Assembly: GCF_013155545.1 (NCBI RefSeq)
Contig: NZ_JABJVV010000009.1
Coordinates: forward strand, 124,001 to 188,000
Origin: Caenimonas soli
GTDB lineage: Bacteria > Pseudomonadota > Gammaproteobacteria > Burkholderiales > Burkholderiaceae_C
Length of the DNA: 64,000 nucleotides
Direction: 5' to 3'
The position numbers were made by a program, and so were the translations under genes. Positions within the stretch are counted from its first letter, which is position 1. Every line of letters begins with the position of its first letter. Positions 1 through 64,000 of this stretch are shown here, piece by piece. The notes below the pieces were generated by a model. The model made no database searches and was not told the DNA's origin. It saw only the letters and a program-made list of their open reading frames with translations.

Positions 1-477
1 CCGAACATCGCCGCGCTCGTGTCGCGAGGCACCTTCGCCAACATGTTGAGCGTGCCATTGCCCCCGGTGACGCAGCCGGCCTGGGCGGCGATTGCGACCG
101 GGGCGGCGCCAGGCACCACTGGTATCCATATGTCCGTCCATGTTCCCGGGGAGCGCAGTGGCAAGCGCGTGGTGTTGCACAACTTCCCGTGTTCGTGGCC
201 GCCGCAACTTAAAAATGCAGTGCAAATCCTGCCGCCGTCGGTGCCGCCGCCTTTGGAGGCTGAGCTATTGGTCGCGAGTTCCTATATATCGGGGAACCCG
301 TACGTGCTGTTGTTCTACGGAAGGCGGGAGGGCTACGACTCGGTGCTGGCGGTCGATGGGCAGAGAGGGCGAGCTGCGGCGCAAGCGTGTGCGAACCTAC
401 GGGTGGGCGAGATGAGCGATTGGATCAGGGCCGCCTTCGAGAGCCGGGCCGAAGGTGCTCCCCTGCTAAGGGAGTAA
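1..477 (+). pseudogene. Alkaline-phosphatase-superfamily (type I phosphodiesterase-like) fragment, 5' end outside the window
   Basis: The frame is open from the first base and ends with TAA at 475-477, giving about 158 codons. The stretch PPVTQPAWAAIATG followed by PGTTGI matches the catalytic-Thr block of nucleotide pyrophosphatase/phosphodiesterase proteins. The later part (GYDSVLAVDGQ, then VGEMSDWIRAAF) resembles the insert that follows this block in bacterial relatives. The family needs further metal ligands downstream (D..H, a DHG motif and a final H), and none is present before the stop. In the same frame after the TAA, codons up to about 660 still look faintly protein-like, suggesting a nonsense mutation followed by decay. 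A short functional paralogue cannot be excluded because the N-terminus is not visible. Confidence 0.5.
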
Positions 478-870
478 ACAGGAGTCAGTGCGGATTGGAG
501 CAGCAAGCGGGTCGGACGGGTTCGTCTGCAATATCGAGCGAGCATTCTTCAGCTGCAACCCATGAGAGGCCCTGTGCTAATCGACTTGGCACATCCTTTT
601 GGCAGAACGGTTCCGGATCTGCATCAAGCGCGCGCGAATTCGTGTTCGACCGTGCTGCGGGTCCCATCCAGCCAATTTGGGGGTGGGGTACGGTGGGGTG
701 CGCTCGGGCGAGATTTCACCATGGCCGCTTGGCGCGCCAGCGCGGGGCCGCTCTTTTCACATACCTCGTCGGTTATGACACCGCGAACTGACCAGCAAGC
801 CCTAACTGGTGGGTGGATTGGGGGGTAGAAAAGCAGAAACGCGCCCGAAGGCGCGTCTTTTCTGGGTGTC
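478..870. other. Gene-free stretch between the phosphatase fragment and tRNA-Ser
   Basis: About 390 bases with no convincing gene. The first part may be the decayed 3' end of the phosphatase-like gene. The stretch abuts the 3' end of tRNA-Ser, which is where integrating elements usually insert. I looked for a second copy of the tRNA 3' end (an att repeat) here and saw none. Only the hairpin at 839-856 is recognisable. Confidence 0.5.
839..856 (-). terminator. Hairpin downstream of tRNA-Ser, candidate terminator
   Basis: A perfect 7-bp stem (ACGCGCC / GGCGCGT) with a TTCG-type tetraloop lies 14 bases beyond the tRNA CCA end. On the minus strand it is followed by TTCTGCTTTT, an interrupted U-tract. 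It is a plausible intrinsic terminator for the serS-tRNA transcript. Confidence 0.55.
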
Positions 871-961
871 TGGCGGAGCAGGTGGGATTCGAACCCACGG
901 TACGGCATAACCGTACACCGGATTTCGAGTCCGGCGCATTCGACCACTCTGCCACCGCTCC
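871..961 (-). tRNA. tRNA-Ser (anticodon CGA)
   Basis: The minus strand folds as a class II tRNA. The acceptor arm pairs GGAGCGG with CTGCTCC, with one G-U pair. The anticodon stem CCGGA/TCCGG closes the loop CTCGAAA, giving anticodon CGA (codon UCG). A long variable arm (TACGGTTATGCCGTA) is typical of tRNA-Ser, and the T arm is GTGGG-TTCGAAT-CCCAC. The 3' CCA is encoded. The gene lies 41 bases downstream of the serS stop on the same strand, so the tRNA and its own synthetase may share a transcript. Confidence 0.96.
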
Positions 962-1002
962 TGATTCGGTTCGCGTGGTGCGAAGGCGGCAATTCTAACC
1001 GA

Positions 1003-2328
<1,326 letters not shown>

Positions 2329-2365
2329 GTGGGCGCAGTGGTATCGGCCTCGCCGACAGGAGGCA

Positions 2366-2393
2366 TGGATCCCGGATCAAGTCCGGGATGACA
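2366..2393. repeat. Short palindromic dispersed repeat (TGGATCCCGG...CCGGGATGAC)
   Basis: An imperfect palindrome with CCCGGA and TCCGGG arms is bounded by TGGAT on one side and ATGAC on the other. It sits between the dehydratase stop and serS. Related copies with the same boundary bases lie at 25578-25604, 45636-45663, 45680-45706 and 63632-63658. It is a REP-like element and could also act as a hairpin at the end of the ispH operon. Confidence 0.7.
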
Positions 2394-2395
2394 AA

Positions 2396-3346
2396 CTAAG
2401 CCAATGTCGCCGGATCGAGGTTGGCGCCGCAGATGACCAGGCAGACTTTCTCGTCGGCCCGTGGCTGGTAGGCGCCGGTCTGCAGTGCCGCCAGACCCAG
2501 CGCCGCCGCCGGCTCGACCGCCAGCTTCATCTGCTTCCACAGCCGCAGCTGTGCTTCGCGGATGGCAGCGTCGGGCAGCAGTAGCGAATCCTTGACGTGG
2601 CGCTGCGTCACGTCCCAGGCGATGGCGCCGATGCGCTTGGCGCCCAGCGAGTCCGCGGCGATGCCGCTTACCGCCACATCCACCGGCTCGCCGGCCTGGC
2701 GGGCCTTGTACAGGGTGGGCGCGAGCTCCGGCTCCAGCGCGACCACGCGCACATCGTCGCGGAACCAGGCGGCGATGCCGGCGATCAGCCCGCCGCCGCC
2801 CACGCTGACCAGCACGCTGTCCGGCCGGCCGCCCTGCTCCTCGATCTCCTGCGCCAGCGTGCCCGCGCCGGCCACCACCTCGGGCTGGTCGTAGGCATGG
2901 GTCATCAGCGCGCCGGTCGCCTTCTGGCGTGCCAGGCAGGCCTCCAGGGCCTCCGCATAGACGGCGCCCGTCACCACCACCTGCGCGCCGAGCTCGCGCA
3001 GCTTGGCCTGCTTCATGGGGCTGGAGACCGTCGGCACGAAGACTTCGCACGGGACCCTGAGGGCCTGGGCCGCCGCAGCGGTGGCGATGCCTGCGTTGCC
3101 GCCCGATGCGACGATGACGCCGCTGGCGGGAATGGTGTTGGCGAGCAGGCGGTTGAGCATGCCGCGCGCCTTGAAGCTTCCGCCCACTTGCAAATGCTCG
3201 AGCTTGAGCCAGACCTCGGCGCATCGCAGGCCGAGCGCTGCGCCGGGCAGCTTCCACAAGGGCGTGCGGTGCAGGAAGTTGGCGTGGTTCTGCGCGAAGC
3301 GCCGGCCGGCGGCGGCCACGTCGTCGCGGGTCACCTGCCCGCTCAC
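2396..3346 (-). CDS. PLP-dependent threonine/serine dehydratase family protein
   Basis: A fold-type II PLP enzyme of 316 aa, related to biosynthetic/catabolic threonine dehydratases and serine racemases, which deaminate Thr or Ser to 2-oxo acids. The PLP lysine is in GGSFKARG (Lys59), ASGGNAG binds substrate and [10 protein letters not shown] is the phosphate-binding loop. There is no C-terminal ACT domain, so it is shorter than IlvA and not expected to be feedback-regulated by isoleucine. The chosen GTG overlaps the ispH stop by 4 nt (GTGA). It is the third gene of an FKBP-ispH-dehydratase operon. Which of dehydratase, racemase or L-threo-hydroxyaspartate activity it has is not resolved. Confidence 0.85.
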
Positions 3347-4278
3347 AGCTTCAGGCCCTTGGGCAGCGGGAACTTGACCGTTTCCTCGATGCCGTCCATC
3401 TTGCGCACCGAGACGGCGCCCAGCGCCTTGATACGGTCTATGACTTCGTTGACCAGGATTTCCGGGGCTGAGGCGCCCGCCGTGAGCCCGACTCGCATCT
3501 TGCCTTCCAGCCACTCGGGCCGCAGTTCGGCGGCGTTGTCCACCATGAAGCTCTCCACGCCGAGCTTGCGCGCGAGCTCGGCCAGGCGGTTGCTGTTGGA
3601 GCTGGTGGGGCTGCCCACCACGATGACCACGTCCACCTGGCCCGACATGATCTTCACCGCGTCCTGCCGGTTCTGGGTGGCGTAGCAGATGTCCTGCTGC
3701 TTGGGCTCGCGGATGTCGGGAAAGCGCTGGCGCACGGCCTCCTTGATCTGCGCCGCATCGTCCACCGACAAGGTGGTCTGGGTGACGATGGCGAGCTTCT
3801 TGGTTTGCGTCGGCTGGATCTGCGCGACGTCAGGCACTTCCTCGACCAGGTGGATGCCGTGATCGAGCTGGCCCATGGTGCCTTCGACTTCCGGATGGCC
3901 CTTGTGGCCGATCATGATGAACTCGTAGCCTTCCTTGGCGAGCTTGGCCACTTCGACGTGGACCTTGGTCACCAGCGGGCAGGTGGCATCGAAAATTTCG
4001 AAGCCGCGCATCCGGGCCTCTTCCTGCACCGCCTTGCTCACGCCATGGGCCGAGAAAACCAGCGTGGAGCCGGGCGGCACTTCGGCCAGGTCCTCGATGA
4101 AGATCGCGCCCTTGGCCTTGAGGTCGTTCACCACGAAGGTGTTGTGCACGATCTCGTGGCGCACGTAGATGGGCGCGCCGAACTTCTGCAGCGCGCGCTC
4201 CACGATCTCGATCGCCCGGTCGACACCGGCACAAAAGCCGCGCGGCTCGGCAAGCAGGATTTCAACGCCTTCGTTCAT
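3343..4278 (-). CDS. ispH: 4-hydroxy-3-methylbut-2-enyl diphosphate reductase
   Basis: The last step of the MEP isoprenoid pathway: it reduces HMBPP to IPP and DMAPP with a [4Fe-4S] cluster. The 311-aa product is full length. The three cluster cysteines are visible as C16 ([10 protein letters not shown]), C100 (DATCPLVTK) and C198 (QQDICYATQ), with the conserved HE in YVRHEIVHN and the SxN-type substrate loop ([11 protein letters not shown]). The ATG overlaps the stop of the upstream FKBP gene by ATGA, an adjacency common in proteobacteria (fkpB-ispH). Confidence 0.98.
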
Positions 4279-4751
4279 AGCACGCCGATCAATTGCACTT
4301 CGAATGTGACGGGCTGGCCCGCCAGTGGGTGGTTGAAGTCGAACAGCACGGCGTCGACCTTGCCGTCGCCGTCGCCGTCCTTGCCCACCTGCCGCACCGA
4401 GCCGGCGTAGCTGGACATGCCGTCGGGCGTCGGGAACTGCACCACGTCACCGACCTGGTATTTCTCGTCGGGGTCGCCCATTTCGTTAAGCAGGCGGCGC
4501 GCCACCCACTGCACCATCTCGGGATTGCGGTCGCCGAAGGCCTCGCCGGCGGGAATATCGAAGGTGGCATGCGTGCCCTCCTCCAGCCCCAGCAGGCGCT
4601 TTTCCACGGCCGGCGACAGCTCGCCCGTGCCCAGCGTGAGCGTGGCCGGCTTGTCCTTGAAGGTATTGATGATGTCGCCCCCGGGCCCCGCCAGCCGATA
4701 GTGCAGCGTGAGGAAGGAGCCCGGATGGACCCGGTGCGCGGTGGAAGCCAT
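4275..4751 (-). CDS. fkpB: FKBP-type peptidyl-prolyl cis-trans isomerase (SlpA/FkpB-like)
   Basis: A cytoplasmic SlyD/SlpA-family prolyl isomerase of 158 aa. The FKBP half-domains ([32 protein letters not shown]) flank an insert-in-flap segment starting [13 protein letters not shown], and the C-terminus is [19 protein letters not shown]. SlyD's His-rich metal tail is absent, which fits SlpA/FkpB. An in-frame TTG/ATG extension to 4820 is open, but I chose the ATG at 4751 because a TACAAT -10 box lies at 4774-4779, inside that extension. First gene of the fkpB-ispH operon. Confidence 0.92.
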
Positions 4752-4773
4752 GGAAGTCCCGATAAACTGCCCT

Positions 4774-4779
4774 ATTGTA
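4774..4779 (-). promoter_or_regulatory. Candidate -10 box of fkpB-ispH operon
   Basis: TACAAT on the minus strand lies 22 bases upstream of the fkpB ATG. No convincing -35 is visible. Its position argues against starting fkpB further upstream. Confidence 0.4.
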
Positions 4780-4804
4780 GAAACCCTGCCCGGCCCGCCG
4801 GCTT

Positions 4805-5074
4805 TAGGGCCTATTGACACTATTTTTGCAAGATGCGTTGCGGATCAAAAAGGTCATGCGCAAGGCGCGAAACGCGGCCGGACTCAATGTCCGGCAAGGC
4901 TTCGCAACGCGGCGCATGGCCTTTTTGGCCGCAACCCGGAGGGAACGTGGTTAAAACAGCGCCACTCGTTGTTGCACTCCTAGCCAAGGCGGCCAGCCTT
5001 GGCGTCGTCGCGCGCCTAGATTGGCGCTGTTTTAACCGCGTTCGCACTTGCAAAAATAGTGTCAATAGGCCCTA
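4805..5074. repeat. 270-bp nested inverted-repeat element (28-bp perfect terminal inverted repeats)
   Basis: The ends, 4805-4832 and 5047-5074, are perfect 28-bp inverted repeats beginning TAGGGCCTATTGACAC. Inside lie further inverted pairs: 4838-4861 with 4912-4934 (near-perfect, CAAAAAGG type), a 7-bp hairpin GCCGGAC/GTCCGGC at 4877-4895, 4943-4964 with 5022-5043 (22 bp, one mismatch), and GCCAAGGC/GCCTTGGC at 4983-5003. No gene is encoded. The layout looks like a MITE or a composite of hairpins. I saw no target-site duplication. The right arm ends four bases before the radC ATG. Confidence 0.85.
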
Positions 5075-5078
5075 GCCC

Positions 5079-5765
5079 ATGAAAGACCTTCCCGCCGACG
5101 CCCGGCCGCGCGAGAAACTGCTGGCCCGCGGGGCGGCGGCATTGAGCGATACCGAACTGCTGGCCTTGCTGCTGCGAACCGGCACGGCCGGCCGCGGCGT
5201 GCTGCAGATGGCCCACGAATTGCTGGCGGCGCCGGTCGATGGCGGCTTTGGCGGCATTTCGGGGCTGCTCCATGCCGGCGCCGAGGATTTAAAGCGCATC
5301 AAGGGCATGGGCGGCAGTTCCAAACGCGCCCAGCTGGTGGCCGTGATGGAACTTGCACGGCGCGCCATCGGCCAGCAGCTCAAGGAGCGCGAGGTGTTCA
5401 GCTCCCCCGGCGCCGTCAAGCAATACCTGCAGCTGCACCTGGCCGCGAAACCCCACGAAGTGTTCGCCGTGCTGTTCCTGGACGCCCAGAACCGGCTCAT
5501 CGCGATGGAGGAGCTGTTTCGCGGCACCCTCACCCAAACCAGCGTCTATCCACGCGAGGTTGTCCAGCGGGCCCTGCAACGCGAGGCGGCTTCGGTGGTG
5601 CTGGCGCACAACCATCCGAGCGGAACGGTGCAGCCTTCGCGCGCCGACGAGGCCCTCACGCAGACCCTGAAGGCCGCCCTCGCCCTGGTGGACGTGCGGG
5701 TGCTGGATCACGTGATCGTGGCGCAGGGCAATGCGCTGTCCATGGCCGAAAAGGGCCTGATCTGA
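5079..5765 (+). CDS. radC: RadC family JAB/JAMM domain protein
   Basis: A 228-aa RadC/YicR-family protein of normal length. An N-terminal helix-hairpin-helix region ([11 protein letters not shown], about 65-80) precedes the MPN/JAMM metallo-domain. Zn ligands are His177 and His179 in AHNHPSG and Asp190 in SRADEAL, with the catalytic Glu in MEELFRGTL. The family is named for DNA repair, but that role is disputed and its biochemical function is not settled. The ATG lies four bases after the nested inverted repeat, so its leader and probably its promoter are inside that element. No clear Shine-Dalgarno sequence is visible. Confidence 0.95.
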
Positions 5766-5773
5766 GGGGCGCC

Positions 5774-6421
5774 GTGAAATCGAAGTCCCTCAAGGATCTG
5801 CAGCACATCCAGCAGAAACTGGCCGAACAGCAGAAGCTGGCGGCGGCGCAGGAGGCCGCTCGCCAGGAGGCCGAACGCCGTGCCCACGCCGAGAGAGACC
5901 TCTTCGTGCGGGCGGCCGGCGCGGTGAAACCGATTCGCGATCCCCGGCGCGTGGACCTGGCGCCCGACCAGCCGCCACCGATCGCCGTGCAGCAGCAGCT
6001 GGACGAGCAGCGCGTGCTGCAGGAAGCCATCAGCGACGAGTTCGACGCGGCCACCTTGCTGGACATCGACGATGCACTGAGCTTTCGCCGCCCCGGCATA
6101 GGCACCGACGTCACACGCAAGCTGCGCAAAGGCGGCTGGAGCATCCAGGGCGAGATCGACCTGCACGGCCTGCGCCGCGAAGAAGCGCGCGAAGCGCTGG
6201 CGGGCTTCGTGCGCGATGCGCATCGCCGCGGCTGGCGCTGCGTGCGTGTGGTGCACGGCAAGGGCCTGGGCTCGCCGGGCAAGATGCCCGTGCTCAAGGG
6301 CAAGGTGCAAAGCTGGTTGATCCAGAAGAACGAAGTGCTGGCCTTCGTTCAGGCCCGCGGCGACGAGGGCGGCGCCGGGGCCCTGGTGGTGCTGCTCAAG
6401 CCTTCGCCGGGGATGAACTAA
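5774..6421 (+). CDS. Smr domain-containing protein
   Basis: A 215-aa protein starting at GTG, eight bases after the radC stop. Residues about 1-50 are a charged, Ala/Glu/Gln-rich helix (coiled coil). The Smr domain occupies about 125-205 with the signature IDLHGLRREEAREAL and the VVHGKGLGSPGKMPVL loop. Smr domains cleave or nick nucleic acids: they occur in MutS2 C-termini and in stand-alone YdaL/SmrB-type nucleases that act on ribosome-bound mRNA. It probably shares a transcript with radC. Its last 26 bases overlap the 3' end of the convergent SDR gene. Confidence 0.92.
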   Translation: MKSKSLKDLQHIQQKLAEQQKLAAAQEAARQEAERRAHAERDLFVRAAGAVKPIRDPRRVDLAPDQPPPIAVQQQLDEQRVLQEAISDEFDAATLLDIDDALSFRRPGIGTDVTRKLRKGGWSIQGEIDLHGLRREEAREALAGFVRDAHRRGWRCVRVVHGKGLGSPGKMPVLKGKVQSWLIQKNEVLAFVQARGDEGGAGALVVLLKPSPGMN

Positions 6422-7157
6422 ACGCCAGCCAATTCTCCAGGGAGGTTTTGCCGGTCCTGGCAGCTCCATCGGGTATCAAGGACTTGTCGTCCAGGCGCGT
6501 GCCGAAATAAAGTGCATCGGCATCGGTCACGACCTCACGCGGGTCCTTATTGGCCTTTAGCACGCGCCGAATCAGATCATCGAGTGGGACGGCCTCGGGC
6601 CCGGCCACGTCGCAGGTGCCGTTCAGGGGCTCCTGGCCCACGACTTCGGCGAGGGCCGCGGCAACGTCGGCCGCTGCAATGGGCTGGATCAAGGCGGAAG
6701 ACAGGCGCACCGTCTCGCCCACAGTGCTCCCATGCGCAATGGACATCAGGAACTCGAAGAACTGCGTGGCCCGCACGATGGTGTACGGCACCTTCGCGTT
6801 CTTGATGAGCGACTCCTGCGCGATCTTGGCGCGGAAGTAGCCGCTGGCAGGAACACGCTCGGCACCCACGACCGATAACGCGACATAGTGCTGCACGCCA
6901 GCCTTGGCTGCGGCCGTCAGCAGGTTCTGGGTGGACGCCTGGAAGAAGCGCATCACGGCCTCGTCTTCGAACGACGGCGAGTTCGAGACGTCCACGACCA
7001 CCCGCGCTCCCGCCAGTGCCTGGTCCAGCCCTTCTCCCGTGACGGAGTTGACTCCGGACGAGGGCGAGGCCGACGTTACGGTGTGACCGGCCTGCTGGAG
7101 CAAGGTCGACAGTTTCTTTCCGATGAGGCCGCTGCCTCCGATGATGACTACTTTCAT
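6396..7157 (-). CDS. SDR/NmrA-like NAD(P)-binding protein of the ECF41 module
   Basis: A 253-aa atypical short-chain dehydrogenase. The N-terminal Rossmann motif is GGSGLIGKKL (residues 7-16). The later blocks (VVDVSNSPSFED, HYVALSVVG, YFRAKIAQE, YTIVRATQFFEF) are typical of NmrA-like, redox-sensing or flavin-reductase-like SDR proteins. The ATG overlaps the stop of the carboxymuconolactone-decarboxylase-like gene (ATGA), so the two are translationally coupled and probably driven by the ECF41-type promoter at 7650-7676. Oxidoreductases of this type are the usual partners of ECF41 sigma factors. The substrate is unknown. Confidence 0.88.
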   Translation of the reverse strand: MKVVIIGGSGLIGKKLSTLLQQAGHTVTSASPSSGVNSVTGEGLDQALAGARVVVDVSNSPSFEDEAVMRFFQASTQNLLTAAAKAGVQHYVALSVVGAERVPASGYFRAKIAQESLIKNAKVPYTIVRATQFFEFLMSIAHGSTVGETVRLSSALIQPIAAADVAAALAEVVGQEPLNGTCDVAGPEAVPLDDLIRRVLKANKDPREVVTDADALYFGTRLDDKSLIPDGAARTGKTSLENWLAFSSSPAKA

Positions 7158-7612
7158 GCGATCTCCTTTTCGGCCACGGGCGATTGCATGCCGATGGCCA
7201 TGCGGTTCCAGGCATTGATCTGTGCGATCACCCAGGAAAGTTCGACGATCTCCTGGTCGCTGAACTGGCTCTTCAGTGCGTCGAAATCGGCATCGCGATT
7301 GACGTGGTTGCCGACCAACTCGGTCATGGTCTCGGCCCAGTTGAGGGCCGCGCGCTCGCGCTGGCTGTACAGACGAGTCTCGCGCCAGGTGGACAGGCTA
7401 TTGATGCGCTGCCAGGTCTCGCCATGCCTGCGCAGATCGCGCACATGCATGTCAACGCAGAATGCGCAGCCGTTGAGCTGGGAGACGCGGGTCTGTATGA
7501 GCTCCGTGAGGGTCGGGCCCAGCGACGACTTGGCGATGGCGGCGCCGACGCCGGCCAGCGCCTGGTAGGCCTTGGGGGAGATTTCAGTCCAGGGGAGCCG
7601 GGGTTCGTTCAT
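7154..7612 (-). CDS. Carboxymuconolactone decarboxylase/AhpD-like protein
   Basis: A 152-aa AhpD-fold protein. The redox motif GCAFCVDMH supplies Cys49, Cys52 and His56, the CxxCxxxH arrangement of AhpD-type alkylhydroperoxidase proteins, so peroxidase or thiol chemistry is more likely than decarboxylation. It is the classic COE partner (carboxymuconolactone decarboxylase, oxidoreductase or epimerase) encoded next to ECF41 sigma genes. A match to the ECF41 promoter (TGTCACA-N16-CGTC) lies just upstream, inside the 3' end of sigJ, leaving a leader of about 30 nt. AGGAA at 7617-7621 is close to the ATG and serves as ribosome-binding site. Confidence 0.92.
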   Translation of the reverse strand: MNEPRLPWTEISPKAYQALAGVGAAIAKSSLGPTLTELIQTRVSQLNGCAFCVDMHVRDLRRHGETWQRINSLSTWRETRLYSQRERAALNWAETMTELVGNHVNRDADFDALKSQFSDQEIVELSWVIAQINAWNRMAIGMQSPVAEKEIA

Positions 7613-7645
7613 GATTTCTTCCTTGAAAGTGGTTGGGATACACCA

Positions 7646-8560
7646 TCAAGACGGCTGAGGGGGCTGGTTTGTGACAGCCACCTCCCGGCCCAGGGCCGCG
7701 GCAATGCGCGCAAGCTTGTCGGGATTGCGCTGGGCATGGATGCGCACGATGCGCTCGCCATCGGTTTCGAGCGTCTGCGCCGACTCCAGCCCACCGTTCA
7801 CGAAGCGCAACAGGCCCCACTGGCCATTGAGCACGACGACTTCGTAACGCACTGCATTGGGGTACCGCAGGCCGGTCGCAAGGTAGAGCTGGGCTATGCG
7901 CTGGCCACCCACCAGCGGAACACCGAAGCTGGGCACCTTGCCGCCGCCATCACCTATGAGCTGCGCGTCATCAGCGAGCATCGCCTTGAGCGCGGCGAAC
8001 TCACCCCGTGTGGCGGCGTCGGCGAACCCGCGCAACAGCCGCAGCTGGGTTTCGCGCGGGACGATGTAGCGGGGCCGCTCGTCTTGCAGCTGGGCCTTCG
8101 CACGGTGAACCAGCTGCCTGCAGGCGCTCTCGGTCTTGCCCAGGGCCTCGGCCACTTCGTCATAGTCCGCATCGAACACTTCCCGCAGCAGGAAGGCTGC
8201 GCGCGCCTCGGGGGTGAGCCGCTCCAGCAGCGCCAGAAAGGCAACCGACACATTGTCGACTCGCTCCAGCGCCTGCTCCGGCGTGACCGGCGAGTCGGAA
8301 AGCATGGGTTCCGGCAGCCATGTGCCGATGTAATGTTCACGCTGAACCTTGGCGCTGCGCAGCCGGTCGATCGCCAGGCGTGTGGTGATGGTGACCAGCC
8401 AAGCCTCGGTGCTGTCCAGCTGTTCTTGCTCAGCTTCGTGCCAGCGCAGCCAAGCGTCCTGCACCACTTCTTCCGCCTCGGCTGTGGAGCCCAGCATTCG
8501 ATAGGCAATGCCCTGCAAGCGGGGCCGAAGGCGGGTGAAGGTGCTGGTGGGGTCGTTCAT
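7646..8560 (-). CDS. sigJ: ECF41-family RNA polymerase sigma factor (SigJ type)
   Basis: A 304-aa ECF sigma factor with sigma2 (about 5-70), sigma4 (about 105-160) and a C-terminal SnoaL-like extension. All three ECF41 hallmarks are visible: WLPEP (81-85) in the linker, DGGGK (204-208) and NPDKL (279-283) in the extension. In studied members the extension acts as a built-in anti-sigma or activator, so no separate anti-sigma factor is expected, and none is present. I start at ATG 8560; a TTG three codons upstream is open. A CGTCACA-N16-CGTC sequence immediately upstream suggests self-regulation with an extremely short leader. Confidence 0.95.
   Translation of the reverse strand: MNDPTSTFTRLRPRLQGIAYRMLGSTAEAEEVVQDAWLRWHEAEQEQLDSTEAWLVTITTRLAIDRLRSAKVQREHYIGTWLPEPMLSDSPVTPEQALERVDNVSVAFLALLERLTPEARAAFLLREVFDADYDEVAEALGKTESACRQLVHRAKAQLQDERPRYIVPRETQLRLLRGFADAATRGEFAALKAMLADDAQLIGDGGGKVPSFGVPLVGGQRIAQLYLATGLRYPNAVRYEVVVLNGQWGLLRFVNGGLESAQTLETDGERIVRIHAQRNPDKLARIAAALGREVAVTNQPPQPS
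7650..7676 (-). promoter_or_regulatory. ECF41-type promoter (TGTCACA-N16-CGTC) for the COE-SDR genes
   Basis: On the minus strand TGTCACA (7676-7670) is followed by exactly 16 bases and CGTC (7653-7650). This equals the known ECF41 target consensus. It overlaps the last codons of sigJ and lies 37 bases upstream of the AhpD-like gene's ATG. Confidence 0.8.
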
Positions 8561-8569
8561 ACCTGCCAA

Positions 8570-8596
8570 GACGTTTCACAGGCCGTCTTTGTGACG
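8570..8596 (-). promoter_or_regulatory. ECF41-type promoter variant (CGTCACA-N16-CGTC) upstream of sigJ
   Basis: CGTCACA (8596-8590), a 16-base spacer and CGTC (8573-8570) reproduce the ECF41 pattern with one change in the -35 box. The -10 ends nine bases before the sigJ ATG, so a transcript from here would be nearly leaderless. Confidence 0.6.
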
Positions 8597-8602
8597 GATT
8601 TT

Positions 8603-9007
8603 CTACCCGTGCGCGTTGCGCATCCAGTCAGCAGTCTGGAAAAAGCTGCCTTTCAGCCGAGTCCGCAATTCGTCCGGAACCCCGGTTTCGCCCATCGCCT
8701 GATCCATGCAGGCCAGCCACTGGTCTCGCTCCTTGATGCCAATGGTGAACGGCATATGGCGCATGCGCAGCCTGGGATGGCCAAAACGGTCGGTGTAGTG
8801 CTGCGGCCCCCCGAGCCAGCCGCAGAGGAACCAGAACAGGTGCTGGCGCGCCTTGGCCAGCTCGCTGCCGTGGGCGGCGCGCAAGTCCGCATACTGCGGC
8901 TCCAGGTCCATGAGGTCATAGAAGCGCTCGACCAGCGCCTTCACTTTGTGTTCGCCGCCAATCCACTCGAAAGGGGTGCCGGCCGGGGGCTTTTCCTGAA
9001 TCTGCAT
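8603..9007 (-). CDS. Group II truncated haemoglobin
   Basis: A 134-aa 2-on-2 globin of the TrHbO/YjbI class, a haem protein proposed to bind O2 or NO or to handle redox stress. Proximal His is His84 in RMRHMPFTIG, Tyr30 in ERFYDLMD is the B10 tyrosine, and Trp97 in RDQWLACMDQAM is the G8 tryptophan diagnostic of group II. The N-terminus MQIQEKPPAGTPFEW is the usual one for proteobacterial members. It shares strand with the ECF41 module downstream, and the sigJ promoter begins just before its stop codon, but functional coupling is unproven. Confidence 0.93.
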   Translation of the reverse strand: MQIQEKPPAGTPFEWIGGEHKVKALVERFYDLMDLEPQYADLRAAHGSELAKARQHLFWFLCGWLGGPQHYTDRFGHPRLRMRHMPFTIGIKERDQWLACMDQAMGETGVPDELRTRLKGSFFQTADWMRNAHG

Positions 9008-9028
9008 GGCCCGATTGTCGGGGTTGGC

Positions 9029-11551
9029 CTATTCAGGGGCGCGGCGCAGGGTTTCCACGACGGGACGATTAAGCACTTCGCGCAAGCCCCACCAGCCCGC
9101 CGCCAAGGCCAGCGCCGCGCCGGCCAGGGACCCAAACAGCGGCACCCAAGGCGAGGCGGTCCAGTCGAAATCGAAGGCATAGCGGGCCATGCCCCAGCCC
9201 ACCACGCTGGCGACCACACTGGCCAGGAAGCCGGCCAGCAGGCCGATGCCGATCAGCTCGGCGCGCTGGACCTGGCGCAGCAGCACGCCGCTGGCACCCA
9301 CGGCGCGCATGATCGCGAACTCGCGGGCCCGCTCCTCCCGTGTGGCTGTGACGGCCGCGAACAACACCACCACGCCGGCGGCCAGCGTGAATCCGAACAG
9401 GAATTCCACCGCGCGGATCACCTTGTCCAGCACGCCCTGCACCTGGTTGATGGTGGTGGTCATGTCGACGTTGGTGATGTTGGGGAAGGCCCGCACCAGC
9501 TGGTTGTCAAAGCCGCGGCGCTCGGGCGCGCGGAAGGCGCTCATGTAGGTGACGGCCACGTCATCGAGCTGGCTCACCGGGTAGATCACGAAGAAGTTAG
9601 CCCGCATCGAGCCCCAGTCGACCTTGCGCAGCGAGGTGATCCTGGCGTCGGTCTGCTGGCCGCCGATGTCGAAACGCAGTTCGTCGCCCAGTTTCAAGCC
9701 CAGCGTAGCGGCAATGCCCTCTTCCACGCTCACGGCGCCGCGCTCCTCGGGCTCCCAGCGGCCCGCCACCACCTGGTTGTGCGGTGGCTGCACGGGGGTG
9801 CTGGACAGGTTGAATTCGCGGTCCACCAGCCGCTTGGCGCGGTCCTCGATGAAGTCGTCGGGCGTCACGGTCTTGCCGTTCACGGCGATCAGGCGGCCGC
9901 GGATCATCGGGTACCAGTCGAAGCGTTTCACGCCCGCGTCGCGCAGCGTCTTCTGGAACGCAGCGCCTTGCTCGGGCATCACGTTGATGACGAAGCGGTT
10001 GGGCGCATCCGGCGGCGTGGCCTTGCGCCAGCTCGCCACCAGGTCGGTTCGCAGCAACACCAGCAGCACCAGCGCGAGCAGGCCGACTGCCAGGGCGCTG
10101 ACCTGCACCACGGCGTAGGCCGGTCGCGCCGAGATCTGGCGCGTGGCCAGCACCAGCCATCGGGGCGCGGTGGCCTCGTTCACCGACATGCGCAGCAGCT
10201 TCACCGCCACCCAGCTCAATCCGGCGAACAGCAGCACGGCCACGGCAAAGCCGCCCACGGCGATGCCGCCCAGTTTCAGGTCGCTGCTGGCCGCCAGCAG
10301 CAAGGCGGCGAAGCCGATCACGCCGACGGTCAGCACTGCGGCCGAGGCCGGCTTGAGGCCGCCGACGTCACGGCGGATCACGCGCAACGGCGGAACCTGC
10401 GCGAGTTGCAGCACCGGCGGCAGGCCGAAGGCGAACAGCAAGGTCAGGCCCATGCCGATGCCGAACGCTGCCGGCCAGAGTGTGGCGAGCGGCAGCGCCG
10501 TGTCCACCAGGCCCGCCAGCAGCACGATGAAGACGAAGTGCACGGCGTAGCCGATCAACACGCCCAGCAGGCTGGCGGCCAAGCCGATCATCGCGAACTC
10601 GAAGGCGTAACTCCAGGCGATGGTGCGCTGGCTTTGCCCCAGCACGCGCAGCATGGCGCAGTCGTCCAGGTGCGCCGCCGCGAAGCCGCGCGCGGCCAGG
10701 GCTACCGCCACGGCACTCAGCAGAGCGGCCAGCAAGGCAACGAGATTGAGGAATTTCTCGGCGCGGTCCAGGGTCTGACGCATCTCGGGCCGCCCGCCTT
10801 CCAGCGACTCGACCCGCACGCCGCGCACGGCGGGCTTCTTCACTTCCTCCACCGCCCATTTGACGAAGGCACTGACCTGCCGGTCCGGCCCCGCCACGGC
10901 GAAGCGATAGCTCACCCGGCTGGCCGGCTGGATCAGGCGGCTGGCCGGGAGGTCGGCGTTATTGACCATGACGCGCGGCGCGAAGCTCATGAAGCCTGCG
11001 CCCCGATCCGGCTCGACCACGATGACCCGCGCCACCCGCAACTGCGAGTCTCCCAGCAGCAAGGGATCGCCCATCTTCAAGCCCAGCGACTCGAGCAGCG
11101 CGGCATCGACCCAGGCTTCGCCCCGGGCGGGGATGTCGCGCGTACGTTCGCCCGGTGCTTCGGGCTGTGCGGCGACCTGGAGGTTGCCGCGCACCGGATA
11201 GCCCGGCGGCACGGCCTTGAGCGCGACCAGCCGGCTCGCGCCGCCTTGCGCCTCGGGCGCCCGTGCCATGGTGGGAAAGCCCAGCGTGGTCACGGCCTGC
11301 AGGCCCAGCGATCTGGCCTTGTCGATGAAAGCCTGGGGCGTGGGGTTGTCGCTGGAGACGACGGCGTCGCCGCCAAGCAGCTGGCGTGCGTCGCGCGCGA
11401 GGCCGCCCTTGAGCCGGTCGGCGAAAAATCCCACGGCCGTGAGCGCTGCCACCGCCAGCGTCACGGCCACGATCAGCAGGCGCAGCTCGCCGGCACGCAA
11501 GTCGCGCCAGAGGGTGCGCCATCCCAGCTGCCAGGGAGAATTCAGGGTCAT
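9029..11551 (-). CDS. FtsX-like ABC transporter permease (YbbP-like)
   Basis: An 840-aa inner-membrane protein with two FtsX/MacB-type permease modules. It has an N-terminal transmembrane helix (LLIVAVTLAVAALTAVGFF), a periplasmic MacB-PCD-like domain, a first FtsX block about 250-400, further helices about 420-490, a second periplasmic region and a C-terminal FtsX block about 720-830. The architecture matches YbbP, which normally works with ATPase YbbA next to thioesterase TesA, possibly in lipoprotein or hydrophobic-molecule export. No ATPase gene is adjacent here. I start at ATG 11551 (MTLNSPWQLGWRTLWRDL); an in-frame GTG three codons upstream is possible. Confidence 0.9.
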   Translation of the reverse strand: MTLNSPWQLGWRTLWRDLRAGELRLLIVAVTLAVAALTAVGFFADRLKGGLARDARQLLGGDAVVSSDNPTPQAFIDKARSLGLQAVTTLGFPTMARAPEAQGGASRLVALKAVPPGYPVRGNLQVAAQPEAPGERTRDIPARGEAWVDAALLESLGLKMGDPLLLGDSQLRVARVIVVEPDRGAGFMSFAPRVMVNNADLPASRLIQPASRVSYRFAVAGPDRQVSAFVKWAVEEVKKPAVRGVRVESLEGGRPEMRQTLDRAEKFLNLVALLAALLSAVAVALAARGFAAAHLDDCAMLRVLGQSQRTIAWSYAFEFAMIGLAASLLGVLIGYAVHFVFIVLLAGLVDTALPLATLWPAAFGIGMGLTLLFAFGLPPVLQLAQVPPLRVIRRDVGGLKPASAAVLTVGVIGFAALLLAASSDLKLGGIAVGGFAVAVLLFAGLSWVAVKLLRMSVNEATAPRWLVLATRQISARPAYAVVQVSALAVGLLALVLLVLLRTDLVASWRKATPPDAPNRFVINVMPEQGAAFQKTLRDAGVKRFDWYPMIRGRLIAVNGKTVTPDDFIEDRAKRLVDREFNLSSTPVQPPHNQVVAGRWEPEERGAVSVEEGIAATLGLKLGDELRFDIGGQQTDARITSLRKVDWGSMRANFFVIYPVSQLDDVAVTYMSAFRAPERRGFDNQLVRAFPNITNVDMTTTINQVQGVLDKVIRAVEFLFGFTLAAGVVVLFAAVTATREERAREFAIMRAVGASGVLLRQVQRAELIGIGLLAGFLASVVASVVGWGMARYAFDFDWTASPWVPLFGSLAGAALALAAGWWGLREVLNRPVVETLRRAPE

Positions 11552-11586
11552 GCCCGCCACCTTAGCGCAAAAGTCTCAGCCGGGAA

Positions 11587-12501
11587 TTAGCCGGGCGGTC
11601 GGGGCATCGCAAGGCGCAGCTCCAGGTCGCGCAGCACCGGACGGATCCCCGCGCCGACGCGAATCTGCGGATTGGAGAAACCGTCCTCCTTGCGGGCCTC
11701 GATCTCGCGCTGGCGAATCACCGGCACGGCCGCGGCAAACGCCCGTTCGAAGGAATGCGTCTTGCGCAGCTGCTCGTGGAACAAGGCCCGGCCAAAGAAG
11801 GTGAGTTCGGACAGGCGCCCGCAACCGTACGAGGTGTGGTGGGCATCGGCGGCGGTCATGATCAGCGTCGTGTCGCTGGCCAGCGGGCCCACCCAGCCGC
11901 CGGAGTAGCAGGCCGACACGGCGATAACGCGGTTGCGGATGCCGGCCTGGTCGAGGACGCGCCGGAGTTCGCTCGGGCTCAGCGGTTCCACTTGCAGCGC
12001 CCCGTTGGCGGCGGCCAGCATGAAGTCCTTCGCGCCATGGGAGGTGAGGTACACCACCAGCACGTCGTTCTCGCGGTCCATCCGCTCGGCCAGGGCGTCG
12101 ACGGCTCGCTCCAGGTTGGCGGGCGTTGCCCAAAGATGCGTCCGCGCTGTCAGCGGGTGATTGGCCAAGTGCACCACGCGGCCCCTGGCGTCGAAGCGAT
12201 CGGCAAGCAGCTTGGCCACCATATTGCTCTCGCGCAGGAACACGTCGCCATCGTCGAAAGGCGAGAACACCAGGCCGTACACATCCACCACGCCCGGGCG
12301 TTGGAAGACCAGGGACGCAAGCGTTCTCTGCCACAGCGCCTGCTGGTCCTCGTAGATGCGCTCGCTCATTTGCAGGCGTGGACGCTGCTCTTGCTGCGCC
12401 GGGGCCAGCTCGACCAATCCGAAGAACGCGGCCAGGCCCAGCGCCAGCACGCCCATGCGCAAGCGGCACAGGCGTTTGGCAAAGGATTGCGCTTCGTCCA
12501 T
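11587..12501 (-). CDS. Peptidase C13 (legumain/caspase-like) family protein, membrane-anchored
   Basis: A 304-aa protein of clan CD. A hydrophobic segment at about 16-34 (MGVLALGLAAFFGLVEL) is a signal anchor or signal peptide, placing the domain in the periplasm. The catalytic His is His155 in YLTSHGAKDF and the nucleophile Cys198 in SACYSGGW, each after a hydrophobic strand as in legumain, GPI transamidase Gpi8 and caspases. Bacterial C13 proteins are widespread in Burkholderiales but largely uncharacterised. I start at ATG 12501; a TTG three codons upstream is also open. It stands 30 bases downstream of fdhD on the same strand. Confidence 0.87.
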   Translation of the reverse strand: MDEAQSFAKRLCRLRMGVLALGLAAFFGLVELAPAQQEQRPRLQMSERIYEDQQALWQRTLASLVFQRPGVVDVYGLVFSPFDDGDVFLRESNMVAKLLADRFDARGRVVHLANHPLTARTHLWATPANLERAVDALAERMDRENDVLVVYLTSHGAKDFMLAAANGALQVEPLSPSELRRVLDQAGIRNRVIAVSACYSGGWVGPLASDTTLIMTAADAHHTSYGCGRLSELTFFGRALFHEQLRKTHSFERAFAAAVPVIRQREIEARKEDGFSNPQIRVGAGIRPVLRDLELRLAMPRPPG

Positions 12502-12531
12502 GAGTGGCAATCATGCCACCGGCGGCGCGAT

Positions 12532-13374
12532 TCAGGCGATGGCGCGCAGCTGCTTGGGGCCGGCCAATTCGGGCTGCAGTTGCAGCCGTTGGGCAGCGGT
12601 GTAGCAGAGGAAATGCTTGTTGGTGGCTCGACCGATCGCGCACAGATCCAGGCGCTGCGCGATCTCGTGGCCCATCTGTGTGATGCCGCTGCGCGAGACC
12701 ACGATCGGCACGCCCATTTGGGCCGACTTGATGACCATCTCGCTGGTGAGGCGGCCGGTCGTGTAAAAAATCTTGTCGCCGCTGTCCATCGCCGGCTGCT
12801 GGAGCCACATCCAGCCGGCAATGGTGTCGATGGCGTTGTGCCGCCCCACGTCTTCCACGAACAGCAGCATCTCCTCGCCCTTGAACAGCGCGCAGCCGTG
12901 CACGGATCCCGCCGACTTGTATGTGCTCTCCTGCAGGCGGATCGCATTGAGGATGCCGTAGAGCTGGGCCTGGGTGATGGACGCTTCTGGCAGGTGGATC
13001 GACTCGATCTCGTCCATGAGCCCGCCGAACACGCTGCCCTGGCCGCAGCCGGTGGTGACGACGCGCCGCGCCGTGCGTTCCTTGATCCCCTTGATGCCGG
13101 AGCGGGTCTTCACGGCGGCGGCGCCGACTTCCCAATCCACGGTGATGGACTCGACCTCATCGAGCGACCTGACCAGGCGCTGGTTGCGCAGGTACCCCAG
13201 GACCAGCCATTCAGGCCGTGCACCCAGGGTCATCAGCGTCACCAGCTCGCGCCTGTCCACGTACACCGTGAGCGGGCGCTCGGCCGGGATCGAGGTGGTG
13301 CCGCGCTCGCCAAATTCATTGACGGTTTCAATCTCGCGCGTCAGTGGCGCGCGCGCTTCAGTGAGGAAAGGCAA
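12532..13374 (-). CDS. fdhD: Formate dehydrogenase accessory sulfurtransferase FdhD
   Basis: FdhD carries sulfur from IscS to the bis-MGD Mo/W cofactor of formate dehydrogenases. About 280 aa from a TTG start at 13374, five bases after the preceding stop; no ATG exists near the expected N-terminus, so the start is uncertain. Conserved blocks include ERPLTVYVDRREL, VTTGCGQGS, FVEDVGRHNAIDTI, FYTTGRLTSEMVIK and CAIGRATNKHFLCYT. E. coli FdhD has a CxxC loop (TGCGVCG). Here only the first Cys remains and Gly occupies the second position. Last gene of the respiratory formate dehydrogenase operon. Confidence 0.93.
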   Translation of the reverse strand: MPFLTEARAPLTREIETVNEFGERGTTSIPAERPLTVYVDRRELVTLMTLGARPEWLVLGYLRNQRLVRSLDEVESITVDWEVGAAAVKTRSGIKGIKERTARRVVTTGCGQGSVFGGLMDEIESIHLPEASITQAQLYGILNAIRLQESTYKSAGSVHGCALFKGEEMLLFVEDVGRHNAIDTIAGWMWLQQPAMDSGDKIFYTTGRLTSEMVIKSAQMGVPIVVSRSGITQMGHEIAQRLDLCAIGRATNKHFLCYTAAQRLQLQPELAGPKQLRAIA

Positions 13375-13379
13375 GGACT

Positions 13380-13844
13380 CTACTTCTTGGCGGGAGCCAT
13401 CTCCGCCGAGTTCGGCTTGACGCTGGGCGGGCTGGCGGCCGTTCCGCTGGGCGAGTGCGCGCCGGCGGTTTCCAGCGGCTTCTGCTCGGGCGGATTGTAG
13501 GCGAATGGCCCCGGTTCGGCGCACGGCGGCAACGGCGCGGCGGCCGTGACGACCGGTGTGCCGGAAGCGGCTGCAGCGGCGGGTTGGGCCGCAGCAGGCG
13601 CGGCCGCCGTAGCCACCGGCTTGGCGTCCTTGGATGCGACGGTTTTGCCGCCGTTCTTTGTGTAGAGCGCAGCCACCTTGTCCTGGGCCTTGCACAGCAG
13701 GAAGGCATCGACCTTGGCCTGCCAGGCCGCCTTGGCGGCGGTCTCGGCGGCTTTGGCCTTGGCCGCGTCATCGGGCGGAGGCAGCTTGGCGAACGCCAGA
13801 CCGCAGGCCGCGATCAGCGCAGTGGGCACCAGAAATCTGTTCAT
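13380..13844 (-). CDS. Hypothetical secreted Ala/Pro-rich protein in the formate dehydrogenase operon
   Basis: A 154-aa protein I do not recognise. It has a signal peptide (MNRFLVPTALIAACGLAFA), a helical Ala/Lys-rich stretch (about 20-60), an Ala/Pro-rich low-complexity stretch, and a C-terminal part with one Cys (LPPCAEPGPFAYNPPEQKP). A second Cys sits in AFLLCKAQDKV, so the two could form a disulfide in the periplasm. The ribosome-binding site GGAG lies eight bases before ATG 13844. The gene is between the cytochrome b subunit and fdhD, five bases ahead of the latter, so a role in the periplasmic formate dehydrogenase is possible. Confidence 0.8.
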   Translation of the reverse strand: MNRFLVPTALIAACGLAFAKLPPPDDAAKAKAAETAAKAAWQAKVDAFLLCKAQDKVAALYTKNGGKTVASKDAKPVATAAAPAAAQPAAAAASGTPVVTAAAPLPPCAEPGPFAYNPPEQKPLETAGAHSPSGTAASPPSVKPNSAEMAPAKK

Positions 13845-13861
13845 CTGTTTTTCTCCTGCGG

Positions 13862-15112
13862 TCAAGCGGGGCGCACCGTTTCCACGTCCTCGGGTTTCAC
13901 CAGCGGCTCGCTGCGATGCGCGGGGATCCTGCCGGCCTGGATGTCGTCGTACCAGTATTCGTGGTGTTCCCGGGCCCAGTGCTCGTCCACGTAGCCGGTG
14001 CGCATCGCCGTATAGGCCCCGCGCATGCCGATGGTACCCAGGTAGATGTGCAGGGCGAACAAGCACATCATCAGCACCGTGGACACGGCGTGGACCATGT
14101 GGGCGACCTGCATGGTGCCACGGTCGTAGACCAGGTTGGGGATCAGCTTGTCCATCACCAGACCGGACGCCACGACGATCACCCCGAGGAAGAGCACGCC
14201 AAGCCAGAACAGGACCTTCTCGCCGGCATTGAAGCGGTGCGACGGCGGCTCGTGCCCCGACTTGCTGAACACGCCGCCCGCCTTGAGCAGCCACCGGAGG
14301 TCGCCGCGCTGCGGGAACTCGTCGCGCACGAAGGTGAAGAACACGATCACCAGCGACACGGCGAACACCGGCCCGGCGAAGTTGTGCAGCGTCTTCAGGG
14401 CGTAGCTGAGCCAGCCGAACAGGGTGAGGCCCAGGACCGGCAGCAGAAAGAACTTGCCGAAGGCCATCACGATGCCCGACACCGCCAGGATGACGAAAGC
14501 GATTGCGTTGGCCCAATGGGCCGAGCGCTCGAACGGCGTGAAGCGCTCGATGCGCCGGCCGCCGCCCTGCGCATCGGCGTGGCCAATCCGCCCGCGGGCG
14601 AGGTAGAAGATGGCGAGCGCGCCCAGCGAGATCAGGAACAGCGCGCCGCCGTACGGAATGATCCAGTTGTTGCGCACCTGGCGCCAGGCCTCACCGGCGG
14701 TGGTGAGGCGCGAACCCGGATACTGCACCGGCGCCTGGATCAGGATGCCCGCCTCGGGGGCCTGGCTCTTGGGCAGGCTGGAGAAGCCTTCCATGCCCCC
14801 CGCCACGCCGCGCCACATCGGCGCGTTGTTGCCGGGCTGCACCTTGTTGCGCTCGGCATTGTTCTGCTGCATGTACTTGGGATCGGAGCTCGCGTCGGGC
14901 TTGACCTCGGGCTTGACGTCCAGGATGTTCTGGCCCTGGATGCCGCCGGGCGCGGCCGGCACGGGGTCGTCCTGCGGCTTGGTCTGCGCGGACACCGAGA
15001 CACTGAACGCCAGTGAAAGAGCCAGCAGCAAGGAGCGACTCCTGCCGAGCCGCCTCAAAGGAGGCTGCGCCCCCTCGGGGGGCAGCGAACGAATGTGAGC
15101 GTGGGGGCCCAT
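13862..15112 (-). CDS. fdhC: Formate dehydrogenase gamma subunit, cytochrome b556 type
   Basis: A 416-aa inner-membrane dihaem cytochrome b that passes electrons from the periplasmic formate dehydrogenase to quinone (FdnI/FdoI family). An N-terminal signal (about 1-43) and a periplasmic stretch with Gln/Pro/Asn precede a first helix near 160-180. The four-helix cytochrome core follows, with haem-ligand candidates in RFTPFERSAHWANA, LHNFAGPVFA and HMVHAVSTVLMMCLFALHIYLG (split between helices). The 416 aa exceed FdnI because of this N-terminal extension. The start codon and first about 20 codons fall in a GC-rich palindromic repeat at 15053-15110, so the true start may lie slightly downstream. 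Confidence 0.93.
   Translation of the reverse strand: MGPHAHIRSLPPEGAQPPLRRLGRSRSLLLALSLAFSVSVSAQTKPQDDPVPAAPGGIQGQNILDVKPEVKPDASSDPKYMQQNNAERNKVQPGNNAPMWRGVAGGMEGFSSLPKSQAPEAGILIQAPVQYPGSRLTTAGEAWRQVRNNWIIPYGGALFLISLGALAIFYLARGRIGHADAQGGGRRIERFTPFERSAHWANAIAFVILAVSGIVMAFGKFFLLPVLGLTLFGWLSYALKTLHNFAGPVFAVSLVIVFFTFVRDEFPQRGDLRWLLKAGGVFSKSGHEPPSHRFNAGEKVLFWLGVLFLGVIVVASGLVMDKLIPNLVYDRGTMQVAHMVHAVSTVLMMCLFALHIYLGTIGMRGAYTAMRTGYVDEHWAREHHEYWYDDIQAGRIPAHRSEPLVKPEDVETVRPA
15053..15110. repeat. GC-rich palindromic element overlapping the fdhC start
   Basis: The sequence contains CTGCGCCCCCTCGGGGGGCAG, a G/C-rich hairpin, flanked by CAAAGGAGG and a TGAGCGTGGGGGC tail. I recall this type of element recurring between and at the ends of genes in Comamonadaceae, but no second copy is in this window. 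Here it is translated as the N-terminal HAHIRSLPPEGAQPPLRRL-like region of the gamma subunit. Confidence 0.5.
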
Positions 15113-15116
15113 ATTT

Positions 15117-15350
15117 TCAGTTGACCTTGGTGTATTCGTTCTGGGTTTGCTGGGCGCGGTTTTTCACCTGCTGCTCCCAACTCGCCTTGTCGCCCTGCTT
15201 CCAGCCCTGCACGGCATAAGGCATGCCCGTGCCCTGGAAGGCCTGCGAGTCCACCTTCACGCCGCTTTGCAGCGTTTGCGTCTTGTCGCCGCATGCGGAC
15301 AGTGCCGCTGCCGCGGCGAGCGTTGCCATGAATGTCAGACCGCGCTTCAT
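15117..15350 (-). CDS. Small lipoprotein in the formate dehydrogenase operon
   Basis: A 77-aa predicted lipoprotein. The signal peptide MKRGLTFMATLAAAAALSAC ends in a lipobox (LSAC), so Cys20 would be lipidated. The mature part of about 58 aa is hydrophilic (GVKVDSQAFQGTG; GWKQGDKASWEQQVKNRAQ). The ATG overlaps the stop of the beta-subunit gene by ATGA, and the strong GGAGG ribosome-binding site lies within the end of that gene. It sits between beta and gamma subunits, where E. coli fdn/fdo have nothing. I do not recognise the family; an assembly or tethering role is only inferred from position. Confidence 0.85.
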   Translation of the reverse strand: MKRGLTFMATLAAAAALSACGDKTQTLQSGVKVDSQAFQGTGMPYAVQGWKQGDKASWEQQVKNRAQQTQNEYTKVN

Positions 15351-15964
15351 GATTTGCCTCCAGCGGGCTGCCCGGCCTGCTTCGAACCGTAGGCCGTGCC
15401 CCAGCCCCAGGCCTCGGCACCCTTGCCGCGTCTGAGCACGCGGTTGCGGAAAATGTCGGCGATGACGTCGCCGTCGCCGGCCAGCAGCGCCTTGGTCGAG
15501 CACATCTCGGCGCAGGCCGGAAGCTTGCCTTCGGCCAGCCGGTTGCGTCCGTACTTCTCGAACTCGGCCTGCGAACCATTGGCCTCGGGACCGCCGGCGC
15601 AGAAGGTGCACTTATCCATCTTGCCGCGCACACCGAAGGTGCCGGCAGAGGGGAATTGCGGCGCGCCGAAGGGGCAGGCATAGCTGCAGTAGCCGCAGCC
15701 GATGCACACGTCCTTGTCGTGCAGCACCACGCCCTCGTCGGTGCGGTAGAAGCAGTTGACCGGACACACGGCCATGCAGGGCGCGTCGGAGCAGTGCATG
15801 CAGGCCACCGAGATCGAGCGTTCGCCCGGCACCCCGTCATTGAGCGTGACCACCCGGCGGCGGTTGACGCCCCAGGGCACCTCGTTCTCGTTCTTGCAGG
15901 CCGTGACGCAGCCGTTGCACTCGATGCAACGCTCGGAGTCGCAGACGAATTTCATTCTTGCCAT
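15347..15964 (-). CDS. fdhB: Formate dehydrogenase beta subunit (four [4Fe-4S] ferredoxin)
   Basis: A 205-aa electron-transfer subunit. Four Cys clusters are visible: CIECNGCVTACKNEN near the N-terminus, CMHCSDAPCMAVCPV, CIGCGYCSYACPFGAP, and a fourth around CTFCAGG with CAEMCSTKA. It links the catalytic alpha subunit to the cytochrome b. There is no C-terminal transmembrane helix like FdnH's, so it resembles the shorter FDH3-type beta subunits and should depend on partners for membrane attachment. It is 15 bases downstream of the alpha-subunit gene. Confidence 0.96.
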   Translation of the reverse strand: MARMKFVCDSERCIECNGCVTACKNENEVPWGVNRRRVVTLNDGVPGERSISVACMHCSDAPCMAVCPVNCFYRTDEGVVLHDKDVCIGCGYCSYACPFGAPQFPSAGTFGVRGKMDKCTFCAGGPEANGSQAEFEKYGRNRLAEGKLPACAEMCSTKALLAGDGDVIADIFRNRVLRRGKGAEAWGWGTAYGSKQAGQPAGGKS

Positions 15965-15979
15965 GCTGGTCTCCTGTCT

Positions 15980-18946
15980 TTATGCCGCGCGTTCGATGTT
16001 GCAGACCGTGGTCTTGGTCTCCTGCATCATCGTCACACTGTCGTAGCCATAAGTCGTGGCGGTGTTCACCGCTTCGCCGCGCACCACCGGCGCCGCGCCG
16101 TTGGGGTAGTAGGGCAACAGGTCCGCGCCCTGCCAGCGCCCCGAGAAGTGGAACGGCATCCACACCGTGTCCGGCCCGACCCGCTCGGTCACCATGGCCT
16201 GCACGTTCAGGCGCGCCCCGGTCGGGCTTGCCAGCCAGACCCGGTCGCCGTTGCGGATGCCGCGTTCGGCGGCCGCCTTCGGGTTGATCTCGACATAGGC
16301 TTCCTGCTGCAGTTCGGCCAGCCAGGGGTTGGCACGCGTTTCCTCGCCGCCGCCCTCGTATTCGACCAGCCGGCCGGACGTGAGGATGAGCGGGAATTTC
16401 TCGTGCACCTTGTTCTGCAGGTTCTGCTGCTGCACCGTCTTGTACAGCGTGGGCAGGCGCCAGAAGGCCTTCTTGTCGTCGTGCGACGGGTACTTGGCGA
16501 CCAGGTCGGGCCGCGTGCTGTACAGCGCCTCGCGATGCTGCGGGATCGCATCGGGGAAGTTCCAGACCACGGCCCGGGCCTTGGCGTTGCCGAAGACATG
16601 GCAGCCGTGGTTCTTCATGGTCACGCGGATGATGCCGCCGGAAGGGTCGGTCTTCCAGTTCTTGCCCTCGGCCGCGGCCTTCTCCACGTCGGTGAGCTCG
16701 TTCCACCAGCCCAGCTTCTTGAGCAGCACATGGTCGAACTCGGGGTAGCCGGTCTGGATGTCGGCGCCCTTGGAGGCGGAGCCGTCCTCGGCCAGCAGGT
16801 TCTTGCCCTCGCGCTCCACGCCGAAGTTGGCGCGGAAGTTACCGCCGCCGTCCATCACGTGCTTGGAGGTGTCGTACAGGTTGGGCGAGCCCGGGTGCTT
16901 GAGTTCGGGGGTGCCGAAGCTGGGCCATGGCAAGCCGAAGTAATCGCCCGTGAGGTCGTAGCCGGTCAGTGCGTCCTTGCCACCCTTGGACTTGAGCGTC
17001 TTGACGTCGAAGTTGGCCATGTTGCGCATGTGCGCCTGCAGCCGCTCGGGGCTCTGGCCGGTGTAGCCGATGGTCCAGCAAGACTTGTTGATCTCGCGCA
17101 GGATGTCATCGGGAATAGGCTCTTCCAGGCCCTTCACCTTCTGCATCTTGTAGTTCTTGACCAGCTCCTTGCCGAAGCCGAGTTTCTCGGCCAGCTGGTA
17201 CATGATCATGTGGTCGCTGCGGCTTTCCCACAGCGGCTCGATGACCTTTTCGCGCCACTGCAGGGACCGGTTGGAAGCCGTGACCGATCCGCTGGTCTCG
17301 AACTGGGTGGCCGCCGGCAGCAGGTAGACCGCGCGGTTAGGGTTGAGGTCGCCTTCCTTGCCCGGCATGGCCGCCATCGCCGCCGTCGCCGACGGGTACG
17401 GGTCGATCACCACCAGCAGGTCCAGCTTGTCCATGGCCCGCTTCATTTCCAGGCCGCGGGTTTGCGAATTGGGTGCATGGCCCCAGAACACGACGCCGCG
17501 CAGGTTGGGCGTCTGGTCGATCACCTCGTTCTGTTCCATCACGCCGTCGATCCAGCGCGACACGGTGATGCCGGGCTTGCTCATCATCCCGGCGTTTTCG
17601 AAGCGGCCCTTGATCCAGTCGAAATCGACGCCCCAGGCCTTGGCGAAATGGCGCCAGGATCCTTCGACGATGCCGTAGTAACCGGGCAGCGAATCGGGGT
17701 TGGGACCGACGTCGGTGGCGCCCTGCACGTTGTCGTGGCCGCGGAAGATGTTGGCACCGCCGCCGGACACGCCGATGTTGCCCAGGGCCAGCTGCACGAT
17801 GCAGGAGGCGCGCACCATGGCGTTGCCGATGGTGTGCTGGGTCTGGCCCATGCACCACACCAGCGTGGAGGGCCGGTTCTTGGCCATCATCTCGGCGGCC
17901 TTGAAGACGGTGGCTTCAGGCACGCCGCAGGCCTCTTCGACCTTGTCGGGTGTCCACTTGGCCATCACATCGGCCTTGACCTGGTCCATGCCATAGACGC
18001 GGTCGTTGATGTACTTCTGGTCTTCCCAGCCGTTCTTGAAGATGTGATACAGCATGCCGAACAGGAACGGGATGTCCGAGCCCGAGCGGATGCGGATGTA
18101 TTCGTCGGCCTTGGCCGCCGTGCGGGTGAAGCGCGGATCGACCACGATCATCTTGGTGCCGGTCTCCTTGGCGTGCAGCATGTGCAGCATGCTGACCGGG
18201 TGCGCCTCGGCGGCGTTGGAGCCGATGTACAACGCGCACTTGCTGTTCTGCATGTCGTTGTACGAATTGGTCATGGCGCCGTAGCCCCATGTGTTGGCCA
18301 CGCCGGCCACGGTGGTGGAGTGGCAGATGCGGGCCTGGTGGTCGCAGTTGTTGCTGCCCCAGAAGCTCACGAACTTGCGCATCAGGTACGCCTGCTCGTT
18401 GTTGTGCTTGGAGGACCCCACCCAGTACATGGCGTCGGGGCCGCTGGCCTTGCGCAGCTCCAGCATCTTGGCGCTGATCTCGTTGAGCGCCGTGTCCCAG
18501 CTGATGCGCTCGTACTTGCCGTTGACCAGCTTCATCGGATAGCGCAGGCGGAACTCGCCGTGACCATGCTCACGGATCGCGGCGCCCTTGGCGCAATGCG
18601 CGCCCAGGTTCAGGGGCGAATCGAACACCGGCTCCTGCCGGACCCACACCCCGTTTTCGACGACCGCATCGATCGCGCAGCCCACCGAGCAGTGGCTGCA
18701 CACCGTGCGCTTGACCTCGATCTTGCCCTGGCCGACGGCCGGGGCGCTGCCTTGCGCCGCCTTCGCCTTCTTCACCAGGGTCAATGACGACGCTGCGATA
18801 CCCACACCCACTCCCAGGCCCGAGCGGCGAAGGAACGCGCGCCGGTCCATAGTGGGCAGCGCGTGCGACAGGCCGCGCTGCAGGCTGTGCGTGAACGGCG
18901 AGCGGGCGCCAGCCTGCGCGGCACCCGATTTCTTGGTGAGCAACAT
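15980..18946 (-). CDS. fdhA: Formate dehydrogenase alpha subunit, Tat-exported molybdopterin enzyme
   Basis: A 988-aa DMSO-reductase-family enzyme oxidising formate to CO2 in the periplasm. A twin-arginine signal (MDRRAFLRRSGLGVG, about 33-47) follows a 32-residue basic leader. The [4Fe-4S] site is CSHCSVGC (83-90) with a later Cys in LGAHCAKG. The Mo/W ligand is Cys208 in QARICHSTTVAG, so this is the Cys, not selenocysteine, version, and no selenocysteine machinery is needed. The C-terminal molydopterin-binding domain includes the PFHFSGRWQG region. Cys form and length agree with betaproteobacterial FdhA (FDH3 type). The promoter is probably at 19231-19259. Confidence 0.97.
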   Translation of the reverse strand: MLLTKKSGAAQAGARSPFTHSLQRGLSHALPTMDRRAFLRRSGLGVGVGIAASSLTLVKKAKAAQGSAPAVGQGKIEVKRTVCSHCSVGCAIDAVVENGVWVRQEPVFDSPLNLGAHCAKGAAIREHGHGEFRLRYPMKLVNGKYERISWDTALNEISAKMLELRKASGPDAMYWVGSSKHNNEQAYLMRKFVSFWGSNNCDHQARICHSTTVAGVANTWGYGAMTNSYNDMQNSKCALYIGSNAAEAHPVSMLHMLHAKETGTKMIVVDPRFTRTAAKADEYIRIRSGSDIPFLFGMLYHIFKNGWEDQKYINDRVYGMDQVKADVMAKWTPDKVEEACGVPEATVFKAAEMMAKNRPSTLVWCMGQTQHTIGNAMVRASCIVQLALGNIGVSGGGANIFRGHDNVQGATDVGPNPDSLPGYYGIVEGSWRHFAKAWGVDFDWIKGRFENAGMMSKPGITVSRWIDGVMEQNEVIDQTPNLRGVVFWGHAPNSQTRGLEMKRAMDKLDLLVVIDPYPSATAAMAAMPGKEGDLNPNRAVYLLPAATQFETSGSVTASNRSLQWREKVIEPLWESRSDHMIMYQLAEKLGFGKELVKNYKMQKVKGLEEPIPDDILREINKSCWTIGYTGQSPERLQAHMRNMANFDVKTLKSKGGKDALTGYDLTGDYFGLPWPSFGTPELKHPGSPNLYDTSKHVMDGGGNFRANFGVEREGKNLLAEDGSASKGADIQTGYPEFDHVLLKKLGWWNELTDVEKAAAEGKNWKTDPSGGIIRVTMKNHGCHVFGNAKARAVVWNFPDAIPQHREALYSTRPDLVAKYPSHDDKKAFWRLPTLYKTVQQQNLQNKVHEKFPLILTSGRLVEYEGGGEETRANPWLAELQQEAYVEINPKAAAERGIRNGDRVWLASPTGARLNVQAMVTERVGPDTVWMPFHFSGRWQGADLLPYYPNGAAPVVRGEAVNTATTYGYDSVTMMQETKTTVCNIERAA

Positions 18947-18971
18947 AGGGTGACTCTCCGAAATGTGAGAG

Positions 18972-19178
18972 TTAGATGAGGGTGGACTTGTAGTACTGCT
19001 TGACGTGTTCCGTCAGCTGATAGCCGCCACCCTTGGCGGGCGGCTCCTTGGCCTGCGGTGCTTCGTCGGTTTCGCGCAGGACACCGGGCAGCAGGGTGGC
19101 CGCTGCGGCCAACGCACCGGCAGTGCCGGCACCTGCAAACAGGGTTCTTCGCGATAGCTTGCTCTTCGGCTGGCTCAT
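18972..19178 (-). CDS. Small twin-arginine-signal protein preceding fdhA
   Basis: A 68-aa protein, nearly all signal: SRRTLFAGAGTAGALAAAA is a Tat motif plus hydrophobic stretch, leaving about 35 residues (PPAKGGGYQLTEHVKQYY). Such small Tat proteins commonly precede fdhA in proteobacteria (formate dehydrogenase region Tat-signal protein); the function is unknown. ATG 19178 is supported by an AGGAG ribosome-binding site and a sigma-70-like promoter 50-80 bases upstream. The fdhA start is 25 bases downstream of its stop, so they are one operon. Confidence 0.9.
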   Translation of the reverse strand: MSQPKSKLSRRTLFAGAGTAGALAAAATLLPGVLRETDEAPQAKEPPAKGGGYQLTEHVKQYYKSTLI

Positions 19179-19230
19179 GGAATGTCTCCTGTTCGCTCCC
19201 CGTTGGGAGCTCAACGACTTATGCCATTCG

Positions 19231-19259
19231 AATGTAGCGCCGTGCAGAGCCTTGTGCAA
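19231..19259 (-). promoter_or_regulatory. Sigma-70-like promoter of the fdhABC operon
   Basis: On the minus strand TTGCAC (19259-19254), 17 bases, TACATT (19236-19231). Both boxes match four to five consensus positions with ideal spacing. Transcription would start near 19224, about 45 bases before the small Tat-protein gene. Confidence 0.65.
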
Positions 19260-19304
19260 GCATGCCAACACAGGGCAAGTACTTGAGCCGAAAGGATGCG
19301 ATTG

Positions 19305-19321
19305 ATGCTGCGGCGCAGCAT
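19305..19321. promoter_or_regulatory. Perfect palindrome between torD-like gene and the fdh promoter
   Basis: ATGCTGCG-G-CGCAGCAT, a perfect 8-bp inverted repeat 20 bases after the TorD-like stop and about 80-95 bases upstream of the expected fdh start point. It could be an operator or a hairpin ending the upstream transcript; there is no U-tract. Confidence 0.35.
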
Positions 19322-19340
19322 GCCAGCTCATCCGTAGCGC

Positions 19341-19958
19341 TCAGGGCAGCATGTCGAAGCCCTGCGCCTCGATGTTCATGAAGGCGCGGGTGAAGGCCGC
19401 GAGGCCGGCATAAAAACGGGACTTCGGGTGAGCCCCCACTGCGTCGCAAAGGCTGCTGGCCCAAGGCTGGATGTGCGTGGCGAAGAACTCGCTCTGGCGC
19501 GAAAGATTGGCAACCTCGACCTCGTCGCCGGCGATCAGGTAGCGCATCACTTCGCACAAATAGGCGATGTGGTCCTCGGTTTCCGGCATGGCCTCGTCGC
19601 GGGCCAGGCCCAGCGCGGCCAGGTCGGTGCGCAGGCGGGCAAGCGGCTTCTCGTTCAGGAAGCCACTGAGGTAGTGCGAGCCAAACAGGTAGACCTCGGG
19701 CTTGCCGACGCCCCCGAACAGCGCCTCGTACTCACGCGCCACGGCCTCGTCGGACATCTCGCGGGCCGCGCCAACCAGGTCGCGCCAGGGCTCCTCGAGA
19801 AATGCCCCAGCCGCCGGGGCTTCGGTCACCGCCACCCGCAGCGCGGAGAGGATCTCGGGCGACGGCGGCGCGTAGTACAGCTGCGCGAGCAGGCCATAGA
19901 CCTCGGCCCGCGCGGTTTCCTCGTCCAGCGCCGACGAGACAGGAATCGGTTCACTCAT
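19341..19958 (-). CDS. TorD/DmsD-family redox enzyme chaperone
   Basis: A 205-aa all-helical cytoplasmic chaperone that proofreads Tat signals and helps insert the molybdopterin cofactor in partner enzymes. Recognisable family features are ETARAEVYGLLAQLYY at the N-terminus, YEALFGGVGKPEVYLFGSHYLSGFL in the middle and the LRTDLAALGL helix. The ATG overlaps the stop of the upstream polyferredoxin gene (ATGA). Its likely client is the Tat-exported FdhA encoded just downstream. Which paralogue name applies (TorD, DmsD or FdhE-like) cannot be decided here. Confidence 0.9.
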   Translation of the reverse strand: MSEPIPVSSALDEETARAEVYGLLAQLYYAPPSPEILSALRVAVTEAPAAGAFLEEPWRDLVGAAREMSDEAVAREYEALFGGVGKPEVYLFGSHYLSGFLNEKPLARLRTDLAALGLARDEAMPETEDHIAYLCEVMRYLIAGDEVEVANLSRQSEFFATHIQPWASSLCDAVGAHPKSRFYAGLAAFTRAFMNIEAQGFDMLP

Positions 19959-22024
19959 AGGTCGGTGATCTTTGCTTCATCGGTAGCCGAGTAGATGTCG
20001 ATCACCCGGCAGTCGGCGCACATCTTGAGGCGCTCGAGCGCCGCGCCCTGGAACATGGAATGGCCGGCCAGCTTGCCCAGCATCGACTCGATGGCCTTGA
20101 GCGTGCCGAACGGCTTGCCACAGCGAATACAGGCGTACGGCGGCGTTTCGTTGAGCACGCGCGCTTCCTTGCGCTCGGGCGTGAGCAGCAGGCGGGGCTG
20201 CAGCGTGATGGCGTCCTCCGGGCAGGTGGTGGCGCACAGGCCGCACTGAACGCAGTTCTTCTCGATGAAGCGAAGCTGCGGCAGTTGCGGGTTGTCCTGC
20301 AAGGCACTGGCCGGGCAGGCGCTGACACAGCTCAGGCACAGCGTGCACTTGTCCTTATTGACCTGGATCGAGCCGAACGGCGAGGCGGCAGGCAGGTCGA
20401 TGGCTTGGGGCCGCGCCGGGGCCTGTTCGATCAGATGGTCCAGCGCCAGCTCCAGCGTGCCGCGCTTTTCAGCCGCGACAGCGAAGCGGGCGGCGACCTT
20501 GGGCGCCTGCTGGCGCGTCTGGGCCAGCGCCTGCAACCCCAGGTCGAGCTGCTGCGCCGAATCGGCCCGCAGCAGCTGGAAATGCACGCCGGTATAGCCC
20601 AGGCCGTTGAGGATGGCTTGCGCCACCTCCATCTGGGCCTTCAAGCTGTCGATGTATTGCGGCGCCTCTTCGCTCGTCACCACGACACAGACCTGGGAGG
20701 CGCCGAACGCCACGGCCGACAGCCACAGGTCGGCGCCGACGCTGGCCGTGTGCCACAGCGCCAGCGGGATCACATGGGCCGGCACGCCCTGGGCTTTTTT
20801 CAGCTGGGCCGCGCGGCCCAGTTCCTCCACCAGCTGCTGCCCGCGTTCCTGGCTATGCAGCAACAGCACCGGCGTCTTGCCGCCCGCGTTGGCATAGGTG
20901 GTCAACACGGTCTTGAATTTCAGGCCCTGCTCGCTGGCGCGGGGATAGGCGTAGGTCAGGGCACCGGTGGGGCACACCGTCGTGCAGGCGCCGCAGCCGA
21001 CGCAGAGGTTGGGATTGACCTTGATCTGTTGCCGGGATTTTTCGCTGCTGATGGCCTCCGCCGAACAGACCTCGATGCAGGCGTTGCAGCCCACGGTTTC
21101 GTTGCGGCTGTGGGCGCAGAGCTTCTGTTTGTAGACGAAGAATTTCGGCTTTTCGAACTCGCCCACCATCTCGCGCAGCTTGAGCAATGTGCCCAGGTCC
21201 TGGCCGTCCCAGCGGAAGTAGCCCTGTGGCGGAGCGTGCTGCGCAAAGGCCGGCTCGGCCCGCAGGTCCAGCACCAGGTCGAACTGCTCGGTGAAAGCCT
21301 CGCTCTCGCGGCTGAAGTCGATGGCGCCGGCCGCTTCGCAGACCTTCACGCAGGCCCGGTGCGAAGTGCACTTGTCCAGGTCGATCTGGTAGTCCAGGCC
21401 GATGGCGCCTTCCGGGCACACCGCCACACAGGCATTGCAGCGCGTGCACAGGTCCAGGTCGATCGGATTGCCGGCGGTCCATTTGAGCTCGAAAGCGCCC
21501 AGCCAGCCCTTGAGGCTGTCGATGCGCCCGCCGAGGACCGGGTAGCGCCGCTCCTGCGCGCCGCTGCCGCCTTGGGTGAACAAGGTCACGTCCATCACGT
21601 CGCCGACAAAGCCAGCCGCGCGCTCGGCCTGCTCCAGCGAACCGATGATCAGCAGGCGGCCGGAACTCTTGTAGGTGACGGTGGGCACCGGCTCGGGGTC
21701 GGGCAGATGCGCGGCCGCCAGCAGGGCGGCCAGCTTGGGCATGGCCTGCGAGGCATCCCGGCTCCAGCCACCGGTTTCGCGGATGTTGACGAACTTGACC
21801 GGTGAAACAGCACCCTCGGTACGTTCGCCTATCTCACCGAACAGACGCTTTTCCTGGGTGCAGGCCACCACGACTTCAGCGCCACCTTTGATCGCTTGCT
21901 GGAAGTCGCCGGCCTCGCGCCGGCACAGGGTCGAATGAAGCTGAAGGTCTTCACCCAATGCCGCGCCCAGGGTCTTCTCCTGGAGGGGCATCGTCTTGTT
22001 GCAATCGCAAATCAGTGTCGGCAT
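19955..22024 (-). CDS. Polyferredoxin-like 4Fe-4S protein of the formate dehydrogenase cluster
   Basis: A 689-aa cytoplasmic iron-sulfur protein. The N-terminus MPTLICDCNKTMPL begins a domain of about 250 aa with a CTQEK block. Several ferredoxin motifs follow: CTRCNACVAVCPEGA, CNACIEVCSAEA, CVGCGACTTVCPTGA, then after a long non-Cys segment CTLCLSCVSACPASA, CVQCGLCATTCPEDA and a final CIRCGKPFG. Six or more clusters are possible. The family regularly accompanies DUF3305/DUF3306 and TorD genes beside formate dehydrogenases, with unproven function. Start chosen at ATG 22024 for this conserved N-terminus; the first 74 bases overlap the DUF3306 gene in another frame. Confidence 0.9.
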   Translation of the reverse strand: MPTLICDCNKTMPLQEKTLGAALGEDLQLHSTLCRREAGDFQQAIKGGAEVVVACTQEKRLFGEIGERTEGAVSPVKFVNIRETGGWSRDASQAMPKLAALLAAAHLPDPEPVPTVTYKSSGRLLIIGSLEQAERAAGFVGDVMDVTLFTQGGSGAQERRYPVLGGRIDSLKGWLGAFELKWTAGNPIDLDLCTRCNACVAVCPEGAIGLDYQIDLDKCTSHRACVKVCEAAGAIDFSRESEAFTEQFDLVLDLRAEPAFAQHAPPQGYFRWDGQDLGTLLKLREMVGEFEKPKFFVYKQKLCAHSRNETVGCNACIEVCSAEAISSEKSRQQIKVNPNLCVGCGACTTVCPTGALTYAYPRASEQGLKFKTVLTTYANAGGKTPVLLLHSQERGQQLVEELGRAAQLKKAQGVPAHVIPLALWHTASVGADLWLSAVAFGASQVCVVVTSEEAPQYIDSLKAQMEVAQAILNGLGYTGVHFQLLRADSAQQLDLGLQALAQTRQQAPKVAARFAVAAEKRGTLELALDHLIEQAPARPQAIDLPAASPFGSIQVNKDKCTLCLSCVSACPASALQDNPQLPQLRFIEKNCVQCGLCATTCPEDAITLQPRLLLTPERKEARVLNETPPYACIRCGKPFGTLKAIESMLGKLAGHSMFQGAALERLKMCADCRVIDIYSATDEAKITDL

Positions 22025-22559
22025 GTGGAGGCGCCTCGGGTACTGCTGGGGGGACCGTTTCGGACTGTGCCACGGTTTCTTCAGTGGTGTTATCCGCAAC
22101 ATCCCTTGCCCGACGGGCCGCTTCCGCTGCTTCGGCTTCCTCCTTTTCCTCCTGGTCGAACAGGCCGAGGAACTTGGCGCTGGCCAGCTTGCGCAGCATG
22201 GCATAGGGGATCGGGTCGGGCTTGGAATAGTCGTCGATGTAGACGTCCATGCCGTCCATCACGTTGTAGCGCGGATCGGCAAAGAGCTTCTTCATGGCGG
22301 CATTCTTCACATCGGGCGCGACGTCGGGTGCCGCGAAGCGCGTGAAATCCGACTCCGAGGTGAGGGCTTTCACGTCCTCCAGCGTGAGGGGCGGCGGCGC
22401 CTCGACCGCTTCCGGCAGAGGGTCCTGAACGGCGACGACAGGCGGCGTGGGCGGCGCGAGTTCCGACAGCGGTTCCGGCAGAGGTTCAGCCTCCACCGGC
22501 TTGCCTTCCTTGACGTCGAGTTTTCGTTTGGACCAGCGGCCCAGGAAGCCTTCACTCAT
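21951..22559 (-). CDS. DUF3306 domain-containing protein
   Basis: A 202-aa protein of unknown function. The hallmark N-terminus SEGFLGRWSKRKLDV is followed by a Pro/Glu-rich linker (about 25-65), a conserved block about 70-140 (SDFTRFAAPDVAPDVKNAA; YNVMDGMDVYIDDY; LRKLASAKFLGLF) and an acidic, low-complexity tail. It is found with DUF3305 and the polyferredoxin in formate dehydrogenase clusters. ATG 22559 lies inside the end of the DUF3305 gene (8-nt overlap). Its last 74 bases overlap the polyferredoxin start, so the acidic tail is encoded over another protein's N-terminus. Confidence 0.9.
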   Translation of the reverse strand: MSEGFLGRWSKRKLDVKEGKPVEAEPLPEPLSELAPPTPPVVAVQDPLPEAVEAPPPLTLEDVKALTSESDFTRFAAPDVAPDVKNAAMKKLFADPRYNVMDGMDVYIDDYSKPDPIPYAMLRKLASAKFLGLFDQEEKEEAEAAEAARRARDVADNTTEETVAQSETVPPAVPEAPPHADTDLRLQQDDAPPGEDPGRGIG

Positions 22560-23100
22560 TGCCGCCTCCGCCAAATTTCTTTTCCGTGGACACGGACGCC
22601 GGGTTGCCGAAGCGGTCCTGCAGGGGCTTGAAGCTTTCCGGGCGCTTGCGCCGCTTGGGCTCGATCACGTAGTGCTCGTCGGCGAAGGCCCGCATCCATT
22701 CGACGACGTCGGCGGGTGCGGGCACCTGCTCGACCGTCTCCTGCGCATCCAGCCAGCGGCCCGCATCGTGATAACTCAGCGACACCATCGTCGGGCGCGG
22801 CATCGGCTCGTCGCTCACCGTGGCTTCATCTTCCATGCGCCACAGCACGAACCAGCACGGGGCCGGCGTCGTCACGTTCAGGTAGTAGCCCTCGGCATCG
22901 TCGCGGAACAACTCGACCTTGAAGCCCGGGTGCAGCCAGCGTTCCTCGTCGTCGCTCTTGAACAGGAGGCGCGGTTCGCTGCCGAAGGCCGGCTCCTGGG
23001 GAACCACGTCGGCCAGCACCCAGCGCCAGGGCTGCCAACGGTTGTCGATGCGCTCGCGGCGCATGATCACGGCAACCTCGATGCTGGGACGCGGAGTCAT
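22552..23100 (-). CDS. DUF3305 domain-containing protein
   Basis: A 182-aa protein of unknown function. The conserved N-terminus IEVAVIMRRERIDNRWQPW continues with a beta-rich region (WLHPGFKVELFRDDAEGYYL; PAPCWFVLWRME) and a tail beginning YVIEPKRRKRPESF. It always keeps company with DUF3306 near formate dehydrogenase genes. It lies 18 bases downstream of the NAD-linked alpha-subunit gene and overlaps DUF3306, so the set may be transcribed with either formate dehydrogenase. A small cytoplasmic assembly factor is my inference only. Confidence 0.92.
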   Translation of the reverse strand: MTPRPSIEVAVIMRRERIDNRWQPWRWVLADVVPQEPAFGSEPRLLFKSDDEERWLHPGFKVELFRDDAEGYYLNVTTPAPCWFVLWRMEDEATVSDEPMPRPTMVSLSYHDAGRWLDAQETVEQVPAPADVVEWMRAFADEHYVIEPKRRKRPESFKPLQDRFGNPASVSTEKKFGGGGNE

Positions 23101-23118
23101 CCGGCCACTGTAGCGGAT

Positions 23119-25941
23119 TCAAATACCTATGGCGACGGCGCAGTACTTGAACTCGGGAATCTTGCCGAAGGGATCCAGCGCCGAATTGGTCAGCAGATTG
23201 GCGGCGGCCTCGGCATACGCGAAGGGAATGAAGACGGTACCCGAGGGCGTGCCGTCGTCGCGGCGCAGGTAGAGCGCCACCTCGCCGCGCCGCGAGCGCA
23301 CGCGAATGCGCTGGCCGGGCACCAGTCCCAGCGCCGTGATGTCGAGCCCGCACATGGAGGCACTGGCCTCGGGTTCGATCGCATCCAGCACCATGGAGCG
23401 GCGCGTCATGCTGCCGGTATGCCAATGCTCAAGCTGGCGCCCCGTGATCAGCACGAACGGGTATTCCTCGTCGGGCTTTTCGTCGGCAGCGACCAGGGTG
23501 GCGGGCACCAGGCGCACCCGGCCATCGGCCGTGGGAAAGCGCTCGGTGAACACGATGGGCTGGCCGGGATCGTCCTCGCTCAGGCAGGGATAAGTCACGC
23601 TGCCCTCGCGCTCCAGCCGCTGCCAGCTGATGCCGGCGATGGCGGTGTGCATGGCCTGGCGCATTTCCTCGTACACCGCCGCGACGCCGTCTTCTTCACC
23701 GGCGTAGTTCCATTGCAGGCCCATGCCCAGCGCCATCTGCTGGATCAGCCACAAGTCGGGTTTTGCTTCGCCCGGCGGCTCGATCGCCTTGCGGCCCAGC
23801 TGCACCATGCGGTCGGTGTTGGTGACGGTGCCGGTCTTCTCCGGCCAGGCGGTGGCGGGCAGCACGACATCGGCCATCCACGCCGTCTCGGTCATGAAGA
23901 TGTCCTGCACCACCAGGTGTTCCAGCGCTACCAGGGCATCGCGCGCGTGGTTCAGGTCGGGGTCGCTCATGGCGGGGTTCTCGCCCATGATGTACATGCC
24001 GCGCACCTTGTGCGGATCGTCGTCCGCGGCCAGCGCCTTGTCCATGATCTCGACCACGGTGTAGCCGGGCGATTCGTCCAGGGACATGCCCCAGAACTTC
24101 TCGAACCAGGCATGCGCCTCGCCGTTGTCCACGCGCTGGTAGTTGGGGAACATCATGGGAATGAGGCCCGCGTCGCTGGCGCCCTGCACATTGTTCTGGC
24201 CGCGCAAGGGGTGCAGGCCGCTGCCCGGTTTGCCGATCTGGCCCGCCACCGTGCACAAGGCGATCAGGCAACGCGCGTTGTCGGTGCCGTGCACGTGCTG
24301 GCTGATGCCCATGCCCCAGAGGATCATGGCCGACCTGGCGGTGGCGAACGCGCGTGCCACCTCGCGGATGGCCGGCGCGGCAATGCCGCAAACGGCCTGC
24401 ATGGCCTCGGGGCTGAAGCCCTTGATGCTGTCGCGCAGGGCTTCGAAGTTGTCGGCCCGCCGCGCGATGAAATCCTGGTCCACCAGGCCCTCTTCGACGA
24501 TCGTGTAGATCATCGCGTTGAGCAGCGCGACGTCGCTGTCGGGTTTGAATTGCAGCGTTCGCCAGGCGTGCCGGCCCAGGTCGGTGATGCGCGGATCGGC
24601 CAACACGATCTTCGCGCCCTGCTTCGCGGCGTTTTTCATCCACGTGGCGGCGACCGGATGGTTGCTGGTGGGGTTGGAGCCGATCACCAGGATGAGTTCG
24701 GCCTGCGCCACGTCATTGACCTGGTTGCTGACCGCGCCCGAACCCACGCCTTCGAGCAAAGCCGCCACGCTGGAGGCATGGCAGAGCCGCGTGCAGTGGT
24801 CCACGTTATTGCTGCCGAAACCGGTTCGCACCAGCTTCTGGAACAGGTAGGCCTCTTCGTTGGTGCCCTTGGCGGAGCCGAAGCCCGCCAGGGCCCTGGG
24901 GCCGTAGGTGTCGCGCAGGTGTTTGAGCTTGCCGGACGCGAACCGCAGCGCCTCGTCCCATTCCACTTCGCGAAAGACCTCGGACCAGCGCGCGGGGTCG
25001 CGCAACACGTCCACGTCCTTGGGAACGTCGGCCCTGCGGATCAGGGGCTTGGTGAGGCGATGCGGATGGTGCGCATAGTCGAAGCCGAAGCGGCCCTTGA
25101 CGCAAAGCCGGCTGTGATTGGCCGGGCCGTCGCGGCCGTCCACACCAACGATTTTTTCGTCGCGCACCTTGTAGGTGACCAGGCAGCCGACGCCGCAGAA
25201 CGGGCACACCGAATCGACTTCGCGATCCACCGCCTGCGAGCCGATGAGCGTCTTGGGCATCAGCGCGCCGGTCGGGCAGGCCTGCACGCACTCGCCGCAG
25301 GCCACGCAGGTGCTGTCGCCCATGCCATCGGCCAGATCGAACACGATCTCGCTGGCGGCCCCGCGCCGGGCATAGCCGATCACGTCGTTGACCTGTTCTT
25401 CACGGCAGGCGCGCACGCAGCGGGTACATTGGATGCAGGCATCCAGATTCACGGCCATCGCGGGATGAGAGAGGTCGGGTGCGGGTTGTTCGCGGCGCAG
25501 GGCTTTGAGTGCCGGGCGCGCGGAGACAGCCATGCGCGAACACCATTCACTGAGTTCGCCGTGTTGGCCCACCGCCGTGGATCCCGAATCGATTCCGGGA
25601 TGACGGCCCTGGTCGGTCCACTTGTGGCCTTGATCGGGCATGTCGGCCAGCAACATCTCCAGAACCATCTTCTGGCTCTTCAGGGCGCGCTCGCTCGTGG
25701 CCTGCACCTCCATGCCGGGGGTGGCCGCGCGGCAGCAACTGGGCGCGAGCACGCGCTCGCCGGCGATCTCGACCACGCAGGCGCGGCAATTGCCGTCGGC
25801 GCGATAGCCCTCCTTGTAACAAAGGCGCGGGATCTCGACGCCGGCGCGTTCCGCGGCCTGCAGGATCGACTCGCCCTGCACCGCCTGGACGGTCTGGCCG
25901 TCCAACTTGAATTCGATGAGGGGCAGGTCAGGCGATTTCAT
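23119..25941 (-). CDS. fdsA: NAD-linked formate dehydrogenase alpha subunit (FdsA-like)
   Basis: A 940-aa cytoplasmic molybdopterin enzyme oxidising formate. Domain order: N-terminal [2Fe-2S] domain (CYKEGYRADGNCRAC, about 41-55, and SCC near 69), His-Cys and ferredoxin domains (CIQCTRCVRAC; CVACGECVQACP), [4Fe-4S] site CPFCGVGC (246-253), then the catalytic domain with Cys387 (DHCTRLCHAS) as metal ligand. The C-terminal domain ends near residue 940. It partners the fused diaphorase subunit upstream (14-nt overlap). Residues about 113-123 (RHPGIDSGSTA) are encoded by a dispersed palindromic repeat inserted in frame between the [2Fe-2S] and ferredoxin domains. Confidence 0.95.
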   Translation of the reverse strand: MKSPDLPLIEFKLDGQTVQAVQGESILQAAERAGVEIPRLCYKEGYRADGNCRACVVEIAGERVLAPSCCRAATPGMEVQATSERALKSQKMVLEMLLADMPDQGHKWTDQGRHPGIDSGSTAVGQHGELSEWCSRMAVSARPALKALRREQPAPDLSHPAMAVNLDACIQCTRCVRACREEQVNDVIGYARRGAASEIVFDLADGMGDSTCVACGECVQACPTGALMPKTLIGSQAVDREVDSVCPFCGVGCLVTYKVRDEKIVGVDGRDGPANHSRLCVKGRFGFDYAHHPHRLTKPLIRRADVPKDVDVLRDPARWSEVFREVEWDEALRFASGKLKHLRDTYGPRALAGFGSAKGTNEEAYLFQKLVRTGFGSNNVDHCTRLCHASSVAALLEGVGSGAVSNQVNDVAQAELILVIGSNPTSNHPVAATWMKNAAKQGAKIVLADPRITDLGRHAWRTLQFKPDSDVALLNAMIYTIVEEGLVDQDFIARRADNFEALRDSIKGFSPEAMQAVCGIAAPAIREVARAFATARSAMILWGMGISQHVHGTDNARCLIALCTVAGQIGKPGSGLHPLRGQNNVQGASDAGLIPMMFPNYQRVDNGEAHAWFEKFWGMSLDESPGYTVVEIMDKALAADDDPHKVRGMYIMGENPAMSDPDLNHARDALVALEHLVVQDIFMTETAWMADVVLPATAWPEKTGTVTNTDRMVQLGRKAIEPPGEAKPDLWLIQQMALGMGLQWNYAGEEDGVAAVYEEMRQAMHTAIAGISWQRLEREGSVTYPCLSEDDPGQPIVFTERFPTADGRVRLVPATLVAADEKPDEEYPFVLITGRQLEHWHTGSMTRRSMVLDAIEPEASASMCGLDITALGLVPGQRIRVRSRRGEVALYLRRDDGTPSGTVFIPFAYAEAAANLLTNSALDPFGKIPEFKYCAVAIGI
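25578..25604. repeat. Dispersed palindromic repeat inside the fdsA-like gene
   Basis: TGGATCCCGAATCG...ATTCCGGGATGAC, with TCCCGGAAT/ATTCGGGA arms and the same TGGAT and ATGAC boundaries as the copy at 2366-2393. It lies in the coding sequence and keeps the frame open. Confidence 0.75.
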
Positions 25942-27655
25942 GCGGGAAATACTTCTGCACGCAGCGTACGGGGTTGGGCGCAGCCTGGCCCAGGCCGCAA
26001 ATGGAGGCGTCGGCCATCACCTGGTTCAAGTCTTCCAGCGTGGTGTTGTCCCACTGGGTCGCTTCCATCAGCTTGGCCGCCTTGGCCGTGCCGACCCGGC
26101 AAGGCGTGCACTGGCCACAGCTCTCATCGGCGAAAAACCGCATCATGTTCAGCGCGGCATCGCGCGCCTTGTCGTGCCGGCTGAGCACGATCACGGCCGC
26201 CGAGCCGATGAAGCAGCCGTGCGGCTGCAAGGTGTCGAAGTCCAGCGGCACGTCGGCCAGGCTGGCCGGCAGGATCCCGCCCGATGCGCCGCCGGGAAGA
26301 TAGGCATAGAGCTCGTGGCCTTCGGCCATGCCGCCGCAGTATTCGTCTATCAATTCCCGCAGCGTGATGCCCGCGGGTGCCAGCTTGACCCCCGGCTGCG
26401 CCACCCGCCCGCTGACGCTGAACGAGCGCAGGCCTTTGCGGCCGTGGCGCCCGAAACCGGCGAACCACTGCGCGCCCTTCTCCACGATGTCGCGCACCCA
26501 GTACAGGGTTTCGAGGTTGTGCTCCAGCGTGGGCCGCCCGAACAGGCCGACCTGCGCGATGTACGGCGGCCGCATCCGAGGCTCGCCGCGCTTGCCTTCT
26601 ATGCTCTCGATCATGGCCGACTCTTCGCCGCAGATGTAGGCGCCCGCACCGCGCCGCAGCTCGATGCGCGGCAAGGGACAGGGTGGATCGGCCTTGAGCG
26701 CGGCCAGCTCGGCTTCGAGCATGGCGCGGCACTCGTGATACTCATCCCGCAGGTAGATGTAGATCGCCTCGGTGCCGGCGACCTGGGCCGCGATCAGCAT
26801 GCCTTCCAGGAAGCGGTGCGGGTCGCGTTCCAGGTAATGCCGGTCCTTGAAGGTGCCGGGCTCGCCCTCGTCGATGTTCACGGCCATGAGCCGCGGCGCG
26901 GGCTGCTCTCGCACGATGCGCCACTTGCGCCCGGCCGGAAAGCCGGCGCCGCCCAGGCCGCGCAGGCCCGAATCCTCCATGGCCTGCAGAACCTCCAGCG
27001 CGTCGTGCTCGCCGTTGACCACGGCGGCGGCCAGCGAGTAGCCGCCTTTGGCCCGGTACGCTTCGTAGCCCACGCGGTCCGGCACGGGCTCGGCCCTGCC
27101 CTGTTCCGGCGCCGGCCGAGTCCGCTCAAGGGCGACGGCGCTGACCACTGCTTCAGTGGTCGCTCGCTGCACGGCAACCTGGCCGACCTGTACGGCCGGC
27201 GCCTGCTCGCAGCGGCCGATGCACGGCGCCGCAATCACCCGCGTATCGCCGTTCAGCAAACCAGGCAGGCGCGCCAGCAGGTCACGCGCCCCGGCCATCT
27301 CGCAAGACAGGCCGTCGCAGACGCGAATGGTGAGCGACGACTGCGCATCGCCGTCTTTCAATATCTCGAAGTGATGGTAGAAGCTCGCCACTTCGAACAC
27401 CTCGGCCATCGGGATGTTCGTTTCGCGCGCCAGCGCCACCAGATGCCGCTCGTGCAGGCCGTGGAAAGTGTCGTTGAGGCGGTGCAGGTATTCGATCAGC
27501 AGCTCGCGAGGGTGACCGCCAGGTGGCCGTGCGCCGATCAGCGCGCACACTTCGGCCAGGGCCGGCTCCTCGGGCTGGCGGCCCTTGAGCTTGCCGACCC
27601 GGCGCAGGCTGCGCCGAAGGTCGTCGGCTGTCGCCAGGTGCACGATTGAACTCAT
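25928..27655 (-). CDS. Fused NuoE-NuoF-type diaphorase subunit of NAD-linked formate dehydrogenase
   Basis: A 575-aa fusion. Residues about 1-150 form a NuoE/FdsG-like thioredoxin-fold domain with [2Fe-2S] ligands in CDGLSC and CIGRC. After a linker (about 150-180) comes a NuoF/FdsB-like domain: GLRGLGGAGFPAGRKW binds FMN/NAD(H), GAGAYICGEESAMIES is the family signature, and ESCGQCTPCR with the late Cys in ASICGLGQAAP binds [4Fe-4S]. It would pass formate electrons to NAD+. In many organisms these are two genes (fdsG and fdsB). ATG 27655 gives the conserved start; a palindrome lies 55 bases upstream. Confidence 0.94.
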   Translation of the reverse strand: MSSIVHLATADDLRRSLRRVGKLKGRQPEEPALAEVCALIGARPPGGHPRELLIEYLHRLNDTFHGLHERHLVALARETNIPMAEVFEVASFYHHFEILKDGDAQSSLTIRVCDGLSCEMAGARDLLARLPGLLNGDTRVIAAPCIGRCEQAPAVQVGQVAVQRATTEAVVSAVALERTRPAPEQGRAEPVPDRVGYEAYRAKGGYSLAAAVVNGEHDALEVLQAMEDSGLRGLGGAGFPAGRKWRIVREQPAPRLMAVNIDEGEPGTFKDRHYLERDPHRFLEGMLIAAQVAGTEAIYIYLRDEYHECRAMLEAELAALKADPPCPLPRIELRRGAGAYICGEESAMIESIEGKRGEPRMRPPYIAQVGLFGRPTLEHNLETLYWVRDIVEKGAQWFAGFGRHGRKGLRSFSVSGRVAQPGVKLAPAGITLRELIDEYCGGMAEGHELYAYLPGGASGGILPASLADVPLDFDTLQPHGCFIGSAAVIVLSRHDKARDAALNMMRFFADESCGQCTPCRVGTAKAAKLMEATQWDNTTLEDLNQVMADASICGLGQAAPNPVRCVQKYFPHEIA

Positions 27656-27709
27656 GCCGTCACTGTGGCGGCAACACCGGATCGCGTCAAATTGAATCGG
27701 CACATGCCG

Positions 27710-27728
27710 TCATTCAACTCTTGAATGA
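27710..27728. promoter_or_regulatory. Candidate operator: perfect inverted repeat upstream of the fused diaphorase gene
   Basis: TCATTCAA-CTC-TTGAATGA, a perfect 8-bp inverted repeat with a 3-bp spacer. It spans the stop codon of the LysR gene, 55 bases before the diaphorase ATG. Its AT-rich arms stand out in GC-rich surroundings, and its size suits a LysR-type or other dimeric regulator. Confidence 0.45.
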
Positions 27729-28664
27729 AGCCAGCGGGCCTGAATGCTCCGCCAACTGCTTCAGCCAGCGCTTGTCGGCGGCGAAGGCGAGCGCCGCCTG
27801 CAGGACGCGCGATGGGGCCGCCTTCGCGAGTGTGATGAACCCGACCGGCGTCACCAGCGCGGGGCGGATCAGCGGCTGCGCCTGCAGTCCCGGCTGACCG
27901 CGCGTCGCCGCGACCAGGGATCCGGGCAAGACGCTGCACACCTCGCCGGCCACGACGCTCAAGGCCAACGTCAGGATGGAGTTGGTTTCCATGGCCGGGT
28001 GAACCGCCACGCCCGCCTGGGCAAAAGCACTATCGACGATGCTGCGGTTGTGCATGTCGCGCGTCAGCAGGCACAGCGGCAGGGCCGCGGCGCCTTTCCA
28101 GCTCAGGGGCCGTCCCAGCCTCAGCGGCGCATCGGCGTTCTCGGCACGCCGGACCAGAAAATAATGCTCCCCATACTGAGGCAGCGCGGCGAAGTGGCCG
28201 CCCCGGCGGCCCAGCCGTTCGACGAAGCCCAGGCCCAGGTCGAGCGAGAAATCGTCCAGGCCCGACTCGATGTCTTGCGAAGTCATGGAGCGCACCACGG
28301 GGGCGATGCCCGGGCATTGCGCCTGCAGCATGGCCGCGAAACGCGCCGCGATGGGAACGGCCGTCGGCACCACGCCGAGCCGCAACGGCCCCTTGGGGTT
28401 CTCCGCATCGCCATGCAGTTCCTGCCGCAGCAGCTCGTGCTCGCGCAGCATGCGCTGGGCGGTGGCCAAGACCCGCTCGCCCTCGGCCGTGAGGCCCGCA
28501 TAGCTGCGGGCGCGCTTGACGATCGGCGTGCCGAACTCCCGTTCGAGCGCGCGCAGGGCATTCGACAGAGCCGGTTGCGTGATATGGCAGGCCTGTGCGG
28601 CCCGGGCGAAATGGCGGTGCTCGCTCAGGGCGACGAGGTAGCGCAGGGAGGCGAGCAGGTTCAT
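27714..28664 (-). CDS. LysR family transcriptional regulator
   Basis: A 316-aa LysR-type regulator. The winged helix-turn-helix is at about 5-65 (HRHFARAAQACHITQPALS is the recognition region) and the periplasmic-binding-protein-like effector domain at about 90-300. It is encoded on the same strand 58 bases ahead of the NAD-linked formate dehydrogenase genes, so it probably controls them, with formate or a related metabolite as possible effector; this is inferred from position. ATG 28664 was chosen to match the family's usual start (MNLLASLRYLVALSEH). Confidence 0.93.
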   Translation of the reverse strand: MNLLASLRYLVALSEHRHFARAAQACHITQPALSNALRALEREFGTPIVKRARSYAGLTAEGERVLATAQRMLREHELLRQELHGDAENPKGPLRLGVVPTAVPIAARFAAMLQAQCPGIAPVVRSMTSQDIESGLDDFSLDLGLGFVERLGRRGGHFAALPQYGEHYFLVRRAENADAPLRLGRPLSWKGAAALPLCLLTRDMHNRSIVDSAFAQAGVAVHPAMETNSILTLALSVVAGEVCSVLPGSLVAATRGQPGLQAQPLIRPALVTPVGFITLAKAAPSRVLQAALAFAADKRWLKQLAEHSGPLASFKS

Positions 28665-28683
28665 CGATACGCCGCGCCAGCGC

Positions 28684-29775
28684 TCAGGTGTCCTTGCTGA
28701 TCTTGATGCTGGGGAACTTGGAAGAGAAATCCTTGGCCTTGGCCGCGATCTTGATCGCGACCTGGCGCGCCACGGCCTTGTAGATGGCGGCGACTTCGCC
28801 GTCCGGATCGGCCACCACGGTGGGTTTGCCGCTGTCGGCCTGCAGCCGGATCTGGATATCCAGCGGCAAGGCGCCCAGGTAGTCCATGCCGTACTCGGCG
28901 GCCATGCGCTTGCCGCCGCCTTCGCCGAAGATATGTTCGGCGTGGCCGCACTTGCTGCACACGTGAACGGCCATGTTTTCCACGATGCCCAGGATGGGCA
29001 CGCCCACCTTCTCGAACATCTTGATGCCCTTCTTGGCATCGAGCAGCGCGATGTCCTGCGGCGTGGTGACGATCACCGCGCCGGTCATGGGAACGCGCTG
29101 CGACAAGGTCAGCTGGATGTCGCCGGTGCCCGGCGGCAGGTCGACGATCAGGTAATCCAGGTCGCCCCAATTGGTCTGGCGCAAGAGCTGCTCCAGCGCC
29201 TGGGTGGCCATGGGGCCGCGCCAGATCATGGCCTCGTCCTGATTGACCAGGAAGCCGATCGACATGACTTCCACGCCGTAGTTCTCCAGAGGGTCCATGG
29301 TCTTGCCGTCCGACGATTCTGGGCGGCCCTCGATGCCCATCATCATCGGCTGGCTGGGCCCGTAGATATCGGCATCCAGCAGGCCCACGGCCGCGCCCTC
29401 GGCGGCCAGCGCCAGCGCCAGGTTCACGGCGGTGGTGCTCTTGCCCACGCCGCCCTTGCCGGATGCGACAGCGATGATGTTCTTGACCTTGGGCAAGAGC
29501 GCGACGCCGCGCTGGGCCGCATGGGCCACGACCCTGATGGCGAGGTTGGCGGAAACGTTCTGAACGCCCGGCACGCCCTTGGCCGCGGCGATCAGCGCGG
29601 TGCGCAAGGCCGGGATCTGGCTCTTGGCCGGGTAGCCCAATTCGACGTCGAAAGCGACGTCGCCCCCCGTGACCTGGAGATTCTTCAGGGCCTTGGTGCT
29701 GACGAAATCCTTGCCGGTATTGGGATCGACGACGGCCGAGAGGGCCTGTAACAACTGGTCGGTAGTGGCTGCCAT
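28684..29775 (-). CDS. apbC: Iron-sulfur cluster carrier protein ApbC/Mrp
   Basis: A 363-aa P-loop ATPase that binds and transfers [4Fe-4S] clusters. An N-terminal MIP18/DUF59-like domain (about 5-80) precedes the deviant Walker A GKGGVGKSTTAVN (about 105-117) and the cluster-binding CxxC in HVCSKCGHAEHIF. The ATG at 29775 is supported by the conserved MAATTDQLLQAL start. It is divergent from metG with 71 bases between starts. Placed next to a region rich in iron-sulfur enzymes it may help mature them, but it is a housekeeping gene in most proteobacteria and is often beside metG. Confidence 0.95.
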   Translation of the reverse strand: MAATTDQLLQALSAVVDPNTGKDFVSTKALKNLQVTGGDVAFDVELGYPAKSQIPALRTALIAAAKGVPGVQNVSANLAIRVVAHAAQRGVALLPKVKNIIAVASGKGGVGKSTTAVNLALALAAEGAAVGLLDADIYGPSQPMMMGIEGRPESSDGKTMDPLENYGVEVMSIGFLVNQDEAMIWRGPMATQALEQLLRQTNWGDLDYLIVDLPPGTGDIQLTLSQRVPMTGAVIVTTPQDIALLDAKKGIKMFEKVGVPILGIVENMAVHVCSKCGHAEHIFGEGGGKRMAAEYGMDYLGALPLDIQIRLQADSGKPTVVADPDGEVAAIYKAVARQVAIKIAAKAKDFSSKFPSIKISKDT

Positions 29776-29816
29776 GGGGTTTAGGTTCCTGTTCACCAGC
29801 AGTGTAACGACTGCAC

Positions 29817-29831
29817 CTAAAATGCCGGGTT
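29817..29831 (+). promoter_or_regulatory. Candidate -10 region of metG
   Basis: CTAAAATGCCGGGTT contains a TAAAAT -10-like box 23 bases before the metG ATG. The identical 15-mer occurs upstream of gpmA at 60963-60977. No strong -35 is visible. Confidence 0.4.
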
Positions 29832-29846
29832 CCCCTGGAAAAACCC

Positions 29847-31880
29847 ATGCCCGCACAGCGCAAGCTCTTCGTCACCACCGCCCTGCCGTACGCCAACGGC
29901 AATTTCCACATCGGCCACATCATGGAGTACATCCAGGCCGACATCTGGGTGCGGCACCAGCGAATGCAGGGCAGCCAGGTGCACTTCGTCTGCGCCGACG
30001 ACGCCCATGGCGCGCCGATCATGATCGCGGCCGAGAAGGCCGGCAAGAGCCCCCAGCAGTTCGTGGCCGACATCGCCGCCGGCCGCAAGCCCTACCTGGA
30101 TGGCTTTCACATCGCCTTCGACAACTGGCACAGCACCGACGCGCCGGAGAACCACGAACTGGCCCAGCAGATCTACCGCGACCTGAAGGCCAACGGCCTC
30201 GTCTCCAGCAAGGTGATCGAGCAGTTCTTCGACCCGGCCAAGAACATGTTCCTGCCGGACAGGTTCATCAAGGGCGAGTGTCCCAACTGCCACGCCAAGG
30301 ACCAGTACGGCGACAACTGCGAGGTGTGCAGCAAGGTGTACAGCCCGACGGACCTGATCAACCCGTATTCGGCGCTGTCCGGGGCCACCCCGGTGCTGAA
30401 AAGCTCGGAGCATTTCTTCTTCAAGCTGTCCGATCCACGCTGCATGGCGTTCCTGAAGGAATGGACGCGCGCCGAAGGCCGCCTGCAGACCGAGGTGCTC
30501 AACAAGATCAGCGAATGGCTGGAGCCCGATGAGACCGGCAAGTCGGCGCTGGGCGACTGGGACATCAGCCGCGACGCACCCTACTTCGGCATCGAGATCC
30601 CCGACGCGCCCGGCAAGTACTTCTACGTCTGGCTGGACGCGCCGGTGGGCTACCTGGCTTCGCTCAAGAACTACCTGGGCAAGATCGGCGTGGACTACGA
30701 CAAGTTCATCGCCGATCCCGATGTGGAGCAGTACCACTTCATCGGCAAGGACATCATCACCTTCCACACCCTGTTCTGGCCGGCGATGCTGCACTTCAGC
30801 GGCCGCAAGGTGCCCAACAAGGTGTTCGTGCACGGCTTCCTCACCGTGAACAACGGCGAGAAGATGAGCAAGAGCCGCGGCACCGGGCTGGACCCGCTCA
30901 AGTACCTGTCGCTGGGCATGAACCCGGAATGGCTGCGCTATTACCTGGCGGCCAAGCTGTCGGGGCGCAACGAAGACATCGACTTCAACCCCGAAGACTT
31001 CATGGCGCGCGTCAACAGCGACCTGATCGGCAAGTTCGTAAACATCGCCAGCCGCGCCGTGAAGTTCGTGCCCGGCGGCAAGCTGACCGCGGCCACCGCG
31101 GAACCCGGTGAATTGGCGCTGGTGGAGAACGTCAAAGCCATGTACGAGGCGCGCGACTACGGGCGGGCCCTTCGCGACATCATGGCTTACGCCGACAAGG
31201 TGAACCTGCGCTTCGACAGCGCGGCGCCCTGGAAGCTGGTGAAAGAAGGCCAGGCGGCCGAAGCCGCGGCCGTGTGCTCGCTGTGCCTCGAAAGCTTCAA
31301 GATCATGACTGCCTGCCTCAAGCCCGTGCTGCCCGCACTGGCGGCGCAGGCGGAAGCCTTCCTGCAATGCGCGCCGCTGGACTGGAGCAACGCGGCCGTG
31401 CCGCTGGGCGAGGGCCACCAGGTCGGCGACTACAAGCACCTGATGCAGCGGGTGGACGTGAAGCAGCTCGACGCACTGTTCGAGCCCGCGGCCGATGCCG
31501 AGCCCGTGCCGACCGCGCCCGGCGGCGAGGAGCTCGCGCCCGTGATCTCCATCGACGACTTCGCCAGGATCGACCTGCGCATCGCCAAGATCGTCAATTG
31601 CGAAACCGTTGAAGGTTCGACCAAGCTGCTGCGCATGACGCTGGACGTGGGCGAAGGCAAGACGCGCAACGTCTTCTCCGGCATCGCCTCCGCCTACAAG
31701 CCCGAAGAGCTGATCGGCAAGCTGACGGTGATGGTCGCCAACCTGGCACCGCGCAAGATGAAATTCGGCATCAGCGAGGGCATGGTGCTGGCCGCGAGCC
31801 ACGCCGACGAAAAGGCCAACCCCGGCATCTATGTGATGAACCCCTGGCCGGGCGCCGAGCCCGGCATGCGGGTCCGGTAG
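29847..31880 (+). CDS. metG: Methionyl-tRNA synthetase
   Basis: A 677-aa class I synthetase charging tRNA-Met. The HIGH motif lies in [11 protein letters not shown], the zinc knuckle in [18 protein letters not shown] (about 145-165) and KMSKS in [13 protein letters not shown] (about 335-340). The C-terminal EMAPII/Trbp111-like tRNA-binding domain (about 570-677) mediates dimerisation, as in E. coli MetG. Length is normal. It is divergently transcribed from apbC. Confidence 0.98.
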
Positions 31881-31950
31881 CTTTACGCCCAGGATACGTC
31901 GTCGTTACAACTGATCCGTAGAATCCGCCGGGCTCATCAAGGAACGACGG

Positions 31951-32178
31951 ATGTCTCGCAGTACCTCATCTCCGGTTCGCGGCCTGGCCCTGGCCAGCGC
32001 TCTCGCCCTCGCATCGCTCCTGGGCGGTTGCGCCGTCGTGGCGGTCGGCGGCGCCGCCGTGGGCCTGGCGGCTACCGGGGCCGGCCTCGTGGTCGATGCG
32101 GCGGTGGGCACCGTCAAGCTCACTGGCAAGGCCGTCGGCGCTGCCGTCGACGCCGTCACACCGGGCGACGGCGAGTAG
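31951..32178 (+). CDS. Small lipoprotein (NF038104-like)
   Basis: A 75-aa predicted lipoprotein. The signal peptide runs to the lipobox LLGGC (Cys27), and the mature part is a hydrophobic Gly/Ala/Val-rich segment (AVVAVGGAAVGLAATGAGLV) followed by GTVKLTGKAVGAAVDAV. Small Gly/Ala-rich lipoproteins with this pattern are common in Beta- and Gammaproteobacteria, with no assigned function. AAGGA lies seven bases before the ATG. A TAGAAT box at 31919-31924 could be its -10. Confidence 0.82.
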   Translation: MSRSTSSPVRGLALASALALASLLGGCAVVAVGGAAVGLAATGAGLVVDAAVGTVKLTGKAVGAAVDAVTPGDGE

Positions 32179-32206
32179 CTCTGCCGGCGGCGCGTACACT
32201 GGAGCC

Positions 32207-33859
32207 TTGGCCTCTTCGTTCGCTTTCCGTCCCCGCCTGCTGGACGCGTTACGCGGTTATGACCGCGAGCGCTTCCTGCGCGATCTGGGTGCCGGCCTCA
32301 CGGTCGGCATCGTTGCCCTGCCCCTGGCCATGGCCTTTGCCATCGCCTCGGGACTCAAGCCCGAGGCCGGCCTGTGGACCGCCATCATTGCCGGCTTCCT
32401 CGTTGCCGCACTGGGCGGCTCCAACGTTCAGATCGGCGGCCCCGCGGGGGCCTTCATCGTCATCGTCTATGGCATCGTCGAACGCTACGGGCTGGCCAAC
32501 CTGCTGATCGCCACCGCCTGCGCCGGCGTGCTGTTGTTTGCCATGGGCCTGCTGCGGCTGGGCCGGCTGGTGCGCTACGTGCCGGTGAGCATCGTCATCG
32601 GTTTCACCAACGGCATCGCCGTGCTGATCGCCATCTCCCAGCTGCGGGACTGGCTGGGCCTGCGGGTGCTGAACATGCCGGCCGACTTCTTTGCGCAGTT
32701 CAAGGTGCTGGGCCAGAACATCGCAAGCTTCAACCCCTATGCGTTCTCGCTGGGCCTGGCCTGCCTGCTCGGCCTGTTCTTGTGGCCCAAGCTGTGGAGC
32801 GACCGATCGCCCGTGCAGTATGCGCTGGAGCTGCCGGGCATGCGCCGCGCCGCCCTGGTCAGCGCCCGCATGCCGGGGCCCATCGTGGCCCTGGTGAGCC
32901 TCACGCTGGTGGCTTGGTTTTTCAAGTTGCCCGTGGAGACCATAGGCACGCGCTTCGGCGCCATTCCGCAAGGCGTGCCTGGGTTCGCGCTGCCGGCCTT
33001 CTCATGGGAGACGGTGAAGCTGCTGGTGACGCCGACGCTCACCATCGCGATGCTCGGAGCCATCGAATCGCTGCTTTGCGCACGAGTGGCCGACCAGCTG
33101 AGCAGCCTGCCCCGGCACGATCCCAACCAGGAACTCATGGCGCAGGGCATTGCCAACTTCCTGGTGCCGTTCTTCGGCGGCATGCCCGCCACCGGCACGA
33201 TCGCCCGCACGGTGACCAACGTGCGCTCCGGCGGCACCACACCGGTCGCCGGCATGATCCATGCCCTGGTGCTGGCGGTGGTCGTGCTGGCGGCGGCGCC
33301 GCTGGCGCTCCACGTGCCGCTGGCGGTGCTGGCCGGGATCCTGCTCTTCGTGGCCTGGAACATGGGCGAGTGGCACGAATTCGCCAAAATGAAAAACTAC
33401 AGCACGCATTACCGCGTTCTGATGCTCGGCACGTTCTTCCTGACGGTGGTGTTCGACCTGACGGTGGCGGTGCAGGTCGGGCTGGTGCTGGCCTGCGCAC
33501 TGTTCATCCGCAAAATGAGTTCGATTTTCAGCGTGGAACGGGTCGCCAGCGAAGGCGCACTGCTGCAATTCAAGCTGTATGGCGCCCTGTTCTTCGGCGC
33601 GGTCGCCAAGATCGACGAAGTCGTACTGGCGGTGGAAAACGGGCCGCAGGAGCCGGTAGTGGTGCTGGACACGCTGCAGCTCGTGCACCTGGATACCTCG
33701 GGGCTGGATTCGCTGCGCCAACTGCACAAGGTGGTGCTGCTGCGCGGCGGCACGCTGCACCTGGAGAACCTGCAGCCGCAGCCGGAGGAAGTGATCGACC
33801 GCTCGGGCTTCGGCGCCGAGCTGGCGGCCAACCGGGCCTCGGCCGAAGTGTCGGGCTGA
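32207..33859 (+). CDS. SulP family inorganic anion transporter
   Basis: A 550-aa inner-membrane SLC26/SulP transporter with about 12 helices (about 30-410) beginning DLGAGLTVGIVALPLAMAFA. The N-terminal signature PAGAFIVIVYGIVERYG is followed by PVSIVIGFTNGIAVLI. A short C-terminal STAS domain (about 450-545) carries VVLDTLQLVHLDTSGLDSL. Substrates in the family include sulfate, bicarbonate and dicarboxylates, and this one is unassigned. No ATG fits. I use TTG 32207, preceded by TACACT and GGAG, but the start is uncertain. Confidence 0.9.
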   Translation: MASSFAFRPRLLDALRGYDRERFLRDLGAGLTVGIVALPLAMAFAIASGLKPEAGLWTAIIAGFLVAALGGSNVQIGGPAGAFIVIVYGIVERYGLANLLIATACAGVLLFAMGLLRLGRLVRYVPVSIVIGFTNGIAVLIAISQLRDWLGLRVLNMPADFFAQFKVLGQNIASFNPYAFSLGLACLLGLFLWPKLWSDRSPVQYALELPGMRRAALVSARMPGPIVALVSLTLVAWFFKLPVETIGTRFGAIPQGVPGFALPAFSWETVKLLVTPTLTIAMLGAIESLLCARVADQLSSLPRHDPNQELMAQGIANFLVPFFGGMPATGTIARTVTNVRSGGTTPVAGMIHALVLAVVVLAAAPLALHVPLAVLAGILLFVAWNMGEWHEFAKMKNYSTHYRVLMLGTFFLTVVFDLTVAVQVGLVLACALFIRKMSSIFSVERVASEGALLQFKLYGALFFGAVAKIDEVVLAVENGPQEPVVVLDTLQLVHLDTSGLDSLRQLHKVVLLRGGTLHLENLQPQPEEVIDRSGFGAELAANRASAEVSG

Positions 33860-33863
33860 CTCG

Positions 33864-34367
33864 CTACCGCCCGCCGCGGTTCTCCGGCGCTTCGGGATCA
33901 GGTGCCGTCGTCGTGCGCAGCACCCGGTAGTCCGGGCTGAACCAGACGGTGAAGACCATCGAAGTGTTGGGCGGCTCCATATAGCGCCAATCCCAGGCGA
34001 TCTCGTTCTTCAGCGCATAGGGCGTCTGCTTCAGCGGCTTGCCGAGCAGCCTGCGCACCTCTTCCTGCTTCATGCCGGGCTGCACCTTGGCGAAGTTGGC
34101 CGGGTGCAGCACCTGGCGCAGCGCCGTCATGCGGCCGTCGGGGCCGATGCTGATCATGTAGTTCTTGTGGCCGGACGGCTGGCGGTTGTATTCGAAGATG
34201 CGCTCGCCGCCGGGCCCGTTCCAGACGGTCTCGGGCTCGCCGAAGCGCGCCCGGACGTCGGCTTCGGTCGAAACGCCCTCTTCCAGCTCCTTGATGCGCT
34301 GGGGGTCGCAGCCCAGAAGGGCCCAGAGGCTGAAAACCATGGCCAGTGACCTAAAAACGCTGTGCAT
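33864..34367 (-). CDS. BamE/SmpA-like lipoprotein
   Basis: A 167-aa predicted outer-membrane lipoprotein. The signal peptide ends at lipobox LLGC (Cys17 with the ATG at 34367). The mature protein contains two SmpA/OmlA-like repeats: ELEEGVSTEADVRARFGEPE and VQPGMKQEEVRRLLGKP, each the start-of-domain pattern of BamE folds. It is probably not the main BamE of the BAM complex, being longer and duplicated. It converges with the SulP gene, four bases apart. I start at 34367 because the upstream in-frame codons give no signal peptide. Confidence 0.82.
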   Translation of the reverse strand: MHSVFRSLAMVFSLWALLGCDPQRIKELEEGVSTEADVRARFGEPETVWNGPGGERIFEYNRQPSGHKNYMISIGPDGRMTALRQVLHPANFAKVQPGMKQEEVRRLLGKPLKQTPYALKNEIAWDWRYMEPPNTSMVFTVWFSPDYRVLRTTTAPDPEAPENRGGR

Positions 34368-34404
34368 GCCTGCGGGAAGTAAAATTGGGCGAAAGGCACA
34401 GTCT

Positions 34405-34623
34405 ATGTCCATGTTGCTCCGCATCTTTCGCCGTCCCGATTACAAATCCGAAGTCACCCAGTTCATCGAGCAACTCAAGACCGAGAAGCCCGACCTGGAA
34501 GCTCAGCAGCGCGCCGGCCGCGCCCTGCTTTGGGACAAGCACGTGAACCGCGAGGCCTGGACCGAGTGGCGCGGCGCCGAAGTGCCGCAAAAGCCCTACG
34601 TTTACCAGAACGAAGGCAAATGA
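34405..34623 (+). CDS. DUF3460 family protein
   Basis: A 72-aa protein with the family pattern YKSEVTQFIEQLKTEKPDLE, then QRAGRALLWDK, and an end of PQKPYVYQ. DUF3460 proteins are small, cytoplasmic, mostly betaproteobacterial and of unknown function. A second ATG two codons later is an alternative start. Its TGA overlaps the scpA ATG (ATGA), so it is the first gene of a DUF3460-scpA-nadB-queE-queD run with 4-nt overlaps or gaps under 10 bases. Confidence 0.88.
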   Translation: MSMLLRIFRRPDYKSEVTQFIEQLKTEKPDLEAQQRAGRALLWDKHVNREAWTEWRGAEVPQKPYVYQNEGK

Positions 34624-35480
34624 TCGAATCCGGTGAAAGGGTGTTGCCGGACCCGCCGGTGCCCGCGCTCCAAGGCCTGCGCATGCCAGACGTAGTGGAC
34701 CAGGTGGCACTGGCGCGGCTCTATGGCGAGCCGCTGTTCGCCATGCCGACGGACCTGTACATCCCGCCCGACGCGCTGGAAGTTTTCCTCGAGGCCTTCG
34801 AAGGCCCGCTGGACCTGCTGCTGTACCTCATCCGCAAGCAGAACTTCAACATCCTCGACATCCCCATGGCCGGCGTCACGCGCCAGTACCTGGTGTACGT
34901 CGAAGAGATCCGCACCCGCAACCTCGAGCTGGCGGCCGAATACCTGCTGATGGCCGCGATGCTGATCGAGATCAAGTCGCGCATGCTGCTGCCGCCCAAG
35001 AAGACGGCCGAGGGCCAGGAGCCGGAAGATCCGCGCGCCGAACTGGTTCGCCGCCTGCTCGAGTACGAGCAGATGAAGGCAGCGGCATTCCGCCTGAACG
35101 AAGTTCCGCAGGTGGGCCGCGACGTGCTGCGCGCGCAGGTCTACATCGAGCAGTCGCTGCAGCCGCGCTTCCCCGACGTGAACGTGGTCGACCTGCAGGA
35201 GGCATGGCGGGACATCGTCAAGCGCGCCAAGCTGATCCAGCACCACAAGATCACCCGCGAAGAGCTCTCGGTGCGCGAGCACATGAGCGTCGTCTTGCGC
35301 CACCTGCAGGGCCGCAAGTTCGTCGAGTTCGAGCAGCTGTTCGATATCACCCGCGGCATGCCCGTGCTGATCGTCACCTTCATCGCCATGCTGGAATTGG
35401 CCAAGGAAACGCTGATCGAGGTGACCCAGGCCGAGGCCTTCGCACCCATTTACGTCCGCCTGGCCTACCAACCCGCATGA
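34620..35480 (+). CDS. scpA: Segregation and condensation protein A
   Basis: A 286-aa kleisin that bridges the two heads of the SMC dimer in the Smc-ScpAB condensin, supporting chromosome compaction and segregation. Conserved N-terminal block [20 protein letters not shown] (about 60-80) binds the SMC neck, the central stretch is [15 protein letters not shown]-like ([20 protein letters not shown]), and the C-terminal winged helix ends in [14 protein letters not shown]. The first about 50 residues are an N-terminal extension seen in betaproteobacteria. scpB is not in the neighbourhood. Start and stop overlap the neighbours by 4 nt each. Confidence 0.95.
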
Positions 35481-37051
35481 AAGATTTCGACGTCCTGATC
35501 GTGGGCAGCGGCCTGGCCGGCCTTTCGGCGGCGTTGCACCTGGCGCCTACGCACCGCGTGGCGGTCCTTACCAAACGTTCCATGAACGATGGCTCCAGCG
35601 GCTGGGCCCAGGGCGGCATCGCAGCCGTGCTGGGCGAAGGCGACAGCTTCGAAGCGCACGTGGACGACACGCTGATCGCCGGCGCGGGCCTCTCCGACCT
35701 GGAAGCGACGCGCTTCGTGGTGGAACACGCGCCCGAAAGCATTGCCTGGCTGCGCCAGCTCGGCGTGCCGTTTTCGCTGGAAGAGGGCCAGTTGCACCTG
35801 ACGCGTGAAGGCGGCCACAGCGCCCGCCGTATCGTGCACGTGACCGACGCCACCGGCGCAGCCGTGCAGCGCACGCTGATCGAAACCGTGCGGCGCACGC
35901 CCAACATCGAGGTGTTCGAGCAGCACACGCTGGTCGACCTGATCACCAGCCGCAAGCTGGGCCAGCCGTCTGAACCGAACACTTGCCTGGGCTTGTACGC
36001 GCTGGATGAAGCCACCGATGAGGTGATCACCTTCCGTGCGCCGCAAACCATCCTGGCCACCGGCGGCGCGGGCAAGGTGTACCTCTACACCACCAATCCG
36101 GACACGGCCACCGGCGACGGCATTGCCGCAGCCTGGCGCGCCGGCTGCCGGGTGACGAATATGGAGTTCATCCAGTTCCACCCGACCTGCCTGTACCACC
36201 CGCTGGTCAAATCCTTCCTCATCACCGAGGCAGTGCGCGGCGAGGGCGGCAAGCTGCTCCTGCCCGACGGGACGCGCTTCATGCCGGCGCACGACCCACG
36301 CGCCGAGCTCGCCCCGCGCGACGTGGTGGCGCGCGCCATCGACTTCGAGATGAAGAAGCACGGCCTGGACTGCGTGTACCTGGACATCTCGCACCAGCCG
36401 CCGGAATTCGTGCGCGAGCATTTCCCCAACATCCACGCGCGCTGCCTGGAACTGGGCATAGACATCACCCGCGAGCCGATTCCCGTCGTGCCCGCCGCGC
36501 ACTACACCTGCGGCGGCATCCACACCGACCTGGAGGGCCGCACGGACCTCACCGGGCTGCACGCCATCGGCGAGACCGCCTATACCGGCCTGCACGGCGC
36601 CAACCGGCTGGCCAGCAATTCGCTGGTGGAATGCATGGTGTTCGCCCGCGCCGCGGCCAAGGACATCAAGGCAACACCGCTGCCCGCACCTCCGGAGGTG
36701 CCGCCCTGGGACGAAAGCCGCGTCACCGACGCCGACGAGTCCGTGGTGATCTCGCACAACTGGGACGAGCTGCGCCGCTTCATGTGGGACTACGTGGGCA
36801 TAGTGCGCACCAACAAACGGCTGGAGCGCGCGTCGCACCGCATCCGCTTGCTGCAGGAAGAGATCCAGGAGTTCTACGCCAACTTCCACATCACGCGCGA
36901 CCTGCTGGAGCTGCGCAACCTGGTGACGGTAGCCGACCTGATCGTCAGGTCGGCACAGTCACGGCACGAGAGCCGCGGCCTGCACTTCAGCCGCGATTAC
37001 CCGCAAATGGCGGACGTCGCCCACCCCACCATCCTGGCGCCGACGCATTGA
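35477..37051 (+). CDS. nadB: L-aspartate oxidase
   Basis: A 524-aa FAD enzyme converting L-aspartate to iminoaspartate, the first step of de novo NAD synthesis; NadA (encoded at 56201) makes quinolinate from it. The FAD motif [15 protein letters not shown] is at 9-23, the covalently important [14 protein letters not shown] follows, and the succinate-dehydrogenase-like active-site block is [15 protein letters not shown]. The C-terminal helical domain (about 430-524) carries [13 protein letters not shown]. Length and order are normal. The ATG overlaps scpA. Confidence 0.97.
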
Positions 37052-37057
37052 GTACCC

Positions 37058-37696
37058 ATGGCCTACAGCGTCAAGGAAATCTTCTACACCCTGCAAGGTG
37101 AGGGCGGCCAGGCCGGCATGCCGGCGGTGTTCTGCCGCTTTGCCGGCTGCAACCTGTGGTCGGGCCGCGAGAGCGACCGGGCCAGCGCCGTGTGCCGCTT
37201 CTGCGATACCGATTTCGTCGGCACCGACGGCACCTTGGGCGGCAAGTACGCCGAGGCCAACGCCCTGGCCGCGCAGATCGAGGCGCAGTGGCCGGCGGAA
37301 GAAACCGGTCACCGGCTGACGGTGATCACCGGCGGCGAGCCGCTTCTGCAGCTGGACACCCCCTTGATCGACGCCTTGCACGCGCGCGGTTTCCGCATCG
37401 CCGTGGAATCCAACGGCACGATCGCCGCACCGCCCGGCATCGACTGGCTGTGCATCAGCCCCAAGGCCGGCGCGCCCTGGGTGCAGCAGGAAGGACAGGA
37501 ACTCAAGGTCGTTTGGCCGCAAGCGGACCTGGATCTGGACGTACTGGCGCGCACCGGCCGCTTTGCCAACCGCTTCCTGCAACCGATGGACGGGCCGGAC
37601 CAAGCCGCCAACATCGCGCTGTGCATAGAGACCTGCATGCGGCACCCGGGCTGGCGGCTCAGCCTGCAGACCCACAAGCTCACCGGCATCCGCTGA
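37058..37696 (+). CDS. queE: 7-carboxy-7-deazaguanine synthase
   Basis: A 212-aa radical-SAM enzyme of queuosine synthesis: it converts 6-carboxytetrahydropterin to CDG. The SAM-cluster motif is C-x14-C-x2-C (Cys in AGCNLWSG, then CRFC), the expanded form known from Burkholderia QueE rather than the standard CxxxCxxC. FYTLQGEG near the N-terminus and ITGGEPLLQLD are conserved. It lies six bases after nadB and six before queD, the enzyme that supplies its substrate. Confidence 0.95.
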   Translation: MAYSVKEIFYTLQGEGGQAGMPAVFCRFAGCNLWSGRESDRASAVCRFCDTDFVGTDGTLGGKYAEANALAAQIEAQWPAEETGHRLTVITGGEPLLQLDTPLIDALHARGFRIAVESNGTIAAPPGIDWLCISPKAGAPWVQQEGQELKVVWPQADLDLDVLARTGRFANRFLQPMDGPDQAANIALCIETCMRHPGWRLSLQTHKLTGIR

Positions 37697-37701
37697 AGCC
37701 C

Positions 37702-38070
37702 ATGCTGTACACCGTCAGCCAACGCTTTTTCTTCGACGCGGCTCACACGCTCAAGCGCGACATCGAGGCCGAGGGCAGCCGCCGCGTTCACGGCCACACC
37801 TACCACGCCGAGGTGTGGCTGAAGGGCGAACGCAATCCCGCCACGGGCATGGTGATCGACCTGGGCGTGCTGCGCCGGCGCCTCGATGAGGTGCGCGAGA
37901 AACTCGATCACCACCTGCTGGACGACGTGCCGGGCCTCAAGCCCCCCACGCTGGAAAACCTGTGCCTGTTCATCGCCGAGGCGCTGGCCGACCTGAAGCC
38001 AGGGCTGGCGCGGGTCAGGGTCTGGCGCGAGGCGCTGGGTGATGCCTGCACGCTGGAATTGGATTCCTGA
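37702..38070 (+). CDS. queD: QueD-like 6-carboxytetrahydropterin synthase
   Basis: A 122-aa T-fold enzyme of the PTPS/QueD family, expected to turn dihydroneopterin triphosphate into 6-carboxytetrahydropterin. Zinc ligands are His15 (FDAAHTLK), His30 and His32 (VHGHTYH), with LDHHLLDD and the late Glu in WREALGD also kept. The catalytic Cys of E. coli QueD, four residues before the first His of HGH, is Ser26 here (EGSRRVHGH). Adjacent queE supports a queuosine role. The missing Cys is unusual enough to question the mechanism. Confidence 0.9.
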   Translation: MLYTVSQRFFFDAAHTLKRDIEAEGSRRVHGHTYHAEVWLKGERNPATGMVIDLGVLRRRLDEVREKLDHHLLDDVPGLKPPTLENLCLFIAEALADLKPGLARVRVWREALGDACTLELDS

Positions 38071-38359
38071 AGCTCAGGTCACAAGTGTGGTGCGCCACAC
38101 CGCGGTAAGCGCGGTAACGACGACCAGTCGCCGTGCTGTTCTGAATTCCAGGTTCGCTCCGAGAGCAATCGGCAGGAACAATGTCTCGCAGAATTCCGAG
38201 CATGTGGACGCGAAAACGGAGAATTGATTGCTCAATGGCTGCCCGGAACGCCGGGATATCTGCATCGGAAGACGTTTCCCCAGGAGCTCAGCGATCGGGC
38301 ATGCTTCAGGCGGTAGGCTTAAAATCGGTGAACATCACTATGGGAGTACGGATCGCGCC

Positions 38360-39979
38360 ATGCTCGACACGCTCGAACAGGGTCGCGCAGCGTATCGCCG
38401 TCGCGCGTGGAATGAGGCCTATGGGGCACTCTCGCTTGCGGATCAAGCCCGGTCGCTCGATCACGACGACCTCGAGCTGCTGGGGACCTGTGCCTACTTG
38501 ACCGGTCGCGACCAGGATTTCCAGAGAGTCCTGGAGCGGGCACATCACCTCAATCTGTCCGCCGGCAACCAGGCACGAGCGGCACGAGCGGCCTTCTGGC
38601 TGGCCCTGACAGCTCTCCTCCGGAGCGACAAGGGGATTGCGACCGGATGGCTTTCGCGCGCGGGACGACTGATAGAATCACGCGACTGCGTGGAGCAGGG
38701 GTACTTGCTGCTGCCGCTCGCCGAGCAGCATCTCGCCGAACGCAACGGCGCCGCCGCCCACGCCGCCGCGAGCCGCGCCGCCGCCGTTGGTCAGCGTTTT
38801 GGCGATGCTGATCTGGTTGCTTGCGCCCGTCACCTGCAGGGACGTGCTCTGCTCGACAAAGGAACGGTCAATGCTGGCCTCGCGTTGCTCGACGAAGCGA
38901 TGCTTGCGGCAATGACCGGAGAGCTATCGCCCATCTTCACCGGTTTGATCTATTGCAGCGTGATCGACGCCTGCCAGAAGGTGTGCGCTCTGAGCCGTGC
39001 TCGCGAGTGGACCGCCGCGCTCTCCAAATGGTGCGAGCAGCAGCCGGACATGCTGGCGTTCACGGGCACGTGTCTGGTTCACCGAGCCGAAATCCTTGAG
39101 TTCGAAGGAGCCTGGCCGGACGCACTGTCGGAAGCCACCCGCGCTTGTGGGCGTCGCGCGCCGACCGACCGACGACCGCCTGCCGCAGCGTTCTACTTGC
39201 AAGGTGAGATTCTTCGGTTGCAAGGCAACATTTCCGCGGCCGAAGAGGCGTACCACAACGCAAGTCGGTGGGGATGCGAGCCGCAACCCGGACTGGCGCT
39301 GCTCCTCATGGCCCAGGGGCGGTGGGACGCCGCGTGCGCGACAATTCGCCGCGTCGTAAACGCGACGACCGATCCATTCGAGCGGGCGAAGCTGCTGCCC
39401 GCTTACATCGAAATCATGCTGTCCGGGTCGGCAGTAAAAGACGCCAGTTCCGCGTGTGCTGAGTTGGAGGAGCTCGCCGAGAACATCGACACGGACGTCC
39501 TGCACGCGCTCGCCGCGCATGCCCGCGGTGCCGTCGAGTTGGCCGATGGCGATGCCCGGACAGCGATCGCCCCTCTACGTCGCGCGTTCCAAATGTGGCA
39601 GCAGCTCGGGGTGCCGTACGCCGCTGCTCGCGTTCGCGTGCTTCTCGGAGGAGTGTGCCTGTCGCTGGGCGACGCCGAGACAGCTGGACTCGAGTTTGGT
39701 GCCGCCAGGGCGGTCTTCCGGCAGCTCGGGGCCGTACCCGATCTCGTCCGGCTCGATGCAATCGACAAACAGACACGCAGCCACCGGCCCTTGCTGACGT
39801 CCCGCGAGCTTCAGGTGCTTCGGCTGATCGCCGCCGGGAAAACCAACAAAAGCATCGCGTGTGAACTGTCGCTGAGCGAGCGGACAATCGACCGACACGT
39901 GAGCAACATCCTCACCAAGCTCGGCGTTCCCTCGCGCGCGGCCGCCACCGCCTACGCCTACGACCACAAGCTCTTTTGA
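38360..39979 (+). CDS. LuxR-type transcriptional regulator with TPR-like N-terminal region
   Basis: A 539-aa regulator. Residues about 1-460 are Ala-rich helical repeats (for example RAAYRRRAWNEAYGALSLAD; LAEDIDTDV-like pairs), resembling TPR signal domains of MalT/LuxR-like proteins but without a P-loop ATPase. The C-terminal HTH (about 475-535) has LTSRELQVLRLIAAGKTNKS and LSERTIDRHVSNILTKLG. The effector is unknown. The 289-base gap between queD and this gene holds a short hairpin (38085-38100) and a TTAAAAT box near 38321 but no gene. Codon use is less GC-biased than its neighbours, suggesting acquisition. It pairs with the SnoaL-like gene downstream. Confidence 0.85.
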   Translation: MLDTLEQGRAAYRRRAWNEAYGALSLADQARSLDHDDLELLGTCAYLTGRDQDFQRVLERAHHLNLSAGNQARAARAAFWLALTALLRSDKGIATGWLSRAGRLIESRDCVEQGYLLLPLAEQHLAERNGAAAHAAASRAAAVGQRFGDADLVACARHLQGRALLDKGTVNAGLALLDEAMLAAMTGELSPIFTGLIYCSVIDACQKVCALSRAREWTAALSKWCEQQPDMLAFTGTCLVHRAEILEFEGAWPDALSEATRACGRRAPTDRRPPAAAFYLQGEILRLQGNISAAEEAYHNASRWGCEPQPGLALLLMAQGRWDAACATIRRVVNATTDPFERAKLLPAYIEIMLSGSAVKDASSACAELEELAENIDTDVLHALAAHARGAVELADGDARTAIAPLRRAFQMWQQLGVPYAAARVRVLLGGVCLSLGDAETAGLEFGAARAVFRQLGAVPDLVRLDAIDKQTRSHRPLLTSRELQVLRLIAAGKTNKSIACELSLSERTIDRHVSNILTKLGVPSRAAATAYAYDHKLF

Positions 39980-40085
39980 TCGCCGACAGTCCTGGCGCAA
40001 ATTACCCAGCCGAAGAATCTGGCGGGATTGGGTGATTTCGCCGAAGCGCCACGGCGGGCATGGTGGCACATTTGGTCGGCAGAGT

Positions 40086-40120
40086 AACGACAGCGCGGAC
40101 CAATTCCGGCAAGTGTCGTT
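40086..40120. promoter_or_regulatory. Inverted repeat AACGACA-N21-TGTCGTT upstream of the SnoaL-like gene
   Basis: Perfect 7-bp arms at 40086-40092 and 40114-40120 in the intergenic region, 30 bases before the SnoaL-like ATG. It is a candidate binding site for the adjacent LuxR-type regulator. The wide spacing suits two half-sites on separate helical turns. Confidence 0.35.
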
Positions 40121-40150
40121 CGTGCTACCGATTCCGAAAGGAGGATTGGC

Positions 40151-40561
40151 ATGAGTACCAGTGTTGACATCGTCCGTAACGTTTACGACCTCTTCCGTAG
40201 TGGTGATATCCAGGGTGTCCTCGCCAATTTTGGAAACGACTGCGAGGTCGAGTTCTTGGGTGCCAACGGCATCCCGTTCGCCGGTAAGTACATGGGAGCC
40301 CGAGGTATGGGCGAAGCGCTTCAGAAGTTCGCCGACACCTGCGAGATTATTGAGTTCGGTCCCGACGAATTCCACGCGGACGGCGACTTCGTGACCGTCC
40401 TTGCCCACGAACACTGCCGCTGCAAAGCGACCGGACGCGAGTGGCGGACGCGCTTGGTCGAGACGTTCGTCGTACGCGAGGGCAAGATCCGGAACTTCCT
40501 CTGTATGTACGACACGGCCCGGGTCGCCGCAGCTTACCCCCAGGGCGCGACCGCAACGTAG
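40151..40561 (+). CDS. SnoaL-like / nuclear transport factor 2 family protein
   Basis: A 136-aa single-domain protein of the NTF2-like superfamily. The pattern VRNVYDLFRSGDIQGVLANF begins the cone-shaped fold, and the later ADGDFVTVLAHEHCRCKATG and TFVVREGKIRNFLCMYDT match SnoaL-like ketosteroid-isomerase relatives. Such folds serve as small enzymes or ligand binders, so the activity cannot be predicted. A strong ribosome-binding site (AAAGGAGG, 40137-40144) precedes the ATG. It is the only downstream partner of the LuxR regulator, 171 bases away. Gap 40562-40727 after it holds nothing recognisable. Confidence 0.88.
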   Translation: MSTSVDIVRNVYDLFRSGDIQGVLANFGNDCEVEFLGANGIPFAGKYMGARGMGEALQKFADTCEIIEFGPDEFHADGDFVTVLAHEHCRCKATGREWRTRLVETFVVREGKIRNFLCMYDTARVAAAYPQGATAT

Positions 40562-40727
40562 GAATGTAATGGCTGGAGATCTTCCACTCTAGAACTCAGC
40601 CGGACTCGCGCAGAAGACTGGTTGCCGACCGGAACGCCGGGAGATCGTGGCCCGAAGGAACTTCTCGGCAACTCGCATCGCTCCAGCCTCCAGGGCTGTT
40701 GGAGTATGCAGGATGGGATAAGTTCTA

Positions 40728-42512
40728 TTACTTCGAGCGCACTAGCAGCTGGGCGCGCAGCCAACCGCGCACGCTGTTGAAGAAGGCCACCTCTTCCGCG
40801 CGCTCCAGATCGGCCGGCAGCAGCACCGCCTCGGCGATCCGGCCGCGGGCCAGCAGATCGGCACGCAAGGTTCCGGCGAGCAAGCCGCAGTGCAACGCCG
40901 GCGTGAGCCACTTGCCGGCGATCCTGAGCGCCACGTTGCCGCGTGTGAACTCCGTCAGTTCCCCGCGTTCGTTCACCAGCAGCGTATCGAACAGGCCGCT
41001 CTCGCCGCGCAATCGACTTTCGTAGTGGTCTCGCCTTGTGGTCTTGTGAACCACGAACTCATGGTCCGCCGCCTGGGTATCCAGCGCTTGTCGGGCCAAC
41101 GCAAACAGCACGGGCTCGGCGCTGGGTTCCATCGCGATGGCTTGGGCATCGGCACGGCCTGACGGTGCCAGCGTGAGCCGCACGCGGTAGGTACTTGTGG
41201 GGTGGCTTTGTGCCAGCGCTTGCAGCAGTTCCCAAACTTCGGCGCGATTCCACGGGAAGCCGAAATAGGCGGCACTGCGCGCCATGCGGGCCAGATGCGC
41301 TTCGATCAGCCAGTAGTTTCCATCCTCCAGCCGCAAGGTTTCCAGCAGGTCGAACGCCTGGGTCGAGAGTTCGAGCAGGCGCGCTTTGGCTGCCAGCTCC
41401 TGCCACTCGGCCTGCGCGTTCGCGCAAAAAGTCACGCCACTGCCCACGCCGTAGCGGGCCGACCAGGACAGCTTGCCGCCCGTCGCTTCCAGGGTCGTGG
41501 TGCGGATGGGCACATTGAAGGTCGCCGCGCCACCGGGCCGCAGCACGCCGATCGCGCCGCAGTAAATGCCGCGCGGGCCGTCTTCCAGTTCACGGATCCA
41601 GTGCATGGCGCGGACCTTGGGCGCGCCGGTGACCGATCCACAGGGAAACAGCGCGCCGAATACAGCGGACAAGCCGGTGCCGGGCCGCGTGCGCGCCGTG
41701 ACCGTGGAGGTCATCTGCCAGACCGTGGGCAGGGCCTGCAACTCGAACAGTTTTGGCACTTGCACACTGCCGGGCTGCGCGATGCGACCCAGGTCGTTGC
41801 GCAGCAGGTCGACGATCATGACGTTCTCGGCGCGTTCCTTCGCGCTTTCCAGCAGCTGCCGGCGCGCCTGCTCGTCCAGCACCGGGTCGACGTGGCGCGG
41901 CGCCGTGCCTTTCATCGGCCGGCAGACCAGTCGTCCGCCGGCTGGCTGGGGGCGCCAGTCGAAGAACAGCTCGGGCGAGGCGCTCAGAATCTGCTGATCG
42001 CCCCAATCGAGCCGGAGCAGGTAGCCACCCGGCTGGGCTGCCTGCATGCGCGCCATCCACTGCGCCACGTCCCCCGAAAATTCCGCTTCCAGCGCGCCGG
42101 TCAGGTTGACCTGGTAGCACTCGCCGGCCGCCATGGCTTCCCGTGCGCGTTCCACGCGCCGGCCATAGAGCTCACGCGGCATCGAGAAGCTCCAGGGCGT
42201 GCAGCGGCTGCCGGAATGGCGTTCACCGGTCTCAGCCCAAGGCAACGCGCGATCGAACACCGCAAAGCGCGCCAGTGGCCAGCCGGGCAATGGCGCATGG
42301 GTTGGCAGACTGGCATCGAAAGCGCCCGCGGCCTCGTAAGCCAGCGCGCCCAGGCACCAGCGGCCGGCCTCGGCGTGGGCTTGCACCCGCCGCAGCACCG
42401 CCTCCACTTCGCCCGGGTGCCACGCCGTGAGCACCTCCGTGGGATCGGCAAAACGGGCGCGCCAGCGGCCGGGCGCGTCCTCGCTCTCCGGGAAATCGAT
42501 GAAGGCCTGCAA
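40728..42512 (-). CDS. pabBC: PabB-PabC fusion: aminodeoxychorismate synthase component I and aminodeoxychorismate lyase
   Basis: A fused protein of about 594 aa making p-aminobenzoate for folate. The N-terminal part (about 1-350) is chorismate-binding: RPMKGTAPR, NVMIVDLLRNDLGRIA, GSVTGAPKVRAM and GAIGVLRPGG are diagnostic. The C-terminal part (about 370-594) is a PLP lyase of the BCAT-like fold IV: LLETLRLEDG, the PLP lysine in VVHKTTRRDHYE, and GELTEFTRGNVAL. The glutaminase PabA is not nearby. The only fitting start is a TTG at 42512, just before the TPP riboswitch on the other strand, so the start is uncertain. Confidence 0.93.
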   Translation of the reverse strand: MQAFIDFPESEDAPGRWRARFADPTEVLTAWHPGEVEAVLRRVQAHAEAGRWCLGALAYEAAGAFDASLPTHAPLPGWPLARFAVFDRALPWAETGERHSGSRCTPWSFSMPRELYGRRVERAREAMAAGECYQVNLTGALEAEFSGDVAQWMARMQAAQPGGYLLRLDWGDQQILSASPELFFDWRPQPAGGRLVCRPMKGTAPRHVDPVLDEQARRQLLESAKERAENVMIVDLLRNDLGRIAQPGSVQVPKLFELQALPTVWQMTSTVTARTRPGTGLSAVFGALFPCGSVTGAPKVRAMHWIRELEDGPRGIYCGAIGVLRPGGAATFNVPIRTTTLEATGGKLSWSARYGVGSGVTFCANAQAEWQELAAKARLLELSTQAFDLLETLRLEDGNYWLIEAHLARMARSAAYFGFPWNRAEVWELLQALAQSHPTSTYRVRLTLAPSGRADAQAIAMEPSAEPVLFALARQALDTQAADHEFVVHKTTRRDHYESRLRGESGLFDTLLVNERGELTEFTRGNVALRIAGKWLTPALHCGLLAGTLRADLLARGRIAEAVLLPADLERAEEVAFFNSVRGWLRAQLLVRSK

Positions 42513-42583
42513 TGGTGTTACGCAGCCACGAAGCGGCTGGTTTCGATGGTGATCAGGTCGGATGATACCGATGCCGTACAATC

Positions 42584-42690
42584 CGCCTCGCTCCGGGGTG
42601 CGACCCGGCCATGTGGCCGGAATCGCTGAGATGGCAAGACCCAAACCCGAGAACTTGAACCGGTTAGTACCGGCGTAAGAAGAGCTGTCA
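42584..42690 (+). promoter_or_regulatory. TPP riboswitch (THI element) of the thi operon
   Basis: Recognisable by CGGGGTGC near the 5' side, the invariant GCTGAGA (about 42625-42631), then AACCCGAGA, CTTGAACC (42654-42661) and the closing arm GTACCGGCGTAAGAAGAG. The order and spacing of these conserved blocks match the thiamine pyrophosphate aptamer. It sits directly upstream of thiC on the same strand; TPP binding would lower expression. Confidence 0.93.
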
Positions 42691-42727
42691 GGCATCGGTC
42701 CCCCACGGGGCCTCAAGTCCTGCCACA

Positions 42728-44630
<1,903 letters not shown>

Positions 44631-44633
44631 GCC

Positions 44634-45728
44634 ATGAAGATCGGCATCGCGGGTGCGGGCCTGCTGGGCCGCTTGCTGGCGTTTCAGCTGGCGCGCGCGG
44701 GACATTCCGTGGAGGTGTTCGACCCGGCGCCGGATGCGCACGCACGTGGCGCTGCGGGTTGGACGGCGGCGGGCATGCTCAGTCCCGTCGCCGAACTGGA
44801 GTGCGCCGACAGCGAGGTGTTCGAGCTGGGGCTGCGCTCGCTGGCGCTGTGGCCCAAGCTGCTGGCGCAACTGGAGCAGCCGGTGCAGTTCAGCCAGGAC
44901 GGCAGCTTGCTGCTGGCGCACCGCGGCGACGAAGGCGCAGCGCGCCGCGTGGTGGACCTGCTGGATCGCAAGGCGCCGCCGGGCTATGAACCGCAGGTGT
45001 TGGCGCCTGCGGCGCTGCGCGAACTCGAGCCCGCCGTGCAAGGGCCCGCCCATGCGTGGCTGCTGCCGTGTGAAGGCAGAGTCCACACCGTGCAGGCGAT
45101 GGACGCGCTGGCGGCAATCCAGGGCGTGAGCTGGAACTGGTTGCAGCGAGTAGATCGAGTCGAACCCGGAGTCTTCCATGTGAACGGCCGGGCGCAAAGT
45201 TTCGACTGGGTCTTCGACGTGCGCGGTACCGGCGCCCGGCCCGAGCTGCCGGTGCGCGGCGTTCGCGGCGAAATCTTCTGGCTCCATGCGCCGGGGCTAC
45301 GGTTGCACCGGCCGCTGCGGCTGCTGCATCCGCGCCATCGCGTTTACCTGGTGCCGCGCGAAGGCGACATGGTCGTCGTCGGCGCCAGCGAGATCGAGAG
45401 CGAGGATCGCTCGCCCGTGTCGCTGCGCAGCACGGTGGAACTGCTGGCGGCGGCGCACAGCGTGGTGCCGGAACTGGCCGAGGCACGGGTCGTCCACAGC
45501 GAGACCAACCTGCGCCCTGCCCTCCCCGACAACCTGCCGCAGATCGAAACGCAACCCGGCCTGACCCGCATCAACGGCCTGTTCCGCCATGGCTGGTTGA
45601 TCGCGCCGGCGCTGGTGGAGGACGCGATCGTATCTGTCATGCCGGACGCCGATCCGGCATCCACCTTGGCGCGCCAACATGGATTGCGGGTCGAGCCCGC
45701 AATGACGGCCGTGGGGAGCCCGCAATGA
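44634..45728 (+). CDS. thiO: Glycine oxidase ThiO
   Basis: A 364-aa FAD enzyme of the DAO family that oxidises glycine to iminoglycine for thiazole formation in aerobes. The FAD motif GAGLLGRLLAFQLA is at 6-19, and the C-terminal nucleotide-contact region is INGLFRHGWLIAPALVEDA. The last about 30 codons are encoded by two head-to-head dispersed palindromic repeats (45636-45706), giving VMPDADPAST and QHGLRVEPAMTA, so the tail is probably not part of the enzyme proper. The TGA overlaps the thiS ATG. Confidence 0.93.
   Translation: MKIGIAGAGLLGRLLAFQLARAGHSVEVFDPAPDAHARGAAGWTAAGMLSPVAELECADSEVFELGLRSLALWPKLLAQLEQPVQFSQDGSLLLAHRGDEGAARRVVDLLDRKAPPGYEPQVLAPAALRELEPAVQGPAHAWLLPCEGRVHTVQAMDALAAIQGVSWNWLQRVDRVEPGVFHVNGRAQSFDWVFDVRGTGARPELPVRGVRGEIFWLHAPGLRLHRPLRLLHPRHRVYLVPREGDMVVVGASEIESEDRSPVSLRSTVELLAAAHSVVPELAEARVVHSETNLRPALPDNLPQIETQPGLTRINGLFRHGWLIAPALVEDAIVSVMPDADPASTLARQHGLRVEPAMTAVGSPQ
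45636..45706. repeat. Pair of dispersed palindromic repeats in the thiO 3' end
   Basis: Copy 1 at 45636-45663 has ATGCCGGA/TCCGGCAT arms and GTCAT...ATCCA boundaries. Copy 2 at 45680-45706 has ATTGCGGG/CCCGCAAT arms and TGGAT...ATGAC boundaries. They face each other, separated by 16 bases, and belong to the same family as 2366-2393. Confidence 0.75.
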
Positions 45729-45928
45729 TCACCATCACGCTCAATGGCGCGGCACGGGAAGTGCCACCGGGCCAAACGCTGGCTGACCTGGTCGCCGCCC
45801 TCGACGCCCCGCCGCCGTCACTCGCAACCGCCGTCAACGGCGAGTTCGTTGCCCGCGACGCGCGTGGCGACTGCAAGCTTCACGATGGCGATGCCGTCTT
45901 CACCTTCCAACCCATCACCGGAGGCTGA
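45725..45928 (+). CDS. thiS: Sulfur carrier protein ThiS
   Basis: A 67-aa ubiquitin-like sulfur carrier of thiazole synthesis. It ends in Gly-Gly (PITGG), the residues that are adenylated and converted to a thiocarboxylate. The N-terminus [19 protein letters not shown] fits the family. It overlaps thiO by 4 nt and is followed two bases later by thiG, its partner. Confidence 0.96.
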
Positions 45929-45930
45929 CC

Positions 45931-46707
45931 ATGGGTTTCAACATCGGCGGCGTTCAACTCGAAAGCCGCTTCTTCCTCGGCACCGCTGGCTATCCCTCGC
46001 CCCAGGTCTTGCAACAGGCCGTCGCGGCCTCGGGCGCGCAGGTGGTTACCGTCGGTCTCAAGCGCCAGCTGGCCAGCGCCGGCGCGCCCAACGACTTCTT
46101 CCGCCTGATCCGCGAAACCGGCGCTCGCCTGCTGCCCAACACGGCGGGCTGCCGCACCGCGCGAGAGGCCGTCACGCTGGCAAAGATGGCGCGCGAGCTG
46201 TTCGGCACTCACTGGATCAAGCTGGAAGTGGTGGGCGACGAATACACCTTGCAGCCCGACCCCTTCGAGCTGGTGCAGGCTGCAGGAGAACTGGCACGCG
46301 ACGGCTTCGAGGTGTTCCCCTACTGCACCGACGACCTGGTCACCTGCCAGCGACTGCTCGATGCCGGCTGCCGCATCCTCATGCCCTGGGGCGCGCCCAT
46401 CGGGTCAGGCCAGGGCCTGCTCAACCCCAGCGCGCTGCGCACGCTGCGTTCGCGCCTGCCCGATGTTCCACTGGTGGTGGATGCAGGCATCGGCTCACCG
46501 CGCGATGCAGTGCAGGCGATGGAACTGGGCTTCGATGCCGTGCTGCTGAATTCCGCCGTCGCCCAGGCGCACGACCCGGTGGCAATGGCGCGCGCCTTCA
46601 AGCTCGGCATCGAGGCCGGCCGCTTGGCCTGGGAGGCCGGCATCATGGCGCGGCAGGACATGGCCGTGGCGACCACGCCTGTCACAGGAAGGCCCTTCGT
46701 CCTATGA
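45931..46707 (+). CDS. thiG: Thiazole synthase
   Basis: A 258-aa TIM-barrel enzyme condensing DXP, iminoglycine and ThiS-bound sulfur to the thiazole phosphate. The catalytic Lys is in [12 protein letters not shown], and the phosphate-binding ends are [12 protein letters not shown] and [12 protein letters not shown]. Length is normal. It follows thiS by two bases and its TGA overlaps the thiDE ATG. Confidence 0.98.
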
Positions 46708-48257
46708 GCAATCCCCCCATCGTATGGACAGTGGCAGGCTCCGATAGCGGCGGCGGAGCCGGCTTGCAGGCCGACCTGCGCGCCTTCGACGCCTTCGATG
46801 TGCATGGCTGCAGCGTGGTGGCCGCGGTCACCGCACAAAATTCGATCTCCGTGCAGCACATCGATGCAGTGTCGCCGGCGCTGCTCGATGCCCAACTCGC
46901 GGCGCTGGCGGACGACATGCCACCGGCGGCCATCAAGACCGGGCTGCTCGGCAGTGCTGCCAACCTTCGTGTGCTGGTGGCTTGGGTCGATCGCCTGCGC
47001 CAGAAAAACCCCGCGCTGGCACTCGTGGTGGACCCGGTTTTTCGCTCCAGCACCGGCGCCTCTTTCGCCGACCAGGAACTGCTGCAGGCCTACCGCGCCG
47101 AATTGCTGCCGCGCGCCACGCTGGCAACTCCCAACCGGGCCGAAGCCGCCGCCTTACTGGGCGTCGCCGCGCCGCTGGATCGTGCCGGCGTGGAGCAGGC
47201 TGCGAAGGCTCTGCACGAAATGGGCTGCCGGGCCCTCGCAATCACGGGCGGCGATTCGAGCGGCGACTGCAGCGAGGACTACGCGAGCACGCCGCACGCC
47301 AGCGGGTGGCTGAGCCTGCCGCGCATTGCAACGTCGCACAACCATGGCACGGGCTGTGTATTCGCCTCCAGTGCAGCCGCCGCCCTGGCCAGCGGCTTCG
47401 TCGCCATCGAAGCCCTGGTGCTGGCGAAGATGGCGACCACGCACGCACTGCGCCACGGCTATGCAGCCGGCGCGGGCGCCGGACCAGTGCGGCCGCGCGG
47501 CGACTTTGCGCTGCGGGCCGAGAACCTGCCCGGTTTCAGCATTCCAGGCCAGGATTTCGTTCCGTCCTTCGCGCCGTTGGCGGATCCGGCCCTGGGCCTT
47601 TACGCGATCGTCGACAACGCGGCCTGGGTGCGCCGGGTGCTCGACGCCGGCGTGCGCACGGTGCAGTTGCGCATCAAGGATCCGAAACATGCCGCGCTTC
47701 GCCAGGAAATTCGCGACAGCGTGGCGGCGGCCCGCGCCGCGGGCGCCCAGCTGTTCATCAACGACCACTGGCAGCTAGCCATCGAGGAAGGTGCCTACGG
47801 TGTGCACCTGGGACAGGAAGACCTGGCAACCACCGACCTGGCCGCCATCGCGAACGCCGGACTGCGCCTGGGGGTGAGCACCCACGCCTATTGGGAGGTG
47901 TGCCGCGCCTGGGCCCTGCGTCCCAGCTACATTGCCTGCGGGCCGATCCATCCCACCGGCGCCAAGGCCATGCCCTGGATTCCCCAGGGCAACGACAACC
48001 TGGCCTACTGGTGCGCCCTGCTGCCGGTGCCGGTGGTGGGCATCGGCGGCATGGACGTCGAACGCGCCGCGAAAGCGTCCCAATGTGGCGCCGCAGGCGT
48101 AGCGGTCATCAGCGCGATCACCGCGGCAACGTCGCCCGAAAACGCGATCCGGGCGCTCCAGGCAGCAATTGCAACCTCCTTGGCCGGGCCGAAAAATCCC
48201 CCGTCGCGCGCAGCCACTACAATTCGCTGCACCGCAACATTTGTCAGCTTGCCGTAA
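46704..48257 (+). CDS. thiDE: ThiD-ThiE fusion: HMP-P kinase and thiamine phosphate synthase
   Basis: A 517-aa bifunctional protein. The N-terminal part (about 1-260) is ThiD, a ribokinase-family kinase making [24 protein letters not shown] and [19 protein letters not shown] (each split here) are its signatures. The C-terminal part (about 290-490) is ThiE, joining HMP-PP with the thiazole phosphate: [27 protein letters not shown] and [11 protein letters not shown]. The last about 27 residues have no ThiE similarity, and a promoter-like TACAAT lies in them. The fusion closes the operon, so thiamine phosphate is made from five genes. Confidence 0.95.
48218..48223 (+). promoter_or_regulatory. 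Candidate -10 box for panD-bio transcription
   Basis: TACAAT lies inside the extra tail of thiDE, 51 bases before the panD ATG. No clear -35 partner is visible, so it is weak evidence for a separate panD promoter. Confidence 0.3.
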
Positions 48258-48274
48258 GCATCCGAAGGAGACCC

Positions 48275-48655
48275 ATGTTCCGCACCCTGCTGAAGTCCAA
48301 GATCCATCGTGTCGCCGTCACGCACTGCGAATTGCACTACGAAGGATCCTGTGCCATCGACGAGAACCTGCTGGAGGCGGCGAACATCGCCGAGAACGAA
48401 CAGGTCCACATCTGGAACATCAACAATGGCGAGCGCTTCATCACCTATGCCATCAAGGGCCAGCGCGGCACCGGCATGATCTCGGTCAACGGCTCGGCCG
48501 CCCGCCGCGCCGCCGTGGGCGACCTGATCATCATCGCGTCCTTCGCCCAGGTGCATGAAGACCAGGTGGCCAAGCACCAGCCGCAACTGGTGTTCGTGGA
48601 CGAGGCGAACCGCCAGATGGGCGCGCGTAATTTCGTGCCAACTCAGCAGCTCTGA
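48275..48655 (+). CDS. panD: Aspartate 1-decarboxylase
   Basis: A 126-aa pyruvoyl enzyme making beta-alanine from L-aspartate for pantothenate. The proenzyme self-cleaves between Gly24 and Ser25 in YEGSCAID, and Ser25 becomes the pyruvoyl group. The rest ([24 protein letters not shown]) is conserved and of normal length. GAAGGAG provides a strong ribosome-binding site. It is separated from its pathway partners panB and panC by four biotin genes on the same strand. Confidence 0.97.
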
Positions 48656-48668
48656 TCCCTTCCCCGCG

Positions 48669-49994
48669 ATGAGCAACTCGCTCGCAATGCGCAGCATGGC
48701 GCACGTGTGGCATCCCTGCACGCAAATGAAGCTGCACGAAGCGCAGCCGCCAATCGCCATCGCCCGCGCTTCAGGGCCCTGGCTGTACGACGTGGACGGC
48801 AAGCGCTACCTCGACGCCGTCAGTTCCTGGTGGGTCAACCTGTTCGGCCACAGCCATCCGCACATCAAGGCCGCCTTGGCCGACCAGCTGGACCGGCTCG
48901 ACCATGTGATGCTGGCCGGTTTCACCCATGCGCCCGTGGTGGAACTGTCCGAACGGCTGGGCGCGCTGACCGGCCTGGGCCATGCTTTCTACGGGAGTGA
49001 CGGCGCCTCCGCGACCGAGATCGCCTTGAAGATGAGCGCGCATTTCTGGCGCAACAGCGGCCGCGCCGGCAAGAGCCGCTTCATCGGCCTGGCCGGCGGC
49101 TACCACGGCGAAACCGTGGGCGCGCTGGCTGTGACGGACATCGCGATCTTCCGCGAGGCCTATGCGCCGCTGGTGCGGCTGGCGGCCACCGTGCCCAGCC
49201 CCGATGCACGCGGCGCGCAGGCCGGCGAAAGCGCCGCCGATGTGGCCGGTCGCTGCGCCGCGGCGCTGGAGGCCTGGCTCGCCGAGCACCACGAGCAAAC
49301 CGCGGCCCTGATCGTCGAGCCGCTGGTGCAGTGCGCGGCGGGGATGGCCATGCACGACCCCGAGTACCTGCGCCTGGTGCGCGCGCTGTGCGACCGCTAC
49401 CAGGTGCACCTGGTGGTCGACGAAATCGCCACCGGCTTCGGGCGCACCGGGACCATGTTCGCGCACCAGCAGGCCGGCATCCGGCCCGACTTCATCTGCC
49501 TGTCCAAGGGCCTCACCGGCGGCACCCTGCCGCTGTCGGCCGTGCTGACGACCGACGCGGTCTACCAGGCCTTCTACGACGACGAGGTCGCCCGCGGCTT
49601 CCTGCATTCCCACTCCTACACCGGCAACCCCCTGGCCTGCCGCGCAGCGCTGGCGACGCTGGAGATCTTCGAACAGCAGGACGTGCTGACACGCAACGTG
49701 GCCCTGGCCCGAACGGTCAGCGACGCCCTGGCGCCGCTCTCGACCCATCCCCGGGTGCGCCACGCGCGCCACCTCGGCATGATCTGGGCCTGGGACGTCG
49801 AGACGACGCTGCCCGACTTCGCGCGCCGCTACCACCACCATGCAATGGCGCGCGGCGCTCTGCTGCGCCCCATCGGCCGCACTGTCTATGCCATGCCGCC
49901 CTATGTGCTGGATGCGGAAGCCGTGCATTGCCTGGCGCAGGGCGCACTGGCTGCGCTGGAAGCCACCCTGGCCGAAGAGCCTCGCAGCCCATGA
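48669..49994 (+). CDS. bioA: Adenosylmethionine--8-amino-7-oxononanoate aminotransferase
   Basis: A 441-aa class III PLP aminotransferase converting KAPA to DAPA using SAM as amino donor, the third biotin step. HVWHPCTQMKLHE and SSWWVNLFGHSHP near the N-terminus are typical of BioA, and the PLP lysine is in LSKGLTGGTLP. Length is normal. The start at ATG 48669 comes 13 bases after the panD stop. The stop overlaps bioD by ATGA. Confidence 0.97.
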   Translation: MSNSLAMRSMAHVWHPCTQMKLHEAQPPIAIARASGPWLYDVDGKRYLDAVSSWWVNLFGHSHPHIKAALADQLDRLDHVMLAGFTHAPVVELSERLGALTGLGHAFYGSDGASATEIALKMSAHFWRNSGRAGKSRFIGLAGGYHGETVGALAVTDIAIFREAYAPLVRLAATVPSPDARGAQAGESAADVAGRCAAALEAWLAEHHEQTAALIVEPLVQCAAGMAMHDPEYLRLVRALCDRYQVHLVVDEIATGFGRTGTMFAHQQAGIRPDFICLSKGLTGGTLPLSAVLTTDAVYQAFYDDEVARGFLHSHSYTGNPLACRAALATLEIFEQQDVLTRNVALARTVSDALAPLSTHPRVRHARHLGMIWAWDVETTLPDFARRYHHHAMARGALLRPIGRTVYAMPPYVLDAEAVHCLAQGALAALEATLAEEPRSP

Positions 49995-50656
49995 GCTCTT
50001 ACTTCATCACCGGTACCGACACCGGCGTCGGCAAGACCCTGGTCGCCGCCGCGCTGTTGCATGCGCTGGCCGGGCGTTATCCGCGCGTTGTGGGCATGAA
50101 GCCGGTGGCCGCGGGCCAGGTGCGCGTGGGTGAGTCCTGGGCCAGCGAAGACGCGCTCGCGCTGCGTAAGGCCTCCACGGTGCAGGTGCTCCCCGAGCTG
50201 GACAACCCCATCCTGCTGCCCGATCCGCTGTCGCCGCATATCGCTGCCCAGCGCGCCGGCTTGCGCATCGATATCGCCGAGTTGGTCCGCCGCTACCACG
50301 CGCTGGCGCTGCGCGCCGACGCCATCGTGGTGGAAGGCGCGGGCGGCTTTCACGTGCCGCTGTCCGACACCGAAACCGGCGCCGAACTGGCGCAGGCCCT
50401 GGCCCTGCCCGTGGTGCTGGTCGTCGGCCTGCGGCTGGGCTGCCTGAGCCATGCGGCGCTGACGGCCGAAGCCATTCGCGCGCGCGGCCTCGTGCTGGCG
50501 GGCTGGGTGGCCAACCGGATCGATCCCGCCATGCAGGCGCAGGACGACAACATCGCCTGGCTGCAGCGCCGCCTCGCCGCGCCGCTGCTGGCCGATATCG
50601 CCTACCAGGACTCGCCCGATCCACGAGCGATCCACATCAATCTACCGCCCGCATGA
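49991..50656 (+). CDS. bioD: Dethiobiotin synthetase
   Basis: A 221-aa P-loop enzyme closing the ureido ring of dethiobiotin with CO2 and ATP. Walker A is GTDTGVGKT (about 8-16), the substrate Lys lies in MKPVAAG, and [12 protein letters not shown] is the conserved second loop. It overlaps both bioA and bioF by 4 nt, so the three are translationally coupled. Confidence 0.97.
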
Positions 50657-51891
50657 AGACAAGCCCCTCCTGGATCGATGAATTCCCGGCGCGCATCGCC
50701 GAGCTGGATCGCGTTCACCTGCGCCGCAAACGCCGCGTGGTCGTGCCCGAAGGCGGCGCGCGCCTGCAGGTCGACGGCCAGTCGATGCTGGCGTTCTGCA
50801 GCAACGACTACCTGGGTCTGGCCGGCCATCCGGCGCTCGTCGAAGCCGCCTGCGCCGGCGCCCGCGCCTTCGGCGTGGGCTCGGGCGCCTCGCCCCTGGT
50901 CAGCGGTCACAGCATGGCTAATGCCGCGCTCGAAGAGGAGTTGGCCCGCTTCACCCAGTTGCCGCGCGCGCTGTACTTCTACGCCGGCTACGCCACCAAC
51001 ATCGGCATCGTCCCGGCGCTGGTCGGCGAAGGCGATGCACTGTTCTCCGACGCGCTCAACCACGCCTGCCTGATCGATGGCGCCCGCCTGTCGCGCGCGC
51101 ACATCCACCGCTACGCGCACGGTGACCTGGCCGCCCTCGAAGCGGCCTTGGCGCAAAGCCCGGCGCGGCGCAAGCTGGTGATCAGCGACGCCGTCTTCAG
51201 CATGGACGGCGACATCGCCGACATCCCCGCGCTGCTGGCCCTGTGCGAACGCTACGACGCGCTCTTGCTGCTGGACGATGCGCATGGCTTCGGCGTGCTG
51301 GGGCCGCAGGGCCGCGGCAGCCTCGCCCATTTCGAGCTCGCCGGGCCGAACGCCTCGCGCCGCGTGCTCTACATGGCCACGCTAGGCAAGGCGGCCGGCG
51401 TGGCCGGTGCCTTCGTGGCCGGCGACGACGCCCTGGTGGAGTGGCTGCTGCAAAAGACCCGCAGCTACACCTTTGCCACGGCCGCGCCGCCGCTGTTGGC
51501 GAGCGCCCTGTGCGAAAGCCTGGCGCTGATCGAAACCGAACAGTGGCGCCGCGATCACCTGAGCCGCCTCATCGCGCGGCTGCGCGAAGGCCTGGCCATC
51601 GCCCTGCAGGGCACACCCTGGACGCTGGGCGAATCCACCACCGCGATCCAGGCCCTGGTGATCGGGCCCAACGACGAGGCCCTGGCCGTGATGGAGGGCC
51701 TGCGCGAGCGCGGCCTGTGGGTGCCGGCCATCCGCCCGCCCACGGTGCCCGAGGGCACGGCGCGGCTGCGCATCGCGCTGTCGGCGGCCCACAGCGAGGC
51801 CGATGTAGACCGATTGCTGCAAGCCCTGGCCGAACTGGCACCCCGAATCCTGAAGATGTCTCTGGAGAACCTTGATGTCCACTGCCTTTGA
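50653..51891 (+). CDS. bioF: 8-amino-7-oxononanoate synthase
   Basis: A 412-aa alpha-oxoamine synthase joining pimeloyl-ACP/CoA and L-alanine. Conserved blocks are [42 protein letters not shown] and the PLP lysine in [13 protein letters not shown]. Slightly longer than E. coli BioF (384 aa), as is usual in betaproteobacteria. No bioC or bioH is present here, so the pimeloyl precursor is made elsewhere. The 3' end overlaps the bioB start by 17 bases. Confidence 0.96.
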
Positions 51892-52881
51892 ACAACCCGT
51901 CACCCTGCACCGCTCGATAGAGCGCGAAGCGACACCCGCCGCCGCCCAGCGTTGGAGCGAGGAAGCCGTGCAGGCGCTGTTCGACCTGCCATTCCCCGAC
52001 CTCTTGCACCGGGCGCAGACCGTGCACCGCGAAAACTTCGATCCCACCCTGGTCGAGTTCGCGACGCTGCTGTCGATCAAGACCGGCGGCTGCCCGGAGG
52101 ACTGCAGCTACTGCCCGCAAGCCGCCCGCTACGACACCGGCGTGGAGGCCTCCAAGCTGATGGAGCCGGCCGAGGTGCTGCAGGCCGCGCAGCGCGCCAA
52201 GGACGCCGGCGCCACGCGCTTTTGCATGGGTGCGGCCTGGCGCGCGCCGAAAGACCGTGACATCGAGAAAGTCGCCGAGCTGGTCGCCACCGTGAAATCG
52301 CTGGGCCTGGAGACCTGCGCCACGCTCGGCATGCTCGAGGACGGTCACGCGCAAACACTCCAGGAGGCCGGCCTGGACTACTACAACCACAACCTGGACA
52401 GCGCGCCCGATTTCTACGGCGACATCATCACCACCCGCGAGTACCAGGACCGCCTGGACACGCTGGCCCGTGTTCGCGGCGCCGGCGTCAAGGTCTGCTG
52501 CGGCGGCATCGTGGGCATGGGCGAATCGCAGCAGCAGCGCGCCGGCCTGATCGCCCAGCTGGCCAACCTCGACCCCTACCCCGAGTCTGTGCCCATCAAC
52601 CACCTGGTCCGCGTGAAGGGCACGCCGCTGGCGGAGCAGGCGCCGCTGGACCCGTTCGAGTTCGTGCGCACCATCGCCGTGGCGCGCATCACCATGCCGC
52701 GGGCACGCGTGCGCCTGTCAGCCGGCCGCCAGCAGATGGGCGATGCCGTGCAGGCGCTGTGCTTCCTGGCCGGCGCCAACTCGATCTTCTATGGCGACAA
52801 GCTGCTGACCACGGGCAATCCCGACACGCAGGCCGACCTGGACCTGCTGCAGCGCCTGGGCCTGAAGCGGGGCCAGCCGGC

Positions 52882-52885
<4 letters not shown>
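51875..52885 (+). CDS. bioB: Biotin synthase
   Basis: A 336-aa radical-SAM enzyme inserting sulfur into dethiobiotin. The SAM-cluster motif is CPEDCSYC in [14 protein letters not shown]. Conserved Cys and Arg residues of the [2Fe-2S] site include those in [16 protein letters not shown] and [12 protein letters not shown] chose the ATG at 51875, which has GGAGA nine bases upstream inside bioF, rather than the TTG just before it. The stop overlaps panB (ATGA). Confidence 0.97.
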
Positions 52886-54532
<1,647 letters not shown>

Positions 54533-54535
54533 GAA

Positions 54536-55756
54536 CTAGCCCAGCAGCGCCGCGCGGCGCTGCAGATGGCGGCGCACCGCCGGGTCGCGCTCCAGGCCGA
54601 TCGCCTGCTGATACGCCTCCAGGGCCTGCGCCCGCGCACCGCTGCGCGAGAGCAATTCGGCGCGGGCCGCCCAGTACGGCTGGTACTGCGCCAGCCGGGC
54701 ATCGCCGGCCAGCGCCTCCAACGCAGCGAGCCCCGCCTGCGTCCCCTCGGCCTGTGCCAATGCCACGGCACGGTTGAGGGCCGCGACAGGCGAGCCCGTC
54801 AGAGCCTGCAGGGCCTCGTAGAGCGTGGCGATGGCGGCCCAGTCGGCGCGCCCCTCGCGCCTGCGCACGCAGTGGGCCGACTGCACGGCCGCCTCGAGCT
54901 GATAGCGGCCCGGCGCCGCGGCACGGCTGGCGCGCAACAGCAGGGCTTCCGCTTCCTCGATCATCTCGTTGTCCCACAAGCCGGTGTCCTGCGATGCGAG
55001 CGGTACATACTCGCCTTGGGCATCGCGGCGGGCGCGCCGGCGGGCATGCGCGTGCAGCATCAAGGCGAGCAGCCCCAAAGCCTCGGGCTCGTGCGGCAAC
55101 AAGGCCACCACCAGCCGGCCCAGCCAGATGGCTTCGTCGGCCAGGTTGCGCCGCACCGGATCGGCCCCTTCCGCGTCCGACCAGCCTTCGGCATAAGCTG
55201 CGTAAATGGCTTCCAGCACTGAGTCCAGGCGTTCCGGCAATTGCGAGCGCTCGGGTACCTGGAACGCAATGCCGGCCTGGCGGATCTTGGCCTTGGCGCG
55301 CACCAGGCGCTGGCCCATGGCGGCCGGCGCCACCAGGAAGGCCGAGGCGATGGTGGCGGCGTCGAAGCCGAGTACGACCTGCAGCACCAGCGGGGCCCGA
55401 ACGGAGCGATCGATAGCGGGGTGGGCGCAGGCGAACAGCAGCTCCAACCGCCGGTCCGGCAAGCCGCTGTCCTCGGACTCGGCCGTTGGCGCCAGCAGTT
55501 GCAGGTGTTCTGCCGCCGCTTCGCCATGGATGCGCGCGCGCACCGCATCCACCAATTTACGGCGCGCCACCACCAACAGCCAGGCCTCGGGGTTGTCCGG
55601 AACTCCGCGCAGCGGCCAGTCGGCCAAGGCAGCGGCGAAGGCTTCGGACAAGGCGTCCTCGGCCCCGGCCACATCGCGGGTGCGGGCCGAAAGGAAAGCG
55701 ACCAGCTTGCCGTAACTGCGGCGCGCCGCGCCTTCGGCCGCCTCGGCTGGCGTCAA
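54536..55756 (-). CDS. ECF42-family RNA polymerase sigma factor
   Basis: A sigma factor of about 406 aa with sigma2 (about 10-75: SYGKLVAFLSARTRDVAGAE, VPDNPEAWLLVVARRKLVD), sigma4 (about 105-160) and a long C-terminal helical/TPR region. The LASQDTGLWD motif (around 250) corresponds to the D-Q-D-x(3)-W-D signature of ECF42 extensions. There is no anti-sigma gene, as usual for this group. It is coupled to the upstream YCII/DGPF gene: a TTG at 55756 overlaps that gene's stop and has GGGAG just before it. A GTG at 55774 is an alternative start. Confidence 0.9.
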   Translation of the reverse strand: MTPAEAAEGAARRSYGKLVAFLSARTRDVAGAEDALSEAFAAALADWPLRGVPDNPEAWLLVVARRKLVDAVRARIHGEAAAEHLQLLAPTAESEDSGLPDRRLELLFACAHPAIDRSVRAPLVLQVVLGFDAATIASAFLVAPAAMGQRLVRAKAKIRQAGIAFQVPERSQLPERLDSVLEAIYAAYAEGWSDAEGADPVRRNLADEAIWLGRLVVALLPHEPEALGLLALMLHAHARRRARRDAQGEYVPLASQDTGLWDNEMIEEAEALLLRASRAAAPGRYQLEAAVQSAHCVRRREGRADWAAIATLYEALQALTGSPVAALNRAVALAQAEGTQAGLAALEALAGDARLAQYQPYWAARAELLSRSGARAQALEAYQQAIGLERDPAVRRHLQRRAALLG

Positions 55757-56109
55757 GGCGCTCCCATGGCCCACACCGGGCGCACTTCCACAGTGCCGTG
55801 AGCCGCGCCGGGACAGCGGGCGGCCCAGGACAGCGCGGCGTCCAGGTCGGGCACATCGATCAGGAAGTAGCCCCCCAGCTCCTCGCGGGTTTCAATGAAG
55901 GGCCCGTTGAGCACTTCGGTCTTGCCGTCGCGCACCCGCACCGTCGTGGCGGTGCTGCCCGGGCGCAGCCGATTGCTCGAGCGGACGATGCCGGCTTTGT
56001 TCAGCGCTTCGGTGTAGGCCCCGTAGGCAGCGAGTGCCTGCGATTTCGCCTCCTGCGGCATGGACTCGAACTTGGTCCCGTCGGCGTGGATCAGCAGCAT
56101 GTATTCCAT
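55753..56109 (-). CDS. YCII/DGPF domain protein, partner of ECF42 sigma factor
   Basis: A 118-aa YciI-related protein. EYMLLIHADG at the N-terminus, VRVRDGKTEVLNGPFIETRE (the DGPF-type motif, here NGPF) and LGGYFLIDVPDLDAALSWAA identify the family, which is the standard genomic partner of ECF42 sigma factors. The enzymatic role is unknown. AAGGAG before ATG 56109 is a good ribosome-binding site. An ECF42-type promoter at 56158-56184 should drive it together with the sigma gene. Confidence 0.92.
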   Translation of the reverse strand: MEYMLLIHADGTKFESMPQEAKSQALAAYGAYTEALNKAGIVRSSNRLRPGSTATTVRVRDGKTEVLNGPFIETREELGGYFLIDVPDLDAALSWAARCPGAAHGTVEVRPVWAMGAP

Positions 56110-56129
56110 GGATAGCTCCTTGTGGTCAG

Positions 56130-56150
56130 GACGGCGCACCATGCGCCGTC
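56130..56150 (-). other. Hairpin at the expected 5' end of the YCII-sigma transcript
   Basis: A perfect 8-bp stem GACGGCGC/GCGCCGTC with a 5-base loop. It begins about where transcription from the ECF42-type promoter should start, so the mRNA would open with this hairpin. It may stabilise the 5' end. Confidence 0.5.
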
Positions 56151-56157
56151 TGACAAT

Positions 56158-56184
56158 GTCGACCGGCCAGGCCCGGATTCGACA
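56158..56184 (-). promoter_or_regulatory. ECF42-type promoter (TGTCGA-N17-CGAC)
   Basis: On the minus strand TGTCGA (56184-56179), a 17-base spacer and CGAC (56161-56158). This corresponds to the -35 TGTCGA and -10 CG(A/T)C pattern described for ECF42 sigma factors. It lies 49 bases upstream of the YCII gene and suggests positive autoregulation. Confidence 0.75.
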
Positions 56185-56200
56185 TCACTGCGAAGCAAAT

Positions 56201-57331
56201 TTACGCCGCGCCGATGTTGGGCACCAGCGCACCGGCCGGCTGCCCGCTCTTCAGCGCGGCCGTGAAAGCCAGCATGCGGTCGATCGGCACCTTGGCGCGC
56301 GTGCCCAGGGCTGGATCGACGTGAACCTCGTTGCTGCCGCTCTCCAGCACCTGCGCCAGGCCCGCCAGCCCGTTCATCGCCATCCAGGGGCAATGCGCGC
56401 AGCTCTTGCAGGTCGCGCTGTTGCCGGCAGTGGGCGCTTCGATGAAGAACTTGTCCGGGTTGAGGGTGCGCAGCTTGTGCATCATGCCGTTGTCGGTGGC
56501 GACGATGAACTCCCGGGCGTCCATCTCGCGCGCGGCCTTCAAGATGGCGGAGGTCGAACCCACGGAGTCGGCCAGGGCCACCACATCGGCCGGCGACTCG
56601 GGGTGCACCAGCACCTTGGCCTGGGGATATTGCTTCTTCAGGTCTTCCAGCTCGAACGCCTTGAACTCGTCGTGCACGATGCACGAGCCGTTCCACAGCA
56701 CCATGTCGGCGCCGGTTTCGCGCTGGATGTAGGTGCCCAGGTGTTTGTCGGGCGCCCACAGGATCTTGTGGCCCTTGTCCTTGAGGGCGCGCACGATGTC
56801 GACGGCGCAGCTGGACGTGACCAGCCAGTCGGAACGCGCCTTTACCGCGGCGCTGGTGTTGGCGTAGACCACTACCGTGCGATCCGGGTGCTGGTCGCAA
56901 AACGCCGAGAACTCGTCGGCGGGACAGCCCAGGTCGAGCGAGCAGGTGGCGTCCAGGTCCGGCATCAGCACGCGCTTTTCGGGCGACAGGATCTTGGCGG
57001 TCTCGCCCATGAAGCGCACGCCCGACACGACGAGGGTCTGCGCCGCATGGTCGCGGCCGAACCGGGCCATCTCCAGCGAATCGCTCACGATGCCGCCGGT
57101 TTCCTCGGCCAGGTCCTGCAGGTCGGGATGCACGTAGTAGTGCGAGACCATCACGGCATTGCGCTCCTTGAGCAGGCGCCGGATCTTGTCCTTGAGCGCG
57201 ACCCGCTCGCCGGGGGATGGTTCCACCGGCACGCGGGCCCAGGCGTGCTTGGTATCGCAGGCGCTGCCCGAGGTCTCGCCCGGGATGGGATGCTCATACT
57301 CGACGTCGAAGATGGGGATCACAGCGCTCAT
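56201..57331 (-). CDS. nadA: Quinolinate synthase
   Basis: A 376-aa [4Fe-4S] enzyme condensing iminoaspartate (from NadB, 35477-37051) with DHAP to quinolinate. Cluster cysteines are in [15 protein letters not shown] and [13 protein letters not shown]. Substrate blocks include [28 protein letters not shown] and [14 protein letters not shown]. Length is typical of proteobacteria. Its ATG shares one base with the nadC stop, giving a nadC-nadA operon on this strand. Confidence 0.97.
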
Positions 57332-58194
57332 CAGATTTCCTTCAGCCGCATGGAGAAATCGGTGGCCTTCACGTCCTTGGTCAAGGCTCCGATGGAGATG
57401 CGGTCCACACCGGTTTCCGCAAGGGCGCGCACGCTGTCCAGCGTGACGCCGCCCGAAATTTCCAGGATCGCGCGGCCGTCGTTGATGCGAACGGCCTCGC
57501 GCAGAGTCGGCAGGTCCATGTTGTCCAGGAGGATCATCTTCGCCCCGGCCGCCAGCGCCTCTTCCAGCTGGGCCAGCGTTTCAACCTCGATCTCGACAAA
57601 GGACGCCTGCGCCGCCACCGTTGTCGCCGCTTTCAGCACCTGGGTCACCCCGCCCGCCGCGGCGATATGGTTCTCCTTGATCAGCACCGCGTCGTACAGG
57701 CCGATGCGGTGGTTGGTGCCGCCGCCCACGCGCACGGCGTATTTCTGCGCCAGCCGCAGCCCTGGCAATGTCTTGCGCGTATCGACGATCTGCGCGCGAG
57801 TGCCGCGCACCGCCTCGACATAAACGGCGGTCTTGGTCGCCACCGCGCTGAGCAGCTGCAGGAAATTCAGCGCCGTCCTCTCGGCCGTCAACAGACCCCG
57901 CGCCGAGCCTTCGATCTCCAGCACGACCTGGTCGGCCATGCTGCGCTGGCCTTCGGCCACCAGCCAACGGATTTCTGCTTTCGGATCGACCTGCCGCAGC
58001 GCCGCCTCGGCCCAGGGCGCGCCGCAGATCACCGCGGACTCGCGGGCCAGTACCCGGGCCCGGGCCCGCCGGGCAGGATCGACCAGGCCGGCCGTGAGGT
58101 CGCCGGCGCCCACGTCTTCGGCCAGGGCCCGCCTCGCATCTTCACTCGCGAGTTCGCTCACGCTGCCGGGGGAAAAATCGAACAGACTTGCCAT
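57331..58194 (-). CDS. nadC: Nicotinate-nucleotide pyrophosphorylase (carboxylating)
   Basis: A 287-aa enzyme converting quinolinate and PRPP to Na[14 protein letters not shown] near the N-terminus, [36 protein letters not shown] (split here), [10 protein letters not shown] and [11 protein letters not shown] are family signatures. ATG 58194 gives the usual MASLFDFSP start; an ATG four codons upstream (58206) is an alternative. Order nadC then nadA on the minus strand. Confidence 0.96.
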
Positions 58195-58311
58195 CCCGGC
58201 AAGCATAGCGGCATCGTGCTCAGTTCGCCGCCCACCCCCGGATTGGGCTCACCCGTGTCGGCGGCATGCGCCTACGCGGCGGTGACACTGGTTTTGAAGA
58301 AAATAGGGGTC

Positions 58312-58641
58312 ATGAACACAGTCTATGCACAAACAGAACCGTCGCGGGCTGAGATCGAGGCCCTGGGCGGGCCCACTCTGCTGGAGTTCGGCACGCCGTG
58401 GTGCGGCTACTGCCGGGCAGCCCAGCCATTGATCGGGCAAGCCCTGGCTTCGCACAACGGCATGCGGCACATCAAGGTCGAGGATGGCAGCGGCCGCCCC
58501 TTGGGGCGATCGTTTGGGGTCAAGCTGTGGCCGACGCTGGTCTTCCTCAAGGACGGCAAGGAAGAGACCCGCGTGGTGCGGCCGCAGAGCTTCGATCAGG
58601 TCCAGCAGGCGCTGAACCGAATCGCGAGCGGTACCGCCTGA
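58312..58641 (+). CDS. Thioredoxin-like protein
   Basis: A 109-aa thioredoxin-fold protein. The redox motif is WCGYC (about 30-34), an unusual CGYC in place of CGPC, and the cis-Pro lies in VKLWPTLVFLKDG. There is no signal peptide, so it acts in the cytoplasm. Close relatives in Burkholderiales are annotated thioredoxin family, with unknown partners. It is divergent from nadC and converges with gpsA, 13 bases away. Confidence 0.9.
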   Translation: MNTVYAQTEPSRAEIEALGGPTLLEFGTPWCGYCRAAQPLIGQALASHNGMRHIKVEDGSGRPLGRSFGVKLWPTLVFLKDGKEETRVVRPQSFDQVQQALNRIASGTA

Positions 58642-58654
58642 GCGCCGCGCGCGC

Positions 58655-59659
58655 CTACGCGGCTTCCGCGACCGGCCCCCGGCCCATCAGCGCGGCCACG
58701 GCCTGGGCCGGCTCGAGCTCACCGTCGAGCAGGGCCACCACGGCAGCGGCGATCGGCATGTCCACGCCGAGGCGCTGGGCCCGGCGGACCACGGCGCGGG
58801 CGCAGTAAACGCCTTCGGCCACATGGCCCAGCGAGTCCACGGCTTGTTGCAGCGATTTGCCCTGCGCCAACAGCAAGCCGACCTGGCGGTTCCGGCTCAG
58901 GTCGCCGGTGGCGGTGAGCACCAGGTCGCCCAGGCCTGACAGGCCCGTGAACGTCTCCTGACGCGCGCCCAGCGCGACCCCCAAGCGGGTCATCTCTACC
59001 AGACCCCGGGTGATCAGGGCGGCACGCGCATTCAGCCCCAGGTTCAGGCCATCGCACAGCCCGGCAGCGATGGCCAGCACGTTCTTCACGGCGCCGCCTA
59101 CTTCCACTCCGGCCAAGTCATCGTTGGCGTAAACGCGCAGGTTGCCGGCGTGAAAGGCCTCCACCAGCGCTTCCCGCACCTGGGCCTCGGCGCTGGCCGC
59201 AACCAGGGCCGTCGGCTGACCGCGCGCGACTTCCTGGGCAAAGCTGGGACCGCTGAGGACACCGGCCTTCAGGCCGGGGGCGACCTGCGCCTTGACCTCG
59301 TGGCCGAGCAACCCCTCCGGCACATCCGCGAGCGCTTCGAACCCCTTGCACAGCCAGGCCACCGGCCCGCCGTGGTCGCGCAAGTCCGAAAGCATCTGGC
59401 GCAGCCCCGCCATCGGTGTGGCGATGAGTGCCAGGTCGGCGGCATCGGCCAGCCGGGCCAGGCTTTCATCGGGGGCGGCGCTGAGGGAGATATTGGCGGG
59501 CAAGGCCACGCCGGGCAGGTAGCGGCGGTTTTCGCGCTCGGCCTGCAGTGCCTGGGCTTGTCGCGCATCGCGGGCCCACAGCGTCACCTCGTGCCGCGCG
59601 GCCGCGTTGGCGGCCAGGGCCGTGCCCCAGGCCCCGGCTCCGAACACTATGATTTTCAT
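58655..59659 (-). CDS. gpsA: NAD(P)-dependent glycerol-3-phosphate dehydrogenase
   Basis: A 334-aa enzyme reducing DHAP to sn-glycerol-3-phosphate for phospholipids. The dinucleotide motif is [12 protein letters not shown] (about 4-15), the catalytic Lys lies in [19 protein letters not shown], and [16 protein letters not shown] is conserved. It is last in a secB-gpsA run on this strand, as in many proteobacteria. Confidence 0.97.
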
Positions 59660-59687
59660 AGCAATCCCAGGCCTTGCAGCCAGGGCT

Positions 59688-60158
59688 TCACGCCGTCGTG
59701 ATGATGCGCGAAGGCTCGACCGCCTGCTGCTGTTCGGCCTGCTGCTGCTCGTACATGGCCTGGAAGTTGATCTCGGCCAGGTGCACCGGCGGGAATCCGG
59801 CGCGCGTAATGATGTCGGCCACGTTGCCGCGCAGGTAGGGATAGACGATCTGCGGGCAGGCGATGCCCATGATGGGGCTCATCTGATCGGCCGGCAGGTT
59901 GCGGATCTCGAAGATGCCGGCCTGCTTGGCCTCCACCAGGAACACCGTCTTGTCCTTGACCTTGGTGGTCACGGTGGCCGTGACGCAGACTTCGTAGACG
60001 CCATCGGCGGCTTGCGCGGCCTCGACGCCGAGCTGGATGTCAACGGCAGGCTGTTCCTGCTCCAGCAGGATGCCGGGAGAGTTGGGCTGCTCGAGCGAGG
60101 CTTCCTTCAGGTAGACGCGCTGGATCTGGAATACGGGGTCCTGTTGCTGTTCGGCCAT
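59688..60158 (-). CDS. secB: Protein-export chaperone SecB
   Basis: A 156-aa tetrameric chaperone that keeps preproteins unfolded and hands them to SecA. Typical segments are [51 protein letters not shown] (split by length) and [17 protein letters not shown]. It is 28 bases upstream of gpsA. A terminator-like hairpin separates it from grxC upstream, although a rich ribosome-binding site (GAGAG) suits read-through or a separate promoter. Confidence 0.97.
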
Positions 60159-60174
60159 GGTTTTCTCTCTTTCA

Positions 60175-60208
60175 ATGCAAAAGCCCGCCTCGGGTTGCCG
60201 AAGCGGGC
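60175..60208 (-). terminator. Intrinsic terminator between grxC and secB
   Basis: An 11-bp stem (GCCCGCTTCGG with CCGAGGCGGGC, one G-U pair) and a CAAC loop, followed on the minus strand by TTTTGCATT. It fits termination or attenuation after grxC, 24 bases beyond its stop. Confidence 0.75.
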
Positions 60209-60231
60209 CGGGATTTCGGTTTCAGCCGGGA

Positions 60232-60504
60232 TTATCCGGCAACGGCGGGCCCTTTCAGCAGGGGGATGAGGCCGCCCCGGCTGTCCAGCGCCATCAGGTC
60301 GTCGCAGCCGCCGACATGGGTGTCACCGATGAAGATTTGCGGCACGGTGCGCCGGCCGGTGATCTGCATCATGTGCACCCGCTCCTGGGGATGCATGTCG
60401 ACGCGAATTTCGTCGATGGCGTGAACGCCTTTGGACAGGAGGATTTGCTTGGCGCGGATGCAAAAGGGACAAACGGCCGTGGTGTACATCTTGACGGGCT
60501 GCAT
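60232..60504 (-). CDS. grxC: Glutaredoxin 3
   Basis: A 90-aa glutaredoxin with active site CPFC (Cys12, Cys15), TVPQIFIGDTHVGG-like cis-Pro block (RTVPQIFIGDTHVGGCDDL) and a normal length. It reduces disulfides with glutathione in the cytoplasm. Together with the rhodanese it forms a small redox/sulfur group upstream of secB, an order often seen in proteobacteria. Confidence 0.97.
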   Translation of the reverse strand: MQPVKMYTTAVCPFCIRAKQILLSKGVHAIDEIRVDMHPQERVHMMQITGRRTVPQIFIGDTHVGGCDDLMALDSRGGLIPLLKGPAVAG

Positions 60505-60515
60505 GGGCTTTTTCT

Positions 60516-60923
60516 TCAGGCTTTCTCAACCGGAAGGTTAGCCTCTTTCCACGCTTTCAGCCCGCCGGCCAGCACTTGGGCCTTCTCGTAGCCGAGTTTC
60601 TTGGCGACCGCCAAGGCGCGATTGGCGCGAGCGCCGTTGGGGCAGACCAGGATCAATGGCACGGTCTTGTTCTTGACCACCTCGGGCAGGCGTTGTTCCA
60701 GCTGGCCCACCGGCACGTTCTTGGCGCCCCCCACGTGGCCCTGCGCGAACTCCTCGGCTTCGCTCACATCCACCACCACCGCCCGCTCGCGATTGATGAG
60801 CTGCACTGCGTTGGCGGTGGACAAGCCACCGGCCGTCGCGCCCTGGATCGCCGGCCACAGCAGCATGGCGCCGGAGGCCAAAGCCACCGAAATGAGCATC
60901 CAGTTGTCGATGAGAAATTTCAC
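60516..60923 (-). CDS. Membrane-anchored rhodanese-like protein (YibN-like)
   Basis: A 135-aa protein with an N-terminal transmembrane helix (MLISVALASGAMLLWPAI) and one rhodanese domain (about 40-130). The active-site Cys lies in LILVCPNGARANRA; VVDVSEAEEFAQGHVGGAKN is the CH2A-like block. Proteins of this type are proposed to move sulfane sulfur, with unconfirmed partners. First gene before grxC (11-base gap), divergent from gpmA. Confidence 0.94.
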   Translation of the reverse strand: MKFLIDNWMLISVALASGAMLLWPAIQGATAGGLSTANAVQLINRERAVVVDVSEAEEFAQGHVGGAKNVPVGQLEQRLPEVVKNKTVPLILVCPNGARANRALAVAKKLGYEKAQVLAGGLKAWKEANLPVEKA

Positions 60924-60962
60924 GTCTTTCCTTGTTAGTCGGCATTAGGTCAACCCGCGATT

Positions 60963-60977
60963 CTAAAATGCCGGGTT
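60963..60977 (+). promoter_or_regulatory. Candidate -10 region of gpmA
   Basis: CTAAAATGCCGGGTT, identical to the sequence before metG (29817-29831), with TAAAAT as a possible -10 box 35 bases upstream of the gpmA ATG. No convincing -35 is seen. Confidence 0.4.
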
Positions 60978-61004
60978 TGCCACCGCATCCGACAGGCCCA
61001 CTTC

Positions 61005-61748
61005 ATGCACAAACTCGTTCTGATCCGCCACGGCGAATCGACCTGGAACCTCGAAAATCGCTTCACCGGCTGGACCGACGTGGACCTCACGGCCACCGGC
61101 GTCGAGCAGGCCAAGACCTCCGGGCGCCTGCTCAAGCAGGAAGGCTTCGATTTCGACCTCTGTTACACCAGCGTGCTGAAGCGCGCGACCCGAACGCTGT
61201 GGCATTGCCTGGACGAGATGGACCGCACCTGGCTGCCGGTGATGCATTCCTGGCGGCTCAACGAGCGTCACTATGGCGCCCTGCAGGGCCTGAACAAGGC
61301 CGAAACGGCCAAGAAATTCGGCGACGAGCAGGTCCTGGTGTGGCGGCGCAGCTACGACGTGCCGCCGCCTCCCCTGGAGCCGGGCGACCCGCGCAGCGAG
61401 CGGGGCGACATCCGCTATGCCAAGCTCTCGCCCGACCAGATTCCGCTGACCGAATGCCTGAAAGACACCGTGGCCCGCGTGATGCCCTTCTGGAACGAGA
61501 CCATGGCCCCGGCCATCAAGGCGCGCAGGCGGGTGCTGGTGTCCGCCCACGGCAACTCGATCCGGGCGCTGGTGAAGTACCTGGACGGGATTTCCGACAG
61601 CGACATCGTCGGCCTGAACATTCCCAACGGCATTCCCCTGGTGTACGAGCTGGATGACGACCTGAAGCCCCTGCGCCACTACTACCTGGGCGACCCCGAG
61701 GTGGCCGCCAAGGCGGCTGCCGCCGTGGCCAACCAGGGCAAGGCCTAG
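61005..61748 (+). CDS. gpmA: 2,3-bisphosphoglycerate-dependent phosphoglycerate mutase
   Basis: A 247-aa histidine phosphatase-fold enzyme interconverting 3- and 2-phosphoglycerate. [10 protein letters not shown] carries the phosphorylated His, [15 protein letters not shown] the acid residue, and [15 protein letters not shown] the second His. Full length. It is divergent from the rhodanese-grxC genes. Confidence 0.98.
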
Positions 61749-61818
61749 CCGCAGGTAAGCAATTTACCTAAACCGGGCTGAGTTCCCGTGGCTAGAGTGG
61801 CGCCACGGAGCCAAAACC

Positions 61819-61992
61819 ATGAGCAAGACCCAGTCCCTCACCCGCCGCCTGAAGCGCCTGCCCAATTCCTGGGTATTCGGCGCTGTGTGGGTGGCGGCCT
61901 TGCTGACCATGGCGACGGCTGCCGCCCAGAACGACGAACGGGTCGGCCCCCTGCTGGACATCATTGCCAGCCTGGCGGCGCCGGCCGACTGA
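61819..61992 (+). CDS. Small hypothetical membrane or secreted protein
   Basis: A 57-aa open frame. A basic N-terminus (TRRLKRLP) precedes a hydrophobic segment (WVFGAVWVAALLTMATAAA), with a short tail ERVGPLLDIIASLAAPAD. CGGAG at 61806-61810 gives a ribosome-binding site at good distance from the ATG. It stands alone between gpmA and ctpA. The 178 bases after it, up to 62170, hold only a promoter for ctpA. I do not recognise a family. Confidence 0.5.
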   Translation: MSKTQSLTRRLKRLPNSWVFGAVWVAALLTMATAAAQNDERVGPLLDIIASLAAPAD

Positions 61993-62107
61993 ACGCCCCG
62001 ACGCAAGTCTCCTTGTGGGTTCCCCGGGGTTTGCCGGCCGTAAAGATCAGGTAAACCCCGGGACTTTTCCACAAACGTGCGCTGCGGGAGGAACCCTCGC
62101 GTAACGG

Positions 62108-62138
62108 TTGCGTCATATCCTCTTCGCGGGTGTATATT
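62108..62138 (+). promoter_or_regulatory. Candidate promoter of ctpA
   Basis: TTGCGT (62108-62113) and TATATT (62133-62138), 19 bases apart, lie 30 bases before the ctpA ATG. The -10 is good and the spacing slightly long. Confidence 0.35.
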
Positions 62139-62170
62139 TTCAGCACTGTAGAGGACTGGATTCTTAAGAC

Positions 62171-63610
62171 ATGAGCCACAAACTCAAAATTGCCGGCTGG
62201 ATTTCCGTAGGCGCCTTGGCCGGTGCGCTCACCACGGTGTCGTTGCAGACGGTCGCGCGTGGCTCGCTGGCTCCTTTGCCGCTCGAAGAGCTGCAACAGC
62301 TGGCCGCCGTGTTCGGCATGGTCAAGAGCGACTATGTGGAGCCGGTGGACGAGAAAAAGCTCATCACCGATGCCATTTCCGGCATGGTGGCCAGCCTCGA
62401 TCCGCACTCGCAGTACTTCGACAAGAAGTCCTTCAAGGAATTCCGTGAAGGCACTTCCGGACGCTTTGTCGGCGTGGGCATCGAAATCTCCCAGGAAGAC
62501 GGCCTGGTCAAGGTGGTCTCGCCGATCGAGGGCTCCCCCGCCTTCCGCGCCGGCCTGAAGCCCAACGACCTGATCACCAAGATCGACGACACGGTGGTCA
62601 AGGGCCTGACGCTCAACGAGGCCGTCAAGCGCATGCGCGGCGAGCCCAACACCAAGGTCATGCTGACCATCTTCCGCAAGGACGAGAATCGCACCTTCCC
62701 CGTGACCATCACGCGCGAGGAAATCCGCACCCAATCGGTGCGCGGCAAGGTGATCGAGCCGGGTTACGGCTGGATCCGCCTCTCCCAATTCCAGGAACGC
62801 ACGGTGGACGACTTCGTCAAGAAGGTCGACGAAATCTACAAGGCCGAACCGAACATCAAGGGCCTGGTGCTGGACCTGCGCAATGACCCGGGCGGCCTGC
62901 TGGACGCGGCCGTCGCGATTTCCGCCGCCTTCCTGCCCGAGAACGTGACGGTGGTTTCCACCAACGGCCAGCTGGCCGAAAGCAAGTTCGTCTACAAGTC
63001 CGCGCCGGAGTTCTACCAGCGCCGCGCCGGATCCGACCCGCTGCGCCGCCTGCCGGCAGCGCTCAAGACGGTGCCCCTGGTCGTCCTGGTCAACGAAGGC
63101 TCGGCTTCCGCCAGCGAAATCGTCGCCGGCGCGCTGCAGGACCACAAGCGCGCCACCATCCTGGGCAGCCAGACCTTCGGCAAGGGCTCGGTTCAGACGG
63201 TTCGCCCGTTGGGCCCCGACACCGGCTTGAAGCTGACCACGGCCCGCTACTTCACGCCCAGTGGCAAGTCGATCCAGGCCCGGGGCATCGTGCCCGACGT
63301 GATGGTCGACGAGTCCGAGGAAGGCAATGCCTTCTCGGTGCTGCGCACCCGCGAAGCCGACCTCGACAAGCACCTGGGCAGCGGCCAAGGCGCCGAGGTG
63401 AAGGATCCGTCGCGCGAGAAGGCGCGTGAGGAAGCGCGCAAGAAGGCTGAGGAAGAGTCCAAGAAGCCGGTCGCCGACCGCAAGGCGCCCGAATTCGGAA
63501 CCGAGAAAGACTTCCAGCTGGTGCAAGCTCTGAACCAGCTCAAGGGCCGGCCGGTGCTGATCAGCAAGACGCAGGTCATCGAGCGCAAGGACGAGAAGAA
63601 GGAGAACTGA
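62171..63610 (+). CDS. ctpA: S41 family C-terminal processing protease
   Basis: A 479-aa periplasmic serine protease with a Ser-Lys dyad. An N-terminal signal/anchor (about 5-30) and a PDZ domain (about 95-175: VKVVSPIEGSPAFRAGLK) precede the catalytic region, with Ser in NEGSASASEIVAGAL and Lys in GSQTFGKGSVQT. The C-terminal about 60 residues are Lys/Glu-rich and charged. The family trims secreted or periplasmic substrates. It precedes a ThiF/MoeB-type gene, separated by a repeat and a terminator. Confidence 0.97.
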   Translation: MSHKLKIAGWISVGALAGALTTVSLQTVARGSLAPLPLEELQQLAAVFGMVKSDYVEPVDEKKLITDAISGMVASLDPHSQYFDKKSFKEFREGTSGRFVGVGIEISQEDGLVKVVSPIEGSPAFRAGLKPNDLITKIDDTVVKGLTLNEAVKRMRGEPNTKVMLTIFRKDENRTFPVTITREEIRTQSVRGKVIEPGYGWIRLSQFQERTVDDFVKKVDEIYKAEPNIKGLVLDLRNDPGGLLDAAVAISAAFLPENVTVVSTNGQLAESKFVYKSAPEFYQRRAGSDPLRRLPAALKTVPLVVLVNEGSASASEIVAGALQDHKRATILGSQTFGKGSVQTVRPLGPDTGLKLTTARYFTPSGKSIQARGIVPDVMVDESEEGNAFSVLRTREADLDKHLGSGQGAEVKDPSREKAREEARKKAEEESKKPVADRKAPEFGTEKDFQLVQALNQLKGRPVLISKTQVIERKDEKKEN

Positions 63611-63631
63611 CACGCGAGCGCAACGCAGCGT

Positions 63632-63658
63632 GTCACCCCGGCGAAGGCCGGGCTCCAG
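63632..63658. repeat. Dispersed palindromic repeat after ctpA
   Basis: GTCACCCCGGCGAAGGCCGGGCTCCAG, a shorter variant of the family seen at 2366-2393, with CCCGG/CCGGG arms. It lies between ctpA and its terminator. Confidence 0.6.
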
Positions 63659-63663
63659 GGAAA

Positions 63664-63690
63664 GCCGGCGATCAGCCGGCTTTTCTTTTT
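63664..63690 (+). terminator. Intrinsic terminator of ctpA
   Basis: GCCGGC-GATCA-GCCGGC flanked by AAA and followed by TTTTCTTTTT, a classic Rho-independent terminator, 54 bases after the ctpA stop. Confidence 0.92.
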
Positions 63691-63706
63691 GTCCCACAAT
63701 CGCCCC

Positions 63707-64000
63707 ATGACTGACGACCAGCTGCTGCGCTATTCGCGCCATATCCTGCTCGAGGAGATCGGCGTGGAAGGCCAGGAACGCCTCATGGCCGCTCGCGCGC
63801 TGGTGATCGGCGCCGGCGGGCTGGGTTCACCGGTGGCCTTGTACCTGGGCACGGCCGGCGTGGGGCACATCACCCTGGTCGATCACGACACGGTGGACCT
63901 CACCAACTTGCAGCGCCAGATCGCCCACAACATGGCGCGGGTCGGCGAGGCCAAGGCTCTGTCCGCCCAGCAGGCCATCGCGGCTATCAACCCGGAGCCG
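63707..64000 (+). CDS. ThiF/MoeB family adenylyltransferase, 3' end outside the window
   Basis: The first 98 codons of an E1-like adenylating enzyme. LLRYSRHILLEEIGVEGQ is the standard N-terminus and VIGAGGLGSPVALYLGTAGVG the ATP-binding Rossmann motif (each split here); DHDTVDLTNLQRQIAH follows. ThiF activates ThiS and MoeB activates MoaD, and in many Burkholderiales one enzyme serves both. The thi operon here lacks thiF, so this gene could be the ThiS activator. The C-terminus with the CxxC zinc sites is not visible. Confidence 0.93.
   Translation, partial: MTDDQLLRYSRHILLEEIGVEGQERLMAARALVIGAGGLGSPVALYLGTAGVGHITLVDHDTVDLTNLQRQIAHNMARVGEAKALSAQQAIAAINPEP

Follow-up and report, generated by a model that had tools for sequence, protein, structure and literature searches.

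An ECF41-type sigma factor gene of Caenimonas soli bracketed by two predicted promoters of its own, with a probably leaderless message

Introduction

The described systems closest to the locus reported here are the ECF41-COE modules of B. licheniformis (ydfG) and R. sphaeroides (RSP_0606), in which, according to the available parts of Wecke 2012 (PMC3426412), the sigma factor carries a WLPEP linker (characteristic of ECF41) and a C-terminal extension, the partner is a CxxC-containing CMD protein whose gene follows a TGTCACA-n16-CGTC promoter, and the regulon is very small. In that work 5' RACE located the promoter, and lacZ fusions were used to test it, in two organisms. The same text mentions three motifs for the extension (DGGGK and NPDKL are not spelled out in it), finds promoter motifs before both genes in 20% of the ECF-then-COE loci, and knows of neither a separate anti-sigma factor nor an inducing condition.

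A comparable system is the SMb20029-rpoE9 operon of S. meliloti, for which the portions seen of PMC3616915 and PMC6180224 give an ECF41 motif and a single CMD target; it differs in that the COE gene comes first, upstream of the sigma gene, with which it is probably cotranscribed. Leaderless mRNAs have been reported in Burkholderiales, enriched for transcription functions (B. cenocepacia, PMC4603805; C. metallidurans, PMC7563307), and in the accessible parts of these two papers we found no ECF41 gene named as leaderless.

In this work, we analysed a 64,000-nt stretch of the Caenimonas soli genome (the window; contig NZ_JABJVV010000009.1, positions 124,001 to 188,000) and compared its ECF41 locus with those of relatives. 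The finding is largely expected for ECF41; what is probably added is a sigma gene bracketed by its own promoters, with a message that is likely to be leaderless. In the ECF41 modules of Wecke 2012, as far as the available text goes, neither a leaderless sigma message nor a promoter over the sigma stop codon is described, whereas here 9 nt separate the sigma promoter from the ATG and the promoter of the partner gene overlaps the stop codon of the sigma gene. No statement of either arrangement was found in the parts seen of PMC3616915, PMC6180224, PMC8999054, PMC9023288, PMC8103513, PMC4603805, PMC7563307 and PMC9045368, a coverage without the A. brasilense ECF41 work, Wu 2019 and Goutam 2017; the tight packing of the two promoters around the sigma gene thus looks like an unreported variant of a known system.

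Methods

Relatives of the sigma gene were searched for in 60 genomes of the genus (25 with a match), 299 of the family (79), 300 of the order (29) and 397 of the phylum (53). The family search gave 86 places, of which 70 entered the set, two were already in it from the genus search and 14 were left out, while the phylum search gave 57 (30 with loci, three already in from the order search, 24 left out); from the 121 named loci, the best 80 were taken. After removal of identical copies and cut genes, the 231 loci with a sigma match became 219, among which closely related species remain. Counts out of 213 leave out six loci without a recognised sigma start, and gap counts for the sigma promoter cover 141 of 142 loci. 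A promoter was scored when at least 10 of the 11 motif positions matched (≥10/11). The near-match sites of the genome itself (L001-L028) were excluded from the comparison of relatives. Changes of state were counted on a FastTree tree with long branches flagged, and labels were shuffled 50 times per trait, the ranges quoted below coming from five of these shuffles.

Results and Discussion

The sigma factor and its neighbours

The sigma gene (ECF41/SigJ type, 304 residues) occupies 7646..8560 on the minus strand, from an ATG at 8560..8558 to a TGA at 7648..7646. Its product contains sigma regions 2 and 4 (PF04542, 59.6 bits; PF08281, 55.3 bits), scores above the cut-offs of TIGR02957 (345.1 bits, cut-off 323.25) and of the SigJ subfamily model NF007214 (300.1 bits, cut-off 271), and aligns over residues 5-251 with the SigJ chain of PDB 5xe7 (E 3.7e-41), the closest solved chain, a likeness that concerns structure only. 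No SnoaL Pfam model matched at E 0.001, and the second-best match to the protein in the genome lies at E 3.5e-11. All three motifs named as ECF41 hallmarks by the initial annotation, which had been made from the letters of the window, are present in the translation (WLPEP, DGGGK and NPDKL); the last two we take to be hallmarks of the extension. The two features of the genomic context that mark ECF41 members, a neighbouring COE gene and TGTCACA-n16-CGTC in front of it, were also found.

Within the genus, the sigma matches (25 of the 60 genomes at E 1e-40) reach at most 63% identity outside the window's own genome. Sigma genes of Polaromonas, Variovorax and Cupriavidus, among the best 80 of the 121 named loci, reach 82-86%, and this high identity, compared with that inside the genus, possibly reflects horizontal transfer.

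Downstream of the sigma gene, on the same strand, lie the COE partner, a CMD/AhpD-like gene (7154..7612, 152 residues, CxxC present as CAFC; PF02627 81.5 bits, TIGR00778 59.7 bits), and a second partner, a gene with a domain match to the SDR/NmrA-like (NmrA/Epimerase-type) NAD(P)-binding proteins (6396..7157, 253 residues), the two overlapping by 4 nt. The layout of sigma, CMD and SDR genes is the known ECF41-COE arrangement. A downstream SDR partner was seen at 27 of the 219 loci, a count to be read with the fact that many loci hold little downstream DNA.

Three further features of the neighbourhood were noted. The SDR gene shares its last 26 nt (6396-6421) with the end of a convergent Smr-domain gene (5774-6421, plus strand). 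A 1468-residue open frame (7184-11590, plus strand) runs antisense to the sigma gene, a truncated-globin gene and a long membrane-protein-like frame, and is probably a GC-rich shadow frame. The globin gene (PF01152; 8603-9007, minus strand) stops 6 nt short of the sigma promoter described below, and tblastn (E 1e-4, up to 900 nt upstream on the same strand) found a homologue of it at 1 of the 219 loci, namely that of the window; a functional link to it was dropped on account of this confinement.

A promoter in the 3' end of the sigma gene

An exact TGTCACA-N16-CGTC motif, here called P_COE, lies on the minus strand at 7650..7676 (-35 TGTCACA at 7676..7670, 16-nt spacer at 7669..7654, -10 CGTC at 7653..7650). 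It is the single match in the 64 kb of the window (none in 100 dinucleotide shuffles) and the sole exact match in the 5.64-Mb genome. The motif lies inside the sigma reading frame, the stop codon beginning one base past CGTC, and 37 nt (7649..7613) separate it from the CMD start codon (7612..7610). The initial annotation had proposed precisely this, namely an ECF41 promoter within the last sigma codons, 37 bases before the AhpD-like gene, that drives the partner and makes coding and regulatory constraints overlap. Its statements on the motif and its position hold; the overlap and the assignment as promoter of the partner are supported by sequence, family and comparative evidence, the verb "drives" being borrowed from homologous promoters. 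The interpretation holds and is mostly known biology (Wecke 2012, PMC3426412, in its available parts), and it missed the second copy of the promoter and the SDR gene.

Concerning the transcript start, the one stated mapped distance that we found for an ECF41 motif is that of the SMb20029-rpoE9 operon, where the motif lies 9 nt upstream of the start (PMC3616915 and PMC6180224, portions seen). The available text of Wecke 2012 (PMC3426412) gives leaders of 22 and 23 nt for genes that its Table 5 lists with 31 and 32; if the values of the table are measured from the -10, which is our own reading, the two agree with a distance of about 9 nt. Applied to P_COE, this distance predicts a start at 7641 or 7640 (rather than near 7643, as proposed initially) and a leader of 28-29 nt containing AAGGAAG. 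Base 7641, the ninth after CGTC, is a G, also the commonest base there in relatives (63% of 38 embedded and 72% of 69 other promoters).

In relatives, 42 of 213 loci have a motif whose start falls in the final 70 nt of the sigma frame. Five control windows of equal size, placed further upstream, each gave 0 of 213, and the reversed motif gave 1 of 213; in 77 of the 213 loci the motif starts within 60 nt past the stop. A CMD homologue lies downstream on the same strand in 138 loci, with P_COE scored in 114, the sigma promoter in 113 and both in 103. The spacer of P_COE is 16 nt in all 114, of which 38 are embedded and 76 start no earlier than the end of the stop codon. In 20 of the 38 embedded ones the distance from the start of the motif to the end of the stop codon is 31 nt, as it is in the window. 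On the tree, at least 12 changes separate embedded from outside positions (label shuffles, 33-38), a minimum on one tree in which gain and loss are not distinguished. Taken together, these results support an embedded ECF41-type promoter, predicted from sequence, for the COE partner at the sigma 3' end.

Two other ideas on this overlap were rejected. The promoter does not bring its own TGA: CGTC-N-TGA occurs in 20 of 38 embedded promoters, against 9 of 69 outside the frame, so that the TGA belongs to the gene and not to the promoter consensus, and what is general after CGTC is two T only (98% and 89% of the 69). An argument from codon use (at the site, 27 of 33 Thr codons are ACA; elsewhere, 5%) was circular, because the loci had been chosen by the motif, and was replaced by the control windows given above.

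Position also varies with the gene that follows. In four loci without an intact CMD gene (L174, L103, L096 and L098) the promoter stands directly before a homologue of the SDR gene, the likeness to the window's SDR being judged by eye. In L174 a CMD-like frame hits a stop after 15 codons (again judged by eye), the embedded -35 is lost, and an exact copy of the motif lies 62 nt past the sigma stop, before the SDR homologue. No CMD homologue was found in the other three, where the promoter before the SDR homologue scores 11/11 (L103) or 10/11 (L096 and L098). As read from these sequences, the promoter follows the partner gene.

A second promoter and a predicted leaderless message

A second ECF41-type motif with one mismatch, CGTCACA-N16-CGTC (P_ECF; 8570..8596, minus strand), lies at the same position as in relatives and ends 9 nt before the sigma ATG. 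With a motif-to-start distance of 9 nt, the sigma mRNA should be leaderless, the predicted start being the A of the ATG or one nt earlier (8560..8561), a placement that the spacing in relatives also favours. Based on this distance, we consider a leaderless sigma message rather probable.

The sigma promoter is present, together with a recognised start, in 141 of the 219 distinct loci (115 of them at 11/11), and its spacer is 16 nt in 140 of 142. The gap between CGTC and the sigma start is 8 nt in 52 and 9 nt in 40 of the 141 (92 in all). It is 7-11 nt (leaderless-type) in 100, all with ATG, a uniformity to which the start choice, which favours ATG, contributes, and at least 14 nt (leadered) in 41. 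In 91 loci with the 8-9 nt gap, the 16-nt spacers are 40% identical, with 30% expected from composition, so that the spacing outlasts the sequence. Leaderless-type spacing was seen in 36 of the 53 genera with P_ECF, where codes and names were counted apart and may overlap. The family f56, outside the order, is leaderless-type in 5 of 5 loci, and the family f5 is leadered in 6 of 6; 77 of the 219 loci have no scored P_ECF, including 21 of the 26 under NCBI Burkholderiaceae. On the tree, the two types are separated by at least 15 changes, again a minimum without direction (34-37 in the label shuffles).

Pairing with the anti-Shine-Dalgarno sequence is weak at these starts. The median is -1.6 kcal/mol for the 100 leaderless-type sigma starts (random positions inside genes give a stronger -3.0), -3.3 for 40 leadered starts, -3.75 for 72 without P_ECF and -5.8 at 73 CMD starts of the same loci picked regardless of Shine-Dalgarno (SD) strength; in 68 of these 73 loci the sigma start pairs more weakly than its own CMD start. 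The first choice of CMD starts had used SD strength, which is circular, and the result was unchanged when the choice was redone without it; the distance from CGTC to the CMD start (32-118 nt, with one outlier of 1608) comes from that first choice. Since the -10 sits where an SD would be, the lack of an SD could be a side effect of how the promoter is packed. The window is itself not the cleanest example, because an AGG stands one nt ahead of its sigma ATG and this start pairs at -4.9 kcal/mol (the CMD start at -5.2), stronger than most of a class in which 8% reach -4 or below.

Both features coincide in part of the set. Among the 103 loci with both promoters and a CMD gene, 30 are leaderless-type and embedded, and 23 are leaderless-type with the stop codon 1-8 nt past CGTC, 17 of them exactly as in the window; leaderless spacing and embedding show no association (30/45 vs 7/21, Fisher p 0.18). 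Whether such loci form a recurrent ECF41 class framed by its own promoters, with the start codon as +1 and the stop just past the second -10, we regard as an evenly balanced question.

Proposed mechanism and alternatives

Starting from the observed motif positions, gene families and comparative conservation, we propose an ECF41 module in which the sigma factor recognises both copies of the motif and so gives an autoregulated leaderless mRNA and an enzyme mRNA, a reading to which we assign a probability of roughly 0.78. From P_ECF (8596..8570) an mRNA would begin at the sigma ATG or one nt before it and may extend across the CMD and SDR genes, which would amount to positive autoregulation. P_COE (7676..7650) would give the two enzymes a shorter mRNA that has a leader and an SD site. 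The sigma C-terminal domain would keep the factor inactive until a signal arrives, as proposed in the accessible family literature. Of the steps that we infer (recognition by this sigma factor, the transcript starts, leaderless translation and positive feedback), feedback appears likely, and the presence of two sigma-dependent promoters at one locus slightly more so. If this is right, one holoenzyme makes a sigma message without SD and an enzyme message led by one, and the loop could be switched on by conditions that favour leaderless translation; an autoregulated sigma message that lacks a leader, next to enzymes whose message is SD-led, would then be a concrete layer of control, and the recurrent promoter across the stop codon a clean case of coding and regulatory overlap that can be traced over many genomes.

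The proposal must be weighed against other explanations, one of which keeps P_COE alone. P_ECF would then be a decayed relic and the sigma gene would be read from some other promoter, for instance one in front of the globin gene, and the weak AGG would serve as its ribosome site. The AGG adjoining the ATG and the mismatch in the window's P_ECF agree with this, as does the motif standing before the ECF gene in just 14 of 53 ECF-then-COE loci (Wecke 2012, PMC3426412, available parts); yet the same first-base C is found in 13 of 141 P_ECF and 13 of 114 P_COE sites, the 8-9 nt gap is kept while the spacers diverge, and an upstream globin homologue was found at this one locus of the 219, so that we hold this explanation to be unlikely. 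If instead the sigma ATG were miscalled, translation would start downstream and the P_ECF transcript would have a leader. The next in-frame ATG, GTG or TTG is codon 22 in 57 of the 92 loci with the 8-9 nt gap, and conservation over codons 2-12 is 0.52, 0.56 and 0.62 at first, second and third positions; third positions are not less conserved, so codon periodicity gives no support for translation of the N-terminus. A start at codon 22 would, however, truncate sigma region 2, whose Pfam match begins at about residue 8, and 79 of the 92 loci have D or N as their second residue, making a miscalled start quite improbable.

A last alternative concerns P_COE, whose motif might be a coincidence of protein coding (a conserved VT...S tail) and no promoter. 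V, T and S are indeed invariant in 22 of 22 loci of the class starting at -31, but this invariance is circular because the loci were chosen by the motif. The same motif, moreover, occurs just past the stop, the stop shifts relative to the promoter between sister loci (L040/L057 and L256/L260), and the embedded motif is read in different frames (33, 7 and 2 of the 42), all of which leaves very little room for coincidence.

Candidate sites elsewhere in the genome

Beyond the two motifs of the proposed module, the genome scan suggested by the initial annotation as a way to list the regulon returned P_COE as its single exact match, and we claim no member of the regulon beyond this locus. Allowing one mismatch at most gives 28 sites (13 forward, 15 reverse), against 39 (22 and 17) for the reversed pattern, so that near-matches are at background level. 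By a crude rule 26 of the 28 lie inside predicted ORFs, a weak rule because antisense frames cover both sites of the sigma locus too. At three outside sites a predicted ORF starts 50-120 nt downstream (L006, 116 nt; L018, 58 nt; L027, 83 nt), each site lying also within another ORF of the same strand, and the mismatches of L018 and L027 fall on -35 bases that are invariant in the 141 P_ECF and 114 P_COE sites; L005 has an ATG inside its -10. A regulon beyond the sigma locus was therefore rejected for want of a convincing site among near-matches no commoner than the reversed pattern. Two further sites, L011 and L022 (on C4 and C48 of the genome), each have a TGTCACA-N16-CGTG near-match and resemble one another because they share about 1.2 kb at 80% identity, possibly a repeated element.
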